A stretch of 64,000 nt of DNA from Pseudoxanthomonas suwonensis (GTDB lineage Bacteria; Pseudomonadota; Gammaproteobacteria; Xanthomonadales; Xanthomonadaceae): assembly GCF_010093235.1 (NCBI RefSeq), contig NZ_PDWP01000008.1:1-64000 (forward strand). Reading direction: 5' to 3'. Shown in pieces: positions 1-64,000 of the stretch. The first letter of the stretch is position 1. Each line of letters begins with the position of its first letter. The notes below the pieces were generated by a model that was not told the DNA's origin, searched no databases, and saw only the letters and a program-made list of their open reading frames with translations. Both the position numbers and the translations under genes were made by a program.

Positions 1-130
1 CACAGCTACTGTAGCATTTCATCGCCGCTGATCTAACCCTTCTTTGTACTTTTTTATAACAGACGCGCACCCCCCAGAATTCACCAAAGGGTGTCCCGTC
101 GCCAGCGTCAGTGGTGTAAAAGACACACCC
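1..130. mobile_element. Probable end of an insertion sequence (IS256-like), left part outside window
   Basis: The first ~130 bases are much more AT-rich than the Mla operon that follows and do not encode the expected MlaF N-terminus. Read on the minus strand from about 130, the sequence begins GGTGTGTCTTTTACACCAC and then contains GACGGGACAC. From memory this resembles terminal inverted repeats of IS256/Mutator-family elements. No transposase is identifiable in so short a piece and no target duplication can be checked. The boundary with mlaF is placed at about 127-131, where MlaF-like coding starts. The family assignment is tentative; the foreign character of the stretch is better supported. 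Confidence 0.42.
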
Positions 131-853
131 CGGGCCCGGGCGTTCCCCGCCGGCAGCATCACCGCCGTGCTCGGACCCTCGGGCACCGGCAAGTCGACCC
201 TGCTCGCGGCGCTGACCGGCGAGCTGGTGCCGGCGGCCGGTAGCGTGCGGGTGTTCGACCGCCCGGTACCTCGCGGCGCGCGCGAGCTGCTGGAGATGCG
301 CAAGGGCATCGGCGTGCTGCTGCAGGGCAACGGCCTGCTCACCGACCTGAGCGTGGCCGAAAACGTGGCCCTGCCGCTGCGCGCGCATACCCGCCTGCCC
401 GAGCCGCTGCTGCGCCGGCTGGTGGAGATGAAGCTCAACGCGGTGGGCCTACGCGGCGCGGCGAAGCTTTATCCGCGCGAGCTTTCCGGCGGCATGGCCC
501 GGCGCGTGGCCCTGGCCCGCGCGCTGGCGCTGGATCCGCCGCTGATGCTCTACGACGAACCCCTGACCGGCCTGGATCCGATCGCCTCCGGCGTGATCAT
601 GAGCCTGATCCAGCGGCTTTCGCGCAGCCTGGGCCTGACCAGCATCATCGTCAGCCACCATGTGCACGAGACCCTGCCGATCGCCGACCAGGTGGTGGTG
701 ATCGCCAACCACGGCATCGTGTTCGACGGCACCCCGGCACAGCTGCAGGCCTCGACCGATCCGTTGATCCGCCAGTTCCTGGACGGCCAGCCGGACGGCC
801 CGATCCCGTTCGAGAGCGCCCGCGAAGGCGCCGCCCGCGCGGAGGCCGCCTGA
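44..853 (+). CDS. mlaF: MlaF-type ABC transporter ATP-binding protein, 5' end replaced
   Basis: ATPase of the Mla system, which moves phospholipids between the inner membrane and the periplasm. The Walker A motif GPSGTGKST, signature LSGGMARRVALARAL, Walker B LMLYDEPLTGLDP and the switch His in IIVSHH are all present. Upstream of Walker A the family normally has about 35 residues, with a beta strand and the aromatic A-loop that stacks on adenine. Here that part is missing and replaced by codons read through the AT-rich left edge from a TTG at 44. The natural start seems lost to an insertion, so function is doubtful. It overlaps mlaE by one base. Confidence 0.75.
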   Translation: MYFFITDAHPPEFTKGCPVASVSGVKDTPRARAFPAGSITAVLGPSGTGKSTLLAALTGELVPAAGSVRVFDRPVPRGARELLEMRKGIGVLLQGNGLLTDLSVAENVALPLRAHTRLPEPLLRRLVEMKLNAVGLRGAAKLYPRELSGGMARRVALARALALDPPLMLYDEPLTGLDPIASGVIMSLIQRLSRSLGLTSIIVSHHVHETLPIADQVVVIANHGIVFDGTPAQLQASTDPLIRQFLDGQPDGPIPFESAREGAARAEAA

Positions 854-1602
854 TGGCCGCCGTTGCCGCGATCCGTTCCCTGGGCCGGGCCGGCCTGTTC
901 TCGCTGTCGGTGCTGCGCGCCTCGCTGCCCAGCCGGGACTTCTTCGCCGAGCTGGCCCGCGAGATCTACAAGATCGGCGGACGCTCGCTGCCGATCATCG
1001 CCGTCGGCGGCGCGTTCGTGGGCCTGGTGCTGACCCTGCAGGGCTACCGCACGCTGACCACCTTCGGCGCCGCCGACGCGCTGTCGACCCTGCTGGGCCT
1101 GTCGCTGTACCGCGAACTGGGCCCGGTGCTGACCGCGCTGCTGTTCATCGGCCGCGCCGGCAGCTCGATCGCCGCCGAGCTGGGCCTGATGCGCGCCACC
1201 GACCAGATCAAGGCGCTGGAGCTGATGGCCATCGACCCGGTGGCCAAGGCGGTGGCACCGCGGTTCTGGGCGGCGGTGCTGTGCGTGCCGCTGCTGACCG
1301 GCTTCTTCTGCTCGCTGGCCATCTCCGCCAGCTGGTTCGAGGCGGTCAAGGTGCTGGGCCTGGACAACGGCACGTTCTGGGCCGCGCTGCAGGGCAGCGT
1401 CGATTTCCGCGACGACTTCGGCGTGGCGCTGCTGAAGTCGGCGGTGTTCGGCGGGGTCAGCGCGCTGGTCGCCGCCTACGTGGGCTTCCATGCCGAACCG
1501 ACCATCGAGGGCACGTCGGTGGCGACCACCCGCGCGGTGGTCAACGCCTCGCTGCTGGTGCTGATGCTGAACTTCGTGATGTCGGCGCTGCTGTTCCAGT
1601 GA
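853..1602 (+). CDS. mlaE: MlaE-type lipid ABC transporter permease
   Basis: Integral membrane permease of the MlaFEDB complex, 249 residues, the usual family length. The protein has an N-terminal amphipathic segment and five or so hydrophobic helices. The conserved MlaE features are visible: the YRELGPVLTALLFIGRAGSS block near residues 80-100 and EGTSVATTRAVVNASL near the C-terminus. Its ATG shares one base with the mlaF stop, which indicates translational coupling. Next in the operon, 75 bp on, is the MCE protein MlaD, its periplasmic partner. Confidence 0.95.
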   Translation: MAAVAAIRSLGRAGLFSLSVLRASLPSRDFFAELAREIYKIGGRSLPIIAVGGAFVGLVLTLQGYRTLTTFGAADALSTLLGLSLYRELGPVLTALLFIGRAGSSIAAELGLMRATDQIKALELMAIDPVAKAVAPRFWAAVLCVPLLTGFFCSLAISASWFEAVKVLGLDNGTFWAALQGSVDFRDDFGVALLKSAVFGGVSALVAAYVGFHAEPTIEGTSVATTRAVVNASLLVLMLNFVMSALLFQ

Positions 1603-1677
1603 TGCGCGCCGGCCTTGCCTGAAACCCCGGGCACCCCAGGTGCCCATGATCCGACTCCGTCTCACAGGTACCTCCCA

Positions 1678-2196
1678 ATGGCAATCCGTGGTCCCAGGCT
1701 TGAATTCGCGGTCGGCGCCTTCCTCATCCTGGCGCTGGCCTCGCTGCTGGTGCTGGCGTTCGCCTCGACCAACCGCCAGTTCGGTTTCGGCGGCGGCAGC
1801 TACGAGCTGACCGCGCGCTTCGCCAACCTCGGCCAGCTGCGCCTGCAGGCGCCGGTGAAGATCGGCGGCGTGGTCATCGGCCGGGTGGAGAAGGTCGAGC
1901 TGGATCCGGTGCGGTTCGACTCGATCGTCACCCTGGCCATCGACGACCGCTACCAGGACCTGCCGGGCGACACCTCGGCGGCGATCCTGACCAGCGGCCT
2001 GCTCGGCGAGAGCTACATCGGCCTGCAGCCGGGCGGCGATCCGGAACCGCTGCGTCCCGGCGACGAGATCGTCTACACCCAGCCGGCGATCGACCTGATC
2101 CAGCTGGTCGGCAAGTACATGTTCGGTGGCGCCGGCGGAGCCGGCACGCCGCCTTCCTCCGGTGAAGAACCGTCCCCCACGGAAGCAACCCCATGA
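1678..2196 (+). CDS. mlaD: MlaD, MCE-domain lipid-binding protein
   Basis: 172-residue inner-membrane-anchored MCE protein that forms the periplasmic hexameric ring through which lipid passes to MlaE. One transmembrane helix occupies residues 10-30. The MCE domain follows (ELTARFANLGQLRLQAPVKI, then GGVVIGRVEKVEL). The C-terminus is a low-complexity Gly/Pro/Ser tail. The ATG at 1678 is chosen because it directly precedes the membrane anchor; the frame is open further upstream without conserved sequence. Its stop overlaps the mlaC start as ATGA. Confidence 0.93.
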   Translation: MAIRGPRLEFAVGAFLILALASLLVLAFASTNRQFGFGGGSYELTARFANLGQLRLQAPVKIGGVVIGRVEKVELDPVRFDSIVTLAIDDRYQDLPGDTSAAILTSGLLGESYIGLQPGGDPEPLRPGDEIVYTQPAIDLIQLVGKYMFGGAGGAGTPPSSGEEPSPTEATP

Positions 2197-2837
2197 AGCC
2201 CCTGATCCTTTCCATTGCCCTGGCCCTGCCGCTGCTGGCAGCCGCCCCGATCCACGCCCAGGCGCAGGCCCAGCAGGCCGCCGCCGCAACCCCGGGCCGC
2301 CAGGTCATGGACACCGGCACCCGCGTGCTGACCACGCTGCAGCAGCGCCGCGGCGAGTTCCAGAAGGACCGCAAGGCGCTGCGCTCCTTCATCGAGTCCG
2401 AGCTGCGTGCCGGCTTCGACCGCGACTATGCCGCCCGCCTGGTGCTGGGCCCGCACGGCCGCGGCGCCAGCGACGCCGACGTGGCGCTGTTCGCCGACGC
2501 CATGACCGACAACCTGATGCAGCGCTACGGCGACGCCCTGCTGGCGTTCGAAGGCCGGCCGCGCATCCGCCTGAAGTCTGAGACCCCGCTGCCGAACAAC
2601 CGCGGCATCCGCGTGTCCACCGAGATCCTGCGCGACGGCGGCGACCCGATCCCGGTCGACTACCTGGTCCGCAACAACGGCGGCTGGAAGATCTTCGACG
2701 TGATGGTCGAGGGCGTGTCCTACGTGCAGACCTTCCGCACCCAGTTCGACGCGCCGCTGCGGCAGAAGTCGATCGCCCAGGTCGCCGCCGAGCTGCGCAG
2801 CGGCGCGATGCGCCCGGACGCCGATGCCGGCCGCTGA
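2193..2837 (+). CDS. mlaC: MlaC, periplasmic phospholipid-binding shuttle
   Basis: 214-residue periplasmic protein with a clear Sec signal peptide (residues 1 to ~22, ending near IHAQA). MlaC (Tol_Tol_Ttg2 family) ferries phospholipid between the outer-membrane MlaA complex and MlaFEDB. Typical family features are the N-terminal helical part with REFQKDRKALRSFIESEL and the C-terminal GGWKIFDVMVEGVSYV segment. The ATG lies in a 4-bp overlap with mlaD, and the 3' end overlaps mlaB by 14 bp. Confidence 0.93.
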   Translation: MKPLILSIALALPLLAAAPIHAQAQAQQAAAATPGRQVMDTGTRVLTTLQQRRGEFQKDRKALRSFIESELRAGFDRDYAARLVLGPHGRGASDADVALFADAMTDNLMQRYGDALLAFEGRPRIRLKSETPLPNNRGIRVSTEILRDGGDPIPVDYLVRNNGGWKIFDVMVEGVSYVQTFRTQFDAPLRQKSIAQVAAELRSGAMRPDADAGR

Positions 2838-3132
2838 CGCCGCCCGCGCCCGCCGCGAAGGCGAGGTGCTGCACCTGGAAGGCCGCCTGGACCGCGCGGC
2901 CGCGATCGGACTGTGGCCGACCGTGCAGGCCCTGGCCGACGGTGCGCGCACGCTGGAGCTGGGCGCGGTGCAGGCGCTGGACAGCGCCGGCCTGGCGCTG
3001 CTGGCCGAGGCCGCCGCGCGCATGCGCGCCGGCGGCGCGGTCCAGGTCCTCGGCGCGCCCGCCGGCCTGGCCGAGCTGTGCGCCGCCTACCGGCTGGACC
3101 CCCAACTGAACTACGCCGGAGCCCCCCCATGA
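2824..3132 (+). CDS. mlaB: MlaB-like STAS domain protein
   Basis: Small cytoplasmic STAS-domain protein of 102 residues that binds MlaF and supports assembly and activity of the transporter. The STAS fold is recognisable from the leading strand GEVLHLEGRLDRAAA and the LDSAGLALLAEAAARM block, where the Asp-Ser-Ala-Gly motif sits at about residues 55-58. It overlaps the end of mlaC and the start of mlaA, so the whole operon is tightly coupled. Confidence 0.88.
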   Translation: MPAADAARARREGEVLHLEGRLDRAAAIGLWPTVQALADGARTLELGAVQALDSAGLALLAEAAARMRAGGAVQVLGAPAGLAELCAAYRLDPQLNYAGAPP

Positions 3133-4193
3133 AGCCGATCCCCGCCGGCGCCCTGCTGCTGCCCCTGATGCTGCTGGCCGGATGCGCCAGCGCCCCCAAG
3201 GCCACCACCGGTTCCCCGGCTCCCGCTGGGACGACGGTCGCCGGCGTCGCGCAGGCCGAAGCCGAACCGGAAGCCGTGGCCGACGTCGCACCGGTCCCGG
3301 CCAACGGGCAGGAACTTCCGCCGCGCCCCGCGGCCACCGAGCCGGAGAGCGGGGAACCGGCCCTGGCCGGCGCGCCGGAAGCCGCGGGCGAGGCGGCAGC
3401 GGAGTTCGATCCGCAGGGTCCGACCGAGGCCGAGGAGGACTTCGCCGCGCTGTACGGCACGCCCGCCGACGCCGGGCCCGGTGCGCGCCTGGCCTACGAC
3501 CCGTGGGAGCCGATGAACCGTCGCATCCACGCCTTCAACAACGTCGTCGACCGCACCGTCGCCCGCCCGGTGGCGCGCGCCTACGTGAAGGTGGTGCCGG
3601 AGCCGGTGCGCCTGGGCGTGGGCAACTTCTTCGACAACCTGGCCTCGCCGGTGACCTTCCTCAACCAGCTGCTGCAGGGCCGCCCGCGCGACGCGGTGCA
3701 GACCCTGGGCCGGTTCGTGGTCAACACCACCCTGGGCATCGGCGGCATCTTCGATCCGGCCAGCGACCTGAAGATGAAGCGCCGCAACGAGGACTTCGGC
3801 CAGACCCTGGGCATCTGGGGCTGGCGCCAGTCGCGCTACGTGGAGCTGCCCTTCTTCGGCCCGCGCACGGTGCGCGACGTGTTCGGCCTGGCCGGCGACA
3901 TGCCGCTGTCCGCGACCCGCCAGGTCGAGCGCGACCGCTACCGCTTCGCCCTGCAGGGCGCGCAGCTGGTGGACCGCCGTGCCGCGTTGCTGGCGATCGA
4001 CAGCATGCGCGAGAACGCGGTGGACGAGTACGCGATGATCCGCGACGCGTGGATGCAGCGCCGCCAGTACCAGATCGAGGCCGACCGCCGCGGCGGTCGC
4101 AAGGGCGAGGGCGAGGACGACCTGCCGGACTACCTGCGCGACGAGCGCGATCCCACCCTGCCGGTCGACGCCATGCCGATCCCCGGCACCTGA
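3129..4193 (+). CDS. mlaA: MlaA (VacJ) outer-membrane lipoprotein
   Basis: 354-residue lipoprotein, the outer-membrane component that removes misplaced phospholipid from the outer leaflet. The signal peptide ends in the lipobox LLAGC, with the acylated Cys at about residue 17 followed by Ala. A Pro/Ala/Glu-rich linker of ~100 residues precedes the VacJ domain, which starts at DPWEPMNRRIHAFNN and includes FVVNTTLGIGGIFDPA and LPFFGPRTVRD. The linker is longer than in E. coli MlaA, and such extensions are common in Xanthomonadaceae. Its ATG overlaps the mlaB stop. A terminator follows 28 bp downstream. Confidence 0.94.
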   Translation: MKPIPAGALLLPLMLLAGCASAPKATTGSPAPAGTTVAGVAQAEAEPEAVADVAPVPANGQELPPRPAATEPESGEPALAGAPEAAGEAAAEFDPQGPTEAEEDFAALYGTPADAGPGARLAYDPWEPMNRRIHAFNNVVDRTVARPVARAYVKVVPEPVRLGVGNFFDNLASPVTFLNQLLQGRPRDAVQTLGRFVVNTTLGIGGIFDPASDLKMKRRNEDFGQTLGIWGWRQSRYVELPFFGPRTVRDVFGLAGDMPLSATRQVERDRYRFALQGAQLVDRRAALLAIDSMRENAVDEYAMIRDAWMQRRQYQIEADRRGGRKGEGEDDLPDYLRDERDPTLPVDAMPIPGT

Positions 4194-4220
4194 GCCAACC
4201 GGGAAACGCGGATGCACGAA

Positions 4221-4245
4221 GGGCCCGGGAAACCGGGCCCTTTTT
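4221..4245 (+). terminator. Rho-independent terminator after mlaA
   Basis: Perfect hairpin with 8-9 bp arms (GGGCCCGG/CCGGGCCC) around an AAA loop, followed by five T. It lies between the convergent mlaA and rmuC and closes the Mla operon. Confidence 0.9.
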
Positions 4246-4281
4246 CATGCATGAAGCGGACGGACCAGGCGGGCGGTGTAC

Positions 4282-5853
4282 TCAGGGCTCGCCTTCCTCG
4301 CCGTCCAGCTCGGACTCGATCGCATCCAGGCCCACATCCTCTAACAATGCCTGAGCCTGCTCCTCGCCCAAGGTCTCTACCCCACGTAGTTTGCGTTCGA
4401 TAGCGCGGGTACGGACGCCCGCGGCCTTGATGCTGTTTTGTACCTTGTCCAGATTCGACGTCGCCTTCTCCAACACTGTGGCGAACTTGCCGAACTCCGT
4501 CTTGACCGCACCCAGCAGCTGCCAGACCTCGGACGAGCGCTTCTCGATGGCCAGGGTGCGGAAGCCCATCTGCAGGCTGTTGAGCAGGGCGGTGACCGTG
4601 GTCGGGCCGGCGACCACGATGCGGTGCTCGCGCTGCAGCGCGTCGGTCAGGCCGGGGCGGCGGATCACCTCGGCGTAGAGGCCCTCGGTGGGCAGGAACA
4701 TCACCGCGAAGTCGGTGGTGTGCGGGGGCACGATGTACTTCTCGCAGATCGACTTGGCCTGGATCCGGATCGCGCGTTCCAGCTGGGCGCCGGTGCTACG
4801 CACCAGCTCCTTGTCTCCATCGTTGTGTGCATCAAGGAGTCGCTCGTAGTCCTCACGCGGGAACTTGCAGTCGATCGGCAGCCATACGGGCTCTTCATGA
4901 TTACCCCGACCGGGCAACCGCACGGCGAAATCCACGGCCTCGGCACTGCCCGGCTGCACGCGCACGCTGCGTGCGTACTGTTCGGACGTAAGCGTCTGCT
5001 CGAGGATGTTGTCGAGCTGCACCTCGCCCCAGCTTCCGCGATCCTTCACGTTGGTCAGCACGCGCTTGAGGTCGCCCACGCCGGTGGCCAGCTGCTGCAT
5101 CTCGCCCAGCCCGCGCTGGACCTGCTCCAGGCGCTCGGACACCAGCTTGAAGGACGAATCCAGGCGGGTGGTGAGGGTGCTCTGCAGCTTCTCGTCCACC
5201 GTCTCGCGCATCTTCTCCAGCTTGGCGGCGTTGTCCTGCTGCAGCGCCTGCAGCTGCTGCTCCAGGGTGGCGCGCATCTCGCCGATGCGCAGCTCGTTGC
5301 GCGCGACCAGCTCCTGCAGGCGCTGGTTGAGCCCCTCGGCGAAGCGTTGCTGCGACTCCAGCGATTCCTGGCGGGCGATGCGGGCGTCCTCGGTCAGGCT
5401 GGCGCGTAGCGCCGCCAGCTGCTCGCCGAAGGCCTGGATGCGGGTGTCCTGCTGGCGCCCGAACAGGTCCAGCTGGGCGCGCAGTTCGGCCAGGCGCTGC
5501 GACAGCAGCTCGTTCAGCTTCGCCTGCGCCTCCACGCCCTCGACCCGGCCCTTGCGCGCGTCCTCGGTCAGGCTGTCGCGCAGCTGGTCCAGGCGGGTGT
5601 CGGTGCGGGTGCCCAGGTCGGCCAGGTGGCGGGCGAAGCCGTCGATGCGCTGGCCCTGGGTGCTGGCCAGGCCGTCCAGCTGCTGGCGCAGCTCCAGGCG
5701 GCCATCGCGCTGTTCGGCGCGCAGGGCCTCCTCCAGCTGCGCGCGCAGGCGCTCGAAGGCCGCGTCGGGACGGCGCATCAGCAGGACGGCCACGCAGGCC
5801 AGGATCGCCAGCAGCAGGCCGGCGATGACGATCAGGAGGAGGACTTCGGTCAT
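4282..5853 (-). CDS. rmuC: RmuC family DNA recombination protein
   Basis: 523-residue RmuC homologue. The family limits recombination at short inverted repeats and carries a PD-(D/E)XK-like nuclease fold. An N-terminal membrane helix (residues 3-28) is followed by a long coiled coil (about 30-240) and the conserved RmuC domain (about 250-460, with KDRGSWGEVQLDNILEQ, WLPIDCKFPREDY and FLPTEGLYAEV). The start is the ATG at 5853, directly before the membrane segment. It converges on mlaA. Confidence 0.92.
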   Translation of the reverse strand: MTEVLLLIVIAGLLLAILACVAVLLMRRPDAAFERLRAQLEEALRAEQRDGRLELRQQLDGLASTQGQRIDGFARHLADLGTRTDTRLDQLRDSLTEDARKGRVEGVEAQAKLNELLSQRLAELRAQLDLFGRQQDTRIQAFGEQLAALRASLTEDARIARQESLESQQRFAEGLNQRLQELVARNELRIGEMRATLEQQLQALQQDNAAKLEKMRETVDEKLQSTLTTRLDSSFKLVSERLEQVQRGLGEMQQLATGVGDLKRVLTNVKDRGSWGEVQLDNILEQTLTSEQYARSVRVQPGSAEAVDFAVRLPGRGNHEEPVWLPIDCKFPREDYERLLDAHNDGDKELVRSTGAQLERAIRIQAKSICEKYIVPPHTTDFAVMFLPTEGLYAEVIRRPGLTDALQREHRIVVAGPTTVTALLNSLQMGFRTLAIEKRSSEVWQLLGAVKTEFGKFATVLEKATSNLDKVQNSIKAAGVRTRAIERKLRGVETLGEEQAQALLEDVGLDAIESELDGEEGEP

Positions 5854-5947
5854 GCGCGAAGTGTAGCGAGCGGCGGTCTCAGCCCATGCGACCGCCCTTC
5901 GCCAGGGTTTCACGCCGCTCCTATCCCGACGCCCACACAGTGCCGCC

Positions 5948-6319
5948 ATGGCCCGACCCGCCCGCTACCCGGTCCGCGTCAAACGCGTCTACGAGCCGGC
6001 CGGGCCGGAGGATGGGCTGCGCCTGCTGGTGGATGGCGTCTGGCCTCGCGGGCAGCGCAAGGACATGCTGGAGCTGGAAGCCTGGCTGCGGATCATCGCG
6101 CCCAGCACCGCCCTGCGCCGCTGGTTCGGCCACGACCCGGCGCGATGGGACGAGTTCCGTGCGCGTTACTTCGCCGAACTGGCAGCAAACACCGAGGGCC
6201 TGTCGCGATTGCGCGCCTATCTGGTGCGCGGACCGGTGACCCTGTTGTATGCCGCCGCCGACGAGGAACACAACAACGCGGTGGCGCTGCGCGACTACAT
6301 CCTGCAGGGTTCGGGCTGA
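5948..6319 (+). CDS. DUF488 (YeaO-like) family protein
   Basis: 123-residue cytoplasmic protein of the DUF488 family, function unknown. Conserved family blocks are visible: VKRVYEPAGPEDGLRLLVDG, VWPRGQRKD, RRWFGHDPARWDEF and the C-terminal VTLLYAAADEEHNNAVALRD. Monocistronic, divergent from rmuC, with the putP gene following 96 bp downstream on the same strand. Confidence 0.88.
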   Translation: MARPARYPVRVKRVYEPAGPEDGLRLLVDGVWPRGQRKDMLELEAWLRIIAPSTALRRWFGHDPARWDEFRARYFAELAANTEGLSRLRAYLVRGPVTLLYAAADEEHNNAVALRDYILQGSG

Positions 6320-6415
6320 CCGCCGCGGGCTCGGTTGCGTTTGCAACCAAGGGGGAAGGGCCCTTAGCCTGTGTGGTTTCGTGCCCGTCGCGGCCCCGCC
6401 AACCCCGGAAACCGC

Positions 6416-7903
6416 ATGACCGCAAGCACCCCTCTGCTCATCACCTTCTCCGCCTACCTGCTGCTGATGGTGGGCATCGGGTTCGTCGCCTGGCGGCGCA
6501 CCCGTACCTTCGACGACTACATCCTCGGCGGCCGCTCGCTGGGCGGCTTCGTCACCGCCCTGGCGGCCGGCGCCTCGGACATGAGCGGCTGGCTGATGAT
6601 GGGACTGCCGGGCGCGCTGTACCTGACCGGCGCGTCCGAAGCCTGGATCGCGGTCGGCCTGCTGCTGGGCGCATGGGCGAACTGGCGCTGGGTAGCCGGC
6701 CCGCTGCGCCTGTACACCGAACGCACCCGCAACGCGCTGACCCTGCCGGACTACTTCACCCACCGCTTCGAGGACCGCAGCCGCCTGCTGCGGATCTTCT
6801 CGGCGCTGGTCATCCTGGTGTTCTTCGCCATCTACTGCGCCTCCGGCATCGTCGCCGGCGCGCGCCTGTTCGAGAGCATGTTCGGCCTGTCCTACGGCCA
6901 GGCCATGGTGTGGGGCGCGGTGGCCACCATCGCCTACACCTTCGTCGGCGGCTTCCTGGCGGTGAGCTGGACCGACACCGTGCAGGCCTCGCTGATGATC
7001 TTCGCCCTGCTGCTGGTACCGGTGTTCGCGATCATCGGCGCGGGTGGCCCGGGCGAGGCGGTGGCCCTGGTCGAGCAGGTCGATCCCACCCGGCTGGACT
7101 GGATCGGCGCCGGCGGGGCGATCGCGGTCGTCTCGGCGCTGGCCTGGGGCCTGGGCTACTGCGGCCAGCCGCACATCCTCGCTCGCTTCATGGCCGCCGA
7201 CAGCCTGGCCACCATCCCGCGCGCACGCCGCATCTCGATGGCCTGGATGGTGCTGTGCCTGGGCGGCTCGGTGGCCACCGGCCTGGCAGGACTGGCCTGG
7301 TTCGCCGCGCACCCGGAGCTGGCCGGCCCGGTCGACGCCAACCCGGAGCGGGTGTTCATCGCCCTGGGCGAGCAGCTGTTCAACCCGTGGATCGCCGGCG
7401 TGCTGCTGTCGGCGATCCTGGCCGCGATCATGAGCACCCTGTCGGCGCAGCTGCTGGTGTGCTCCAGCGCGCTGACCGAGGACTTCTACCGCGGCCTGCT
7501 GCGGCCCAGGGCCAGCCATGCCGAGCTGGTGTGGTTCGGCCGGGCCATGGTGCTGGCGGTGGCGGCCCTGGCGATGTGGATCGCGCGCGACCCGGAGAGC
7601 CGGGTGCTGGGACTGGTTTCCTACGCCTGGGCCGGATTCGGCGCCGCATTCGGCCCGGTGGTGGTGCTGTCCCTGTTCTGGAAGCGCATGACCCGCAATG
7701 GCGCCCTGGCCGGCATGCTCGCCGGCGCGGCCACTGTGATTGCCTGGAAGCACACCGGCAGCGCGCTGTACGAGATGGTGCCCGGCTTCATCGCCGCGAC
7801 CGTCGCCATCGTCCTGGTGAGCCTGCTGGGCAAGGCGCCCTCGCAGGCCTTGCAGGCGCGCCACGAGCAGGTGCGCGCGGCCCTGCACGAACACGGCCAC
7901 TGA
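6416..7903 (+). CDS. putP: Sodium/proline symporter PutP
   Basis: 495-residue sodium:solute symporter of the SSS family with about 13 hydrophobic helices. Family hallmarks include FDDYILGGRSLGGFVTALAA, ASDMSGWLMMGLPGALYLTG (helix 2, Na+/proline site) and YCGQPHILARFMAA. The length and these blocks match PutP, which imports proline. No putA or regulator is adjacent. The ATG at 6416 gives the standard short N-terminus before helix 1. Confidence 0.92.
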   Translation: MTASTPLLITFSAYLLLMVGIGFVAWRRTRTFDDYILGGRSLGGFVTALAAGASDMSGWLMMGLPGALYLTGASEAWIAVGLLLGAWANWRWVAGPLRLYTERTRNALTLPDYFTHRFEDRSRLLRIFSALVILVFFAIYCASGIVAGARLFESMFGLSYGQAMVWGAVATIAYTFVGGFLAVSWTDTVQASLMIFALLLVPVFAIIGAGGPGEAVALVEQVDPTRLDWIGAGGAIAVVSALAWGLGYCGQPHILARFMAADSLATIPRARRISMAWMVLCLGGSVATGLAGLAWFAAHPELAGPVDANPERVFIALGEQLFNPWIAGVLLSAILAAIMSTLSAQLLVCSSALTEDFYRGLLRPRASHAELVWFGRAMVLAVAALAMWIARDPESRVLGLVSYAWAGFGAAFGPVVVLSLFWKRMTRNGALAGMLAGAATVIAWKHTGSALYEMVPGFIAATVAIVLVSLLGKAPSQALQARHEQVRAALHEHGH

Positions 7904-7915
7904 GCCCCGCCTCCG

Positions 7916-7934
7916 CCGCGCGCTCAGCGCGCGG
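7916..7934. terminator. GC palindrome between convergent putP and SDR gene
   Basis: Nine-bp arms CCGCGCGCT/AGCGCGCGG around one C, covering the stop codon of the SDR gene. There is no T tract, so it is only a possible terminator or transcription-blocking hairpin for both genes. Confidence 0.3.
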
Positions 7935-8667
7935 TGTAGCCGCCGTCGACCAGGTGGTAGCTGCCGGTCACGAACGAGGCTTCCTTCGACAGCAGGAAGC
8001 AGGCCAGGGCCGCGACCTCGTCCGCAGTGCCGAGCCGGCCGGCCGGATGCAGGGCCACCAGGCCCTCGCGCACTGCCGGGTCCAGGCCCGACAGCAGCGG
8101 GGTGTCGATGAAGGCCGGGCCCACCGCGTTCACCCGGATGCCCTGGCCGGCGTATTCCATGGCCGCGGTCTTCGTCATGCCCAGCAGGGCATGCTTGGCG
8201 GCGACGTAGGCGATCGAGCCGCTCCAGCCCACGCTGCCGAGGATCGAGGCCATGTTGACGATGGAGCCGCCGCCGCTGGCCAGCATCGCCGGCAGCTCAT
8301 GCTTCATCGAGTACATCACCCCGTGCAGGTTGACGTCGATGACGCGGTGCCAGTCGGCCAGCGGGTAATCGGCGGTGGGATGGCTGGGCCCGCCGATGCC
8401 GGCGTTGTTCACCGCCAGGTGCAGGCCGCCGAAGCGCTCGACCGTGGCCTGGACCATGCGTTCGACCGCCGCCGCGTCGGCCACGTCCAGCTGGAACGCC
8501 AGTGCATCGGCCTCGCCCAGCCGGGCGGCCAGCGCCTGCGCGGCGGCACCGTCGTAGTCGGCCACCACGACCCTGGCGCCTTCACGCGCGAGGTGGCGGC
8601 AGACGGCTTCGCCGATACCCGATGCGCCGCCGGTGACGATGGCGACCTGTCCTTCGAACCTGTTCAT
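7924..8667 (-). CDS. Short-chain dehydrogenase/reductase (SDR)
   Basis: 247-residue classical SDR oxidoreductase. The NAD(P)-binding TGGASGIGEA motif is at residues 12-21 and NNAG at about 90. The catalytic Ser lies in NMASILGS, and Tyr and Lys in YVAAK. The VNAVGPAFIDTPL block is typical. An Asp (VVADYDG) at the end of strand 2 suggests a preference for NAD(H). The substrate cannot be told. The ATG at 8667 is chosen because the family N-terminus begins there; an open frame extends 14 codons upstream. Confidence 0.88.
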   Translation of the reverse strand: MNRFEGQVAIVTGGASGIGEAVCRHLAREGARVVVADYDGAAAQALAARLGEADALAFQLDVADAAAVERMVQATVERFGGLHLAVNNAGIGGPSHPTADYPLADWHRVIDVNLHGVMYSMKHELPAMLASGGGSIVNMASILGSVGWSGSIAYVAAKHALLGMTKTAAMEYAGQGIRVNAVGPAFIDTPLLSGLDPAVREGLVALHPAGRLGTADEVAALACFLLSKEASFVTGSYHLVDGGYTAR

Positions 8668-8743
8668 GGCGATGCTCCTCTGGCGGGATACGTCCATGCT
8701 CGACCGCATCCGCCAAAGCTACCTTGATCGCGATCAATCCCGC

Positions 8744-9811
8744 TCAGTCGCCCAGCACGCTGCGCGCATCGACCAGCTCCACGCCCTGCAGCTGGCCCAG
8801 CAGGCGGTCGAACCACGGCTTGTGCGAGGCACCGACGATGCTCAGCACCCGCGCTCCGGGCCGCTCGCGGAAGGTCGTGCCGATATTGGCGACCATGCGC
8901 AGGTTGCGCAGGTCCCAGCCGGCCACGTACTGGCGGCCGTAGCGCTTCGCGGACGGCTCGGCGAGGGCGGCCCCGAAGTCGCAGCGCGCGGCCGCGGCCA
9001 GCCAGGCATCGTCGTTGACCAGGCGGTACAGCGGCAGCAGGTCCGGCTGCGCGCGCAGGGCATCCTGGCGCTCGTGCAGCCGGTCGCAGGCGTCGCCGCC
9101 GCTGGACCAGGCGGCGCGGATCGCCTGCCCGAAGGCCTCCCCGTCGTCGATACGCAGGGCGTCGCCGGTATGGTCGTCCACCGGATACACCCGCTGCAGG
9201 CCCAGGCGCACGGCCAGGACGGCGGCGATGCGGGTGTTCTCGTTGGGCGACGCCTCCAGCTTGCGCAGCCGCGCCACCAGGGCCTCGTCCAGGCCGTCGC
9301 CGGCGACGCGTTCGCCGGCAGGCAGGTGGAGCCATTGCACCTGGGCCGAGACGGGATCGCCGGCGGCCATGAACAGGGAGGCAAGTGCGCGACGCTGGGC
9401 CGCGCTGGGCGCGGCCGGCCAGGCGGCCAGGCGCTGCTCGACCGCCGCCAGGGCGGCCGGCACGTCGAGGCCGGTGGCGGCGCGGGCCTTGCTGGTGTCC
9501 GGGCAGTAGGCGTCGGTGGTTTCCCGGTCGTACTGGTGGGGCAGGCGGCGCATCAGGTCGCAGGTTTCACCCGGCATCGCCTCGACGGTGATGATCTGCG
9601 GGCCGTATGCCTGCAGCCGCTGCAGCAGGCCTTCCAGCACCGCCGGGTCGAGCGGCCCGCCGGCCCCGCCCTGCGCCAGGTGCACGGAGCCCAGGACCAT
9701 CACCCGGGTGGGCGGGGAAGGCATGCCGTCATCGAGGGTGGACAGGTCCACGGCCGCGCTGGCGGTCCCGGTGCAGGCAAGGAGGGCGGCAAGGAGCAGG
9801 CGTCGGGTCAT
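8744..9811 (-). CDS. Exported protein of unknown function (DUF5694/TraB-like)
   Basis: 355-residue protein with a Sec signal peptide (residues 1-19, cleavage near ASA-AV). After it comes VMVLGSVHLAQ and later IITVEAMPGE, then a C-terminal VLSIVGASHKPWFDRLL. This His-containing strand/Glu/His pattern recalls TraB/GumN-type metal-dependent folds, and I believe the family is DUF5694. Its function is unknown. It lies upstream of the SDR gene on the same strand with 76 bp between them. Confidence 0.65.
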   Translation of the reverse strand: MTRRLLLAALLACTGTASAAVDLSTLDDGMPSPPTRVMVLGSVHLAQGGAGGPLDPAVLEGLLQRLQAYGPQIITVEAMPGETCDLMRRLPHQYDRETTDAYCPDTSKARAATGLDVPAALAAVEQRLAAWPAAPSAAQRRALASLFMAAGDPVSAQVQWLHLPAGERVAGDGLDEALVARLRKLEASPNENTRIAAVLAVRLGLQRVYPVDDHTGDALRIDDGEAFGQAIRAAWSSGGDACDRLHERQDALRAQPDLLPLYRLVNDDAWLAAAARCDFGAALAEPSAKRYGRQYVAGWDLRNLRMVANIGTTFRERPGARVLSIVGASHKPWFDRLLGQLQGVELVDARSVLGD

Positions 9812-9978
9812 CGGGTTCTCGCGCTTCCGGAAGGGGCGACCAGCCAGCGTGGGCGGCGCGGTCGCGGCGCGGTATTGCAGGCCACCGGGCAGCGGCGGCG
9901 CATGGCCCGGTGGTCACCCATGCCGACGTCACGGTGCCGCGGACGCCGGCGAGCGACGTCCGCGGAAGGGCTGGCGGC

Positions 9979-13588
<3,610 letters not shown>

Positions 13589-13616
13589 GTTCCCGCTCCA
13601 GCTCGTGCTCCACCCG

Positions 13617-13650
13617 ACGAAGCCCGGCCCCGCGCCGGGCTTCGTGCTTT
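13617..13650 (+). terminator. Terminator after isocitrate dehydrogenase gene
   Basis: Perfect 12-bp arms (ACGAAGCCCGGC/GCCGGGCTTCGT) around a 5-base loop, followed by a short GCTTT run. It lies 28 bp after the stop codon. Confidence 0.85.
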
Positions 13651-13887
13651 CCGGGATCCTCCCTGCGCACGCCGCGCATCGCGACTGCCGCGCTGGACTG
13701 CACGCCCACCACGTGGCCTTCCATCGACAGCAGGCCGCAGAACATCGCCGACAGCGCCGCGCCGTATCCGCCCGCCTTCACCGTGCCCATGTCGTACTCC
13801 GTCCGGCTTGAACACCGATCAAGCTACGGCGATGCTGCACGCGTACATAGCGCAAGTTCCGCAAGCCAGCCTTGAAGGAGGCTCAAG

Positions 13888-14769
13888 ATGGGACGGGTTC
13901 CGCTGGACCAGGTCGAAGCCTTCGTCGCCGCCGCGCGACTGGGCAACCTGACCCGCGCCGCGGCGCAGATGCACCTGACGGTCAGCGCGCTGAGCCACCG
14001 CATGCGCCTGCTGGAGGAACGGCTGGGCCAGCGCCTGCTGGCGCGCGGTCCGCGCGGCGTGGAGCTGACCGTGGAGGGACGCCGCCTGTACGAGGCGGTG
14101 GGTGCGCCGCTGGATGCGATCGCCCAGGCGTTGCGACGCGCCGGCGCGCGCCACGGGCGCAGCATGACCATCAGCCTGATCCCGTCGATGGCCACCGCGT
14201 GGCTGGTGCCACGCCTGCCTTCGTTCCTGGCCGCGCATCCGGACCTGGCGCTGAGCCTGCAATCCAGCACCCACGTGGTGGACTTCGAACGCGAATCGGT
14301 GGACCTGGCCCTGCGCCTGGGCGGCGGAAGCTGGCCGGGCGTGCGCGCCGAACTGCTGTTCGACGAATGGCTGGTGCCGGTGGCCAGCCCGCAGCTGCTG
14401 GAACGGCACGCGAAGGTGCCGGCGGCGCAGCGGCTGCAACGCCTGCCGCTGCTGGGCGATCCGTCCGGACGTTGGGAGGACTGGTTCGCCGCCAGCGGCG
14501 GCACCGCGCCGGAGCGGTATACCGCCCACTTCGACGACACCGAAACCCTGCACCAGGCCGCCGCGGAGGGCCTGGGCGTGGCCCTGGCGCGGCTGACCCT
14601 GGCCGAACCCCTGCTGCGCGCCGGCCGCCTGTTCACGCTCGGCCGCAGGCGGCTGCCTGCCGGCTTCGGCCATTACCTGGTCTATCCGGAGCGCAGCCTC
14701 GCCCATCCGGCCTTCCCCACGGTGCGCGAATGGCTGCTGCGGCAGGCCGCCGCCTCCGCCGGCCGCTGA
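13888..14769 (+). CDS. LysR family transcriptional regulator (GcvA-like)
   Basis: 293-residue LysR regulator. The N-terminal winged HTH (residues 1-62) contains [27 protein letters not shown], and the effector-binding domain starts at about 90 with [19 protein letters not shown]. This pattern, VSALSHR and SLxPSxAxxWLxPRL, is that of the GcvA subgroup. A good ribosome-binding site (GGAGG) precedes the ATG. LysR proteins usually control a divergent neighbour, but none is recognisable in the ~240 bp upstream. aceK starts 22 bp downstream on the same strand. Confidence 0.9.
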
Positions 14770-14791
14770 GCCGTCCGGCTACCATCGCGCC

Positions 14792-16501
14792 ATGGTCCAA
14801 CCCGAAGCCATCGCCCAGGTCGTACGCGACGCGTTCGACGACTACCACGCACGTTTCGCCGCGATCAGCCGGCGCGCCAGGCAGCGCTTCGAGCAGCGCG
14901 ACTGGGCCGGCGCGCGCGCCGACGCCGCCGAGCGCCTGGACCTGTACGACCTGTGCATCGACGAATGCCGCCACCGGCTGGCCGCGATGCTGGGGCTGCA
15001 CGCCCACGACCGCGCGCTGTGGGCGCAGGTGCGCGACCAGTACGCGGCCTCGATCGACGGCGCGATCGACACCGAGCTGTACAAGACCTTCTTCAACACC
15101 CTCACCCGGCGCTTCTTCCGCACCCGCGGCGTGGACGCGGACGTGGAGTTCGTCGCGCTGGACATCGAGCCGACCGATGCCATCACCCGGCCGGTGGCGC
15201 GGCACAGCTACGCGGTGTCGGCCGCGCGCCCGGTGGACGCGTTCGTGCGCATGCTGGGCGACTACCGCTTCGACGTGCCCTACGCGCACCTGGCGCGCTG
15301 CGCGGCGGCCATCGCCGTGCGCCTGCAGGACGACCTGGCGCATTGGGGCGAGCATCCGGTGCGCGCGATCGAGCTGCTGGACACGGTGTTCTACCGCGAG
15401 CGCCGCGCCTACCTGGTCGGCCGGGTGTTCGGCGAGCACCGCTTCTCGCCGTGCGTGGTGGCCCTGGTCAACGGCGACAACGGCATCCGCGCCGAGGCGG
15501 TGCTGACCCGCCGCGGCGACGTGGCCCAGCTGTTCGGCATCTCGCGCAGCTATTTCCAGGCCGACCTGCCCACGGTCGGCGACGCGGTGGTGTTCCTGCG
15601 CACCCTGCTGCCACACAAGCCGGTGGACGAGCTGTACACCGTGCTGGGCCGGGCCAAGCAGGGCAAGACCGAGCGCTACCGCAGCTTCTTCCGCTACTTC
15701 CACGCCAATCCGGCCGAACGCCTGGTGCCGGCGGAGGGCACCCCGGGCATGGTCATGGCGGTGTTCACCCTGCCCGGCCAGCCGCTGGTGTTCAAGGTGA
15801 TCCGCGACCGCTTCGCCTGGCCCAAGCGGACCACGCCGGAGGAAGTGCAGGCCCAGTACGAGCGCGTGTTCCGCCTGGACCGGGTGGGCCGCCTGCTCGA
15901 CGCGCAGCCTTTCCGCCACCTGCGCTTCCCGGCGGAGCGCTTCGACCCGGCGCTGCTGGAGGAACTGCGCGAGAGCTGCGCGGCCAGCATCGCCGAGGAT
16001 GGCGGGGACATCGTGCTCAGGCTCTGCTACGTGCAGCGCCGGCTGCGGCCGCTGGACCTGTACCTGCGCGAGCAGGGCGCCGAGGCGCGGCGCGAGGCGG
16101 TGCTGGACTACGGCCAGGCGATCGTCGACCTGGCGCGCAACGACATCTTCCCCGGCGACATGCTGCTGAAGAACTTCGGCGTCTCGCGCCACCGCCGGGT
16201 GGTGTTCTACGACTACGACGAGATCCGCTCGGTCTCCGAACTGGAGTTCCGCGACTGGCCGCAGGCCACCACCTACGAGGAACAGGTCGCGGCCGAACCC
16301 TGGTTCCATGTCGGCCCCGACGATGTCTTCCCCGAGCGTTTCGGCCAGTTCATGGGCCTGCCTGCACCCCTGCTGGCGGCGCTGAAGACCACCCATCCCG
16401 GCCTGTTCCAGCCGCAGTGGTGGCGCCAGCTCCAGGCGCAGCTGCGCGACGGGCAGCTGCCGGATACGCCGCCTTATCCCGATGCGTTACGCCTTGCGTA
16501 A
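14792..16501 (+). CDS. aceK: AceK, isocitrate dehydrogenase kinase/phosphatase
   Basis: 569-residue bifunctional kinase/phosphatase that controls flux between the TCA cycle and the glyoxylate bypass by phosphorylating isocitrate dehydrogenase. Visible features are the N-terminal regulatory domain, the nucleotide loop [11 protein letters not shown] followed by the lysine strand [10 protein letters not shown] (about residues 310-335), and the catalytic-loop region [15 protein letters not shown] with the metal motif VVFYDYDEI. The aceBA genes that often accompany aceK are absent. Instead a LysR gene is directly upstream and a monomeric IDH 1.2 kb away. Confidence 0.94.
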
Positions 16502-16506
16502 CGGGG

Positions 16507-16640
16507 TGGTGATTGGTGATTGGTGATTCGTAAAGGCGAAGGCGCGGGGTTGCAGGCCCGACGCCGAGCGAAACGGCTGTCGCTCTTTCGAATCACGAAT
16601 CACGAATCACGAATCACCAATCCAATCACCAATCCCGTAT
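16507..16640. repeat. Intergenic repeat element with inverted GATTGGT/ACCAATC heptamer arrays
   Basis: Left arm 16507-16531 is tandem copies of GATTGGT ending in GATTCGT. The right arm (about 16589-16636) is tandem AATCACG units followed by AATCACC units, the reverse complement. About 57 bp of unrelated GC-rich sequence lies between. The whole can fold as a long stem or be read as two inverted tandem arrays. The same heptamers recur at 19881-19921. It lies between the stops of aceK and the convergent curA-like gene. Confidence 0.8.
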
Positions 16641-17659
16641 CACAGCTTCACCACCCTCTTGCCGAAGTTCTCGCCCCGCAGCAGCCCGGCCAGTCCGGCC
16701 GGTGCGTTCTCCAGGCCTTCGATGACGTCCTCGCGGTACTTCACCTTGCCCTGGCGAAGCCACTGGCCCATCTGCCGCAGGAATTCGGGGTAGAGCGAGA
16801 GGAAGTCCGACTGCAGGAAACCGCGCACGGTGATCCGGCGCGTCAGGATGGTCGCCAGCAGCGCCGGCACGCGGTCCGGACCCGGCGGCGGCGCGGCATC
16901 GTTGTAATGCGCGACCAGGCCGCATACCGGCACGCGTGCGTAGTCGTTGAGCAGCGGCAGCACCGCGTCGGACACGTGGCCGCCGACGTTCTCGAAGTAC
17001 ACGTCGATGCCCTCCGGCACGGCGGCCTGCAGCCGTGCGGCGAAGTCCGTGGCCCGGTGGTCGAGCGCGACGTCCACCCCCAGTTCCCCGCGCAGCCAGG
17101 TGGTCTTGGCCTGGCCTCCGGCGATGGCGACCACGCGGGCGCCGTGCAGTTTGGCCAGCTGGGCCACGGTCGCGCCGACCGGACCGGCAGCCGCAGCCAC
17201 GACCACGGTTTCACCGGCGGCCGGACGGCCGATCTCGTGCAGCCCCGCATAGGCGGTGAACCCCGGCATGCCGTACACGCCCAGTGCGGTGCTGGGCGGC
17301 GGGTCGTCCGGGTCGAGGCGGCGGCGCAGCGCGTCGCCATCGACCAGTACATGGGTCTGCCAGCCGCCATGGGCCAGCACCAGGTCACCGGGCTTCCAGT
17401 CCGCGTGCGCGGACTCCACCACCTCGGACACGGTGCCGCCGTCCATCACCTCGCCCAGCACCACCGGAGGCGCGTAGGAGCGCCCTTCGTTCATGCGCCC
17501 GCGCATGTACGGATCCAGCGACAGCCAGCGGTTGCGCAGCAGCACCTGGCCTCGCGCCGGCAGCGGCAGCGGGGCCTGTTCGATGCGGAAGTCGCTGGCC
17601 TTCGGTTCGCCCTGCGGACGGGCGGCCAGCACGATGCGGGTGTTGGTGATCGCTGACAT
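16640..17659 (-). CDS. curA: NADP-dependent oxidoreductase (CurA/prostaglandin reductase type)
   Basis: 339-residue zinc-independent medium-chain reductase, closely resembling E. coli CurA (NADPH-dependent curcumin reductase). Family blocks: LSLDPYMRGRM (residues ~50-60), the cofactor-binding VVAAAAGPVGATVAQLAKLHG, IDVYFENVGGHVSDAVLPLLN and the C-terminal GLENAPAGLAGLLRGENFGKRVV. It probably reduces activated double bonds of enones. The ATG at 17659 is chosen over an in-frame upstream ATG because conserved sequence starts there. Confidence 0.88.
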   Translation of the reverse strand: MSAITNTRIVLAARPQGEPKASDFRIEQAPLPLPARGQVLLRNRWLSLDPYMRGRMNEGRSYAPPVVLGEVMDGGTVSEVVESAHADWKPGDLVLAHGGWQTHVLVDGDALRRRLDPDDPPPSTALGVYGMPGFTAYAGLHEIGRPAAGETVVVAAAAGPVGATVAQLAKLHGARVVAIAGGQAKTTWLRGELGVDVALDHRATDFAARLQAAVPEGIDVYFENVGGHVSDAVLPLLNDYARVPVCGLVAHYNDAAPPPGPDRVPALLATILTRRITVRGFLQSDFLSLYPEFLRQMGQWLRQGKVKYREDVIEGLENAPAGLAGLLRGENFGKRVVKL

Positions 17660-17766
17660 GACGGGGCTCGGAGCGGGGCTGCCGAGCATGCCGGCGGTGG
17701 CGTTCACGGACCGTGTGCGCGGTAGCGCGTGCTAGGCTCGCGCGCATTCCACAGCTGGAGCACGCA

Positions 17767-18618
17767 ATGAGCCTGTCCCGTTCCCGTGCCTGCGCCCTGG
17801 CCGCCACCCTGGTCCTGTGCATCCCGGTCGCGCATGCGGCCAAGCCGGCGGATGCCGCCACCCTGCCTGCGCCCGATGCCGCGCTGCAGGCGGCGATCAA
17901 CGGCAGCTGGCGCGCCGAGGCCAACGTGGCGCGCGACGCCTGGCGCCATCCGGGCCAGACCCTGGCCTTCTTCGGCATCCGTCCGGATATGACCGTGGTC
18001 GAGATCACCCCAGGCGGCGGCTGGTACAGCGAGATCCTCGCCCCCTACCTGCGCGACCAGGGCCGCTACATCGCGGCGGTGGTCGATCCGCAGGCGGTTC
18101 CGGAGGGGCGCGGCCGCGACTACCAGCAGCGCGCGCGCCAGGGCCTGGAGAAGAAGTTCGCCGAGGCGCCCGCCCAGTTCGGCAAGGCCGAGGTGGTCGC
18201 CTACGATCCGGCGGCGCCGACGTTCGGCCCGGCCGGTTCGGCGGACATGGTCCTGACCTTCCGCAACGTGCACAACTGGCGCAGCGCCGGCCAGGCCGAA
18301 GGCATGTTCAAGGGCTTCCACGAGGTGCTCAAGCCCGGCGGCGTGCTGGGGGTGGTCGAGCACCGCGCCGCCGCCGACGTGCCGGCCGACGACAGGAGCG
18401 GCTACGTGGGCCAGGCCCAGGTCATCGCCCTGGCCGAGGCCGCGGGCTTCCGCCTGGATGCCAGCAGCGAGGTCAACGCCAACCCGCGCGACGGCAAGGA
18501 CCATCCGAATGGCGTGTGGACCCTGCCGCCGTCCAACAACCACGCCGAAGTCGATCGCGCTAAATACCAGGCCATCGGCGAAAGCGACCGCATGACCCTG
18601 CGCTTCGTGAAGGAATGA
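17767..18618 (+). CDS. Exported predicted methyltransferase (COG4798-like)
   Basis: 283-residue protein with a signal peptide (residues 1-24, cleavage after AHA). The mature part has a Rossmann-type SAM-binding region: FFGIRPDMTVVEITPGGGWY (about 70-90) with the glycine-rich loop, then a second acidic strand, and FRNVHNW followed by LKPGGVLGVVEHRAA. It belongs to a family of predicted periplasmic methyltransferases common in Xanthomonads. The substrate is unknown. Confidence 0.8.
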   Translation: MSLSRSRACALAATLVLCIPVAHAAKPADAATLPAPDAALQAAINGSWRAEANVARDAWRHPGQTLAFFGIRPDMTVVEITPGGGWYSEILAPYLRDQGRYIAAVVDPQAVPEGRGRDYQQRARQGLEKKFAEAPAQFGKAEVVAYDPAAPTFGPAGSADMVLTFRNVHNWRSAGQAEGMFKGFHEVLKPGGVLGVVEHRAAADVPADDRSGYVGQAQVIALAEAAGFRLDASSEVNANPRDGKDHPNGVWTLPPSNNHAEVDRAKYQAIGESDRMTLRFVKE

Positions 18619-18682
18619 GGTGACCGGCGGTGCCCGGGCGCCGCCCGTGCCACCGCCGCTCCCTGCTGCATCGGGTCATCCC

Positions 18683-19069
18683 ATGCATCGCCGTACCTTC
18701 CTCACCACGCTGGCGGCCGGCCTGGCCGCCATCCCCCTGCTGCCGGCGCTGGCCGCCGGAGGAGAGACTCCCATGCACGGACTGATCGGCAAACTGCGCG
18801 CGGTGCCGGGGCAGCGCCCGGCGTTGGCTGCGATCCTGCTCGAGGCGACCACCGCCATGCCGGGCTGCCTGTCCTACGTGGTGGCCGAGGACGGCGAGGA
18901 CGAGGACGCGCTGTGGGTCACCGAGGTCTGGGACAATGCCGACAGCCACCAGGCCTCGCTGCAGCTGCCGGCGGTGCGCGATGCCATCGCCCGCGCGCGC
19001 CCGCTGATCGCCGGTTTCGATTCGCACGTGACCACGCGGCCGCTGGGTGGCGTCGGCCTTTCCGACTGA
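18683..19069 (+). CDS. Exported antibiotic biosynthesis monooxygenase (ABM) domain protein
   Basis: 128 residues. The N-terminus MHRRTFLTTLAAG has a twin-arginine motif, so export may be by Tat or Sec. The rest is one ABM ferredoxin-like domain: LIGKLRAVPGQRPALAAILL, PGCLSYVVAEDGEDEDALWVTEVW, then SHQASLQLPAV. ABM proteins act as small monooxygenases on quinols or as haem-degrading enzymes; the role here is unknown. The rluE gene follows 17 bp downstream, so the two may be cotranscribed. Confidence 0.8.
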   Translation: MHRRTFLTTLAAGLAAIPLLPALAAGGETPMHGLIGKLRAVPGQRPALAAILLEATTAMPGCLSYVVAEDGEDEDALWVTEVWDNADSHQASLQLPAVRDAIARARPLIAGFDSHVTTRPLGGVGLSD

Positions 19070-19086
19070 CGTTCCCGCCGCGCCCG

Positions 19087-19644
19087 ATGCTGATCGCGTT
19101 CAACAAGCCCTTCGGGGTGCTGTGCCAGTTCACCGACCGCAGCCAGCCGCCGCGCCCGACCCTGGCCGGCTTCGGCCTGCCCAAGGACGTGTACCCGGCC
19201 GGACGCCTGGACCACGACAGCGAGGGCCTGCTGCTGCTGACCGACGACGGCGGCCTGGCCCACCGCCTGACCGATCCGCGGCACAAGCAGCCCAAGACCT
19301 ACTGGGTGCAGGTGGAAGGCGATCCGCGCGGGGAGCAGCTGCAGGCGCTGCGCGATGGCGTGCTGCTCAACGACGGCCCCACGCGCCCGGCGAAGGTCCG
19401 CCGCATCGAGCCGGCGCCTGCGCTGTGGCCGCGTGATCCGCCGGTGCGCTTCCGCAAGACCGTGCCCGATGCCTGGCTGGAGATCGTGATCAGCGAAGGC
19501 CGCAACCGCCAGGCGCGGCGCATGACCGCCGCGGTCGGGCTGCCGACGCTGCGCCTGGTGCGCGTGGCCAGCGGCCCGCACCGCCTGCATGGCCCCGACG
19601 GCGCGCCGCTGGCGCCGGGGGAGTGGCGGGAAGTGGGCCGTTGA
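19087..19644 (+). CDS. rluE: RluE-type 23S rRNA pseudouridine synthase
   Basis: 185-residue RsuA/RluB/E/F family enzyme without an N-terminal S4 domain, as in RluE (which makes pseudouridine 2457 of 23S rRNA). The protein starts LIAFNKPFGVLCQFTD. The catalytic Asp is in AGRLDHDSEGLLLLT (about residue 43), and the C-terminal block EGRNRQARRMTAAVGLPTLRLVR matches RluE. The ATG at 19087 gives the standard N-terminus. Confidence 0.9.
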   Translation: MLIAFNKPFGVLCQFTDRSQPPRPTLAGFGLPKDVYPAGRLDHDSEGLLLLTDDGGLAHRLTDPRHKQPKTYWVQVEGDPRGEQLQALRDGVLLNDGPTRPAKVRRIEPAPALWPRDPPVRFRKTVPDAWLEIVISEGRNRQARRMTAAVGLPTLRLVRVASGPHRLHGPDGAPLAPGEWREVGR

Positions 19645-19880
19645 GCCGGCGGGAGCCGCACGGCGTGCTCCGTTTGTCCGGCCACATGGAGCGCGCGCCC
19701 AGGGCACACAGGCGCGACCGCATCACGACAGGCGGCGACGCGGGGAAGGGGAAAGTACGCGACTCCCCGACCTCTCCCCTTGCCCCTCCCGGCGGGAGGG
19801 GGGGACCCCGGGTGCGCCTTGCTTACCGGGGCTGTGCGGATCCACTGGCTCCAGGCCGCGGGCCCCCGGGAGGCACCCTC
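19645..19880. other. Gene-free spacer with GC-rich hairpins
   Basis: No credible gene. An 8-bp perfect stem CCCCTCCC/GGGAGGGG with a 3-base loop sits at 19783-19801 and may terminate rluE. The composition and the pyrimidine-rich CTCTCCCC runs are typical of Xanthomonad intergenic repeats. Confidence 0.5.
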
Positions 19881-19921
19881 GAATGACCAATCACGAATGA
19901 CCAATCACCAATCACCAATCA
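19881..19921. repeat. Second copy of the intergenic heptamer repeat
   Basis: Tandem units AATGACC/AATCACG/AATCACC, the same motif set as at 16507-16640, here in one orientation only. The stop codon of the next minus-strand gene lies at its edge, so the array abuts a coding end again. Confidence 0.75.
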
Positions 19922-20305
19922 CTCCGCACTGGTGATGTTGTGGGTGCGACGCGCGGCACGGGCACGGACGCTGCCGTTGTCGCGCACCTGGCGGGCCTCG
20001 CCCTCGATGGGGGCTTCGGCGCGCTGCTGGCGGCGCTTGCGGTACATCACGTAGGCCAGCACGCCGGCGCCGACCACGGCAGCGGCGGCGGCGACGGCCA
20101 CCGGGTTGCGGCGCACGACGGTGGCGGCAACGCGGGTGCCGGTACGGGCCGCGCCCAGCGCGGCACCGGCCTTGATCCACTGCTCGGCGCCGGTGCCGGC
20201 GTGGCGCAGGCCCGAGCCGGCCTGGCGACCGGCGCTGCGCAGGCCAGCGCCGGCCTGCTCGGCCAGTTCCAGCGCGCGGTCGGTGATGATGGTCAGCTTG
20301 CTCAT
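19919..20305 (-). CDS. Small hypothetical membrane protein
   Basis: 128 residues, no family recognised. The N-terminal half is helical and Ala/Gly-rich (LTIITDRALELAEQAGAGLR) and resembles the amphipathic start of phasin- or YqjD-like proteins. A single hydrophobic helix follows (VAVAAAAAVVGAGVLAYVMYR, split here only for description), then an Arg-rich cytoplasmic tail. The ATG at 20305 is chosen because nothing conserved is visible further upstream, although the frame stays open to 20713. Confidence 0.6.
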   Translation of the reverse strand: MSKLTIITDRALELAEQAGAGLRSAGRQAGSGLRHAGTGAEQWIKAGAALGAARTGTRVAATVVRRNPVAVAAAAAVVGAGVLAYVMYRKRRQQRAEAPIEGEARQVRDNGSVRARAARRTHNITSAE

Positions 20306-20660
20306 GGGGGATCCCTTCTGCAGAAGTGGGGAGACGCCGCCAGTGTGGGCGAGCACCCGTGCAAGATACGTCAGCAGTCGGCGCCCGGCCCCCGCTTCCG
20401 CGGCCAGCGGCGCGGGCGTGTTCATGCCGCGGACAGCAGGCCGCCGGTGGCACCGTGGACGCGGGGCCTTTGCCTTGCCGACTTCGCCAGGGCGCCGGGA
20501 AACCCTCGTCCTCCCTTGCCGCTGGCCTTGCTGGAGTACCGCGGGTGTTCCCCTCATCGCCGGCTCCGGGACACCTGCCGGGCAGCGGGGGAGCCAGCCG
20601 CGCCAGTACTCCTCCATGGAGCCACGCCGTGCCCAGCCGTCGCCATGGGCGATGGACGCC
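20306..20660. other. 355-bp stretch without a recognised gene
   Basis: Lies between the divergent-looking ends of the small membrane protein gene (its 5' side) and the 3' end of hrpB. I see no conserved protein, RNA or repeat. It should contain the promoter of the membrane protein gene. A CTCCATGGAG palindrome is present but unremarkable. Confidence 0.4.
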
Positions 20661-23156
20661 TCACGTGCCGCGCGGCTTTGCCCTGTGGGTCGCGGTGGCG
20701 CTCCAGGGATCATCCGGCCACGGATGCTTCGGATACCGGCCCTTCATCTCCTTGCGCACTTCCGGGTAGGTGTTGTCCCAGAAGCTGCGCAGGTCCCCGG
20801 TGACCTGCAGCGGCTTGCCGCCGGGAGAGAGCAGGTGCAGCAGCAGGGGCACGCGGCCGTCGGCGATGCGCGGGGTGTCGGCCAGGCCGAACAGTTCCTG
20901 CAGCTTCACCGCCAGCACCGGCGGGCGCGGGCTGCCGTCCGGCTCCAGCGCGGACTCGACCGGGCGGGCCATGCCGGAAGGCACCGCGATGCGCACCGGG
21001 GCCAGGCGGTCCACCTGCTGGCGCAGGTTCCAGTCCAGCGGCGACTTCAGCGCCTCGCCCAGTTCCTGTTCGGTCAGCGCGTCCAGCCGGGTCTTGCCGG
21101 CGAAGGCCGGGCGCAGCCATGCGTCGACGCTGGCCAGCAGGGCATCGTCGGTGACGTCGGGCAGCCCAAGTTCGGGCATCCAGCTGCGCAGGCAGGCCAC
21201 CCGCGCCTGCCACTGGCGCAGGCCTTCGGTCCACGGCAGCGACTCCAGGCCCAGCTCACGCACGGCATTGGCCAACGCCTGCGCGGCGTGGGCCGGATCG
21301 ACCCGGCCGGCCGGCCGGCTGTCCAGCACGATGCGGTCGAAGCGCGATTCGCGGCGGGCGACCAGGGCGCGGCGTTGGGCGTCCCAGACCGCACCCTCCT
21401 CCTCGACGAAGCGGTCGGGGAAGTCGGCACGCAGGCGCGCCTCATCCACCGGCGCGGCGCGCAGCAGCAGGGCGTCGCCGCGCGGCTCGAAGCGCAGCTC
21501 GGTGGCCACCAGCCAGGGCTCGCCGCGCACGGCGCTGTCCTCGAACAGGCGGGCCATGCGGCCGTTGGCCAGCTGGTAGCGCAGCGGGTCGGCCGGATGC
21601 CGGGCGGCGATGCGGTCGGGAAAGGCGTGCGCCAGCAGATCGCCCAGCTCGTGGGCCTCGATCTGCGCCGGCGGCGCGGCCTCGCAGCGCAGGCGCCGGC
21701 GCCACTGGCGGGCGGCGGCGTCGATCGCGGCCAAGGCCGAACGGCTGGCATCCGCGGGCATGCGTCCGCCACGGAAGGCGGCCAGCGCGCGCCAGCGCTC
21801 GGCCAGGGCATCGCTGCGGCTGCGCAGCGGGTCGCGCGCCTCGAGCAGGGCGGCCAGGTCCGCCGCCAGCGCGCGGGCGCGGTCGTCAGGCGCCGCCGAG
21901 AGCATCGCCGCCAGCCGTGGATGGGTGCCAAGCTCCAGCATCCGGCGGCCAAGTGCCGTGATCGCCCCCCCATCCAGCGCGCCGAGACGCTGCAGCAGCT
22001 CGCGCGCCGAGGCCAGCGCACCGGGCGGGGGCGGATCGACGAAACGCAGGGCATCGCTGCCCCAGGCCGCCAGCTCCAGCGCCAGCCCGGCCAGTTCGAC
22101 CTGGGCCATCTCCGGGCGCCGCTGCGCCTCCAGCCGCTGCGACTGCGGCCACAGCCGCCAGGCCACGCCGGGAGCGACGCGACCGGCACGGCCGGCACGC
22201 TGGTCGGCCGAGGCCTGGGAGATCGGCACCGCGTCCAGGCGCGAGAAGCCGCTGACCGGATCGAAGCGCGGCTCGCGCGCCAGGCCCGAGTCGATCACCA
22301 CCCGTACGCCGGGCAGGGTCACCGAAGACTCGGCCACGTTGGTCGCCAGCACCACCCGGCGGCGGCCGTCCGGCGCCGGCTGCAGCACCTTCGACTGCTG
22401 CTCCACCGGCAGTTCGCCATGCAGGGCCAGCACTTCCACGCCGGCCGGCAGGGAGGCGGCATCCAGCGCCGCGCCGACCCGGGCGATCTCGCGCTGCCCG
22501 GGCAGGAACACCAGCACGTCGCCCGGATGCTGGGCCAGGGCCTGCTCAATGGCACGCCGCGCCTGCGCCTCGAGCGACTCGTCGCGGCGAGCGGGGAAGT
22601 GGCTGGTCTCCACCGGGAAGGAACGGCCCTCGCTGGACAGCCGCGGCGCATCGAGGAAGCGCGCCAGGCGCTCGCCATCGAGCGTGGCCGACATCACCAC
22701 CAGGCGCAGGTCCTCGCGCAGCTGCGCCTGTACGTCCAGGGCCAGGGCCAGGCCCAGGTCGGCGGACAGGTGGCGCTCGTGGAACTCGTCGAACAGCAGG
22801 GCGCCGACGCCTTCCAGCAAAGGATCGTCCTGGATCAGGCGGGTGAGGATGCCTTCGGTGACCACCTCGATCCGGGTACGTGCCGAGACCCTGCTCTCGA
22901 ATCGGATGCGGTAGCCGACCGTGCCGCCGGCCTCCTCGCCCAGCTGCCGGGCCATGAACGCGGCGGCGCTGCGCGCGGCGATCCGGCGCGGTTCCAGCAT
23001 CAGGATGCGGCGGCCCTGCAGCCACGGCGCCTCGAGCAGGGCCAGCGGCACCTGGGTGGTCTTGCCGGCGCCCGGAGGCGCCTCGAGCACCAGGCGCGGA
23101 TGCGTGGCGAGGCTGTCCCGGATCGCGGGCAGCAGCGGGGAAATGGGGAAGTCCAT
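20661..23156 (-). CDS. hrpB: ATP-dependent helicase HrpB
   Basis: 831-residue DEAH-box helicase, the normal HrpB length. Motif I APPGAGKTTQ (residues 26-35), motif II DEFHER, motif III SAT and motif VI QRAGRAGR are all present. The helicase-associated domain and the C-terminal HrpB extension (YPEVRKEMKGRYPKHPWPDDP) complete it. HrpB is implicated in RNA metabolism, but its substrate is not well defined. The gene is divergent from tatD, with 174 bp between. Confidence 0.95.
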   Translation of the reverse strand: MDFPISPLLPAIRDSLATHPRLVLEAPPGAGKTTQVPLALLEAPWLQGRRILMLEPRRIAARSAAAFMARQLGEEAGGTVGYRIRFESRVSARTRIEVVTEGILTRLIQDDPLLEGVGALLFDEFHERHLSADLGLALALDVQAQLREDLRLVVMSATLDGERLARFLDAPRLSSEGRSFPVETSHFPARRDESLEAQARRAIEQALAQHPGDVLVFLPGQREIARVGAALDAASLPAGVEVLALHGELPVEQQSKVLQPAPDGRRRVVLATNVAESSVTLPGVRVVIDSGLAREPRFDPVSGFSRLDAVPISQASADQRAGRAGRVAPGVAWRLWPQSQRLEAQRRPEMAQVELAGLALELAAWGSDALRFVDPPPPGALASARELLQRLGALDGGAITALGRRMLELGTHPRLAAMLSAAPDDRARALAADLAALLEARDPLRSRSDALAERWRALAAFRGGRMPADASRSALAAIDAAARQWRRRLRCEAAPPAQIEAHELGDLLAHAFPDRIAARHPADPLRYQLANGRMARLFEDSAVRGEPWLVATELRFEPRGDALLLRAAPVDEARLRADFPDRFVEEEGAVWDAQRRALVARRESRFDRIVLDSRPAGRVDPAHAAQALANAVRELGLESLPWTEGLRQWQARVACLRSWMPELGLPDVTDDALLASVDAWLRPAFAGKTRLDALTEQELGEALKSPLDWNLRQQVDRLAPVRIAVPSGMARPVESALEPDGSPRPPVLAVKLQELFGLADTPRIADGRVPLLLHLLSPGGKPLQVTGDLRSFWDNTYPEVRKEMKGRYPKHPWPDDPWSATATHRAKPRGT

Positions 23157-23330
23157 GGCCGGCGTCGAAGTCGTGCCGCGCGGGCGGCACGCCAGTACGG
23201 AATCTCGGGAAAACCGGGGCGCATTATCCGTGATGCCCGGCGGCGCACGCTTCATGGCTGCGGCGATGCACGGGGCCGGCCGCGGCGCCCGGCTAGAATG
23301 CGCGCTCACCGCGAACCGCAAGACCGCTCC

Positions 23331-24146
23331 ATGCACCTGATCGACATCGGCGCCAACCTCACCCACGAAAGCTTCGAGCGCGACCTGGACGCGGTCCTGC
23401 AGCGCGCGCGCGAGGCCGGGGTGGCGCAGATGGTGGTGACCGGCGCCAGCCGCGAGCACAACCCGATGGCGCTGGAGCTGGCGCAGCGCCATCCGGGCAT
23501 GCTCTACGCCACCGCCGGCGTGCATCCGCACCACGCCACCGAGTACACCGCCGAATGCGATGCCGAGCTGCGCGCGCTGCACGCGCACCCGGAGGTGGTG
23601 GCGGTCGGCGAGTGCGGCCTGGACTACTTCCGCGACTTCTCGCCGCGGCCGGCGCAGCGCAAGGCGTTCGAACAGCAGTTGCAGATCGCCGCCGACCTGG
23701 CCGCCGCCGGCACGCCCAAGCCGCTGTTCCTGCACCAGCGCGACGCGCATGCGGACTTCATGGCGGTGATGCGCAACTTCGACGGCCGCCATGGCCCGGC
23801 GGTGGTGCACTGCTTCACCGGAACCCGCGAGGAGATGTTCGATTACCTCGACCAGGACTGGTACATCGGCATCACCGGCTGGCTGTGCGACGAGCGCCGC
23901 GGTGCGCACCTGCGCGAGCTGGTGAAGAACATCCCGGCCAACCGCCTGATGGTGGAGACCGACGCGCCCTACCTGCTGCCGCGCACGCTCAGGCCCATGC
24001 CGAAGGACCGCCGCAACGAGCCGGCGTTCCTGCCGCACATCGTCGAGGAACTGGCGCGCGACCGCGGCGAGGATACGGCGACGACCGCGGCCGCAAGCAC
24101 CGCGGCCGCGCGCACGTTCTTCGGCCTTCCCGCCGCGGGAGCCTGA
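23331..24146 (+). CDS. tatD: TatD family metal-dependent DNase
   Basis: 271-residue TatD-type hydrolase (TIM barrel). Metal ligands are recognisable: a divergent first strand IDIGANLTH, GVHPHHA, AVGECGLDYFRD with the conserved Glu, FLHQRDA, VVHCFTG and VETDAPYLLPR. The family degrades DNA 3' to 5' and takes part in DNA quality control. A likely -10 element TAGAAT sits 31 bp upstream of the ATG, with no good -35. Confidence 0.92.
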   Translation: MHLIDIGANLTHESFERDLDAVLQRAREAGVAQMVVTGASREHNPMALELAQRHPGMLYATAGVHPHHATEYTAECDAELRALHAHPEVVAVGECGLDYFRDFSPRPAQRKAFEQQLQIAADLAAAGTPKPLFLHQRDAHADFMAVMRNFDGRHGPAVVHCFTGTREEMFDYLDQDWYIGITGWLCDERRGAHLRELVKNIPANRLMVETDAPYLLPRTLRPMPKDRRNEPAFLPHIVEELARDRGEDTATTAAASTAAARTFFGLPAAGA

Positions 24147-24204
24147 AGAACCCCGCGGCCTGCGGCGGGCACCCTCGGGTACGGCCGCGCGGCCAGGGCC
24201 GGCG

Positions 24205-24645
24205 TCAGCCGGCGGCGGGCTTGCCGATCCGTTCGAGCTGGGCGCAGGTCTTGGCCCGCTCGGCTTGCGGCATGGCCACCAGGCTGGCCTTGACCTTCGC
24301 GCTGTGGGCATCGAACACCGCGTCGAACTGCGCTGCACTCATCCTGCCCTGGGCGACGGTCGCCTGCTTCTGCTGCTCACGCATGGTCCGGCGGGTGTTG
24401 ACGTCGTAGTCCAGTTTGCAGAACTCGGCGGCCGCGTACATGCTCGCGCCGAACTGGACCAGTTGCACCTCCTGATCCGGTGCCGGCCCGCCGGTCGCGT
24501 CGGCGTCGGCAGCGTCCCCGGTCGGCGTGGCGGCGGCCGCCGCCGGCACCGCCATATCGGCCGGGGTGGGTTCGCCGCTGCAGGCGGCACCGGCAAGCAC
24601 GGCCGACAGCGCCAGGAAGGTGATCTTCAGCGGAACTTTGCTCAT
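24205..24645 (-). CDS. Small putative lipoprotein, unknown function
   Basis: 146 residues. The signal peptide ends AVLAGAAC-S, a lipobox with Cys at about residue 22. A Pro/Ala/Asp-rich linker follows, then a helical domain with two further Cys (FCKLDYD and AKTCAQLERI) that could form a disulfide. No family is recognised. It converges on tatD. Confidence 0.7.
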   Translation of the reverse strand: MSKVPLKITFLALSAVLAGAACSGEPTPADMAVPAAAAATPTGDAADADATGGPAPDQEVQLVQFGASMYAAAEFCKLDYDVNTRRTMREQQKQATVAQGRMSAAQFDAVFDAHSAKVKASLVAMPQAERAKTCAQLERIGKPAAG

Positions 24646-24712
24646 GCAATGACTCCTTGGGTGTTGCGTGGGGGATGACGGCACGCGGGTGCACCGGCAA
24701 AGGCCGGCGGGG

Positions 24713-25636
24713 CTACCGCTGATACGCCTGCAGGTTGACCCAGGCCGCCTGCAGCAGCGGCGCCGGCTGGCCGTGGCGGCGCGCGCGATGCCACATGTCG
24801 CCGACGATATGCGCGGCCTCGACCCGGTTGCCGGCTTCCAGGTCGCGCAGCATCGAAGCTTTCACGTCCGAACAGGCCTGGACCAGGCTGGCACGGGCGA
24901 TGTCGCGTGCCTTGTCCGGGACCGGCTGGCCCTCGGCCGCGGCCACCGCCAGACATTCCTCGTGCAGCGCGGCCATGAAGTCTTCGCCGCCCTCGCCGGC
25001 CACAATCTGCCCGACGCTGGCGCGCATCAGGCAGGTGCCTGCCGCCAGCGCGGCGAGGAAGCTGAACTTGATCCACTGTTCCTGGCCGATGTCGGCGCTG
25101 GCGCGGTGGTCGATGCCGGCCTGCGCGCACAGCGCGGCGAAGGCCTCGACGCGCGCGCTGCTGCCGCCATCGCGCTCGCCGAAGGTGATCGAGGCCGGTC
25201 GGCCCAGGTGCAGGATCGAACCGTCCTCGCCGAGGGTCGCGCTGATGAAGCACAGGCCGCCGAGCACGTTGCCGCGGCCGAAGCGCGCGTCCAGCGCCGG
25301 GTAGTGCTGCAGGCCGTTGAGGATCGGCATCAGCGTGGTGCCCGGGACCATGGCTGGTGCCACCGCCTCGATCGCGCTGTCGAGGTCGTAGGCCTTGCAC
25401 GACAGCAGCACCAGGTCGAACGGCTGGCGCGCGACCGCGGCCGGCAGCTCCTCCGCGGTAAGCGATGCCACCTGCAGGTCGGCATCGCCCAGCGGACTGC
25501 GGATGCGCAGGCCGCGTTCGCGCAGCAGCGCGGCGCGGGCAGGGCGCACCAGGAAGGTGACGTCTCCGCCGCCCTGGGCCAGGCGTCCGCCGAAGTAACC
25601 GCCGGTGCCGCCGGCGCCGAGCACGAGCACGCGCAT
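24713..25636 (-). CDS. panE: 2-dehydropantoate 2-reductase
   Basis: 307-residue ketopantoate reductase, which makes pantoate for coenzyme A with NADPH. The dinucleotide fold starts at residue 1 (VLVLGAGGTGGYFGGRLAQ). Conserved downstream blocks include LLSCKAYDLDSAIEAVAP, LNGLQHYPALDARFG and EQWIKFSFLAALAAGTCLM with the catalytic Lys. It is the last gene of a three-gene run with the ABC-2 transporter genes (4-bp spacing), an association with no obvious functional link. Confidence 0.9.
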   Translation of the reverse strand: MRVLVLGAGGTGGYFGGRLAQGGGDVTFLVRPARAALLRERGLRIRSPLGDADLQVASLTAEELPAAVARQPFDLVLLSCKAYDLDSAIEAVAPAMVPGTTLMPILNGLQHYPALDARFGRGNVLGGLCFISATLGEDGSILHLGRPASITFGERDGGSSARVEAFAALCAQAGIDHRASADIGQEQWIKFSFLAALAAGTCLMRASVGQIVAGEGGEDFMAALHEECLAVAAAEGQPVPDKARDIARASLVQACSDVKASMLRDLEAGNRVEAAHIVGDMWHRARRHGQPAPLLQAAWVNLQAYQR

Positions 25637-25640
25637 GGCC

Positions 25641-26438
25641 TCAGCTCCTCAGGCCCACGCCCCGGCGCAGCAGCACCAGCGAGATCGCCGACAGCACCGC
25701 GACGAACGCGAGCATCAGCGCATAGGCCACCCACAGCGGCACGTCGGTGCTGCCGAGCAGGCCGTAGCGGAATGCGTTGACCATGTAGAAGATCGGGTTG
25801 GCGTGGGTCGCCGCCTCGGCCCAGGCCGGCAGCAGCTTGACCGAATAGAACACGCCGCCCAGGTAGGTCAGCGGGGTGAGGATGAAGGTCGGGACGATCG
25901 CCACGTCGTCGAACTTGCGCGCGTAGACCGCGTTGACGAAGCCGGCCAGCGAGAAGATGGTCGCGCCCAGCAGCACCGTGCTCAGGGTGACCAGCGGATG
26001 CGGGATGCGCACCTTGGTGAAGCACATCGCGATCAGCAGCACGATCGCGCCGACCATCAGCCCGCGCAGCACCGCGCCGGCGACGTAGCCCCACAGGATC
26101 ACCCAGTTGGGCATCGGGCTGACCAGCAGCTCCTCGACGTGGCGGCCGAACTTGGCGCCGAAGAACGAGGAGGAGATGTTGCCGTAGCTGTTCTGGATCA
26201 CGCTCATCATCACCAGGCCGGGGACGATGAACTCCATGTAGCTGTAGCCGCCCATGTCGCCGATCCGCGAGCCGATCAGCCCGCCGAAGATCAGGAAGTA
26301 CAGGGTCATGGTGATGGCCGGCGGCACCAGGGTCTGGCCCCAGATGCGCAGGATGCGGTTGACCTCGCGCCGGACGATGGTGCCCAGTGCGATCCAGTTG
26401 GCGGCGCGCGGCGTCCTTTCCACCAGTGGCGTGCTCAT
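25641..26438 (-). CDS. ABC-2 type transporter permease
   Basis: 265-residue inner-membrane permease with six hydrophobic segments and the ABC-2 signature in its C-terminal half (LTYLGGVFYSVKLLPAWAE). It resembles E. coli YadH. It overlaps the ATP-binding protein gene by 4 bp, so the two form one exporter. The transported substrate is unknown. Confidence 0.88.
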   Translation of the reverse strand: MSTPLVERTPRAANWIALGTIVRREVNRILRIWGQTLVPPAITMTLYFLIFGGLIGSRIGDMGGYSYMEFIVPGLVMMSVIQNSYGNISSSFFGAKFGRHVEELLVSPMPNWVILWGYVAGAVLRGLMVGAIVLLIAMCFTKVRIPHPLVTLSTVLLGATIFSLAGFVNAVYARKFDDVAIVPTFILTPLTYLGGVFYSVKLLPAWAEAATHANPIFYMVNAFRYGLLGSTDVPLWVAYALMLAFVAVLSAISLVLLRRGVGLRS

Positions 26439-27385
26439 GCGGCCTCCTTCTGGCCGGTGAGCCGTACGAACAGCTCCTCCAGGCGGTTGCTCTTGGTGCG
26501 CATCGAACGGATGCGGATGCCGGCGGCCTCGAACGCGGCGAACACGCGGTTGAGGTCCATCGCCCGCGGCATGTCCAGGTCCAGGGTGTGGCTGTCGGTC
26601 GCCACCAGGGTCGTGCCCTCGATCTCCGGCAGCTGCGTGGGCAGTTCACCGTCGATGTCGAACAGGAAGCCCTCCACGTCCAGCTTCGCCAGCAGGGCAC
26701 GCATCGGTCCCTGCTCGACGATGGTGCCGCGGTCGATGATGGCGAGGTTGCGGCACAGGTTCTCCGCTTCCTCCAGGTAATGCGTGGTCAGGATGATGGT
26801 GGTGCCGGCGGCGTTGATCTCGCGCAGCACGCGCCACATGTCGCGGCGGATCTCGATGTCCACGCCGGCGGTGGGCTCGTCCAGGATCAGCAGCCTGGGC
26901 CGGGTCATCATCGCCCGCGCGATCATCAGCCGGCGCTTCATGCCGCCGGACAGGGTGCGGCTCATCACCCGCGCCTTGTCCCACAGGTGGGCGCGGCGCA
27001 GCTCCTGCTCCGCCAGCGGGCCGGCCTCGGCGCGCGGGATGCCGTAGAACCCCGCGTAGTTCACCAGGATGTCGTACGGCTGCTCGAACAGGTTGAAATT
27101 GATCTCCTGCGGCACCAGGCCGATCAGGCGCATGGCCTCGCTGCGGCGCGACACCAGGTCGGTGCCGAACACTTCCACGCTGCCGCTGCTGAGGTTCACC
27201 AGCGAGCTGACGATGCCGATCAGGGTCGACTTGCCGGCGCCGTTGGGACCGAGCAGTGCGAAGAAGTCGCCGGGGGCGACGTCGAGGGAGACGCCCCTGA
27301 GCGCCTGGACGCCGTTGCCGTAGGTCTTGCGCAGGTCGCGTACGCGCAGCGCCGGAGCCGCTGCCTCGGATGGGTGTGGGGTCAT
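26435..27385 (-). CDS. ABC-2 exporter ATP-binding protein (YadG-like)
   Basis: 316 residues. Walker A GPNGAGKST (about 53-61), signature TLSGGMKRRLMIARAM, Walker B LLILDEPTAGVD and the H-loop TTHY are intact. A C-terminal ~80-residue extension is present, as in YadG-type exporters. The ATG at 27385 follows an open upstream frame without conservation. Divergent from the ferredoxin reductase gene with a 98-bp gap. Confidence 0.9.
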   Translation of the reverse strand: MTPHPSEAAAPALRVRDLRKTYGNGVQALRGVSLDVAPGDFFALLGPNGAGKSTLIGIVSSLVNLSSGSVEVFGTDLVSRRSEAMRLIGLVPQEINFNLFEQPYDILVNYAGFYGIPRAEAGPLAEQELRRAHLWDKARVMSRTLSGGMKRRLMIARAMMTRPRLLILDEPTAGVDIEIRRDMWRVLREINAAGTTIILTTHYLEEAENLCRNLAIIDRGTIVEQGPMRALLAKLDVEGFLFDIDGELPTQLPEIEGTTLVATDSHTLDLDMPRAMDLNRVFAAFEAAGIRIRSMRTKSNRLEELFVRLTGQKEAA

Positions 27386-27483
27386 GAGGCCTTTCGCGCC
27401 TGGAAGGCGCCTACACGGAGCTGCGGCTATTATAGGTCGCAGCCGGGAAGCCGCCCGGTACACACTGTCCCGAAACGAATACC

Positions 27484-28245
27484 GTGCCCGTCCATTTCCC
27501 GCTCCGCCTCGTCGAGCGCCGCATGCTCGCGCCCACCATCGGCCACTACGTGCTGGCCCGCGACGACGGCCAGCCCCTGGACTTCCTGCCGGGGCAGTTC
27601 ATCCAGATCCATTTCGACTACGCCGACGGCACGCCGGCGCGGCGCAGCTATTCGCTGGCCACGATCCACGACCACGCCATGGGTCCTGGCGAGGCCGTGG
27701 AGATCGCGGTCAGCCACGTGCCCGGTGGCGCGGCCACGGCGCTGTTCGAGGCCCTGGAGATCGGCTCGCGCGTCAGCGCCAGCGGCCCGTACGGCCGCTT
27801 CTGCCTGATGCCCGGCGACCGCAATGCGCGCTACCTGCTGATCGGCACCGGCACCGGCGTCACGCCGTACCGTTCGATGCTGCCGGTGCTGGCCAGCCAG
27901 ATCGCCGAGCGTGGCATCGAGGTCGTGCTGCTGGCCGGCGCACGCACGCCCGGCGAGCTGCTGTATGCCGATGATTTCCGCGCCTTCGCCGACGCGCATC
28001 CGCAGTTCCGCTACGTGCCCTGCCTGTCGCGCGAGCTGCCGGAGGCGGGTTCGCCGCATGCGCATGCCGACGTGCGCCATGGCTACGTGCAGCAGCAGCT
28101 TCCCGGGTTCGCGCCGGATCCGGCGCGCGACATCGCCTACCTGTGCGGCAATCCGGACATGGTCGACGCCAGCTTCGAGGCGCTGAAGGGGCTGGGGTTC
28201 GGGGCGGCGCAGATCCGCCGGGAAAAGTACGTCAGCAACAAGTAG
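27484..28245 (+). CDS. fpr: Ferredoxin--NADP(+) reductase
   Basis: 253-residue FAD-binding reductase of the bacterial Fpr type. The FAD motif RRSYSLA (about residues 54-60), the glycine-rich GPYGRFCL, the NADP-binding LIGTGTGVTPYRSML and YLCGNPDMVDASFEAL are visible. The C-terminus EKYVSNK lacks the aromatic end of plant-type enzymes, as in one bacterial subclass. GTG start at 27484. Copies of the 3' end of this gene recur twice just downstream. Confidence 0.9.
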   Translation: MPVHFPLRLVERRMLAPTIGHYVLARDDGQPLDFLPGQFIQIHFDYADGTPARRSYSLATIHDHAMGPGEAVEIAVSHVPGGAATALFEALEIGSRVSASGPYGRFCLMPGDRNARYLLIGTGTGVTPYRSMLPVLASQIAERGIEVVLLAGARTPGELLYADDFRAFADAHPQFRYVPCLSRELPEAGSPHAHADVRHGYVQQQLPGFAPDPARDIAYLCGNPDMVDASFEALKGLGFGAAQIRREKYVSNK

Positions 28246-28402
28246 GCCCCGGCCGGCGGATCCCCCGCCGTGCGCGAACCCGCGCACGGCGCTCAGGTCC
28301 GCGCGGACCAGTGGTCCGCAAACGCGGTCCTTCGCCCACCGGGAAAAGTACGTCAGCAACAAGTAGGCCCCGGGGAAAAGTACGTCAGCAGCAAGTAGCG
28401 CC
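28219..28402 (+). repeat. Three copies of the fpr 3' end
   Basis: A segment of about 33 bp that encodes EKYVSNK plus the stop and the following GGCCCCGG occurs at 28219-28252, at 28340-28373 and, slightly changed to EKYVSSK, at 28372-28402. The second and third copies are nearly tandem. The first and second are separated by 87 bp that includes a 9-bp stem at 28268-28289 (CCGTGCGCG/CGCGCACGG). All three copies keep the same stop codon context. Confidence 0.9.
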
Positions 28403-28444
28403 CGTGTGCCTGCAAGGCCACGCCCGCGTGGCCGCACACCCAGG

Positions 28445-28512
28445 CCTGTAAAGGGTGCTTGACAGGGGCGGTGGGTGCGCCTATCGTCGGCCTGTCAAGC
28501 ACGCTTTACAGG
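28445..28512 (+). promoter_or_regulatory. Promoter with two paired operators upstream of membrane protein/HTH genes
   Basis: A 22-bp sequence at 28445-28466 and its near-perfect reverse complement (21 of 22) at 28491-28512 share the consensus CCTGTNAAG-N4-CTTNACAGG. Each arm is itself a partial palindrome. The left operator contains TTGACA (28459-28464). After exactly 17 bp comes TATCGT (28482-28487), a good sigma-70 promoter. The right operator then covers the predicted transcription start. The HTH protein encoded at 29204 is the likely repressor. Confidence 0.8.
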
Positions 28513-28605
28513 GACGGGCATGCACGGCAGGAAGCTGATGGGCAGCCCTGGATATCCCGGCATCGGCCGGTCCATCGACACGGCCACCCGGAGCAGGAGA
28601 ACCCC

Positions 28606-29190
28606 ATGGGCGCACTGAAACCAGCCATCGGATGGCTGCTGGGTGGCATCGGCGCCCTCGCGCTTGGCCTGCTGGCAACGCAGATGCCGCCGGCGCGCGT
28701 CGGCGACCTCGCCTCGGTGATGCTGTGCGTCGGCGCGGGCCTGCTCGTGGCCGGCCTCTTCCGCTGGCGTTTTCCGGCACTGTGCGAGGTGGCCCCGGCC
28801 GGGGTGCGCCGGCGCTACAACCGGGAGATGTTCCTGGCGATGGGCGCGTACGTGCTCGCGGTCCTGGTAACCGTGTCCGTGCTCAGGGCCGGCGGTCCGG
28901 ACGGGACGCTGCGGGTGCTGGTCGCGCTGCTGCCGGTGCCGCCGATCGCCTTCGTGCTGCGCGCGGTGGTGCGCTACATCCGCGGCGTGGACGAGATGCA
29001 GCAGCGCATCGAGCTGGAGGCGGTGAGCCTGGCGACGGCGCTCGTCGCGCTGCTGTACATGTCCGGCGGCTTCCTGCAGGCGGCGAAGATCATCGACCTG
29101 CCCGCCGCGGCGGTGATGACCTGGGTGTTCCCGCTGCTGTGCTTTGCCTATGGCGTGGTGAAGTTCCTGGTCGTGCGTCGCTACCGCTGA
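28606..29190 (+). CDS. Integral membrane protein of HTH-paired type
   Basis: 194 residues with four or five hydrophobic helices (about 5-25, 33-52, 70-92, 98-118, 135-160, 165-185). There is a conserved-looking cytoplasmic loop, VRYIRGVDEMQQRIELEAVS. Such proteins are frequently encoded next to a small HTH regulator of the YozG/Cro type, as here. Function unknown. The ATG at 28606 follows GAGCAGGAG. Transcription should start at about 28494, leaving a ~110-base leader. Confidence 0.78.
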   Translation: MGALKPAIGWLLGGIGALALGLLATQMPPARVGDLASVMLCVGAGLLVAGLFRWRFPALCEVAPAGVRRRYNREMFLAMGAYVLAVLVTVSVLRAGGPDGTLRVLVALLPVPPIAFVLRAVVRYIRGVDEMQQRIELEAVSLATALVALLYMSGGFLQAAKIIDLPAAAVMTWVFPLLCFAYGVVKFLVVRRYR

Positions 29191-29203
29191 CGGGCCCGGA
29201 CCG

Positions 29204-29401
29204 ATGAGGAACCACCTGCGCACGTTGCGCGAACGACAGGGCTGGTCCCAGGGCGAACTGGCCGAGCGCCTGGACGTGTCGCGGCAGACCGTCAACGCGC
29301 TGGAGACCGGCAAGTACGACCCCAGCCTGCCGCTGGCCTTCCGCATCGCGCGCCTGTTCGCCTGCCGCATCGAGGACGTGTTCGTCCCCGACGGCGACTG
29401 A
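29204..29401 (+). CDS. Small Cro/CI-type HTH regulator
   Basis: 65 residues, almost entirely one HTH_3 domain: LRTLRERQGWSQGELAERL then VSRQTVNALETGKYDPSL and the C-terminal ALFxCRIEDVF-type end. It starts 14 bp after the membrane protein gene, so it is cotranscribed. It is the probable ligand of the twin operators at 28445-28512, which would make the pair autoregulated. Confidence 0.9.
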   Translation: MRNHLRTLRERQGWSQGELAERLDVSRQTVNALETGKYDPSLPLAFRIARLFACRIEDVFVPDGD

Positions 29402-29443
29402 CCACGCGACCCTCTTTTTCCAATCGTGATCCGGGCCCATGCC

Positions 29444-30964
29444 ATGAAGACCCGCAAGATCCTGCTTCCACTCGCGACCGCCACTGCCTGCCTCGCGCTT
29501 GTCGCATGCGGCGGCGGGGAACCGGCCACCCAGGCCGGCCCGCAGGCGGACGACCGCTACGGCGAACTCCGGTTCCAGGCCTGCACCCTCGCCGGCGCGT
29601 CCGCGCGCAGCGTGCAGGCGCGCTGCGCCACCTACGAAGTCCCCGAGGATCCGGAGAACCCGGACGGCCGCCGCATCGCGCTAGACATCGCCTGGCTGCC
29701 GGCCACCGAAGCGGGCGCCGGGCTGGCGGACCCGGTGTTCTTTCTCGCCGGCGGCCCCGGGCAGTCGGCGGTGCAGGTGTGGCCGCAGCTGGATCCCGCC
29801 TTCGCCGAGGTGCGCCGCCAGCGCCACGTGGTCCTGGTGGACCAGCGCGGCACCGGCGGATCCAACCAGCTGCAGTGCGACCGCTCGCCGCTGGACGGAC
29901 TCGATCCCGCGCAGCCGCAGGCGCTGGAGGCGGTGGCGGCGCTGGCGCGCGAATGCGCCGCCGCGCTGGCCGATCGCGCCGATCCGCGCTTCTACACCAC
30001 GACCGAGGCCGTCGCCGACCTGGAAGCCGTGCGGCAGGCCATCGGCGCGGAGGAGATCAACCTGGTCGGCGGTTCCTATGGCACGCGGGTCGCGCAGCAG
30101 TACGCAAAGCGGCATCCGGAACACGTGCGCAGCATCGTGCTGGACGGCGTGGCGCCCAACGACCTGGTGGTCGGTGGCGAGTTCGCCCGCACCTTCGAGG
30201 ATGCGCTGTCGCTGCAGGCCGCCCGCTGCCGCGGGCTTCCCGAGTGCGCCGCGCGTTTCCCGCAGGATCCGCGGGCCCAGCTGCGCGCCCTGGTCGAGCG
30301 CCTGGGACGGGCGCCGGTGGAGGTCGAGTACCGCGACCCGGCCAGCGGCGAGAGCCTCAAGGGCACGGTGGACGCAGGCACGGTGACCGGCCTGGCCTTC
30401 ATGTTCTCGTACATGCCGCAGACCGCCGCGCTGCTGCCGCTGGTGCTGGACGAGGCCGCGCACGGCCGCTACGCGCCGCTGAAGTCGCTTTCGGAACTGA
30501 TGGTGCGCGGGACCAGCGAGCAGATGTCGGTGGGCATGCAGTGGTCGGTGGTCTGCGCCGAGGATGCGGACCGCCACGACGAGTCCGCCGCGGCCGCCGA
30601 GGACACCCTGCTCGGCCCGCAGATGGCACGCATGTTCTTCGCCATGTGCGCCGGCTGGCCGCGCGGGTCGCGGCCCGACGACTTCACCGCGCCCCTGGAA
30701 TCGGACGTGCCCGCGCTGCTGCTGTCCGGGGAGATGGATCCGGTCACGCCGCCGCGCTACGCCGAGCGCGTGCTGCAGGGGCTGCCCAACGGCCGCCACC
30801 TGGTCCTGCAGGGACAGGGCCACGGCACGCTCGCCCTTGGCTGCATGCCGCGGCTGCTCGGCCAGTTCATGGAAACCGCGGATGCGAAGTCGCTGGATGC
30901 CGGCTGCCTCTCGCGCATGACCTACGTACCGCCCTTCACCAGCTTCAACGGATGGGAGCCCTGA
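29444..30964 (+). CDS. Alpha/beta hydrolase lipoprotein with TAP-like C-terminus
   Basis: 506 residues. Lipobox LVAC puts the lipid anchor at about Cys22. The hydrolase fold has the oxyanion segment FFLAGGPGQSA, DQRGTGGSN and the nucleophile elbow VGGSYGTRVAQQYA. The C-terminal TAP-like domain carries LLLSGEMDPVTPPRYAERV (Asp) and GQGHGTLALGC (His), which completes a Ser-Asp-His triad. Related proteins are secreted tripeptidyl aminopeptidases. The natAB genes follow in the same direction after 34 bp. Confidence 0.87.
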   Translation: MKTRKILLPLATATACLALVACGGGEPATQAGPQADDRYGELRFQACTLAGASARSVQARCATYEVPEDPENPDGRRIALDIAWLPATEAGAGLADPVFFLAGGPGQSAVQVWPQLDPAFAEVRRQRHVVLVDQRGTGGSNQLQCDRSPLDGLDPAQPQALEAVAALARECAAALADRADPRFYTTTEAVADLEAVRQAIGAEEINLVGGSYGTRVAQQYAKRHPEHVRSIVLDGVAPNDLVVGGEFARTFEDALSLQAARCRGLPECAARFPQDPRAQLRALVERLGRAPVEVEYRDPASGESLKGTVDAGTVTGLAFMFSYMPQTAALLPLVLDEAAHGRYAPLKSLSELMVRGTSEQMSVGMQWSVVCAEDADRHDESAAAAEDTLLGPQMARMFFAMCAGWPRGSRPDDFTAPLESDVPALLLSGEMDPVTPPRYAERVLQGLPNGRHLVLQGQGHGTLALGCMPRLLGQFMETADAKSLDAGCLSRMTYVPPFTSFNGWEP

Positions 30965-30998
30965 TGCCTACCGCCAGCCGAAACGGAGTGCTGCCGCG

Positions 30999-31745
30999 AT
31001 GATCATCGCCCACGACCTGCACAAGCAGTTCAAGACCCGCACCGGCACGGTCCAGGCCGTTTCCGGCGTCGGCTTCGAGGCGCACGACGGCCAGATCACC
31101 GGCCTGCTCGGGCCCAACGGCGCGGGCAAGACCACCACCCTGCGCATGCTCTACACCCTGATGCGCCCCGATCGCGGCCACATCGAGGTCGATGGCATCG
31201 ACCCGGCACGCGACCCGATGGCGGTGCGGCGCTCGCTGGGCGTGCTGCCGGATGCGCGCGGCGTGTACAAGCGCCTGACCGCGCGCGAGAACATCGCCTA
31301 CTTCGCGCGCCTGCACGGCCTGTCGTCGCAGCGCACCGCCGAGCGCATCGCCGCGCTGTCGGCGGCGCTGGACATGGACGGGATCCTCGACCGCCAGACC
31401 GAAGGCTTCTCCCAGGGCCAGCGCACCAAGACCGCAATCGCGCGCGCCCTGGTGCACGACCCGCGCAACGTGATCCTCGACGAGCCGACCAACGGCCTGG
31501 ACGTGATGACCACCCGCGCCATGCGCCAGTTCCTGTTCGGACTGCGCGACGAGGGCCGCTGCGTGATCCTCTCCAGCCACATCATGCAGGAGGTGGCGGC
31601 GCTGTGCGATCGCATCGTCATCATCGCCAGGGGCCAGGTCGTCGCCTCGGGCACCGCCGAGGAGCTGCGCGCGCAGACCGGTGAGTCCAGCCTCGAGGAC
31701 GCGTTCGTCAGGATCATCGGTTCGGCGGAGGGCCTGCAGGCATGA
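30999..31745 (+). CDS. natA: NatA-type ABC transporter ATP-binding protein
   Basis: 248 residues. Walker A GPNGAGKTT (about 37-45), signature FSQGQRTKTAIARAL, Walker B VILDEPTNGLD and SSHIMQE are present. The FSQGQ signature and the ABC-2 partner are those of the NatAB sodium-efflux type family; the real substrate is not proven. It overlaps natB by 4 bp. Confidence 0.85.
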   Translation: MIIAHDLHKQFKTRTGTVQAVSGVGFEAHDGQITGLLGPNGAGKTTTLRMLYTLMRPDRGHIEVDGIDPARDPMAVRRSLGVLPDARGVYKRLTARENIAYFARLHGLSSQRTAERIAALSAALDMDGILDRQTEGFSQGQRTKTAIARALVHDPRNVILDEPTNGLDVMTTRAMRQFLFGLRDEGRCVILSSHIMQEVAALCDRIVIIARGQVVASGTAEELRAQTGESSLEDAFVRIIGSAEGLQA

Positions 31746-32923
31746 ACGTGCTGACCACTGTGTGGATCGTCCTGTGCAAGGAACTGCGCGACATGGCGCG
31801 CGACCGCCGCACGATGGCGCTGACCCTGCTGATGGGCCCCCTGCTCGCGCCGGCGCTCATCCTCGGCATCAACGTGCTTGCCGAGAAGAAGTTCCGTACC
31901 CAGATCGAGAAGGACCTGGAGGTCCCGACCATCGGCATGGAACGGGCGCCGAACCTGGTCGCCTTCCTCGGCACCCAGGGCATCGTCGCCGTGCCCGCAC
32001 CGGAGAACCTCGAGCAGGCCATCCGCGACCAGCAGGTGGACGTGGGCCTGCACATCTCCGAAAGCTACGCCGAGGACTGGCGCGCGGGCCGGCCGGCGCT
32101 GGTGGAAGTGCTGGTGGATACCACCCAGCGCGATTCGGGCATCCCCGCCGGCCGCCTGCGCGGTGCGCTGCAGGCCTATGGCAGCCAGGTCGGTTCCCTG
32201 CGCCTGCTGGCGCGCGGCTTGGATGCCTCGGTGGTGCAGGCGATCAACCCCGCCACGCGAGACGTGGCCACGGCCGAGGCCAGGCGCGGCCGGCTACTGT
32301 CGTTCTTCCTGCCTTACCTGCTGATCCTGTCCGCCTTCCTGGGAGGCTCGGCCCTGGTGCTCGACGCCACCGCCGGCGAACGCGAGCGGCAGTCACTGGA
32401 GCCGCTGCTGGCCACCCCGGCGTCGCGCGGCGCGATCGTCAGCGCCAAGATCGCCGCTGCCTGCGTGCTGGGCCTGGTCGCGCTGCTGCTGTCGCTGCTG
32501 GCGATCAAGCTCAGCGCGCTGATGGCCAGCGGCGAGGTGCGGCACATGGACATGTCGATGCTGTCGATCGCCAAGCTGCTGGTCGTGCTGCTGCCGATGC
32601 TGCTGATCGGCACCTCGCTGCTGACCCTGCTGGCGGCGGCCGCCAGGAGCCTGAAGGAAGCGCAGAGCCACATCACCTGGCTGATGCTGCTGCCGATGGT
32701 GCCCACGCTGGTGCTGATGGCCAACCCGGTGAAGACCCAGGCCTGGCAGTTCGCGGTGCCGTTCCTGGCGCAGAACCAGATGCTGCTGCGGGTGATCCGC
32801 GGCGAGCACGTGGCCGCGCAGGAGTGGGCCATCTACTTCGGCTGCAGCCTCGGCCTGGCCCTGCTGCTGTGGCTGGCGGCGGTGCTGCGCTACCGGCAGG
32901 AGAAGCTGGCGATATCCGGCTGA
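31742..32923 (+). CDS. natB: NatB-type ABC-2 permease
   Basis: 393 residues. An N-terminal helix (residues ~20-42) is followed by a large periplasmic domain (about 45-175). Five more hydrophobic helices lie between 185 and 385, and the ABC-2 signature region AGERERQSLEPLLATPAS connects the first two. This topology is that of NatB/ABC2_membrane_3 permeases. It pairs with the preceding ATPase, and a bidirectional terminator follows. Confidence 0.87.
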   Translation: MNVLTTVWIVLCKELRDMARDRRTMALTLLMGPLLAPALILGINVLAEKKFRTQIEKDLEVPTIGMERAPNLVAFLGTQGIVAVPAPENLEQAIRDQQVDVGLHISESYAEDWRAGRPALVEVLVDTTQRDSGIPAGRLRGALQAYGSQVGSLRLLARGLDASVVQAINPATRDVATAEARRGRLLSFFLPYLLILSAFLGGSALVLDATAGERERQSLEPLLATPASRGAIVSAKIAAACVLGLVALLLSLLAIKLSALMASGEVRHMDMSMLSIAKLLVVLLPMLLIGTSLLTLLAAAARSLKEAQSHITWLMLLPMVPTLVLMANPVKTQAWQFAVPFLAQNQMLLRVIRGEHVAAQEWAIYFGCSLGLALLLWLAAVLRYRQEKLAISG

Positions 32924-32950
32924 GCACCGGCTCCGCCCGGAACCGGAACG

Positions 32951-32980
32951 GAAAAGGCCCGGCAATGCCGGGCCTTTTCC
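32951..32980. terminator. Bidirectional terminator between natB and the TonB-like gene
   Basis: Hairpin with 13-14 bp arms (GGAAAAGGCCCGGC/GCCGGGCCTTTTCC, loop AAT) flanked by A and T runs, which suits both converging transcripts. Confidence 0.92.
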
Positions 32981-32999
32981 TTGCACGCCACCTGGCGGA

Positions 33000-33992
33000 T
33001 CACTCGTTGGGAGCGAAGGCCAGGGTGCGGCGGGTGGTGACCGGCGCGTCGATCGGCTCGAACTTCCAGCGCCGCACCGCGTTGACCGCCTCGCGGTCGA
33101 AGATGCGCGGCGGGTTGGCGCGCAGCACGCGCACGTCGGTGACTTCACCGCTGGTGCCGACGGTGAACTCGACCAGCACGTCGCCGGAGGTACCGGCGCG
33201 CAGGGCCTCGGCGGGATAGCGCGGCGCCGGCATGCTGATCGGGCGCAGCGGGCGCGCCGCTGCCTGCTGGGCCGCAGGACGGGACTGCTGCTGCGCGCTC
33301 GCCTGGCGGGCCGCGGCTTCGCGCTGCTCGGCTTCGCGGCGCTCGGCAGCCTGGCGCTCGGCGGCCTGGCGCGCGGCTTCCTGCTCGGCGGCCAGGCGGC
33401 GGGCCGCCTCGGCCTCGGCGGCCTGCTGCTGGGCCAGGCGCTGCTGGTCGGCCTGGGCGCGGGCCTGGGCCTCGGCACGCGCACGCGCGGCCTCCGCCTC
33501 GCTGCGCTGGGCCACGGCCTGCTGGGCGGCGGTGATGCTCTGGCGGATGCGCGGCAGCGCCGGGGTGTTCGGATCGGCCTTCTCGATCAGCGCGGCCAGG
33601 CGCTGGGCCTCGTCGAACTGCTCGCGGGTGACGGCCTGCTCGGTGGCGATGACCGTGTACGGCATCAGGTCGGTCAGCGCGCTGGCGACGGTGGCGTCGT
33701 CGGGCAGCTTGTCGCGCAGCGCCAGGTAGTACTCCATCGCGTTGTCGCCGGCGGGGGCGTACATGCGGTTCTCGCGCAGCGCGTTGGTCGCCAGCTCGTG
33801 CAGGTCGTCGAGGGCCATGCCCTGGACCTTGGGAGCCACGGCCGGCGGCGGCGCGCTGGCTTCCGGCCGGGTGGAGGACGCGGCGGTGTTGGCGCCGGCG
33901 GCAGGCTCTTCCTGCTTGGAACATGCACCGAGCGCGGCGGCCAGCATCATGCAGGCCACGAGCCGCGACTTCGGCGGAATCGTCAAGGTCAT
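33000..33992 (-). CDS. Lipoprotein with coiled coil and TonB C-terminal domain
   Basis: 330 residues. The N-terminal signal ends in LGAC-S, a lipobox, with Ser at +2. Residues ~60-140 form a helical domain (LHELATNALRENRMYAPAGD). An Ala/Glu/Arg/Gln-rich charged coiled coil occupies ~150-245, and a TonB_C domain ends the protein (RYPAEALRAGTSGDVLVEF, then REAVNAVRRWKFEPI). Ordinary TonB has an N-terminal transmembrane anchor; here the anchor looks like lipid, with no residue that would retain it in the inner membrane. Function unknown. Confidence 0.8.
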   Translation of the reverse strand: MTLTIPPKSRLVACMMLAAALGACSKQEEPAAGANTAASSTRPEASAPPPAVAPKVQGMALDDLHELATNALRENRMYAPAGDNAMEYYLALRDKLPDDATVASALTDLMPYTVIATEQAVTREQFDEAQRLAALIEKADPNTPALPRIRQSITAAQQAVAQRSEAEAARARAEAQARAQADQQRLAQQQAAEAEAARRLAAEQEAARQAAERQAAERREAEQREAAARQASAQQQSRPAAQQAAARPLRPISMPAPRYPAEALRAGTSGDVLVEFTVGTSGEVTDVRVLRANPPRIFDREAVNAVRRWKFEPIDAPVTTRRTLAFAPNE

Positions 33993-34130
33993 CAGTACTC
34001 CCCCGTGATGGAACCCAGTGAACTGGTAAGGACGGCGCACCCCGTATCGCGCCGTACGCAGCCGATTGTCAACCGCTAGGCCACGCGGCACAAGCGTTTT
34101 GCGACGAAGTTGCAGGCTAAAGGCCGCCGC

Positions 34131-35468
34131 TTACTTGCCGATACAGAAGCTGGAGAAGATGTGCCCCAGCAACTGGTCGGCGGTGAGCCGGCCGGTCAGG
34201 TTGCCTATGGCGTCGTGGGCCATCCGCAGCTGCTCGGCCGCCAGCTCCAGGCGCCCGGCCTGGAGTTCCGCCGCTGCGGCAGTCGCCGCGTCGAGGGTCT
34301 GGCGCAGGGCGTCCAGGTGCCGGGCGCGGGCGCTGAACTCCCCTTCGGCGGCATCGGGCGCGCCGCTGGCGGCCATGGCGCGCAGGGCCGCATGCAGGCG
34401 TTCGAGTCCCTGGCCGGTCAGTGCCGACACTTGCAGGACCCCGTCGCCAGGCGGGGGCGGCTGCGGCAGCAGGTCGGCCTTGTTGTGGATCCACAGCTTC
34501 AGCGGCACCCCGTGCGCGGCTTCCTCAAGCGCGGCGCGGTCGGCTTCGGGAGCGCGCGCGTCCAGCACCAGCAGGGCCAGGTCCGCGCGCTCCAGTTCCG
34601 CGCGCGCGCGGCGCATGCCTTCGCGTTCGATCTCGTCGCCGCCCTCGCGCAGGCCGGCGGTATCGGCCAGCACCAGTTCCAGGCCGTCGATGCGGACCAC
34701 TTCGCGCAGCACGTCGCGGGTGGTGCCGGCCACGTCGGCCACGATCGCGCGGGCGTCGCCGGCCAGGGCGTTGAGCAGGGAGCTCTTGCCGGCGTTCGGC
34801 GGGCCCAGCAGCACCGCGTGCAGGCCGTCGCGCAGGCGTCGGCCACGCCCGGCGCGGGCCAGCAGGTCCTGCAGGGCGGCACACTGGCGATCCAGTTGCG
34901 CCGCCACCTGGGGCAGGCCCAGGGTCTCGATCGGCTCGTCGACGAAATCGATCGCGGCCTCCACGTGGATCCGCAGGCGCAGCAGGCCCTCGGCGATGTC
35001 CTCGGCCTGGCGCGAGAACACGCCCTCCAGCGACCGGCGGGCGGCGCGGGCGGCGCGCAGGTCGGATGCGGCGATCAGGTCGGCGAGCGCCTCGGCCTGG
35101 ACCAGGTCCAGCTTGCCGTTGAGGAAGGCGCGTTCGCTGAACTCGCCGGGCCGCGCCTGGCGCGCACCCAGCTCGCGGCAGCGCTCGACCAGGCGCTGCA
35201 GCACCACCGGGCTGCCGTGCGCCTGCAGCTCGGTGACGTCCTCGCCGGTGAAACTGTGGGGGCCGGAGAAGGCGAGCACGATCCCGTCGTCGATCACCGC
35301 GCCGTCGGCCTCGCGGAAGAACGCGCGCATTGCCCGGCGCGGCGCCGGCTCGCGGCCGCACAGGGCAGTGGCGATCGCCAGGGCCTTCGGCCCGGACAGG
35401 CGCACGATGCCCACGCCCCCGGCGCCGGGAGCGGTGGCGATGGCGGCGATGGTGTCGGGCGCGGTCAT
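34131..35468 (-). CDS. mnmE: MnmE, tRNA modification GTPase
   Basis: 445-residue GTPase that, with MnmG, installs the cmnm5 group on U34 of certain tRNAs. The N-terminal folate-binding domain (about 1-115, [20 protein letters not shown]) is followed by a helical region. The G domain has G1 [13 protein letters not shown]3 DTAGLR and G4 NKAD. The C-terminal FCIGK contains the functional cysteine. It is in the usual place downstream of yidC. Confidence 0.96.
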
Positions 35469-35540
35469 GGGCGTTGCGGCAGGACAGGTGGCCAGCGTAG
35501 CGGCGGCAGCGGCGGGGTGCAGCCCCGCACGGGCGGCGGA

Positions 35541-35570
35541 TAAAGGAAACCCGCCTGGCGGCGGGTTTCC
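35541..35570 (-). terminator. Terminator after yidC
   Basis: Arms GGAAACCCGCC/GGCGGGTTTCC (35545-35555 and 35560-35570) with a 4-base loop. On the minus strand the stem is followed by TTTAT. It separates yidC from mnmE. Confidence 0.85.
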
Positions 35571-35577
35571 TCGGACC

Positions 35578-37275
35578 TTACTTGGCGGCGGGCTTCGGCG
35601 CCGGCTCGCCGTGGCGCTTCATCATCCACCACTGCTGCAGCAGGCCCAGGGCGCCGTTGGTCACCCAGTACAGGACCAGGCCGGCCGGGAAGAAGGCCAT
35701 CATCACGCCGAACACCAGCGGCATGAACTGCATCATCTTCTGCTGCATCGGATCCATGCCCGGCGCCGGCTGCAGCTTCTGGGTGAACCACATGACCGCG
35801 ACGTTGACCACCGGCAGGATGAAGAACGGATCGCGCGCGGTCAGGTCCTGGATCCACAGGATCCACGGCGCGTGGCGCAGCTCGACCGACTCCACCAGCA
35901 CCCAGTACAGGGCCAGGAACACCGGCATCTGCACCAGGATCGGCAGGCAGCCGCCCATCGGGTTGATCTTCTCCTTCTTGTACAGCTCCATCATCGCCAT
36001 CTGGAACTTCTGGCGGTCCTCGCCATAGCGTTCCTTCAGCTGCTGGATGCGCGGCTGGAACTTGCGCATCTTGGCGAAGCTCTTGTACTGGGCGGCCGAC
36101 AGCGGATACATCAGCGCCTTTACCACCACGACCAGGCCGATGATGGCCCAGCCCCAGTTGCCGAACAGGTCGTACAGGTGGCTCAGCACCCAGAACAGGC
36201 CTTCGCCGAGCAGGGCGAGGATGGTGAACTGGCTGTAGTCCACCGCGCGCTCCAGGCCCGGGACGCGCTGGGCGCGGATCTGCGAGACCAGCTTCGGACC
36301 GACGTACAGGCGCGCCTCGGTGGTGGCGGAGCTGCCCGGTGCGACGACCAGCGGATTGGTCACCTCGCGCACCAGCGCACGGTCGCCGACCTGGTCGAGC
36401 GAGATGGTGCCCGCCTGCTGGTTGCCGGCCGGCAACCACGCGGTGAAGAAGTGGTGCTGCAGCATCGCCACCCAGCCGTTGCTGGTCTGCAGGTTGAGCC
36501 TGCCGTCCTCGAGGTAGTCCTCGTCGAACTTGCGGCGGTCGTAGCTGCCGTCGTACCAGGCGGCGCCATTGAAGCTGAAGGACTCGGGGCTGGTGTAGCC
36601 GCGCTCGATCACCGGCGGCTTGCGCACCAGCTGGCGATAGACCTGGCCCTGCCACGGCGCGCTGCCGGCATTGACCACCTCGTCGCGCACGGTCAGCGCG
36701 TAGGCGCCGCGCGACAGCACGTAGGTGCGGCGGATCTGCACGCCGTTGTCGCCCTGCCAGACGAACGGGACTTCGACCGTGTCCGCGCCGTCGGCCAGCA
36801 CGTACTCGCGCTGCGGCTCGGCCGGGACGAAGCCCGACAGGTGCGTCGGGGCGGCGCCGGTGGCGCTGACCCAGCCGCTCTGGGCGGCATAGAAGCTGGC
36901 CGGCGCGGCATCGAACAGGCGCACCGGGGTGCCATCGCCGTTGCGGTCGCGCGGGAACTGCAGCAGGTCGGCCTGGACCACGCTGCCGCCATCCAGCACC
37001 AGCTGCAGCACGTCGTTGCTCACGGTGACCCGCTGCGCCGAGGCAGCGGCGGGCGTGGCGGCAGCCACCGCCACCGGGGCCGCGGAAGCGGCCGGGACCG
37101 AGGCGTCGGCGGCAGGCGCCGCGGCTGCCGGCTGCGGCACGGCGTCCTGGGCCACGGCGGTGGTCGGCGCGGGCGCGGCGGCAGCCGGAGCGGCCTGCTC
37201 CTTGCCCCATTCCATCCACAGCAGGACGGCCACCATCAGCCAGGCGAGGATCAGGAATACGCGGGTCTGGTTCAT
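35578..37275 (-). CDS. yidC: YidC membrane protein insertase
   Basis: 565 residues, typical Gram-negative YidC. One N-terminal helix (residues 4-22) is followed by an Ala/Pro-rich linker. The large periplasmic domain spans ~60-340, and the conserved five-helix insertase core ~350-550 includes [21 protein letters not shown] with the conserved positively charged cytoplasmic region and [19 protein letters not shown]-type helix. It inserts membrane proteins with or without Sec. It lies downstream of rnpA. Confidence 0.96.
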
Positions 37276-37313
37276 CAGGGCAGGCAGGCTCGGGCCGGAG
37301 AACGATCCGGCAC

Positions 37314-37727
37314 TTAATTAGAAGGAGAGGCGGAAGGGGGAGGCGCGGGCATTGTGCCGCCGCGGGCCGGACCCGGCAATGCGCCGGCCTTGCGCAGCAG
37401 GCGCAGGAACGACTCCCGGATCTGGTCGCCGGTGGCGCGCGCGGCGGCCGGCCGTGCGACCACGACGTAGTCCCCGCCGGCCATGCCGGCGCGGTGGTGG
37501 CGCATGCAGTCGCGCAGGATGCGCTTGATCCGGTTGCGGCCGACCGCGCGTGGATCGACCTTGCGCGACACGGCCAGGCCCAGGCGCGGTTCGCCGTCGC
37601 CGGGCAGCCAGTGCAGGCCGAGCAGGGCATCGCCAAGGCGGCGCCCCCCGTCGAACACGCGGGTATATTCCACGCGCGAACGGACCCGGGCGCTGCGAGG
37701 GAATCGCGCGCGCGGGTCCGTGGTCAT
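37314..37727 (-). CDS. rnpA: Ribonuclease P protein component
   Basis: 137-residue basic protein subunit of RNase P, which helps the catalytic RNA cut the 5' leader from tRNA precursors. The hallmark RNR motif is in [17 protein letters not shown] (about residues 60-75), preceded by LGLAVSRKV. The ATG at 37727 is chosen; the family starts shortly before [12 protein letters not shown]. The C-terminus has a Pro-rich extension. It is cotranscribed with rpmH 53 bp upstream. Confidence 0.94.
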
Positions 37728-37780
37728 CTCGCTGGATATCGCGGCGGCCCGGCGTCCGGAAGACAGGGCCGCGATGCGAA

Positions 37781-37921
37781 TCAGGCGCTCAGGCGCTTGC
37801 GGCCCTTGGCACGGCGACGCGCCAGGACCTTGCGGCCGTCGGCCGTCTTCATGCGGGCACGGAAGCCGTGGTCGCGCTTGCGCTTGAGGTTGCTGGGCTG
37901 GAAGGTGCGCTTGGTGGCCAT
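37781..37921 (-). CDS. rpmH: 50S ribosomal protein L34
   Basis: 46-residue highly basic protein beginning [20 protein letters not shown] and ending [12 protein letters not shown], the invariant L34 sequence. It is first in the rpmH-rnpA-yidC-mnmE group and diverges from dnaA. Confidence 0.97.
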
Positions 37922-38029
37922 GGCGGCACTCGATTCGTAATGGGGCGAAAGAACCGGAAAGTCTAGGGGTGTCGGGCAGTCCGGTCAAGCCGGCATGAAG
38001 AGCGGCGGCGGGGCGATCGTAGACGCCCC

Positions 38030-38049
38030 TGTGGATGGCCTGTTGATAA
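38030..38049 (+). promoter_or_regulatory. Two DnaA-box-like sites upstream of dnaA
   Basis: TGTGGATGG at 38030 and TGTTGATAA at 38041 are in the same orientation, 11 bp (one helical turn) apart. They differ from the consensus TGTGGATAA at two and one position. They lie 115-134 bp upstream of the dnaA ATG and could serve dnaA autoregulation. Confidence 0.5.
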
Positions 38050-38163
38050 CAGTGGGAAAAGACGGCCCCGGATGGTAGGCTGCTGCGTCCCGACCCGACC
38101 CATGCGGTGGCCCGGCGACGCTTGCGGCGGCGCGGCCATCGCCCGACGAGCTTTGCCTTTCTG

Positions 38164-39504
38164 ATGGATGCCTGGCCCCGCTGTCTGGAACGCCTCGAAG
38201 CCGAACTTCCGGCCGAGGACGTCCATACCTGGCTCAAACCCCTGCAGGCCGAGGAGCGCCCGGACGGCGTCGTCCTCTACGCCCCCAATGCCTTCATCGT
38301 CGAACAGGTGCGCGACCGCTACCTGGCCCGCATCCGCGAGCTGGCCCAGCACTTCGCCGGCCACCTGAACGTCCAGCTGGAGATCGGCTCGCGGCCGAAG
38401 GCGCCGGAACCGGCGCCGGCCGCGGCCCCGGCGGTGCACCTGCCGGCCTCCGCGCCGCGCGCCGTGCCCTCCGAACCGTTCAACGGCAACCTGGATCCGC
38501 ACTACACCTTCGAGAACTTCGTCGAAGGCCGGTCCAACCAGCTCGGCCGTGCCGCGGCCTGGCAGGCGGCGCAGAAGCCGGGCGACCGCCAACACAACCC
38601 GCTGCTGTTGTACGGCGGGACCGGCCTGGGCAAGACCCACCTGATGTTCGCCGCCGGCAACGAGATGCGTCGCCTCAATCCGGGCGCGCGCGTGCTGTAC
38701 CTGCGCTCGGAGCAGTTCTACAACGCCTTCTTCCGCTCGCTGCAGGAGAAGACCGCCGACCAGTTCAAGCGCCAGTTCCAGCAGATCGACGCGCTGCTGA
38801 TCGACGACATCCAGTTCTTCGCCGGCAAGGACCGCACCCAGGAGGAGTTCTTCCACACCTTCAACGCGCTGTTCGACAGCCGGCAGCAGATCATCATGAC
38901 CTGCGACCGCTACCCGCGGGAGGTGGACGGCCTGGAGCCGCGGCTGAAGTCGCGCCTGGCCTGGGGCCTGTCGGTGGCGATCGACCCGCCGGACTTCGAG
39001 ACCCGCGCGGCGATCGTGCTGGCCAAGGCGCGCGAGCGCGGCACCGAGGTGCCGGACGAGGTCGCGTTCCTGCTGGCCAAGAAGATGCGCTCCAACGTGC
39101 GCGACCTGGAGGGTGCGCTCAACACCCTGGCCGCGCGGGCCAACTTCACCGGCCGCACGATCAGCGTCGAGTTCGCCCAGGAGACCCTGCGCGACCTGCT
39201 GCGCGCCCAGCAGCAGGCCATCGGCATCCCCAACATCCAGAAGACCGTGGCCGACTACTACGGCCTCCAGGTCAAGGACCTGCTGTCCAAGCGCCGTACG
39301 CGCTCGCTGGCGCGCCCGCGCCAGGTGGCGATGGCCCTGACCAAGGAGCTGACCGAGCATTCGCTGCCGGAAATCGGCGACGCCTTCGCCGGCCGCGACC
39401 ACACCACCGTGCTGCACGCCTGCCGCCAGATCCGCACCCTGATGGAGACCGACGGCAAGCTGCGCGAGGACTGGGACAAGCTCATCCGCAAGCTCAGCGA
39501 GTGA
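38164..39504 (+). CDS. dnaA: Chromosomal replication initiator DnaA
   Basis: 446 residues. Domain I is about 1-75 ([20 protein letters not shown]), then a short Pro/Ala linker. The AAA+ domain has Walker A GGTGLGKT (151-158) and Walker [10 protein letters not shown]. Domain IV carries the DnaA signature [19 protein letters not shown] near the C-terminus. It binds DnaA boxes and melts oriC. The ATG at 38164 is the standard family start, although the frame is open 19 codons upstream. Confidence 0.97.
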
Positions 39505-39529
39505 TCCGGCCGCGGCCGCAGGCTGCGGT

Positions 39530-39779
39530 GGACCGAGCTGGGGTAAATTGGGCGCAAAACGGGGGCAGGCTGGGGATAAGCAGGGGACAGAATCCAGGTC
39601 CCAAAACCATCCACAGCTTGTCCCGGATTGCCCGGGGACTTTCCCGCAAGGTTTGTCCTCAAGAAAAAGCTTTCAAAAACAACGGGTTGCTATAGTTTTC
39701 CACAGGCTTCGGCGCCCTCCAGCACCACCGCTTTCAGATTTATTCCACATCTCTTTAAAAGCGTAGAGGCACGGAATCC
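39530..39779. other. Probable replication origin (oriC)
   Basis: The dnaA-dnaN spacer is the only AT-rich stretch of the region. It holds DnaA-box-like 9-mers TGGGGATAA (39571), CCATCCACA (39607, reverse orientation), TTTTCCACA (39696, reverse) and TATTCCACA (39741, reverse). It also has A/T-rich runs at 39655-39700 and 39715-39765 that could be the unwinding element. None of the boxes matches TTATCCACA perfectly. The call rests mainly on synteny: Xanthomonas oriC is in this spacer or next to dnaA. Confidence 0.65.
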
Positions 39780-40880
39780 ATGCGTTTCACTCTCCAGCGC
39801 GAAGCCCTGCTCAAGCCTTTGGCCCAGGTCGTCAACGTGGTCGAACGGCGGCAGACCCTGCCGGTTCTCGCCAATTTCCTGGTCCAGGTGCAGGACGGGC
39901 AGCTCTCGCTGACCGGCACCGACCTGGAAGTCGAAATGATTGCCCGTGCCCCGGTCGACGACGCGGAGAACGGCGAGATCACCATCCCGGCGCGCAAGCT
40001 GTTCGAAATCGTGCGTGCGCTGCCTGACGGCAGCCGGGTGACCATCAGCCTCTCCGGCGACAAGGTCACGGTGCAGGCCGGACGCAGCCGCTTCTCGCTG
40101 GCGACCCTGCCGGCCAACGATTTCCCGTCCGTCGACGAGGTCGAGGCCACCGAACGCATCAGCGTTCCGGAAGCCGCGCTGAAGGAGCTGATCGAGCGCA
40201 CCGCGTTCGCCATGGCCCAGCAGGACGTCCGCTATTACCTCAACGGCCTGCTGTTCGACCTGCGCGAGCAGAGCCTGCGTTGCGTGGCCACCGACGGCCA
40301 CCGCCTGGCCCTGTGCGAGGCTCCCCTGGAGCAGCCGGTCGGGACCAAGCGCCAGATCATCGTCCCGCGCAAGGGCGTGACCGAGCTGCAGCGCCTGCTG
40401 GAAGGCGGCGACCGCACCCTGGAACTGGAAGTGGGCCGCAGCCATATCCGGGTCAAGCGCGACGATGTCAGCTTCACTTCCAAGCTGATCGACGGGCGGT
40501 TCCCCGACTACGAGGCCGTGATCCCGATCGGCGCGGAGAAGGAAGTGCGCGTGGACCGCGAGGTAATCCGTGCCGCCCTGCAGCGCGCCGCGATCCTGTC
40601 GAACGAGAAGTATCGTGGCGTCCGCGTCGAGATCTCGCCCGGGCAGCTGAAGATCAACGCCCACAACCCGGAGCAGGAGGAGGCCCAGGAGGAGATCGAG
40701 GCCGAGACCAAGGTCGACGGGCTGGCGATCGGCTTCAACGTGAACTACCTGCTGGACGCGCTGGGTGCACTGCGCGACGAGCACATCGTCATTGCCCTGC
40801 GCGATGCCAACTCCTCGGCCCTGGTGCGCGAGGCGGGCAGCGACAAGTGCCGCCACGTTGTAATGCCGCTGCGTCTCTGA
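39780..40880 (+). CDS. dnaN: DNA polymerase III beta sliding clamp
   Basis: 366 residues, the expected length for a three-domain clamp. The N-terminus MRFTLQREALLKPLAQVVNV, central RYYLNGLLFDLREQSLRCVATDGHR-type block and C-terminal CRHVVMPLRL are diagnostic. The clamp encircles DNA and tethers polymerases. A terminator and a parS-like site lie between it and recF. Confidence 0.97.
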   Translation: MRFTLQREALLKPLAQVVNVVERRQTLPVLANFLVQVQDGQLSLTGTDLEVEMIARAPVDDAENGEITIPARKLFEIVRALPDGSRVTISLSGDKVTVQAGRSRFSLATLPANDFPSVDEVEATERISVPEAALKELIERTAFAMAQQDVRYYLNGLLFDLREQSLRCVATDGHRLALCEAPLEQPVGTKRQIIVPRKGVTELQRLLEGGDRTLELEVGRSHIRVKRDDVSFTSKLIDGRFPDYEAVIPIGAEKEVRVDREVIRAALQRAAILSNEKYRGVRVEISPGQLKINAHNPEQEEAQEEIEAETKVDGLAIGFNVNYLLDALGALRDEHIVIALRDANSSALVREAGSDKCRHVVMPLRL

Positions 40881-40895
40881 CCGTGGGTTGCGCCG

Positions 40896-40911
40896 TGTTC
40901 CACGTGGAACC
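40896..40911. promoter_or_regulatory. parS site (ParB-binding) between dnaN and recF
   Basis: TGTTCCACGTGGAACC, 15 of 16 positions of the palindrome found again, perfect, at 41390 and 42023. The core GTTCCACGTGGAAC is the gammaproteobacterial form of the ParB-binding site. Confidence 0.85.
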
Positions 40912-40916
40912 TGGAG

Positions 40917-40942
40917 GACGCCCGGCCGATGCCGGGCGTCTT
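40917..40942 (+). terminator. Hairpin terminator after dnaN
   Basis: Perfect 10-bp arms (GACGCCCGGC/GCCGGGCGTC) with a CGAT loop followed by TT. It ends 18 bp before the recF start and may attenuate rather than fully stop read-through. Confidence 0.7.
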
Positions 40943-40959
40943 GCATTGGGGAACCTGCG

Positions 40960-42090
40960 ATGCGGGTGACCCGGGTCCAGCTGCGCGACTTCCGGCGTTT
41001 CCACGAGACCGCGCTTGAGCCGGGTCCCGGCCTGAACCTGCTGTTGGGATCAAACGGCGCGGGCAAGACCAGCGTCCTGGAGGCCCTGCACCTGATGGCC
41101 TATGGGCGCAGCTTCCGTGGCCGTGTCCGTGATGGACTGGTCCGGGACGGCGCGGATGCGCTTGAGGTCTTCGTGCAATGGGAGCAGGCGGACGGGGTAG
41201 GGGTGACCGGCCTGCGTCGTGCGGGCCTCCGGCACGCTGGAGACAGCTGGACTGGCCGGCTGGACGGGCAGGATGTCGCCCAGCTGGGCGAGCTCTGCGC
41301 CGCGTTGGCCGTGGTGACGTTCGAGCCCGGGAGCCATGCACTGATTTCAGGAGCCGCGGACAACCGGCGCCGTTTCATGGACTGGGGCCTGTTCCACGTG
41401 GAACAGGAGTTCCTCGGGCCATGGCGCCGCTACGCCCGGGCGCTGCGGCAGCGCAACGCGCTGCTCAAGTCCGGCGGCGGCAATGCCCAGCTGGACGCCT
41501 GGGACCATGAGCTGTCCGAGGCGGGGGAAGCGCTGACCGCGCACCGCGAGGCCTACCTGGCCCAGCTCGAACCGCAGGTTCTGGATACGGCGCGCCAGCT
41601 GTCGGATTCGCTGCAGTTGCAGGGGCTCGAGTTCCAGCCGGGATGGCGGCGGAGCGAGCTTTCCCTGGCCGATGCGCTGCTGCTGGGGCGCGAGCGTGAC
41701 CGGGCCCTCGGTTACACCGGAGTGGGCCCGCACCGCGCCGACTGGCGCCTGGGCTTCGTCGGGCTGCCGGGCAGGGACGCCCTGTCGCGCGGCCAGACCA
41801 AGCTGGCGGCGATGGCCATGCTGATGGCCCAGGCCCGGGATTTCGCCCGCCGGCGCGGCCACTGGCCGGTGATGGCGCTGGACGACCTGCCATCGGAGCT
41901 GGATCGCGGGCACCAGCAGCGCGTGCTGGCCTTCCTGGCGGGACAGCCGGGGGTGCAGATCCTGGTCACCGCGACCGAAACGCCTCCGGCCGTTGAGTCC
42001 ATCCAGGGGCTGGCCATGTCCGTGTTCCACGTGGAACAGGGCTCCATCGCCCCGTTGGACGGCGTTCCGGGGCCCGGGGGCGGGGCCTGA
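40960..42090 (+). CDS. recF: DNA replication and repair protein RecF
   Basis: 376-residue SMC-like ATPase that loads RecA at gaps. The N-terminus is RVTRVQLRDFRRFHE, Walker A GSNGAGKTSVLEAL is at residues ~30-43, and RGQTKLAAMAMLMAQA is the signature. Walker B ALDDLPSELDRGH is near 308-320. The protein contains FHVEQ twice because two parS palindromes are embedded in the gene, at codons ~144-149 and ~355-360. The second is near the C-terminus, where RecF is variable. Confidence 0.95.
   Translation: MRVTRVQLRDFRRFHETALEPGPGLNLLLGSNGAGKTSVLEALHLMAYGRSFRGRVRDGLVRDGADALEVFVQWEQADGVGVTGLRRAGLRHAGDSWTGRLDGQDVAQLGELCAALAVVTFEPGSHALISGAADNRRRFMDWGLFHVEQEFLGPWRRYARALRQRNALLKSGGGNAQLDAWDHELSEAGEALTAHREAYLAQLEPQVLDTARQLSDSLQLQGLEFQPGWRRSELSLADALLLGRERDRALGYTGVGPHRADWRLGFVGLPGRDALSRGQTKLAAMAMLMAQARDFARRRGHWPVMALDDLPSELDRGHQQRVLAFLAGQPGVQILVTATETPPAVESIQGLAMSVFHVEQGSIAPLDGVPGPGGGA
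41390..41405. promoter_or_regulatory. parS site inside recF (first)
   Basis: Perfect 16-bp palindrome TGTTCCACGTGGAACA within the recF reading frame, where it encodes LFHVEQ. Confidence 0.9.
42023..42038. promoter_or_regulatory. parS site inside recF (second)
   Basis: Perfect 16-bp palindrome TGTTCCACGTGGAACA 52 bp before the recF stop, encoding VFHVEQ. With the sites at 40896 and 41390 it makes three parS in 1.15 kb. Confidence 0.9.
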
Positions 42091-45424
<3,334 letters not shown>

Positions 45425-45495
45425 GACGCCCGGCTTGACGAAAAGTTAAGCCCTGCACGAAGAAACTTTCCGTGGAACCAACCAAGGGCGGGATC

Positions 45496-46302
45496 ATGAA
45501 ACAGTGGATGCTTGCGGCCGCAGTGGCGGCGGCCCTGGTGGCGTGTGCGAGCACGACTTCGCCAACCGGCCGCAAACAGTACATGGCCTACTCGGACGCC
45601 GAGCTCAACCAGGTCGGCGCGCAGGCCTTCAACGAGATGAAGGCCAAGCAGCAGACCCTCAGCGGCGGCCAGCAGTCGGCCTACGTGCAGTGCGTGGTCC
45701 AGGCGCTGGTCGCGCAGCTGCCGCCGGACTGGCGCTCGCTGCCTTGGGAGACGGCGGTCTTCGTCGATGATTCGCCGAACGCCTTCGCGCTGCCGGGGGG
45801 CAAGGTCGGCGTGCACACGGGAATGTTCAAGGTCGCGAAGAACCAGGACCAGCTGGCCGCGGTGATTGGCCACGAGATCGGCCACGTCTACGCCCGCCAT
45901 ACCAACGAGCGCGTATCCCGCCAGGCGGCGACGACCGGCGTGCTGGGCGTCCTCGGTGCGGTCGCCGGCGCGCGCTACGGGCAGGGCGCGTCGCAGATGG
46001 TTACCCAGGGCGGCAGCACGCTCGCCAACCTGGGCCTGCTCCTGCCGTTCTCACGCACGCAGGAGACCGAGTCCGACGAGATCGGCCAGCAGCTCATGGC
46101 GCAGGCCGGCTTCGACCCGGCCCAGGCGGTCAACCTGTGGGAAAACATGATTGCCGAATCCGGCAGCCGCCAGCCCGAATGGATGTCCACCCATCCGGAT
46201 CCGCAGAACCGCATCGCCACCCTGCGCCAGCGGGCGCCTGCCCTGCAGGGCACCTACCAGGCGGCGCGGAACGCGGGGCGTACACCACGTTGCAGCCCAT
46301 AA
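45496..46302 (+). CDS. M48 family metalloprotease lipoprotein (LoiP/YcaL-like)
   Basis: 268 residues. The signal peptide ends LVAC, a lipobox with Cys at about 17. The zinc motif HEIGHVYARH (HExxH) lies at about residues 126-135, and the third ligand is in QETESDEIGQQLM. Motif NAFALPGGKVGVHTGM is typical of M48C peptidases that work on outer-membrane proteins. The ATG at 45496 starts the signal peptide. Confidence 0.9.
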   Translation: MKQWMLAAAVAAALVACASTTSPTGRKQYMAYSDAELNQVGAQAFNEMKAKQQTLSGGQQSAYVQCVVQALVAQLPPDWRSLPWETAVFVDDSPNAFALPGGKVGVHTGMFKVAKNQDQLAAVIGHEIGHVYARHTNERVSRQAATTGVLGVLGAVAGARYGQGASQMVTQGGSTLANLGLLLPFSRTQETESDEIGQQLMAQAGFDPAQAVNLWENMIAESGSRQPEWMSTHPDPQNRIATLRQRAPALQGTYQAARNAGRTPRCSP

Positions 46303-46408
46303 CATCTTCCTAACGTTCGGTTCCGGTGCTTTCCGTATTGAGGCTGGTTCTGTTAGGTTTGCCGACCCGATCCGCCACCGACCACCGGTGGCATGAAAGA
46401 GGTGATCC

Positions 46409-47578
46409 ATGAAATTCCGCAGCAAGCACGCCGTCCTGTCGATCTTCGTCGCCGCCGCCCTTGGTGGCGTGGTGGCGGTGGACGATGCGTCCGCCCAGTC
46501 CCGCGGGGGCAAGAAGTCGCAGAAGGCCGAGCAGCTGTTTCCGCAGGCGAGCCGCCAGGAGCCGGGGCTGAAGCCGTCGACCAGGCTGGGCAAGAAACTC
46601 CAGAAGCTGATCGACGTCTACAACAAGGACGACAACGCGCAGACCCGCGTCCTTGCCGACGAGATCCTGGCCTCCGCGGATGGCAACGCCTACGACAAGT
46701 CGCTGTCCGCGCAGCTCGCGGCCCAGGCTTCCTACAACCTGGATGACAACGCTGCCGCCAAGGCGTACCTGCAGCAGGCGCTGGAGAACAACGGCCTGGA
46801 GAACAACAACCACTACCAGGCCATGCTGATGCTGGCCCAGCTGCAGCTGGCCGACGACGAGATCGAGCCGGGCCTGGCCACCCTCGACCGCTACCTGTCC
46901 GAGACCGGCTCGACCAAGCCGGAGGACCTGGTCCTGAAGGGCCAGGCCCTGTACCAGGCCGATCGCTTCCAGGAGGCGATCCCGGTGCTGAAGCAGGCGG
47001 TCGAGGCCACCCCGGAGCCCAAGGACACCTGGATCCAGCTGCTGATGGCGTGCTACGCCGAGGCCAACCAGCACGCCGAGGCGATCGCGCTGGCCGAGCG
47101 CCTGGCCGCCAAGAACCCCGCGGACAAGAAGGCCCAGACCAACCTGGCCACCGTCTACGCCCAGGCCGACCAGATGGACAAGGCCGCCGCGGTGCTGGAG
47201 AAGCTGCGCGCCGCCGGCCAGCTGACCGAAGAGCGTGAATATCGCCAGCTTTACATCACCTATGCCAACATGGATGGCCGCGAGAAGGACGTGATCGCGG
47301 TGATCAACGAGGGCATGCAGAAGGGCCTGCTGAAGTCGGACTACCAGACCCACCTGGCCCTGGCCCAGTCCTACTACTACAGCGACCAGATCCCGCAGGC
47401 CATCGAGCAGTGGCAGAAGGCGGCTCCGATGTCCAAGGACGGCGAGACCTACCTGAACCTGGCCCGCGTGCTGTGGCAGGAAGGCCGGATGCCCGAAGCC
47501 AAGCAGGCGGCCCAGCAGGCGCTGGCCAAGGGCATCAGGAAGCCCGAGGACGCCCGCAAGATCATCAACATGAAATAA
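46409..47578 (+). CDS. Secreted tetratricopeptide repeat protein
   Basis: 389 residues with a signal peptide (1-30, cleavage near ASAQ). At least six TPR-like helical pairs follow, for example ADRFQEAIPVLKQAVEATPE, QHAEAIALAERLAAKNPAD and QIPQAIEQWQKAAPM. The gene sits directly upstream of tonB with 130 bp between, a position conserved in Xanthomonads as far as I recall. It may support the TonB system in the periplasm, but this is inference from position. The ATG follows AAGAGGTG. Confidence 0.8.
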   Translation: MKFRSKHAVLSIFVAAALGGVVAVDDASAQSRGGKKSQKAEQLFPQASRQEPGLKPSTRLGKKLQKLIDVYNKDDNAQTRVLADEILASADGNAYDKSLSAQLAAQASYNLDDNAAAKAYLQQALENNGLENNNHYQAMLMLAQLQLADDEIEPGLATLDRYLSETGSTKPEDLVLKGQALYQADRFQEAIPVLKQAVEATPEPKDTWIQLLMACYAEANQHAEAIALAERLAAKNPADKKAQTNLATVYAQADQMDKAAAVLEKLRAAGQLTEEREYRQLYITYANMDGREKDVIAVINEGMQKGLLKSDYQTHLALAQSYYYSDQIPQAIEQWQKAAPMSKDGETYLNLARVLWQEGRMPEAKQAAQQALAKGIRKPEDARKIINMK

Positions 47579-47708
47579 CCCCCTTCCGGGACGCGCCGCG
47601 CCCTAGGCACAGGGCTGCGGTATTGGTATATGCTTGGCGGTTCATGCGGTTTTCACCGTGCATCACGGAACCGCCAGGTTCCAGCCTCACAATCGAGCCA
47701 TTGGCGCA

Positions 47709-48284
47709 ATGACTGAACAACTGGTCGTCCACAGGAACTACGAAGAAACCGAGGACAGCGGGCTAAGCTGGCCGCGCATCATCGGCATCGCGTTCGTCAT
47801 CGCGCTTCATCTGGCGGCGCTGATGTTGCTGCTGATTCCCGCCGTCGCGCCGAAAGCCGAAAAGGAAAAGGAGCGCGCGATCCTGGTGACGCTGGTGGAT
47901 GCTCCGCCGCCGCCGGAGGCTCCGCCGATCGACGTCCCGGAACCGCGTCCGACCGACGTGTTCCAGGAGCCGTCGCCGCCGGCCCCGCCGGCGCCGGTCG
48001 CGGACATCGCGGCGAGCGTGGACATCTCGTCCAAGAACATGAATCCGCCGCGTTACCCGCCCGCCGCCGCGCGTGCCGGTATCGAGGGCGAGGTCATCCT
48101 GGTCATCGACGTCGACGCCAATGGCAACGTAACGAATGTCACGGTCGAGAAGTCCAGTCGTAACCGCGACCTCGACCGTGCCGCGATCGAAGCGGCTCGC
48201 AAGTGGCGCTTCAATCCCGCAACCGTGGGCGGCCAGAAGTCGGCCGGTCGCGTCCGGGTCCCGGTGAACTTCACCTTGGGTTGA
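47709..48284 (+). CDS. tonB: TonB energy transducer
   Basis: 191-residue TonB. The N-terminal anchor (residues ~18-40, with His in ALHLAALMLLL as in classic TonB) is followed by a Pro/Glu-rich spacer (PPPPEAPPIDVPEPRP). The C-terminal domain runs from RYPPAAARAGIEGEVILVI to RKWRFNPATVGGQKSAGRVRVP. It links ExbB-ExbD to outer-membrane receptors. The ATG at 47709 is chosen because it precedes the short cytoplasmic segment. First gene of tonB-exbB-exbD1-exbD2. Confidence 0.94.
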   Translation: MTEQLVVHRNYEETEDSGLSWPRIIGIAFVIALHLAALMLLLIPAVAPKAEKEKERAILVTLVDAPPPPEAPPIDVPEPRPTDVFQEPSPPAPPAPVADIAASVDISSKNMNPPRYPPAAARAGIEGEVILVIDVDANGNVTNVTVEKSSRNRDLDRAAIEAARKWRFNPATVGGQKSAGRVRVPVNFTLG

Positions 48285-48379
48285 TGTCCGAACCCCGCGG
48301 CGGTCCGCCGCCGCGGTAGCCGGGCCTACGTTTCCGCCTTCCTTCTACCTCACCACCAATCCAAACAAAGGTAAGCGTC

Positions 48380-49129
48380 ATGCTGCAGGAACTCTTCATC
48401 GCCGCCGCCGCCGGGGGCAACGCCGCCGGTCTGAACCAGATGGGCTTCGACCATCTGCTCCACGAAATGACCACCAAGCCGGGTGAGTTCGCGGTCTCCT
48501 GGATCGTGCTCATGACCCTGGTCCTGATGTCGGCCGCGTCCTGGTACTGGACCATCTTCAACGCCATCAAGAACATGCGCCTGAAGTCGGCGGCCGACCG
48601 CGTGGTCAACGCCTTCTGGGAAGCCCCGAACGCCCAGGAAGCCATCCGCGTGATGGAAGAGCAGCCGCGCAGCGAGCCGTTCTCGAAGATCGCCCTGGAT
48701 GCCGCCCAGGCGGCTGCCCACCACCAGCGTTCCGAGGCCGGCGGCCTGGGCGAGACCCTGACCCGCTCCGAGTTCGTCGACCGCGCCCTGCGCCAGGCCG
48801 TGACCCGCGAGAGCGCCAAGCTGCAGTCGGGCATGGTGCTGCTGGCCACCGTCGGTGCGACCGCTCCGTTCGTCGGTCTGCTGGGTACCGTGTGGGGCAT
48901 CTACGGCGCCCTGATCAAGATCGGTGCGACCGGTTCGGCCTCGATCGACGCCGTCGCCGGCCCGGTGGGCGAGGCGCTGATCATGACCGCGATCGGCCTG
49001 TTCGTCGCGATCCCGGCCGTGTTCGCCTTCAACTTCTTCAGCAAGATCAACAGCGCCACGATCGCCAAGTTCGACGCGTTCGCTCACGACCTGCACGACT
49101 TCTTCGCCACCGGCTCGCGCGTGCGCTGA
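48380..49129 (+). CDS. exbB: ExbB proton channel protein
   Basis: 249 residues of the MotA/TolQ/ExbB family. Three hydrophobic helices (about 35-55, 150-175, 195-220), with LLATVGATAPFVGLLGTVWGI and GEALIMTAIGLFVAIPAVFAFNFF as the conserved channel regions. It forms the pentameric proton-driven motor with ExbD. Confidence 0.96.
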   Translation: MLQELFIAAAAGGNAAGLNQMGFDHLLHEMTTKPGEFAVSWIVLMTLVLMSAASWYWTIFNAIKNMRLKSAADRVVNAFWEAPNAQEAIRVMEEQPRSEPFSKIALDAAQAAAHHQRSEAGGLGETLTRSEFVDRALRQAVTRESAKLQSGMVLLATVGATAPFVGLLGTVWGIYGALIKIGATGSASIDAVAGPVGEALIMTAIGLFVAIPAVFAFNFFSKINSATIAKFDAFAHDLHDFFATGSRVR

Positions 49130-49171
49130 GCCGGTACCGAAGCGTCGTTCCTGCACTAGACGGAGAGCCCC

Positions 49172-49597
49172 ATGGCCTTCAGTTCCGACAACAGCAGCGG
49201 TCCGATGAACGACATCAACGTCACGCCCCTCGTGGACGTGATGCTGGTGCTGCTCATCATCTTCATCATCACCGCGCCGCTCATGGCGCATAAGGTGAAG
49301 GTCGAGCTGCCCGAGGCCAACCTGGTCCGCTCGCACGACGAAGAGAACGAACGCCTGATGCCGATCACCATCGCGGTGACGGAGGACGGTTCGCTCTTTT
49401 GGAACGACGAGCCGATCACCCGCGAGGTGATGGAGTCGAGGCTGTCCAGCGTTGCCCAGCAGACCCCGCAGCCGCCGCTGAACCTGCGCGCGGACCGCAC
49501 CACCCGTACCGGCATCATCCAGGATGTCATCAAGGTGGCCCAGGGTCAGGGCATGCTCGACATCGGTTTTGTCGCCACCAAAGAGAAGGGGCAGTAA
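49172..49597 (+). CDS. exbD1: ExbD biopolymer transport protein, first copy
   Basis: 141 residues. One N-terminal membrane helix (about 18-40) contains the essential Asp in [20 protein letters not shown], and a periplasmic domain follows. Translation follows a GGAGAG ribosome site. The second exbD starts 3 bp after its stop. Confidence 0.95.
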   Translation: MAFSSDNSSGPMNDINVTPLVDVMLVLLIIFIITAPLMAHKVKVELPEANLVRSHDEENERLMPITIAVTEDGSLFWNDEPITREVMESRLSSVAQQTPQPPLNLRADRTTRTGIIQDVIKVAQGQGMLDIGFVATKEKGQ

Positions 49598-49600
49598 CCC

Positions 49601-50011
49601 ATGGCTTTCAGTACGGGTGGCAACAAGGGCCCAATGGCGGAGATCAACGTCACGCCTCTGATCGACGTGATGCTGGTCCTGCTGATCATCTTCATCGTGA
49701 CCGCTCCGATCATGACCTATCCGATCGAAGTGGCCCTGCCGCAGCGGGTGATCAACCCGCCGCCGGTCACGCGTGAACCGCCGCCGCCGATCGACCTGCG
49801 CATCGACGCCTCCAACCAGGTCTACTGGAACAATGGCCCGGTTGCCCTGGCCAACCTCCAGCAGATGATGGAGACCGAGGTGCAGCGTGATCCGACCAAC
49901 CAGCCGGAGCTGCGCATCGATGCCAGCGGCGACTCGCAGTACGAAGTACTGACGCGTGTGCTGGCCGCGGCGAAGAACGCGGACATGAAGAAGATCAACT
50001 TCGTGCAGTAA
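49601..50011 (+). CDS. exbD2: ExbD biopolymer transport protein, second copy
   Basis: 136 residues, paralogous to exbD1 ([20 protein letters not shown], with the functional Asp kept). The periplasmic domains differ, with a [17 protein letters not shown] stretch here. The X. campestris system likewise has two exbD genes, with only some uptake functions needing exbD2. Confidence 0.94.
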
Positions 50012-50068
50012 AACGGTGCCTGGCGGCCCTGCCTCCTGCAGCGGCCGGGTCGCCTGGATACTGGAAGA

Positions 50069-50095
50069 ACGCCGCCCTCCGGGGCGGCGTTTTTC
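50069..50095 (+). terminator. Terminator after exbD2
   Basis: Nine-bp arms ACGCCGCCC/GGGCGGCGT with a TCCG loop and five T. It closes the tonB operon. Confidence 0.92.
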
Positions 50096-50268
50096 GTTTC
50101 GGGATGGCCGTGCACCGGACCTGGCCGGATCCGGCCCGGGGCAGCGTGTCGATCGGAGCGCGCGTAGCCGTCTGGCCGGGCTGGTACGTGCAGCGGCCGC
50201 GCAAGGGTGATCGTCCGCCGGACGCCATTGGACCCGGCCCGGTCCGCGACCGCTGCTGGTGGGTTGCG
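50096..50268. other. Gene-poor spacer between exbD2 and pdxJ (left part)
   Basis: No gene is supported here. The whole gap from 50096 to 50578 is GC-rich with open frames but no conserved protein, apart from the LysR-like tail described separately. A degenerate parS-like half site (CCACGTGGAACA) lies at 50427-50438. Confidence 0.4.
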
Positions 50269-50376
50269 CTACCTGTCCGTTCCTTCCCCCGTCGCTTCCC
50301 GGATCGCATCGATGAAGGTGCGCAGCCGCGGTACGGTGGCTGCCGCGACGGGAGCCGGCCTCCCGGGCTCCGCGCC
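50269..50376 (-). pseudogene. Possible 3' remnant of a LysR-type regulator gene
   Basis: A 35-codon minus-strand frame that ends TVPRLRTFIDAIREATGEG and a TAG stop. The pattern PRLRTFIDAIRE resembles the C-terminal helix of LysR regulators (VRAFIDFL-type). An in-frame stop at 50377 and loss of all upstream homology show that it is not an intact gene. Confidence 0.3.
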
Positions 50377-50578
50377 TCAGACCGGTCGATGTGGAAGCGG
50401 CACCGTACGCTGCTGCGAGGGTTCGGCCACGTGGAACATCGGCTGCCGGACTCCATGCCGCCCGCACCGGACCCGGTTGCCCTGCGCGTCCGATGCGGGC
50501 GGCTGGATCCGTGCCAGGCGGAACCGGAACAGGCTGCCAACCACCACCGGATGGAAGGCGGTGCCAGGCCGGTCGCCC

Positions 50579-51334
50579 TCAGCCGTGGCGGGCGAGGATC
50601 TCCAGATAGGCCCTGACCGTCGCGTCCAGGCCTGCGTAAAGGGCTTCGCCGATCAAGGCATGGCCGATCGAGACCTCCTCGACACCCGGAACGCCGGCGA
50701 GGAACGGGCCGAGGTTGGCCTGGGACAGGTCGTGGCCGGCATTGACCCCCAGTCCGGCCGCCTGCGCACGCCTGGCGGTATCCGCGCAGGCGGCGATGGC
50801 GGCACCGGCATCGCCTGAGGCATGGGCGTCGGCATAGGGACCGGTGTAGATCTCGATGCGCTGGGCCCCGCATTCGGCGACGCGCTCGACCCTGGGATTG
50901 CCGGCATCCACGAACAGGCTGACGCGGGCGCCCAGGGCCGTGAAGCCGGCCACCTGGTCAACCAGGGCAGCCAGGTCGCCGGCCAGGTCGAAGCCGTGGT
51001 CGGAGGTCAGCTGGCCGTCGCTGTCCGGTACCAGGGTGACCTGGGCCGGGCGCACCTGCTCGCACAGCGCCAGCAGGCCCGGATACCCGGCGCGCGGCGG
51101 CGCGAAGGGGTTGCCCTCGATGTTCAGTTCCACGCCGTGCGCGGCCACTGCTTCGGCCAGGGGCGGCAGGTCCTCGGCCACGATATGGCGCCGGTCCGGG
51201 CGCGGATGCACGGTGATGCCGTGCGCGCCGGCCGCCAGGCAGGCGCGGGCGGCCGCCAGCACGTCCGGTTCGCGGCCGCCGCGCGAGTTGCGCAGCACCG
51301 CGACCTTGTTGACGTTGACGCTCAGCCGGGTCAT
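50579..51334 (-). CDS. pdxJ: Pyridoxine 5'-phosphate synthase
   Basis: 251-residue TIM-barrel enzyme that condenses 1-deoxyxylulose 5-phosphate with 3-amino-2-oxopropyl phosphate, the last step of pyridoxine phosphate synthesis. The N-terminus [17 protein letters not shown], the catalytic His of [35 protein letters not shown] and [15 protein letters not shown] all match. It converges on exbD2. It overlaps the following small membrane protein gene (upstream in transcription) by 4 bp. Confidence 0.95.
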
Positions 51335-51606
51335 CGCGCCTGCGGCTCTTCGCCCGCGGCAGCCTGGGCCGCCGCTTCGCGCCGGCGCTGCTCGGCCAGC
51401 TGGCGCAGGCGGTGCAGCTCGACCGGGTCGACCATGGCCACTTCCTCGCGGCTGACCTCGCCGATCCGGTTGCGATACCAGCCCACCACCCAGGCCAGCA
51501 GGAAGCCGACGGTCGCCAGCAGCCAGAGCATGAGCATGCCACCGCTACGGGTGGTGATGGCGAGCATCAGGGCACCGATGGCCAGCAGCAGGTACAGCCA
51601 GTGCAT
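51331..51606 (-). CDS. Small hypothetical membrane protein
   Basis: 91 residues. Two hydrophobic helices (about 3-20 and 25-44) are followed by a charged Arg/Ala/Glu coiled tail ([19 protein letters not shown]). No family recognised. The ATG at 51606 is chosen; it is cotranscribed with pdxJ through a 4-bp overlap. Confidence 0.65.
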
Positions 51607-51717
51607 AGCGATTCTCCGCAGGTGACGGCGCCTCCCGTGCGCCCCGGCGTAGGCCATGATGCCGCCTCCCGCGCCGGCCGGCCATGCCGCGCATCCGCCA
51701 GCGGGCCCGCCCGTCGC

Positions 51718-53163
51718 CTACAGCACCGGCGACAGCAGGCGCGCGAAGGCTTCCGGCAGGCGGTGCCGCCACAGGCCCATCGGACGGTCCAGGCGCACCC
51801 TCGCGGACTGTTCCATCTCGCCTTCCAGCAGGGTGGCGAGTCCGGCGCACACCTCGCGGTCGCGCAGCATCATCGAGGCCTCGAAGTTGAGCCGGAAGCT
51901 GCGATGGTCGAAATTGGCGCTGCCGACCATGCACAGGTCGTCGTCCGCCACCAGGGCCTTGGTATGGAGCATGCGCGGGCCGTACTCGTACACCCGGACG
52001 CCGGCCTTGAGCAGTTCGTCGAAGTATGAACGCGCCGCCAGGGTGACCAGCAGCGAGTCGGTGCGCCGCGGCACCAGCAGGCGCACGTCCAGCCCGCCCA
52101 GTGCGGCCGAGGTCAGGGCCATGCGTGCTGCCTCGCCGGGCACGAAATACGGGGTCGCCAGCCAGACGCGCCGGCGCGCCTCGTGGATCGCGGCCACCTG
52201 CAGGCGGTGGATCGCCTCCCAGGACGAATCCGGGCCGGATACCAGCAGCTGCGCGAAGATCCGCCCGCGCGCGGACTCGGGCCAGTAGGCGGCGTCGCCG
52301 AACCGCGTCGGCTCGCAGCAGTCGGCGTAGATCCAGTCCTCGACGAAGGCCAGCTGCATGCTGCGCACCACTTCGCCCTCCACTCGCATGTGCAGGTCGC
52401 GGAAGGGGCGTCCGGCGATGGTCTCGTCGTGGTCGTCGGTGATGTTGATCCCGCCGATGAAGCCCAGCGCACCGTCGATCACCACGATCTTGCGGTGGTT
52501 GCGCATGTTCAGCCACGGCCGGGTGAATGGCCGGAACTTCGTCGGGTGGAACCAGCAGAACTGGCCACCGGCCTCGACCAATGGCCTGAGATGGCGGTCG
52601 CGCAGCGGACCGGAGCCGACGGCATCCAGCAGCAGGCGCACCTCGACGCCGGCGCGCGCGCGCTCGACCAGCGCCTCGAGCAGGCGTCCGCCGGTCTGGT
52701 CGGGACGGCAGATGTAGTACTCGAGGTGGATGTGGTGGCGCGCCCTGGAGATGGCTTCCAGCAGCGCGGAGTAGGTCGCATGGCCATCGACCAGCCAGTC
52801 CACCCGGGTGGCGGTGGACGGCGGCAATCCCGTGGTGGACTGGGCCACGCGTGCAAGCTCCACCGCGCTGTCGTCGGCCGGGCAGATCGCCGAATAGTGG
52901 CCCATGCCCGAGCGGGTGCGCCCGCGTCGCAAACGCTGCCGGGTGATGCGCTGCGGCCCGAGCAGGAAATAGATGAGGAAGCCGATGTAGGGCAGCAGGG
53001 CCAGGGACAGCACCCAGCTGAGGGTGGCGACCGGCTCGCGCTTCTGCAGCACGACCCAGGCCACCAGCCAGGGGATGTACAGCAGCCAGGCCACGACCAG
53101 GTAGAGGCCGATGTGGGGGATCGAGCTGAGCGCCTGCCAGGCGCTATCGAGGAGGTCTGACAT
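51718..53163 (-). CDS. cls: Cardiolipin synthase
   Basis: 481 residues, ClsA-type. Two N-terminal membrane helices (about 18-40 and 48-68) and two phospholipase D catalytic motifs: [17 protein letters not shown] (HxKxxxxD, about 225-240) and [21 protein letters not shown] near residue 405. The enzyme makes cardiolipin from two phosphatidylglycerols in the inner membrane. GPQRITR after the second helix is family-typical. Confidence 0.94.
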
Positions 53164-53247
53164 GCGCGGATTCTAGGCGGGCCTGGTGCGGCGCGGGATG
53201 AGGATGCCGTCGCAGGGGCTGAGACGGCGCCATGGCAGGCTTGGACC

Positions 53248-53495
53248 ATGCACGGACCTGCGATCAAGGGACGCGGCGCGCGCGGCTACCTGCCGGGCCG
53301 GTTCGAGACCACCACCACCGAGGCGGTGGACGACGGCTGGGCGCCCCCGGAGGCCGACACCGAGTCCGGCCCGGACCCGCTGCGCCCGCGCACCCAGGTC
53401 CACGAGGAGACCGCGCGCAGCATCATCACCCGCAACAACTCGCCCGACGTCGGCTTCTCCCAGTCGGTCAATCCCTACCGCGGCTGCGAGCACGG
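53248..53495 (+). pseudogene. Radical SAM protein (PA0069 type), 5' fragment cut by insertion
   Basis: About 82 codons of a radical SAM family protein: [14 protein letters not shown] at the start, then [20 protein letters not shown] and PYRGCEHG. In intact members the next residues are CVYCFARP, which complete the CxxxCxxC iron-sulfur cluster motif. Here the reading is broken after GCEHG by foreign sequence that adds MSLP and a stop. Only the first Cys remains, so no active protein can be made. The rest of the gene should lie beyond the right end of the inserted element. Confidence 0.88.
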
Positions 53496-53540
53496 TATGT
53501 CACTGCCCTGACAACGTCCTCACACCTGCTAGGTGAATCA

Positions 53541-54842
53541 ATGACATACAAGCCGGCGGTGAACAATTATCGGACTGAGATGAACTACGACGTCGAGGTG
53601 CGCAGAAGTGCTCGGGGACGCCTAAGTGCCATGGCGGCGATCGTGTCGCCGGTTCACTTGCCGTCCGGCTTCTGCTTTCTGGTATCCCGCGCCAGTGGTC
53701 GGCCCGCACAGCCGGCCTTTGACTTCTTGACCAGTGCCTATCTGGCCGGGGCTCAAGTCAGAGAACTGATCTGCGCCGAGAACACCATCAAGGCGGTGGT
53801 CGACGATCTTTCGGACTTCCACCACTTCCTGGATGCCCATAGCCTTTGGGTCCACGACGTGGGCGAGGAGGCGTTGGAGCAGTACCTGCGCAGCATGACT
53901 ACCCTCAAGTCACCTGTGACCGGGCGACCCTACGAGCGGTCAACGGTCTTGAGGAGACGATCATCGGTCACGAGGTTTCTGCAGTTCTGCCAAGAAAGGG
54001 GTCTTCTCCGGCATCGGTTCAAAATCGAGAGCAGCCCCACGCCTAGCGGCATCGCACAGCGCTTCGCTCCGAATCTCCCTGGGCCTCGGGCAGATCCTAT
54101 CGACAAGCTGGTCCGTGCTATCGAACCCCCCCTGCTTCGGCCCCTACTCGACGAGCTGGGGCCAGCGCTGGTCAACTCGGTCGATGAGGATCTAGTCATC
54201 TCGCCGCAACCATCTGTCAGCAGACTCATGGCCGAGGTCTGTCTGAACACCGGTCTCCGACGTGCCGAGGCGTGCTCACTCCGAGTCGAGCAAGTAGTCA
54301 ACGTCCATTTGGAGGGGCGCGACCCTTTCACCTCCATTGCGATCTCAGTGCGAGGAAAGGGAAGAAAGCTCAGGCAGGTTCCATTCCCTGTCTGGCTGCT
54401 CACCGCCCTTCGCTTCTACGCACAGAACGTGCGAGCTCACATCGTCTCAACGGCCATCAAGCAGAACCGTCGGCTTGCTGATCATGGCTATCTGTTCGTG
54501 ATCGAAAAGGGCTGCCGCGGCGTGAAAGGTCGACCAATCACTCCAAAATACTTCAACAAGATCTTTGCAAGTGCACGCGAGCGGATGCTGGCCCGACTGA
54601 TGCGTGACGATCCCGAACTCCACAGGCTTGCGAAATCCATCCGAATCACCATCCACGCGCTACGTCATACATTCGCACTACTTACCTACATACAACGCAG
54701 AAACTTCGGTGACGCGTCTCCGGGCAAGTACGTGCAAGCTGTCCTTGGCCATTCATACCAAGAAACGACAGAGCGGATCTACCTGAGGAGCTCACACGTG
54801 TTCGAGTCCGAACTTTCAGAAGCGATGGAGCAACTCTTGTGA
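53541..54842 (+). CDS. tnpA: Tyrosine recombinase, first of trio (TnpA-like)
   Basis: 433-residue integrase. The catalytic set is complete: Arg240 in NTGLRRAEACSL, a Lys in the GKGRKLRQVPF hairpin, His372 and Arg375 in HALRHTFALL, His in VLGHSYQETT and nucleophile Tyr414 in RIYLR. An N-terminal SAM-like core-binding domain covers about 70-180. The ATG at 53541 follows AGGTG, 45 bp inside the element; the frame is open upstream through the target gene but is not conserved. It is followed 38 bp later by the second recombinase. Confidence 0.92.
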   Translation: MTYKPAVNNYRTEMNYDVEVRRSARGRLSAMAAIVSPVHLPSGFCFLVSRASGRPAQPAFDFLTSAYLAGAQVRELICAENTIKAVVDDLSDFHHFLDAHSLWVHDVGEEALEQYLRSMTTLKSPVTGRPYERSTVLRRRSSVTRFLQFCQERGLLRHRFKIESSPTPSGIAQRFAPNLPGPRADPIDKLVRAIEPPLLRPLLDELGPALVNSVDEDLVISPQPSVSRLMAEVCLNTGLRRAEACSLRVEQVVNVHLEGRDPFTSIAISVRGKGRKLRQVPFPVWLLTALRFYAQNVRAHIVSTAIKQNRRLADHGYLFVIEKGCRGVKGRPITPKYFNKIFASARERMLARLMRDDPELHRLAKSIRITIHALRHTFALLTYIQRRNFGDASPGKYVQAVLGHSYQETTERIYLRSSHVFESELSEAMEQLL

Positions 54843-54880
54843 CAACGAAAGGCTGAAGTTCCACGACAAGGCGACCAGAC

Positions 54881-56692
54881 ATGCCGCGAAAGGGCTCGGG
54901 AAAATCAAGGTTCTCAGACGATGCGAGGATGAACGGCGGGGAGGCGACTTCGCCCTGGACGCTTCTTGAGAACAATGGAAGGCTGGAGATTCACTTCCGC
55001 ACTGCAAACGATCACGTCCCTCACTGCCTGGGCCTGACGAATTGGACAAAGATCGGAGGAATCGCTCCGCTACTCGCCAATGCCTTCGCCTCACTACACG
55101 CTACGTCATCCAAGCAGACGCGTCGAACCGCTTCGAGATCGATTAGCGACTCCTTTGTGCCGTGGCTTGTCGACCAAAAACTGTCCTTCAGTGACAGGCT
55201 GGAGCTCCCGCGTGATCTTCTTACGCGCTACTTGTCATTTTTGAAAGAACGCACTAATGAGGACGGGACCCCGTACGCCAACTCCACCAGGATGCATTAC
55301 TGGAGGTACGTTGCAACTCTAATAGTAAAAGTGGCGTCCGGTCAGCCGACCGTCGAGATCGATGTCCCGTCGCGGCCATTCGCAGGAATGAACATGGCCC
55401 CGACAAGGACCAAGAGGCCAGACCGTGATGCCATAGCATCCACGCTTCTCTTCGCGGCAAATGCAGCAATCCAAACCATGGATGCGGTGGACTCGTTCTT
55501 GCCTGGGCTGCACAGCGCGATCGAACGACTCGACTCTGGCCTAAGCCCCAACTGGGAAAGTCTGGAAGACCTGGTCGCTCATCTAGTTGACGAGTACGAC
55601 GGGGTGCTCCCTCCGCGGAAAGAGCTAGTCAAGCTGCCTATCTGGTCCTCCATCGAAGCACATGGGTACACAAGAATTCGGCGACTGATCAACCCTGTCG
55701 CTAATGATCTGATGCCATTCTTCCTGCTGATGGCGGCGCACAGTGGATGGAACCAGCAGCCGCTCGCACATCTCCGGCTATCCAACTGTGTCCTGAGGTC
55801 CCTCCTGGGCACGGAGAGGCTGACCATTTCGGCGGAGAAGCTCCGTGCAGGCTCCATCGTGAGGCGCTCCTTCGCGCTCACGGGTACCCGGCTGTCGCCT
55901 CACGCGATCATTGAATTCATAACGCGATGGACATCAGTCCTCAGGGCTAATGCGCCCGATCCGGTGAGGGATGATCTTTGGCTTCACTACGTCGCAGCCG
56001 CAGGCAGGAACTCGTATAAGAGAATGCACGTCGACTCACTTGCGTTGAGGCTGAGATCTGCCGTTCTCAATCCGACAGCCTACGTTCTCCGATACTGTGA
56101 GGAAAACGGGCTGAAATTCACGGGACTTCAGGAGATGCGCCTCGCGTTCGCTGAGCGTGCAAGTGAAGTTACAGGCGGGGACATGTTGGCCCTTCGGGTC
56201 CTACTCGGCCATAAGGACGTGTCGACCACTAACACTCACTACAGAACAGCGGAAATGCAGCGCCGAGATGCGGAGGCCCTGGCGGGAGTTCAAGCCGCCA
56301 GAGAGCGCTGGATCACGAGTGATGGCAAGGTGGACCATAGACGTGCAAACTCCGAGCGAGCGGCGGCGACCCCTGGGTTCACGTGCCTGGATCCATTCGA
56401 TAGCCCTCTCTTCGGCCAGCGCAAGGGCCGGATGTGCGACGCCTACGGACGCTGCCCTACATGCCCGTTGGCAGCTTCCGATCCGGACATTGGCTATGCA
56501 CTCGCACGCTTCCACCAGCTAAAGGCGGCATTCGAGGCGGCGCGTACCACGTTGGGAGCCGCGGCGTGGAAGATTAAGTTTGCGAAGGAATCGGAAGAGC
56601 TGTCGCATAGGTGGATCCCGCGAGCCTCCTCTGCCGAAGCGTTGGAGCGCGCGCGCCAGCTATTGCTTCCGCCACTGCCCGAGATTGAATGA
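54881..56692 (+). CDS. tnpB: Tyrosine recombinase-like protein with altered active site, second of trio (TnpB-like)
   Basis: 603 residues. The C-terminal catalytic-domain fold is recognisable, but box I reads SGWNQQPLAHL with Asn291 where the first catalytic Arg should be. In box II QEMRLAF the usual His is Gln, while Arg420 is kept. His444 in LLGHKDVSTT and Tyr454 in THYR are present. A cysteine cluster near residues 500-535 (CLDPF, MCDAYGRCPTCPL) looks like a zinc-binding finger. It ends one base before the next gene begins. Confidence 0.85.
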   Translation: MPRKGSGKSRFSDDARMNGGEATSPWTLLENNGRLEIHFRTANDHVPHCLGLTNWTKIGGIAPLLANAFASLHATSSKQTRRTASRSISDSFVPWLVDQKLSFSDRLELPRDLLTRYLSFLKERTNEDGTPYANSTRMHYWRYVATLIVKVASGQPTVEIDVPSRPFAGMNMAPTRTKRPDRDAIASTLLFAANAAIQTMDAVDSFLPGLHSAIERLDSGLSPNWESLEDLVAHLVDEYDGVLPPRKELVKLPIWSSIEAHGYTRIRRLINPVANDLMPFFLLMAAHSGWNQQPLAHLRLSNCVLRSLLGTERLTISAEKLRAGSIVRRSFALTGTRLSPHAIIEFITRWTSVLRANAPDPVRDDLWLHYVAAAGRNSYKRMHVDSLALRLRSAVLNPTAYVLRYCEENGLKFTGLQEMRLAFAERASEVTGGDMLALRVLLGHKDVSTTNTHYRTAEMQRRDAEALAGVQAARERWITSDGKVDHRRANSERAAATPGFTCLDPFDSPLFGQRKGRMCDAYGRCPTCPLAASDPDIGYALARFHQLKAAFEAARTTLGAAAWKIKFAKESEELSHRWIPRASSAEALERARQLLLPPLPEIE

Positions 56693-56693
56693 C

Positions 56694-58724
56694 ATGGCCA
56701 TCAAGAAGCAGATACAGCCCGTTCTAGAAGGGCTGCTTTGGGTTGTGGACCAGCCAACTCCGGGCCAGAAGTGGACCTCCGTCGAGCTTGATTGGAATGT
56801 CACCCTCAGCAAGGATGAGCGGCTGGGCGACGTGAGGCATCGCAGACTGCTAGAGGAGCTGCAGGCGTTCCTGCGCCTCGCGCTCACAAAGCCGACTTCA
56901 GCGGTTCGCGTCAAGCCAGGATCGCTCTACTCGACGTTCAGCGGACTGGTAGAGCTAGCCCGTTTCATGAGGAATCGAAACCTTACTTCGATAAGCCAGG
57001 TTACCTCGCAGGAAAGTTGGGAGTTCGTCGAGTTCTTCCGATCTCAATACAAGGCAGGGAGCGCAGACGTAGGGCGGCCCCGTGGCGTGACTTTCGCATC
57101 AGCGTTGAAGGTGTTGCATTGCTTGACGCAGATCCACGCTATTCGAATTCCTCTCCGCGACGCAGGTTTTGCGACACTTCCCGAAGCTCCCTATAGCGGG
57201 ATGAGTACCTTTGCAGTAGTGACGAACTACTTGAAGTTCGAGAGGCCAAAACCACACAAGCCGATCCCGGACCACATCGCTGTCCCCACCTTGAGTCGCG
57301 CTGCTTCGTGGGTTCTTGAAGGTGGAGCTGATGTCGTCGAGATACAGCGCCTCGTGCTCGAGCTAATGCGGGATAGCGGTCTCAACAAGAGAGCTGCGCG
57401 TAGCCGGATCACCAAGATGATCACGGCCTACACGTTCAAGAAGGACGTGCGCACCGGGCACCCGTGGATGGAGCAGATTCGTGCGCGTAATCGACTGACT
57501 CCTGACGGAGGAAGGTGGCGTCTGACGCCTTTCCAGAGCACGCGGCGTCTCATTCTCGACATGGTTGCCGCTTGTATTACGCTGATACAAGGCGCCACTG
57601 GAATGCGCGCGCATGAGCTGATCGGTCTAAGAGCTGTGCGACGAGAAGACGGGTCATTGCAATGCGTCGAGAGTGAGCTATCAGCCGACGGCCTGATGGA
57701 GGTTTTCTACCTCCGCGGAATTACTGCAAAGCGCCAAGCGGAGACACATCGGTGGACGGCTGGTCTACGTCCAACTGGCGTAGATGAGTTGCCATTACCG
57801 GTGGTGGCCGTGAACGTTCTGGCGGATCTACTAGATCCGTGGCGAACGCTCGCCGGTGACGATCACCTGCTCCTGACCTTCAGGACCCGGAAGTCATTTC
57901 CCGGACGCCGTAACGCCGTGGGGCGGTTCGTTAGCGACACGCTGACCCGAGTTCAACGCGAGTTTGCGCTCGATGCGTTGCTAGAAGCCGGCTATGGGGA
58001 AGAAGAAGCAGTTGCGATGTCCATGGAGATTCGTGGGCAGCGCTGGAGGACGACGTTCGCGCATGCTGTGTTTAGGACGAGTCCGGCGCTCATTTCCGCG
58101 CTTCGAGATCACTTTAGACATATAAGCGAGCTCGTGACTGATCAAGGCTACATAGGAAGCGATGCTTCATTGCTTGATGATCTCGAAAGCGAGCGGATCC
58201 AGTCGACCGCAAGGACCTTTCTCCAGATGGCGACGGGAAAGCGACTAGGTGCCGGCACTGTGCAGCGACTCATCACGCGCCACAAAGAACAACTGATGGC
58301 TGAGATATCCGAGATGCCTGGTGACGGCGATCTTGCTCGAGCCATTGCCTACGTCATGGTCAACGACGTTCGAATCTGGACGGGACGGTATGCAAGCTGT
58401 CTGATTAATCTCTTGCCGAATGCCTCACGTTGCAACAAATACGCTTCGTTGTCCCCTGGATTTGCTACGCCAGACTACGCGAACAGATCTCCAAGCGTAT
58501 GCGCGAGTTGCAACTGCTGCATCATCCTTCCCGAGCACCGAGAGTTCTGGACTGATCGTCTGGCCACGAACCTGCGGATTGTTGAGGCCGAGGAAGAAGA
58601 TGGCCTACACAGGACATCGCGGTCGATCGCAGCGAAGCGCGTGGCCCAGAGTCGCGCGATCCTCAGAGCTATCGACTCGCTCCACGAGCCTACGGGCGAC
58701 GTGCCTTCTGGCGCTTCTTCCTGA
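56694..58724 (+). CDS. Tyrosine recombinase-like protein, third of trio
   Basis: 676 residues. Box I has Arg305 in GATGMRAHELIGL. Box II is GQRWRTTFAH, with Gln in place of the common His but the Arg kept. HFRHISELVTDQGYIG supplies the late His and the likely nucleophile Tyr486. A C-terminal cysteine-rich segment (SVCASCNCC, with an upstream Cys in RCNKY) suggests zinc binding. Its ATG follows the previous stop by one base. The last 35 bp overlap the opposite-strand gene 58690-59115. Confidence 0.85.
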   Translation: MAIKKQIQPVLEGLLWVVDQPTPGQKWTSVELDWNVTLSKDERLGDVRHRRLLEELQAFLRLALTKPTSAVRVKPGSLYSTFSGLVELARFMRNRNLTSISQVTSQESWEFVEFFRSQYKAGSADVGRPRGVTFASALKVLHCLTQIHAIRIPLRDAGFATLPEAPYSGMSTFAVVTNYLKFERPKPHKPIPDHIAVPTLSRAASWVLEGGADVVEIQRLVLELMRDSGLNKRAARSRITKMITAYTFKKDVRTGHPWMEQIRARNRLTPDGGRWRLTPFQSTRRLILDMVAACITLIQGATGMRAHELIGLRAVRREDGSLQCVESELSADGLMEVFYLRGITAKRQAETHRWTAGLRPTGVDELPLPVVAVNVLADLLDPWRTLAGDDHLLLTFRTRKSFPGRRNAVGRFVSDTLTRVQREFALDALLEAGYGEEEAVAMSMEIRGQRWRTTFAHAVFRTSPALISALRDHFRHISELVTDQGYIGSDASLLDDLESERIQSTARTFLQMATGKRLGAGTVQRLITRHKEQLMAEISEMPGDGDLARAIAYVMVNDVRIWTGRYASCLINLLPNASRCNKYASLSPGFATPDYANRSPSVCASCNCCIILPEHREFWTDRLATNLRIVEAEEEDGLHRTSRSIAAKRVAQSRAILRAIDSLHEPTGDVPSGASS

Positions 58725-59115
58725 AGTCGACTACGTTTGGCGAACCGCCATTGTCGCTGCCGCCAAGCCGCTGATTCTCCAATAGCAACTCAGCGATGTA
58801 GGTATCCTTCATTTCGAGCTGCTCTTGCAGATCGCGGATCTCTGCTCGGAGTGCTGCTAAGAGCTTGCTAGTGGGAGTGCCTCGAGTCTCGGCGGATGCA
58901 GCCTCAAGAACTTCTCGTCGTAGATGAGGATAGGGGCATCCATCGTGCCCGATCAGCGTCCTGCTTACCGAAGCTTCCAACGCGACGGTGGATACATTGA
59001 TCAGCTTTCGGCCCGCTTCGGCACGCGCCTTGAGGGCAGGGTGGATTGGCTGACGAGCGCGTAGCCGCCCGATTGCACCGCGAACTTTTCGTTCTATATC
59101 GACATCGCATCTCAT
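58690..59115 (-). CDS. Small coiled-coil accessory protein (TnpC/DUF6262-like)
   Basis: 141 residues on the strand opposite to the recombinases. An HTH-like segment (KLINVSTVALEASVSRTLIG) is followed by a coiled coil (LRAEIRDLQEQLEMKDTYIA, ELLLENQRL) and a basic tail. This resembles TnpC of Tn554-type elements, an accessory factor for orientation and frequency of transposition. In Tn554 tnpC is on the same strand, whereas here it converges on and overlaps the third recombinase by 35 bp. Confidence 0.65.
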   Translation of the reverse strand: MRCDVDIERKVRGAIGRLRARQPIHPALKARAEAGRKLINVSTVALEASVSRTLIGHDGCPYPHLRREVLEAASAETRGTPTSKLLAALRAEIRDLQEQLEMKDTYIAELLLENQRLGGSDNGGSPNVVDFRKKRQKARRP

Positions 59116-59203
59116 GGCTGCCCCAATTTGACTAGGTGCATGGGGCGATTATCGCAGCCTTGCTAGGCGACAAGAAGTGGGAGCCAATCTCGCCGCCCCG
59201 TCC

Positions 59204-59632
59204 TCATTGGGTGCCTGAGTTCTGCGGGTCGGGAGGCTCGCCGAGTCTTTTGCAGATAAGTCGACGCGCGTGTTCGGCGCCGCCTCCGCCCGAATCGACG
59301 TGCTGTTCCCTGGCCGTCTGGGGCGCATATGTCTCCAAGAACATCGCAGCGTGGAAACGGTACTTTAGGGCCTCGCTTGGGAGCGCCACGCCACACTGTG
59401 CCGCCACTAACTTAGCGTAGTTCAGTTGAGCTTCGGTGGGCTCTTTGAGGTCCCAGTCCAGGCAATCCTTGAGCAATGACTCAACTTGGTGTTCCAGGCG
59501 CCGGACGAAAGTGTCCCGTACTCGCCGATCTTTGATCCGCTCGTACTGAATCGACAGGGCTTCTTCCAAACGCAGAGAGACATGCAACTCGAGTGTCATC
59601 TCAACAGCGGGGTTAACGAGGTACAAAGGCAT
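59204..59632 (-). CDS. Hypothetical protein in mobile element
   Basis: 142 residues, family not recognised. An N-terminal helical part (LELHVSLRLEEALSIQYERI) is followed by EPTEAQLNYAKLVAAQCGVALPSEAL. This recalls short helical domains (PTxxQLxxA) seen in several DNA-associated proteins. The C-terminus is Gly-rich then basic. It is divergent from the HTH gene at 59748 across a 115-bp region with a perfect palindrome. Confidence 0.6.
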   Translation of the reverse strand: MPLYLVNPAVEMTLELHVSLRLEEALSIQYERIKDRRVRDTFVRRLEHQVESLLKDCLDWDLKEPTEAQLNYAKLVAAQCGVALPSEALKYRFHAAMFLETYAPQTAREQHVDSGGGGAEHARRLICKRLGEPPDPQNSGTQ

Positions 59633-59681
59633 GCGTTACCTTCATCCGCGAGTAGGCCCAAGCAGAGGCCCACCCCGATGC

Positions 59682-59698
59682 TACATGAATTTCATGTA
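59682..59698. promoter_or_regulatory. Palindromic operator TACATGAA-T-TTCATGTA
   Basis: Perfect 8-bp arms around a central T, about 50 bp upstream of the HTH gene and 50 bp upstream of the divergent gene at 59632. It is the likely binding site for the HTH protein encoded next to it. Confidence 0.7.
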
Positions 59699-59747
59699 AT
59701 CGGTAGTCGTGCCATAGCTTCCCCGGTCGCCCTTCATCAGTGCGACC

Positions 59748-60005
59748 ATGTCAGGCAAGACCATCTATTCCGTCGCGTACCGGCAACTGGTTCAGCAGCT
59801 ACGTGTCAAGCGCGAGGAAGCGGGCCTCACCCAGACAGCGTTAGCCGCGGCCTTGGGATGGCCACAGCAGCGCCTGTCCGCGGTTGAGGCGGGCGCGCGC
59901 AGACTCGACGTTGTCGAGTTTCTGGAGCTGACGACACAGCTGGGCATGTCGCCAAGCAAGGCCGTGCAGATGGTGGCCAACCTGGTTGAGCCCCAGAAGT
60001 CCTGA
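59748..60005 (+). CDS. XRE-family HTH regulator
   Basis: 85 residues: LRVKREEAGLTQTALAAALGWPQQRLSAVEAGARRLDV is a clear HTH_3 domain, with a short C-terminal helix. Small regulators of this type often control mobile-element genes or act as antitoxins. No HipA- or RelE-like partner follows. Confidence 0.88.
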   Translation: MSGKTIYSVAYRQLVQQLRVKREEAGLTQTALAAALGWPQQRLSAVEAGARRLDVVEFLELTTQLGMSPSKAVQMVANLVEPQKS

Positions 60006-60073
60006 GCATTCGCCAGGCGCTAGAGGCGGTCGATAGAGGCAGCCGGGGGGCGAACCTGATTTGGAGCATGCCG

Positions 60074-60364
60074 TTAGACACCCCGATGGCGCGGCCGCCT
60101 AGACAGCGCGGCAGCGACTTCTCGCCTGATCCGCGACTCGTGCCGGGCGGCCCAAATCTCGCAGCCGTGCCGTCCGCATTCCATACTCCGGCAGTCCCGC
60201 ATCACAAGTGGGGCTTCGATGGGCCAATGGCACCAGAGGCGGGCCATCCAGGTCCCATTGACTCGTTCCTCGACGTAAGCCACCAGTACGCCCTGCAAGA
60301 ACAAGCCGTTGGAAAACTTGGCGTGCTCCCAGCGGGGAGCCCGTTTTAAGCCGTCGGGAAGCAT
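60074..60364 (-). CDS. Hypothetical small protein
   Basis: 96 residues from the ATG at 60364 (a GTG at 60394 is possible). Trp-rich centre GTWMARLWCHWPIEAPLVMR and two Cys (DCRSMECGRHGCEIW has three). No family recognised. Similar short Trp/Cys proteins occur in proteobacterial islands. Divergent from the SRAP gene by 63 bp. Confidence 0.5.
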   Translation of the reverse strand: MLPDGLKRAPRWEHAKFSNGLFLQGVLVAYVEERVNGTWMARLWCHWPIEAPLVMRDCRSMECGRHGCEIWAARHESRIRREVAAALSRRPRHRGV

Positions 60365-60427
60365 GGGCTGGCATTCTCCCCAATGCGGTCTCACGGTTTG
60401 TGACGGGCCGGGTGTACGCTCAGCCTC

Positions 60428-61348
60428 ATGTGCTACTCCGCCCAGATCTACGCTGAGTTCAAGCGGTTCCAGCGAGAGTTCGGAGCCGTGATGGACTTGG
60501 AGACCTACGTGGCCACCTTCTGGCCCGGGGAGAAAAAGTGGCCCCGCGCGAAGGCGCCGAGGGCGATGCTCCGAGAGCTGGAGGAGATGGGACCGCCGGA
60601 GCTGCGGGAGGCGCTAGTTGCCCAGGACAAAGCCGACATTGCGGCGCTCGAGGCCGAGCTGTTTGACCTTCGCCGGCGCGTTGCGGATGCCCAGCGGTCG
60701 CTGCAGGTGAAGGAGACGAAGAAAGCCCTTGAGGACGTGCGCATTGGCACGAGCAAGGGTAAGGCGGCGCGACGACGGCTGGACATCCTGAAAGGCTTGT
60801 CCAGCGACGACGACCGGATCTTCCCAGGGATGTACGCGCCAGTGATGGTCTGGGAGGACGGTCAACGCGTGGTGAAGCCTATGCGCTACCAGTGCCGACC
60901 CGCGGACAAGCCGCCCTTGTACGACCGGAAGTTCCCCGGCACCTATAACGCCAGGCGAGACAACTTGGAAGGCTTCTGGCGCGACCTGTTTGGTGTCTCC
61001 CACGGGGTCATGGTGGCTAACCGCTTCTACGAGAATGTTGAGGGACCGGACGGGAGGAACCGGGTTCTTGAGTTCAGCCCGCGAGACGGGGGGCCGATGC
61101 TGGTGGCCTGCCTGTGGGCACGTTGGGTTGACGCGAAGGGGGAAGAACCTGAGCTGCTCAGCTTCGCGGCCATCACCGACGAACCCGAGCCAGAGGTAGC
61201 CGCCGTGGGCCATGACCGCACGATCATCAATCTCAAGCCCGAGCACCTGGACGGGTGGCTGGACCCGGATCCCGGCAACCTGGCGGCGCTGTATGCCATT
61301 TTGGACGACAAGCGGCATCCCTACTATGAGCATCGGGAGGTGGCATGA
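60428..61348 (+). CDS. SRAP (SOS response-associated peptidase, HMCES/YedK-like) protein with helical insertion
   Basis: 306 residues. The SRAP family covalently traps abasic sites in single-stranded DNA through Cys2. All four family catalytic residues can be placed: Cys2 (MCYSA, after Met removal), Asn164 in TYNARRD, Glu192 in RFYENV and His242 in GHDRTIINL. Normal members have about 220 residues. The extra ~80 form a charged helical insertion (about 45-120, LEEMGPPELREALVAQDKAD onwards) between the N-terminal strand and the core. The stop overlaps the next small gene. Confidence 0.85.
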   Translation: MCYSAQIYAEFKRFQREFGAVMDLETYVATFWPGEKKWPRAKAPRAMLRELEEMGPPELREALVAQDKADIAALEAELFDLRRRVADAQRSLQVKETKKALEDVRIGTSKGKAARRRLDILKGLSSDDDRIFPGMYAPVMVWEDGQRVVKPMRYQCRPADKPPLYDRKFPGTYNARRDNLEGFWRDLFGVSHGVMVANRFYENVEGPDGRNRVLEFSPRDGGPMLVACLWARWVDAKGEEPELLSFAAITDEPEPEVAAVGHDRTIINLKPEHLDGWLDPDPGNLAALYAILDDKRHPYYEHREVA

Positions 61349-61593
61349 AGACCAGGAGGCGATCGATATCCTGGTACGGCTGGAATCTAGATTGTGCGAA
61401 TTGGACGTGGCGTGCTGGATGGGAGAGCTCTTGGAGGCTTTGCCACGGAGGTGGAGCGTCTCATAGAGGACGTGTCCGCTGGACAGCTAGACCACGTACT
61501 ACAAGAATCAACGGCATGCTCTCAGCGGCCCGGGTCATCTCAGGAGACAATCAGGGCGAGGATGACGCAGACGACTTGGGCATGTTCCACTAA
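61326..61593 (+). pseudogene. Small gene broken by two frameshifts, upstream of the antitoxin gene
   Basis: Protein-like sequence runs through three frames. MSIGRWHEDQEAIDILVRLE to GELLEAL is read from ATG 61326, then ATEVERLIEDVSAGQLDHVL in the -1 frame from about 61433. RINGMLSAARVISGDNQGED to GMFH is then read in the -1 frame again, ending at TAA 61591-61593. Joined, it would be a ~90-residue acidic helical protein. Two lost bases (mutation or sequencing error) explain the pattern. The start overlaps the SRAP gene and the stop overlaps the antitoxin ribosome site, which suggests a three-gene operon. Confidence 0.45.
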
Positions 61594-61602
61594 GGAGGAC
61601 AC

Positions 61603-62070
61603 GTGGCTCATGATCGTGTAGCCAAGAGGAAGTTCTCTGAATTTCGAAACAGACTGCGCGGGGCTTGTCTTCTCGAACGCGTGCAGATCGAGCGGGATGG
61701 CGTACCAGCGGACGTCGTAGAAGGTCTGATCGCCCAGACGGCGCTCAGCACCTCAGTCTTCCGGTCCATCACCCGGATCCCGAAAGCCACCTACACCAAG
61801 GTGCTCCAGCAGCAGCAGCCCTTCCAAGGCGCAGTGGGCCATTCCATCGTTGGATTCATCGACCTCATCAACCTGGTTGAGGAGATGGTTCGCAGGGATC
61901 CGACTTGGGACGCAAAGGAATTCGATGCCGCAAAGTGGATCGCGAGTTGGATTCAACATCCTGTCTCAGCGCTGTGCGGGATGCGTCCTTATGAGCTTAT
62001 GGACACACCTACGGGGAGAGAGATGGTCATGAGGGTTCTTCGCGCTGCCCAAGAGGGCGTCTATCTCTGA
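61603..62070 (+). CDS. Xre/MbcA/ParS-type antitoxin (DUF2384 C-terminus)
   Basis: 155 residues from GTG 61603, preceded by a perfect AAGGAGG. The N-terminal helical DNA-binding region (~40-90, LSTSVFRSITRIPKATYTKV) is followed by the toxin-binding domain: AAKWIASWIQHPVSALCGMRP, then YELMDTPTGREMVMRVL and the end QEGVYL. This matches MbcA/ParS antitoxins, which neutralise RES-domain NAD-consuming toxins. No RES toxin gene follows; the next 366 bp are empty. Confidence 0.78.
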   Translation: MAHDRVAKRKFSEFRNRLRGACLLERVQIERDGVPADVVEGLIAQTALSTSVFRSITRIPKATYTKVLQQQQPFQGAVGHSIVGFIDLINLVEEMVRRDPTWDAKEFDAAKWIASWIQHPVSALCGMRPYELMDTPTGREMVMRVLRAAQEGVYL

Positions 62071-62437
62071 GACAGCGCACTCGGGAACTCAGGTGGTTGA
62101 GCGGGCATTTGCCAGAGCTGGATTGATGCGTTCCCCCGTCAGGTGGGAGTTTGAGTGAAATTAGCCTGTTTATCCAAAATCACTCAAATTCGTTCATCTG
62201 TTCAGGTAACAGCGGCCTAACTTCTAAGCCCTTTTCTGCGAGCGAAGCCGTAAGAATGCTTCGGCATCCGTGCACTTGTTGGTGAAACTGCGCCGCGAGG
62301 CCCCCTTGTGCCAAAAGACAGGGACGCCTTTGAGCCACGTAGATGCACACCTGTTTCGCATATTCCTTGGAATCCAGGTATCCGTCAGAGCCGCTTCAAG
62401 GCTAACAATTCAAATTCCACGTTGGGGGGCGGCACTC
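62071..62437. other. 366-bp AT-richer spacer with inverted repeat
   Basis: No gene is supported between the antitoxin and the HAD gene. The region has weak open frames only. An inverted repeat lies at 62150-62188, and the base composition is the lowest in GC of the window. Confidence 0.5.
62150..62188. repeat. Inverted repeat TTTGAGTGA / TCACTCAAA
   Basis: Perfect 9-bp arms at 62150-62158 and 62180-62188 with a 21-bp AT-rich loop. It could be an operator, a recombination site or a weak terminator for the antitoxin gene. There is no T tract after it. Confidence 0.55.
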
Positions 62438-63019
62438 GTGAAGGCCATAATTTTCGATGCGTTTGGGACACTGGTGCGATTCGGAAGCAGACGCTCTCCG
62501 TATCGCCGCCTTATGAAGTGCTTAGCAGAGATGGGACGGAGCCCGCAGGCGGCTGACGCCGCGAACGTCATGTCCTCACCGCTCGACCTCGCTGGGGCAG
62601 CGGCCTTCTTTGGAATCCCCATACGCGAGCAACTCTTGGACGAGCTGCAATCAGATCTTAAGCACGAGCTGGATTCGATCGCAGTCTATGAGGATGCCCG
62701 GGCGACGGTTCGATCAGCCAAGGAGCGAGGATGGAAGGTAGGTATCTGCTCCAACCTCGCTCTGCCGTACGGCGAGCGACTCAAATGTTTGCTACCGGAG
62801 ATGGACGCATACTCGCTGAGCTATGCCGTTGGGGCGATCAAGCCAGACCCGAGGATCTACCTCCACGCCTTGGACTCGCTGGGATGCTCAGCAGACGAGA
62901 CCTTCTTCGTTGGAGATACGTTTGATGCGGACTACGTCGGCCCGACGAGCATCGGCATGCGTGCATGGCACCTTCAGCGCGCACAAGGCGACACGCTCTT
63001 AGGATTGGTGCGAGGATAG
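62438..63019 (+). CDS. HAD family hydrolase
   Basis: 193 residues from GTG 62438, preceded by GGGGGG. HAD motif I is KAIIFDAFGTLVRF with the nucleophile Asp, motif II GICSNL (Ser/Asn), motif III Lys in AIKPDP and motif IV VGDTFDADYVGP. The FDAFGTL form is that of the haloacid dehalogenase/phosphoglycolate phosphatase subgroup. The substrate is unknown. An open frame upstream to 62270 lacks conservation. Confidence 0.85.
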   Translation: MKAIIFDAFGTLVRFGSRRSPYRRLMKCLAEMGRSPQAADAANVMSSPLDLAGAAAFFGIPIREQLLDELQSDLKHELDSIAVYEDARATVRSAKERGWKVGICSNLALPYGERLKCLLPEMDAYSLSYAVGAIKPDPRIYLHALDSLGCSADETFFVGDTFDADYVGPTSIGMRAWHLQRAQGDTLLGLVRG

Positions 63020-63045
63020 CGAGCCCCTCAGGGCCGCAACGTGGA

Positions 63046-63264
63046 TTACGCGGCGAGCACCGCTAGAAGCACTGTGGTTAAGGCGACGACACTCCTACAC
63101 AGGAAGTTCAGTTCCCTTCGTATGCTGGCGACGGGGCGACCATCGTGCTGTTGGATGTAAACGACGTCGCCCCACGCCCACCGAGCCAAGCGTCGCCGCC
63201 AACTTCGGAGTGTTGCCGCATCAATTGCCCTGGTTGCCCGGACCCGGATATGTGGATCCACCAC
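63046..63264 (-). CDS. Small hypothetical protein with C-terminal membrane helix
   Basis: 72 residues. A basic N-terminal part (IDAATLRSWRRRLARWAWGD) is followed by a hydrophobic C-terminal helix (SVVALTTVLLAVLAA). It overlaps the HTH gene upstream by 44 bp in another frame, so cotranscription is likely. No family recognised. Confidence 0.4.
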   Translation of the reverse strand: MVDPHIRVRATRAIDAATLRSWRRRLARWAWGDVVYIQQHDGRPVASIRRELNFLCRSVVALTTVLLAVLAA

Positions 63265-63589
63265 GTACGATCTCTTGAATCGCGGATAGAAGTCTCTCTA
63301 CTGGCGCCTCACGTCCGGGCAGTTGCGCCAACAAGTGTTCCAGTAGTGCTCGAGTCCGGTCTGCGGCTCCCGCCTCCACAACGGGATTAATTTGCAAAAA
63401 TTTGCAAATACGTAGCACGTTCGGAGACAGAGTGGCCATCCGTCCGCGCTCAAATCGAGAGAGCTGCCCAGCATCAACTTTGGTCGCCGCAGCCAGGTGT
63501 TTCAACGTAAACCCCTGGCGCTTCCGAGCAACGCGCATCCTCGCACCGAGGAGCGCTGCATCTTCTGGCGAGTTGAAGCGATCGGCCAT
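63221..63589 (-). CDS. HTH-type transcriptional regulator
   Basis: 122 residues. XRE-type HTH: MRVARKRQGFTLKHLAAATK, then VDAGQLSRFERGRMATLSPN, and a C-terminal helical tail. The start codon directly abuts a palindromic AT-rich operator, and the same ATTTGCA motif occurs twice inside the gene (63389-63411). Divergent from the DUF4031 gene. Confidence 0.83.
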   Translation of the reverse strand: MADRFNSPEDAALLGARMRVARKRQGFTLKHLAAATKVDAGQLSRFERGRMATLSPNVLRICKFLQINPVVEAGAADRTRALLEHLLAQLPGREAPVERLLSAIQEIVRGGSTYPGPGNQGN

Positions 63590-63610
63590 ATATGCTAAAT
63601 ATTTGCATAT
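63590..63610. promoter_or_regulatory. Palindromic operator between HTH and DUF4031 genes
   Basis: ATATGCTAAAT then ATTTGCATAT form a dyad with a single-base bulge, immediately upstream of the HTH start codon and 21 bp upstream of the DUF4031 ATG. It probably binds the HTH protein and would then control both divergent genes. Confidence 0.6.
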
Positions 63611-63630
63611 TCAAAGCCCTTGCGCTAGCC

Positions 63631-63894
63631 ATGGCCGTCTACGTAGATTCAGAAGCAATTCGCTGGAGAGGGCGTGAGTGGTGCCACATCGTGGCCGATT
63701 CGCTAGACGAGCTTCACGAGTTTGCGGCGCGCCTCGGCCTTCAGCGCCGCTGGTTCCAGAATCGCGGGCGATATCCGCACTATGACGTGACAATGGCTGT
63801 CCGCATGCGGGCTTTACGCTTGGGTGCCATTGATGCCGATCGCGCGACCGTGATCGCCTGTTGCAAGCGCAATCGCCTCGCAGAGCAGAGCTGA
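63631..63894 (+). CDS. DUF4031 domain-containing protein
   Basis: 87 residues, the full length of the DUF4031 family: AVYVDSEAIRWRGREWCHIV, ADSLDELHEFAARLGLQRRW, then FQNRGRYPHYDVT and RMRALRLGAI. Function unknown; members occur on phages and islands. The ATG at 63631 starts the conserved region; an upstream ATG at 63592 lies within the operator. The partial gene that follows may be cotranscribed. Confidence 0.85.
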   Translation: MAVYVDSEAIRWRGREWCHIVADSLDELHEFAARLGLQRRWFQNRGRYPHYDVTMAVRMRALRLGAIDADRATVIACCKRNRLAEQS

Positions 63895-63926
63895 GCTCAA
63901 GCCACCAGGTCAAACGAGGATCGTGC

Positions 63927-64000
63927 ATGACGCCTGCACTTCCGCAGCCCCAGCCGCTCTCGATTGCAGAGTACCTACTCAAGGCGCGCCGGACCAACAG
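63927..64000 (+). CDS. Partial CDS at window edge
   Basis: First 24 codons of a gene on the same strand as DUF4031: MTPALPQPQPLSIAEYLLKA then RRTN. Too short to identify. The ATG is 32 bp after the DUF4031 stop and is preceded by AACGAGGA. Confidence 0.45.
   Translation, partial: MTPALPQPQPLSIAEYLLKARRTN

Follow-up and report, generated by a model that had tools for sequence, protein, structure and literature searches.

A PA0069-family radical SAM gene split by a putative strand-biased circularizing integrative element from Xanthomonadaceae

The window analyzed here, a 64,000-nucleotide stretch of a Pseudoxanthomonas suwonensis contig, contains a four-gene core in the order intA-tfp-intB-srap. 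The first-pass annotation had described adjacent proteins of 433, 603, and 676 residues and a small gene, and these ORFs were found at the expected places: intA (53541-54842, plus strand; 433 aa), for which the mechanical ORF list puts the start further upstream, tfp (54881-56692, plus strand; 603 aa), intB (56694-58724, plus strand; 676 aa from the ATG, or 714 aa from an upstream TTG start), and an inverted srap homologue (58690-59115, minus strand; 141 aa). The one-base gap between tfp and intB (56693) and the 35-bp tail-to-tail overlap between intB and srap (58690-58724) were likewise confirmed.

The three large proteins had all been taken for tyrosine recombinases, which holds for the first and the third, whereas the second is catalytically degenerate. 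IntA matches the Pfam family Phage_integrase (6.8e-16), and its catalytic R-H-R-H-Y set is complete by motif alignment (R240, H372, R375, H404, and Y414); for Tfp, IntB, and the small protein, no Pfam families were found at E 0.01. The large tyrosine recombinase IntB keeps the catalytic Arg, Lys, Arg, His, and Tyr (R305, R452, H476, and Y486 among its residues) and has Q449 in place of His; this box-II column is His in 15 of 17 aligned rows, with Gln in the window and Arg in L072; the catalytic set described for IntA and IntB of SEs is R-H-R-Y. Tfp, a predicted recombinase-fold protein encoded by the second gene of the core, lacks the catalytic Arg-I and His-II in the motif alignment. Its Arg-I column is Asn in 14 of 15 aligned rows, including the window, and Ser in L058, and His-II is missing from all 15 rows, that of the pAQU1 SE among them. 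A cluster of four Cys residues is conserved at the Tfp C-terminus, and the best five fold matches of the Tfp model (pLDDT 58.6) in PDB are tyrosine recombinases, all of them weak (E 0.046-0.5). The small protein is predicted to form an N-terminal helical bundle followed by a long helix at residues 82-118; a fold search against PDB gave no significant match for it.

The core opens an element of 15.7 kb that extends from contig position 53496 to approximately 69166, with the right end 5.2 kb outside the window. The start proposed in the first-pass annotation, 53496, coincides exactly with the first base of the element, directly after a host 6-mer, whereas the proposed end, 59115, falls short of the element, which continues beyond both this position and the window. 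The cargo occupies 59204-64000 in the window and goes on along the contig to about 69166. It includes genes for an unknown protein (59204-59632, minus strand), an HTH protein (59748-60005, plus strand), an SRAP peptidase of the HMCES/YedK type (60428-61348, plus strand), an Xre/MbcA-like antitoxin (61603-62070, plus strand), a HAD hydrolase (62270-63019, plus strand), and a second HTH protein (63221-63589, minus strand).

The left end of the element, motif C (53496-53519, plus strand), starts with TATG and appears to pair with the right end as an imperfect inverted repeat: with TATG aligned, 8 of the first 10 bases equal the right-end complement, and the match is poorer further in, as judged by eye. 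The ends of its relatives are of the TATGG...TGTTCA type with a poorly matching middle, also by eye; the SE criterion is 13-19 bp imperfect inverted repeats, C and C'. Within this set, motif C of the window looks the most divergent. TGAAC/GTTCA words are clustered in the left 250 bases of six of seven elements (shuffle fraction <0.01; PxPXM03, 0.085), and in the right 250 bases of none of the seven.

The insertion point lies within the Cys motif of a PA0069-family radical SAM gene. The 5' part of this gene (53248-53495, plus strand) reads ...NPYRGCEHG and then enters the element, and its 3' part, which matches NF033668, restarts at contig position 69173. The host-like 6-mer next to the left end (53490-53495), GCACGG, occurs as the same bases in several empty target genes. 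The comparison of junctions with empty sites, proposed in the first-pass annotation, bore out an insertion: the target is unbroken in all 14 loci of the same genus for which an orthologous match was found, the left 6 bp are host-like, and the right 6 bp are foreign. No second copy of this gene was found in genome G000. An uninterrupted replacement radical SAM frame is carried by five of the seven same-site elements; across two genera, four of these frames share 84-96% identity, and the identity of all five to the host genes is 61-68%. The window element does not carry such a replacement copy, and thus the radical SAM gene of its host is probably inactivated, as judged from the sequence.

Eight strong family loci were found in Xanthomonadaceae, the window included, and the four-gene block is present in all seven others; therefore the arrangement is not due to chance. 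The full set also occurs at L068, L072, six named loci that come from a 6-row alignment of closer sequences, and all four plasmid relatives inspected among 45 matching records, and in part at L069-L071, so the homologues do occur as a set, contrary to the refuting condition named in the first-pass annotation. A single-protein search of genome contigs with intB gave no matches. Seven of the eight strong loci share the same insertion base, namely those of the window, X. pisi, X. nasturtii, three Pseudoxanthomonas, and one more, and these seven elements form a single clade in the tree (support 100). The srap gene is inverted in six of the eight strong loci, the window among them, and in six of the seven same-site elements. 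The inverted elements were not recovered as one clade in the tree, where L018 is placed among the clade members with low support (60). Beyond this family, four-gene blocks of the same branch are present in Alpha- and Betaproteobacteria; a published PSI-BLAST survey had reported neither Tfp nor Srap homologues from these classes (PMC10214605).

To relate the family to known elements, we used a panel of five plasmid-borne SE-type loci that includes the validated SE-6945, the Tfp of which is WP_176703888.1 (cited in PMC10214605). Comparison of the family and SE profiles gave diagonal values of 99.3% for intA (342 columns), 97.1% for tfp (452 columns), 99.3% for intB (579 columns), and 88.8% for srap (105 columns), with off-diagonal values of at most 2.3%, except for intA versus intB (88%). 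Taken singly against the SE profile, Tfp and Srap of the window reached 17% and 0.5%, and the family profiles against SE-6945 alone gave 97% for IntA, 98% for IntB, 0.5% for Tfp, and 5.5% for Srap. Local identity of intA to SE-6945 is about 22-25% (BLAST pairs, among the matches listed), and known plasmid SEs are absent among the listed matches of a search with the window intB at E 0.001.

From these sequence comparisons we conclude that the element is very probably an SE (strand-biased circularizing integrative element), belonging to a clade in Xanthomonadaceae specific for one base of a PA0069-family radical SAM gene. The observations behind this assignment are the core of four genes, the two ends, the interrupted target, the empty sites, the 6-bp footprint, and the relatives at the same base; against it stand the low single-protein values of Tfp and Srap and the absence of known plasmid SEs among the listed intB matches. 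The kind itself is not new, and the window element is a further member of the recently described SE group (PMC10214605 and the available part of PMC9345347). The first-pass annotation was right in proposing a mobile element that is site-specific and resembles Tn554 in gene content, with a further large protein of recombinase type, and also in suggesting a distinct subfamily, but this subfamily had already been described as SEs, and the inverted small gene had been published for SE-XcaCN17.

Three other identities were weighed against this assignment. A former SE that is now an immobile, degenerate relic is a rather unlikely reading: the window copy may be inactive because of the box-II Gln of IntB and the divergent motif C, and the absence of the replacement gene points the same way, whereas none of the four ORFs is broken, and the element retains its two ends and the footprint. 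A Tn554-family transposon with an additional gene is very improbable. The element has split a radical SAM gene and not radC, the gene that holds the Tn554 target att554. Tn554, set apart here by description, shares with the window element an ordinary and a large tyrosine recombinase, a small coiled-coil protein, and a 6-bp footprint, but it consists of tnpA, tnpB, and tnpC only, without a counterpart of tfp (PMC10214605), whereas the window has the 603-aa tfp and this third large gene is found in all eight strong loci. The GInts (genomic islands with three integrases, ginABCD) are a sister group of SEs with a like four-gene core, namely three integrase-like proteins and a small protein, each required for recombination, and their reported hosts span several groups of bacteria (PMC5385486, available part); the ginABCD genes of P. 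stutzeri DSM 4166 lie within CP002622:960530-966331. Gene number and kinds, the coiled-coil small fourth gene, site specificity, cargo, and the alpha- and betaproteobacterial relatives would all fit a GInt. We nevertheless regard it as improbable, because the protein without the first Arg is the third in GInts by published description (GinC; PMC5385486, available part) and the second here, as in SEs, the diagonal profile matches to the panel with validated SE-6945 are long, and the nearest published description, SE-XcaCN17, is classed as an SE. The Gamma-Mobile-Trio, suggested by a weak GmtY match (E 0.083), was set aside.

For an SE, published work suggests the following route, which is still a model for this recent class: IntA and IntB would join the two element ends by single-strand exchange, assisted by Tfp and Srap in a DNA-binding or architectural role; end joining would produce a circle while the donor site stays occupied; and this circle would insert, its 6-bp spacer ending up beside C'. 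The seven elements at one base, with clearly separate host-like and foreign 6-mers, offer a natural data set for the strand-exchange rule. Their left 6-mer is GCACGG in six cases and ACATGG in one, and the right 6-mer, which differs from the host site, is NTGCTG in all seven (G232 read by eye). In the rule published for SEs, the C side comes from attB and the C' side from the donor; thus NTGCTG would derive from the previous site. Some traU genes have a fitting sequence at their 3' end, and a Methylomonas relative is inserted there. L058 sits at a traU end with CTGCTG. A similar layout with a 2-nt C/C' asymmetry (by eye) is seen at two further sites, traU in L058 and a Sphingobium plasmid (L057 versus L122), and L057 has a host-like left and a foreign right 6-mer (GGAAAA by eye). 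The right end of L023 was not located within 40 kb, and its tag was excluded; the pAQU1 SE is located beyond traN, not between it and traU as in Methylomonas.

These sequence matches allow a tentative two-site life cycle, to which we give somewhat less than an even chance. The clade would shuttle between the traU 3' end, a harmless travelling site on conjugative plasmids, where the left end of the element would complete traU with the final Cys, a short tail, and a stop and so keep it intact, and a chromosomal site, the radical SAM gene; NTGCTG beside C' would record the last stop. If so, insertion histories could be read from genomes, and plasmid traU ends are predicted as the vehicle of spread. 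The life cycle is made less likely by the traU ends examined (n=10, the first-listed L103 end being left out), since 4 of 10 have NTGTTG, with TGT in place of TGC as the first Cys codon; a G in the first position, as in the G232 tag, is seen in none of the ten. Alternatively, NTGCTG may be a fixed functional element end, or the strand choice may be reversed relative to Vibrio SEs, and this too seems possible at slightly under even probability. Besides the same traU counts, it is favored by the retention of TGCTG in all seven elements, five of them close kin, and by the search in Xanthomonadaceae, where no traU-inserted copy was found (traU matched in 3 of 395 genomes, and both 3' ends examined are uninterrupted). 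Against a fixed end stand the different right 6-mer of L057 at another site, the true location of L058 at a traU end, and the coincidence of the variable base of NTGCTG with the would-be wobble base preceding Cys-Cys.

Among known systems, recombinase-in-trio (RIT) elements share three adjacent tyrosine recombinases with the window element, but by description they comprise RitA/B/C only (PMC10214605, available part), whereas the second protein is degenerate and srap is present here. SE-6283 (Tn6283) targets bcp and carries a bcp copy (PMC9345347, available part); by this description it resembles the five relatives that interrupt a conserved gene and supply a new copy of it, and differs from the window element in the gene targeted and in having the replacement. 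SE-6945 of Vibrio alfacsensis (pSEA1/pSEA2), for which strand-biased circularization was shown experimentally, has the same four-gene order and, as published in the available part of PMC9345347, the footprint and target specificity; its Tfp and Srap are matched only within the five-locus profile, and unlike the window element it has a co-directional srap, another target, and blaGMA-1. The closest likeness is to SE-XcaCN17 of X. campestris (NZ_CP017307), an SE core in which srap runs against intA-tfp-intB, in Xanthomonas, the genus of the same-site relatives in X. pisi and X. nasturtii. It was called the sole example of this orientation (PMC10214605), against six of the eight strong loci here, and, compared by its published description, it likely shares the target and clade of the window element.

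The four open reading frames proposed in the first-pass annotation were confirmed in the window, and they very probably form the core of a strand-biased circularizing integrative element (SE): intA (53541-54842, forward strand), tfp (54881-56692, forward), intB (56694-58724, forward), and the small gene srap (58690-59115, reverse). The G+C content drops at about 53.5 kb from about 0.70 to 0.58. The frame preceding the recombinases holds the 5' portion of a radical SAM gene, whose family match ends after NPYRGCEHG, and the rest of this gene, beginning with C-S-Y-C-F-A-R-P, was found from contig position 69,173 onwards (the contig has 123,700 bases, of which the window covers the first 64,000). 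Since the two halves flank the element, it extends from 53,496 to about 69,166 (15.7 kb). The interrupted gene belongs to the PA0069 family (NCBIfam NF033668; the 3' remainder reaches 403 bits, above the cut-off of 360), the cut falls in its Cys-rich motif, and a genome search with an uninterrupted relative revealed only the two fragments. The left flank has matches in all 17 genomes of the genus (E 0.001 or better), some of them short and off-target. The comparison with empty sites, suggested in the first-pass annotation, revealed an uninterrupted site in 14 of 14 orthologous loci drawn from the 16 other genomes; G227 and G272, where short matches alone were seen, are outside these 14. In NF038136, a family of intein-containing relatives, the alignment resumes at residue 97 (L020:11327-12439), about three residues off the SE insertion point, and one Cys motif may attract both inteins and SEs.

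The in-window part of the element is present in a single copy, the second DNA match in the genome being confined to a cargo gene for an HMCES/YedK-type SRAP peptidase (60428-61348; a 71% DNA-identical stretch lies on another contig, C63). This gene is distinct from the core srap; DNA-protein crosslink repair has a place in the SE copy-out model (PMC10214605). Close to the right end, beyond the window (contig 66634-68660; L003:18635-19270, L004:3266-4660), there are a papain-like protease gene and a peptidase-HTH gene pair resembling CapP/CapH (PADLOC matches: capP 5e-16, capH 5e-12). Such pairs are known from CBASS loci.

IntA retains the catalytic residues R240, H372, R375, H404, and Y414 in the alignment. 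At the Arg-I position, 14 of the 15 second proteins aligned, that of the pAQU1 SE included, have Asn (Ser in the plasmid locus L058); His-II is missing from all 15, and each keeps a C-terminal four-Cys cluster (C502, C519, C525, and C528 in the window). Its best five PDB matches are all tyrosine recombinases; with E-values of 0.046-0.5 and a pLDDT of 58.6, the AlphaFold model thus gives weak support to a recombinase fold. The window IntB retains Arg, Lys, Arg, His, and Tyr, but its Gln449 occupies the box-II His column, which holds His in 15 of 17 aligned proteins and Arg in L072; this may lower its activity. Motif C of the window element is divergent as well, and this copy may be inactive. 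The small protein is predicted to form a helical bundle with a long helix (pLDDT 80.4), and a fold search with this model revealed no significant PDB match.

The first-pass annotation proposed searching for the proteins as a set. The intB query matched 11 of 395 family genomes (E 0.001 or better), 8 strongly (E 3e-78 or better; the window's own and seven others) and 3 weakly, and the set held: intA, tfp, intB, and the small gene are present in all seven other strong loci, which include X. pisi, X. nasturtii, P. japonensis, Pseudoxanthomonas sp. PXM03, and a third Pseudoxanthomonas (G284, genus inferred). Five of them have the small gene inverted, with an intB overlap of 11 or 20 bp; in the other two, L018 and L023, it runs in the same direction as the block. 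Among the weak matches, L072 has the full block, L071 intA and intB matches, and L070 partial matches alone; the latter (in G029), short and adjoining (181 and 472 aa for intA and intB), resemble a decayed copy. The block was also found at two Sphingomonas loci, and among 45 plasmid records matching intB it is co-directional in all four examined. A 12-row profile matched 4 of 369 genomes in a class-wide sample (the window's own, G029 of its family, and G408 and G431 of other families); thus, such elements are uncommon at the sensitivity of this profile. The four-gene layout is also observed in Alpha- and Betaproteobacteria (Sphingobium, Sphingomonas, Ancylobacter, and Variovorax; L057, L059, L060, L077, L078), although a published survey (PMC10214605) reports that no homologue of Tfp or Srap was detected beyond the Gammaproteobacteria.

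Seven elements, in the window genome, X. pisi, X. nasturtii, three Pseudoxanthomonas, and G232 (15.7, 32.5, 31.7, 27.4, 26.4, 27.9, and about 43 kb, respectively), are inserted at the same base, after GA-[6 bp] at identical codons. In a 17-taxon tree built from the four concatenated proteins, they separate from all the others with a support value of 100; L023, whose genome has an uninterrupted radical SAM gene, is outside this group. Five of the seven carry an additional, unbroken target-gene frame (372-377 codons between stops), located directly past the inverted srap in four and about 2.4 kb further in X. pisi; no early ATG was found in L019 and L022, so these frames require another start codon. 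The copies in four elements from two genera share 84-96% identity with one another, and identity to the host genes is 61-68% for each of the five; thus, the copy moves along with the element. It was not found in a search of the window and G232 elements.

The 6 bp beside the left end are GCACGG in six elements and ACATGG in one, both spellings of the host gene. Those beside the right end, TTGCTG (three), ATGCTG (three), and GTGCTG (one, by eye), do not match the host site; according to the published rule for SEs, the previous site supplies the right 6-mer. A relative on a Methylomonas plasmid (L058) is inserted at the traU 3' end with CTGCTG on both sides, and traU is uninterrupted in three related plasmids (L097-L099). 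NTGCTG occurs at 6 of 10 traU ends examined (GAC-TGC-TG in pUP202 and pFW12EY, GAA-TGC-TG in an X. perforans plasmid, GAT-TGC-TG in an IncC plasmid, AAC-TGC-TG in two Lysobacteraceae genomes) and NTGTTG at four (two Methylomonas plasmids, pAQU1, and pLLO). Read in the traU phase, the element ends encode C-MVFW, C-MVLY, C-WTFY, C-MSLP, and, in L058, C-LF, each followed by a stop, similar to the natural X. perforans tail CFTFW-stop. Because the right tags fit traU ends, L058 sits at traU, and the tails resemble a natural one, we tentatively propose, with somewhat less than even confidence, that the clade may use both the traU 3' end on conjugative plasmids and the chromosomal radical SAM gene.

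Against this proposal, TGCTG is a common string, and the seven same-site elements are not independent of one another. Moreover, traU was found in just 3 of 395 family genomes and never seen occupied in the family, and N at the NTGCTG ends is C, A, or T, the G of the G232 tag being absent. On the other hand, at a third site, on a Sphingobium plasmid (L057, with L122 as the empty counterpart), GGAAAA was read by eye as the right 6-mer; thus, TGCTG is no fixed end across the wider family, which speaks for the two-site proposal.

For an element of this observed anatomy, target, and footprint, SE work suggests a pathway in which attL and attR would be joined on a single strand, the product would be replicated to a circle, and the circle would be inserted by IntA and IntB together with Tfp and Srap. 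The srap inversion probably alters transcription of srap only, since in SE-6283 the srap knockout was complemented in trans, unlike those of intA and intB (PMC10214605).

When the window-family profiles were compared with the SE of pAQU1 alone, the pairs of corresponding genes (the diagonal) scored 96, 74, 94, and 67%, and all other pairs stayed below 2%. Against five plasmid SE-type loci, the diagonal was 99.3, 97.1, 99.3, and 88.8%, and off-diagonals were 2.3% or less, except intA versus intB (88%). This panel includes SE-6945 of pSEA1, with the Tfp accession cited in PMC10214605; SE-6945 and the pAQU1 SE are named as SEs, the other three being found by similarity and layout. The family Tfp and Srap profiles were negative against SE-6945 alone, at 0.5 and 5.5%, and single Tfp and Srap sequences from the window reached no more than 17 and 0.5%; thus, the tie of Tfp and Srap to SEs depends on profiles. 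L068 (intA, intB) and L069 (intB) are intermediate and match both the window family and the SE side.

In the rival GInt islands, Arg-I is missing from the third protein, according to PMC5385486, whereas in the window element, as in SEs, the Arg-less protein is the second. One SE with reversed srap is on record in PMC10214605, SE-XcaCN17 of X. campestris; "radical SAM" is absent from the main text, and the SE-XcaCN17 target may stand in the supplements. A search of titles and abstract openings, mostly outside subscription journals, revealed neither a radical SAM nor a traU target. SE-6283 likewise carries a copy of its target, bcp (PMC9345347): there the replacement is bcp, in five same-site relatives it is the radical SAM gene, and the window element is without one.
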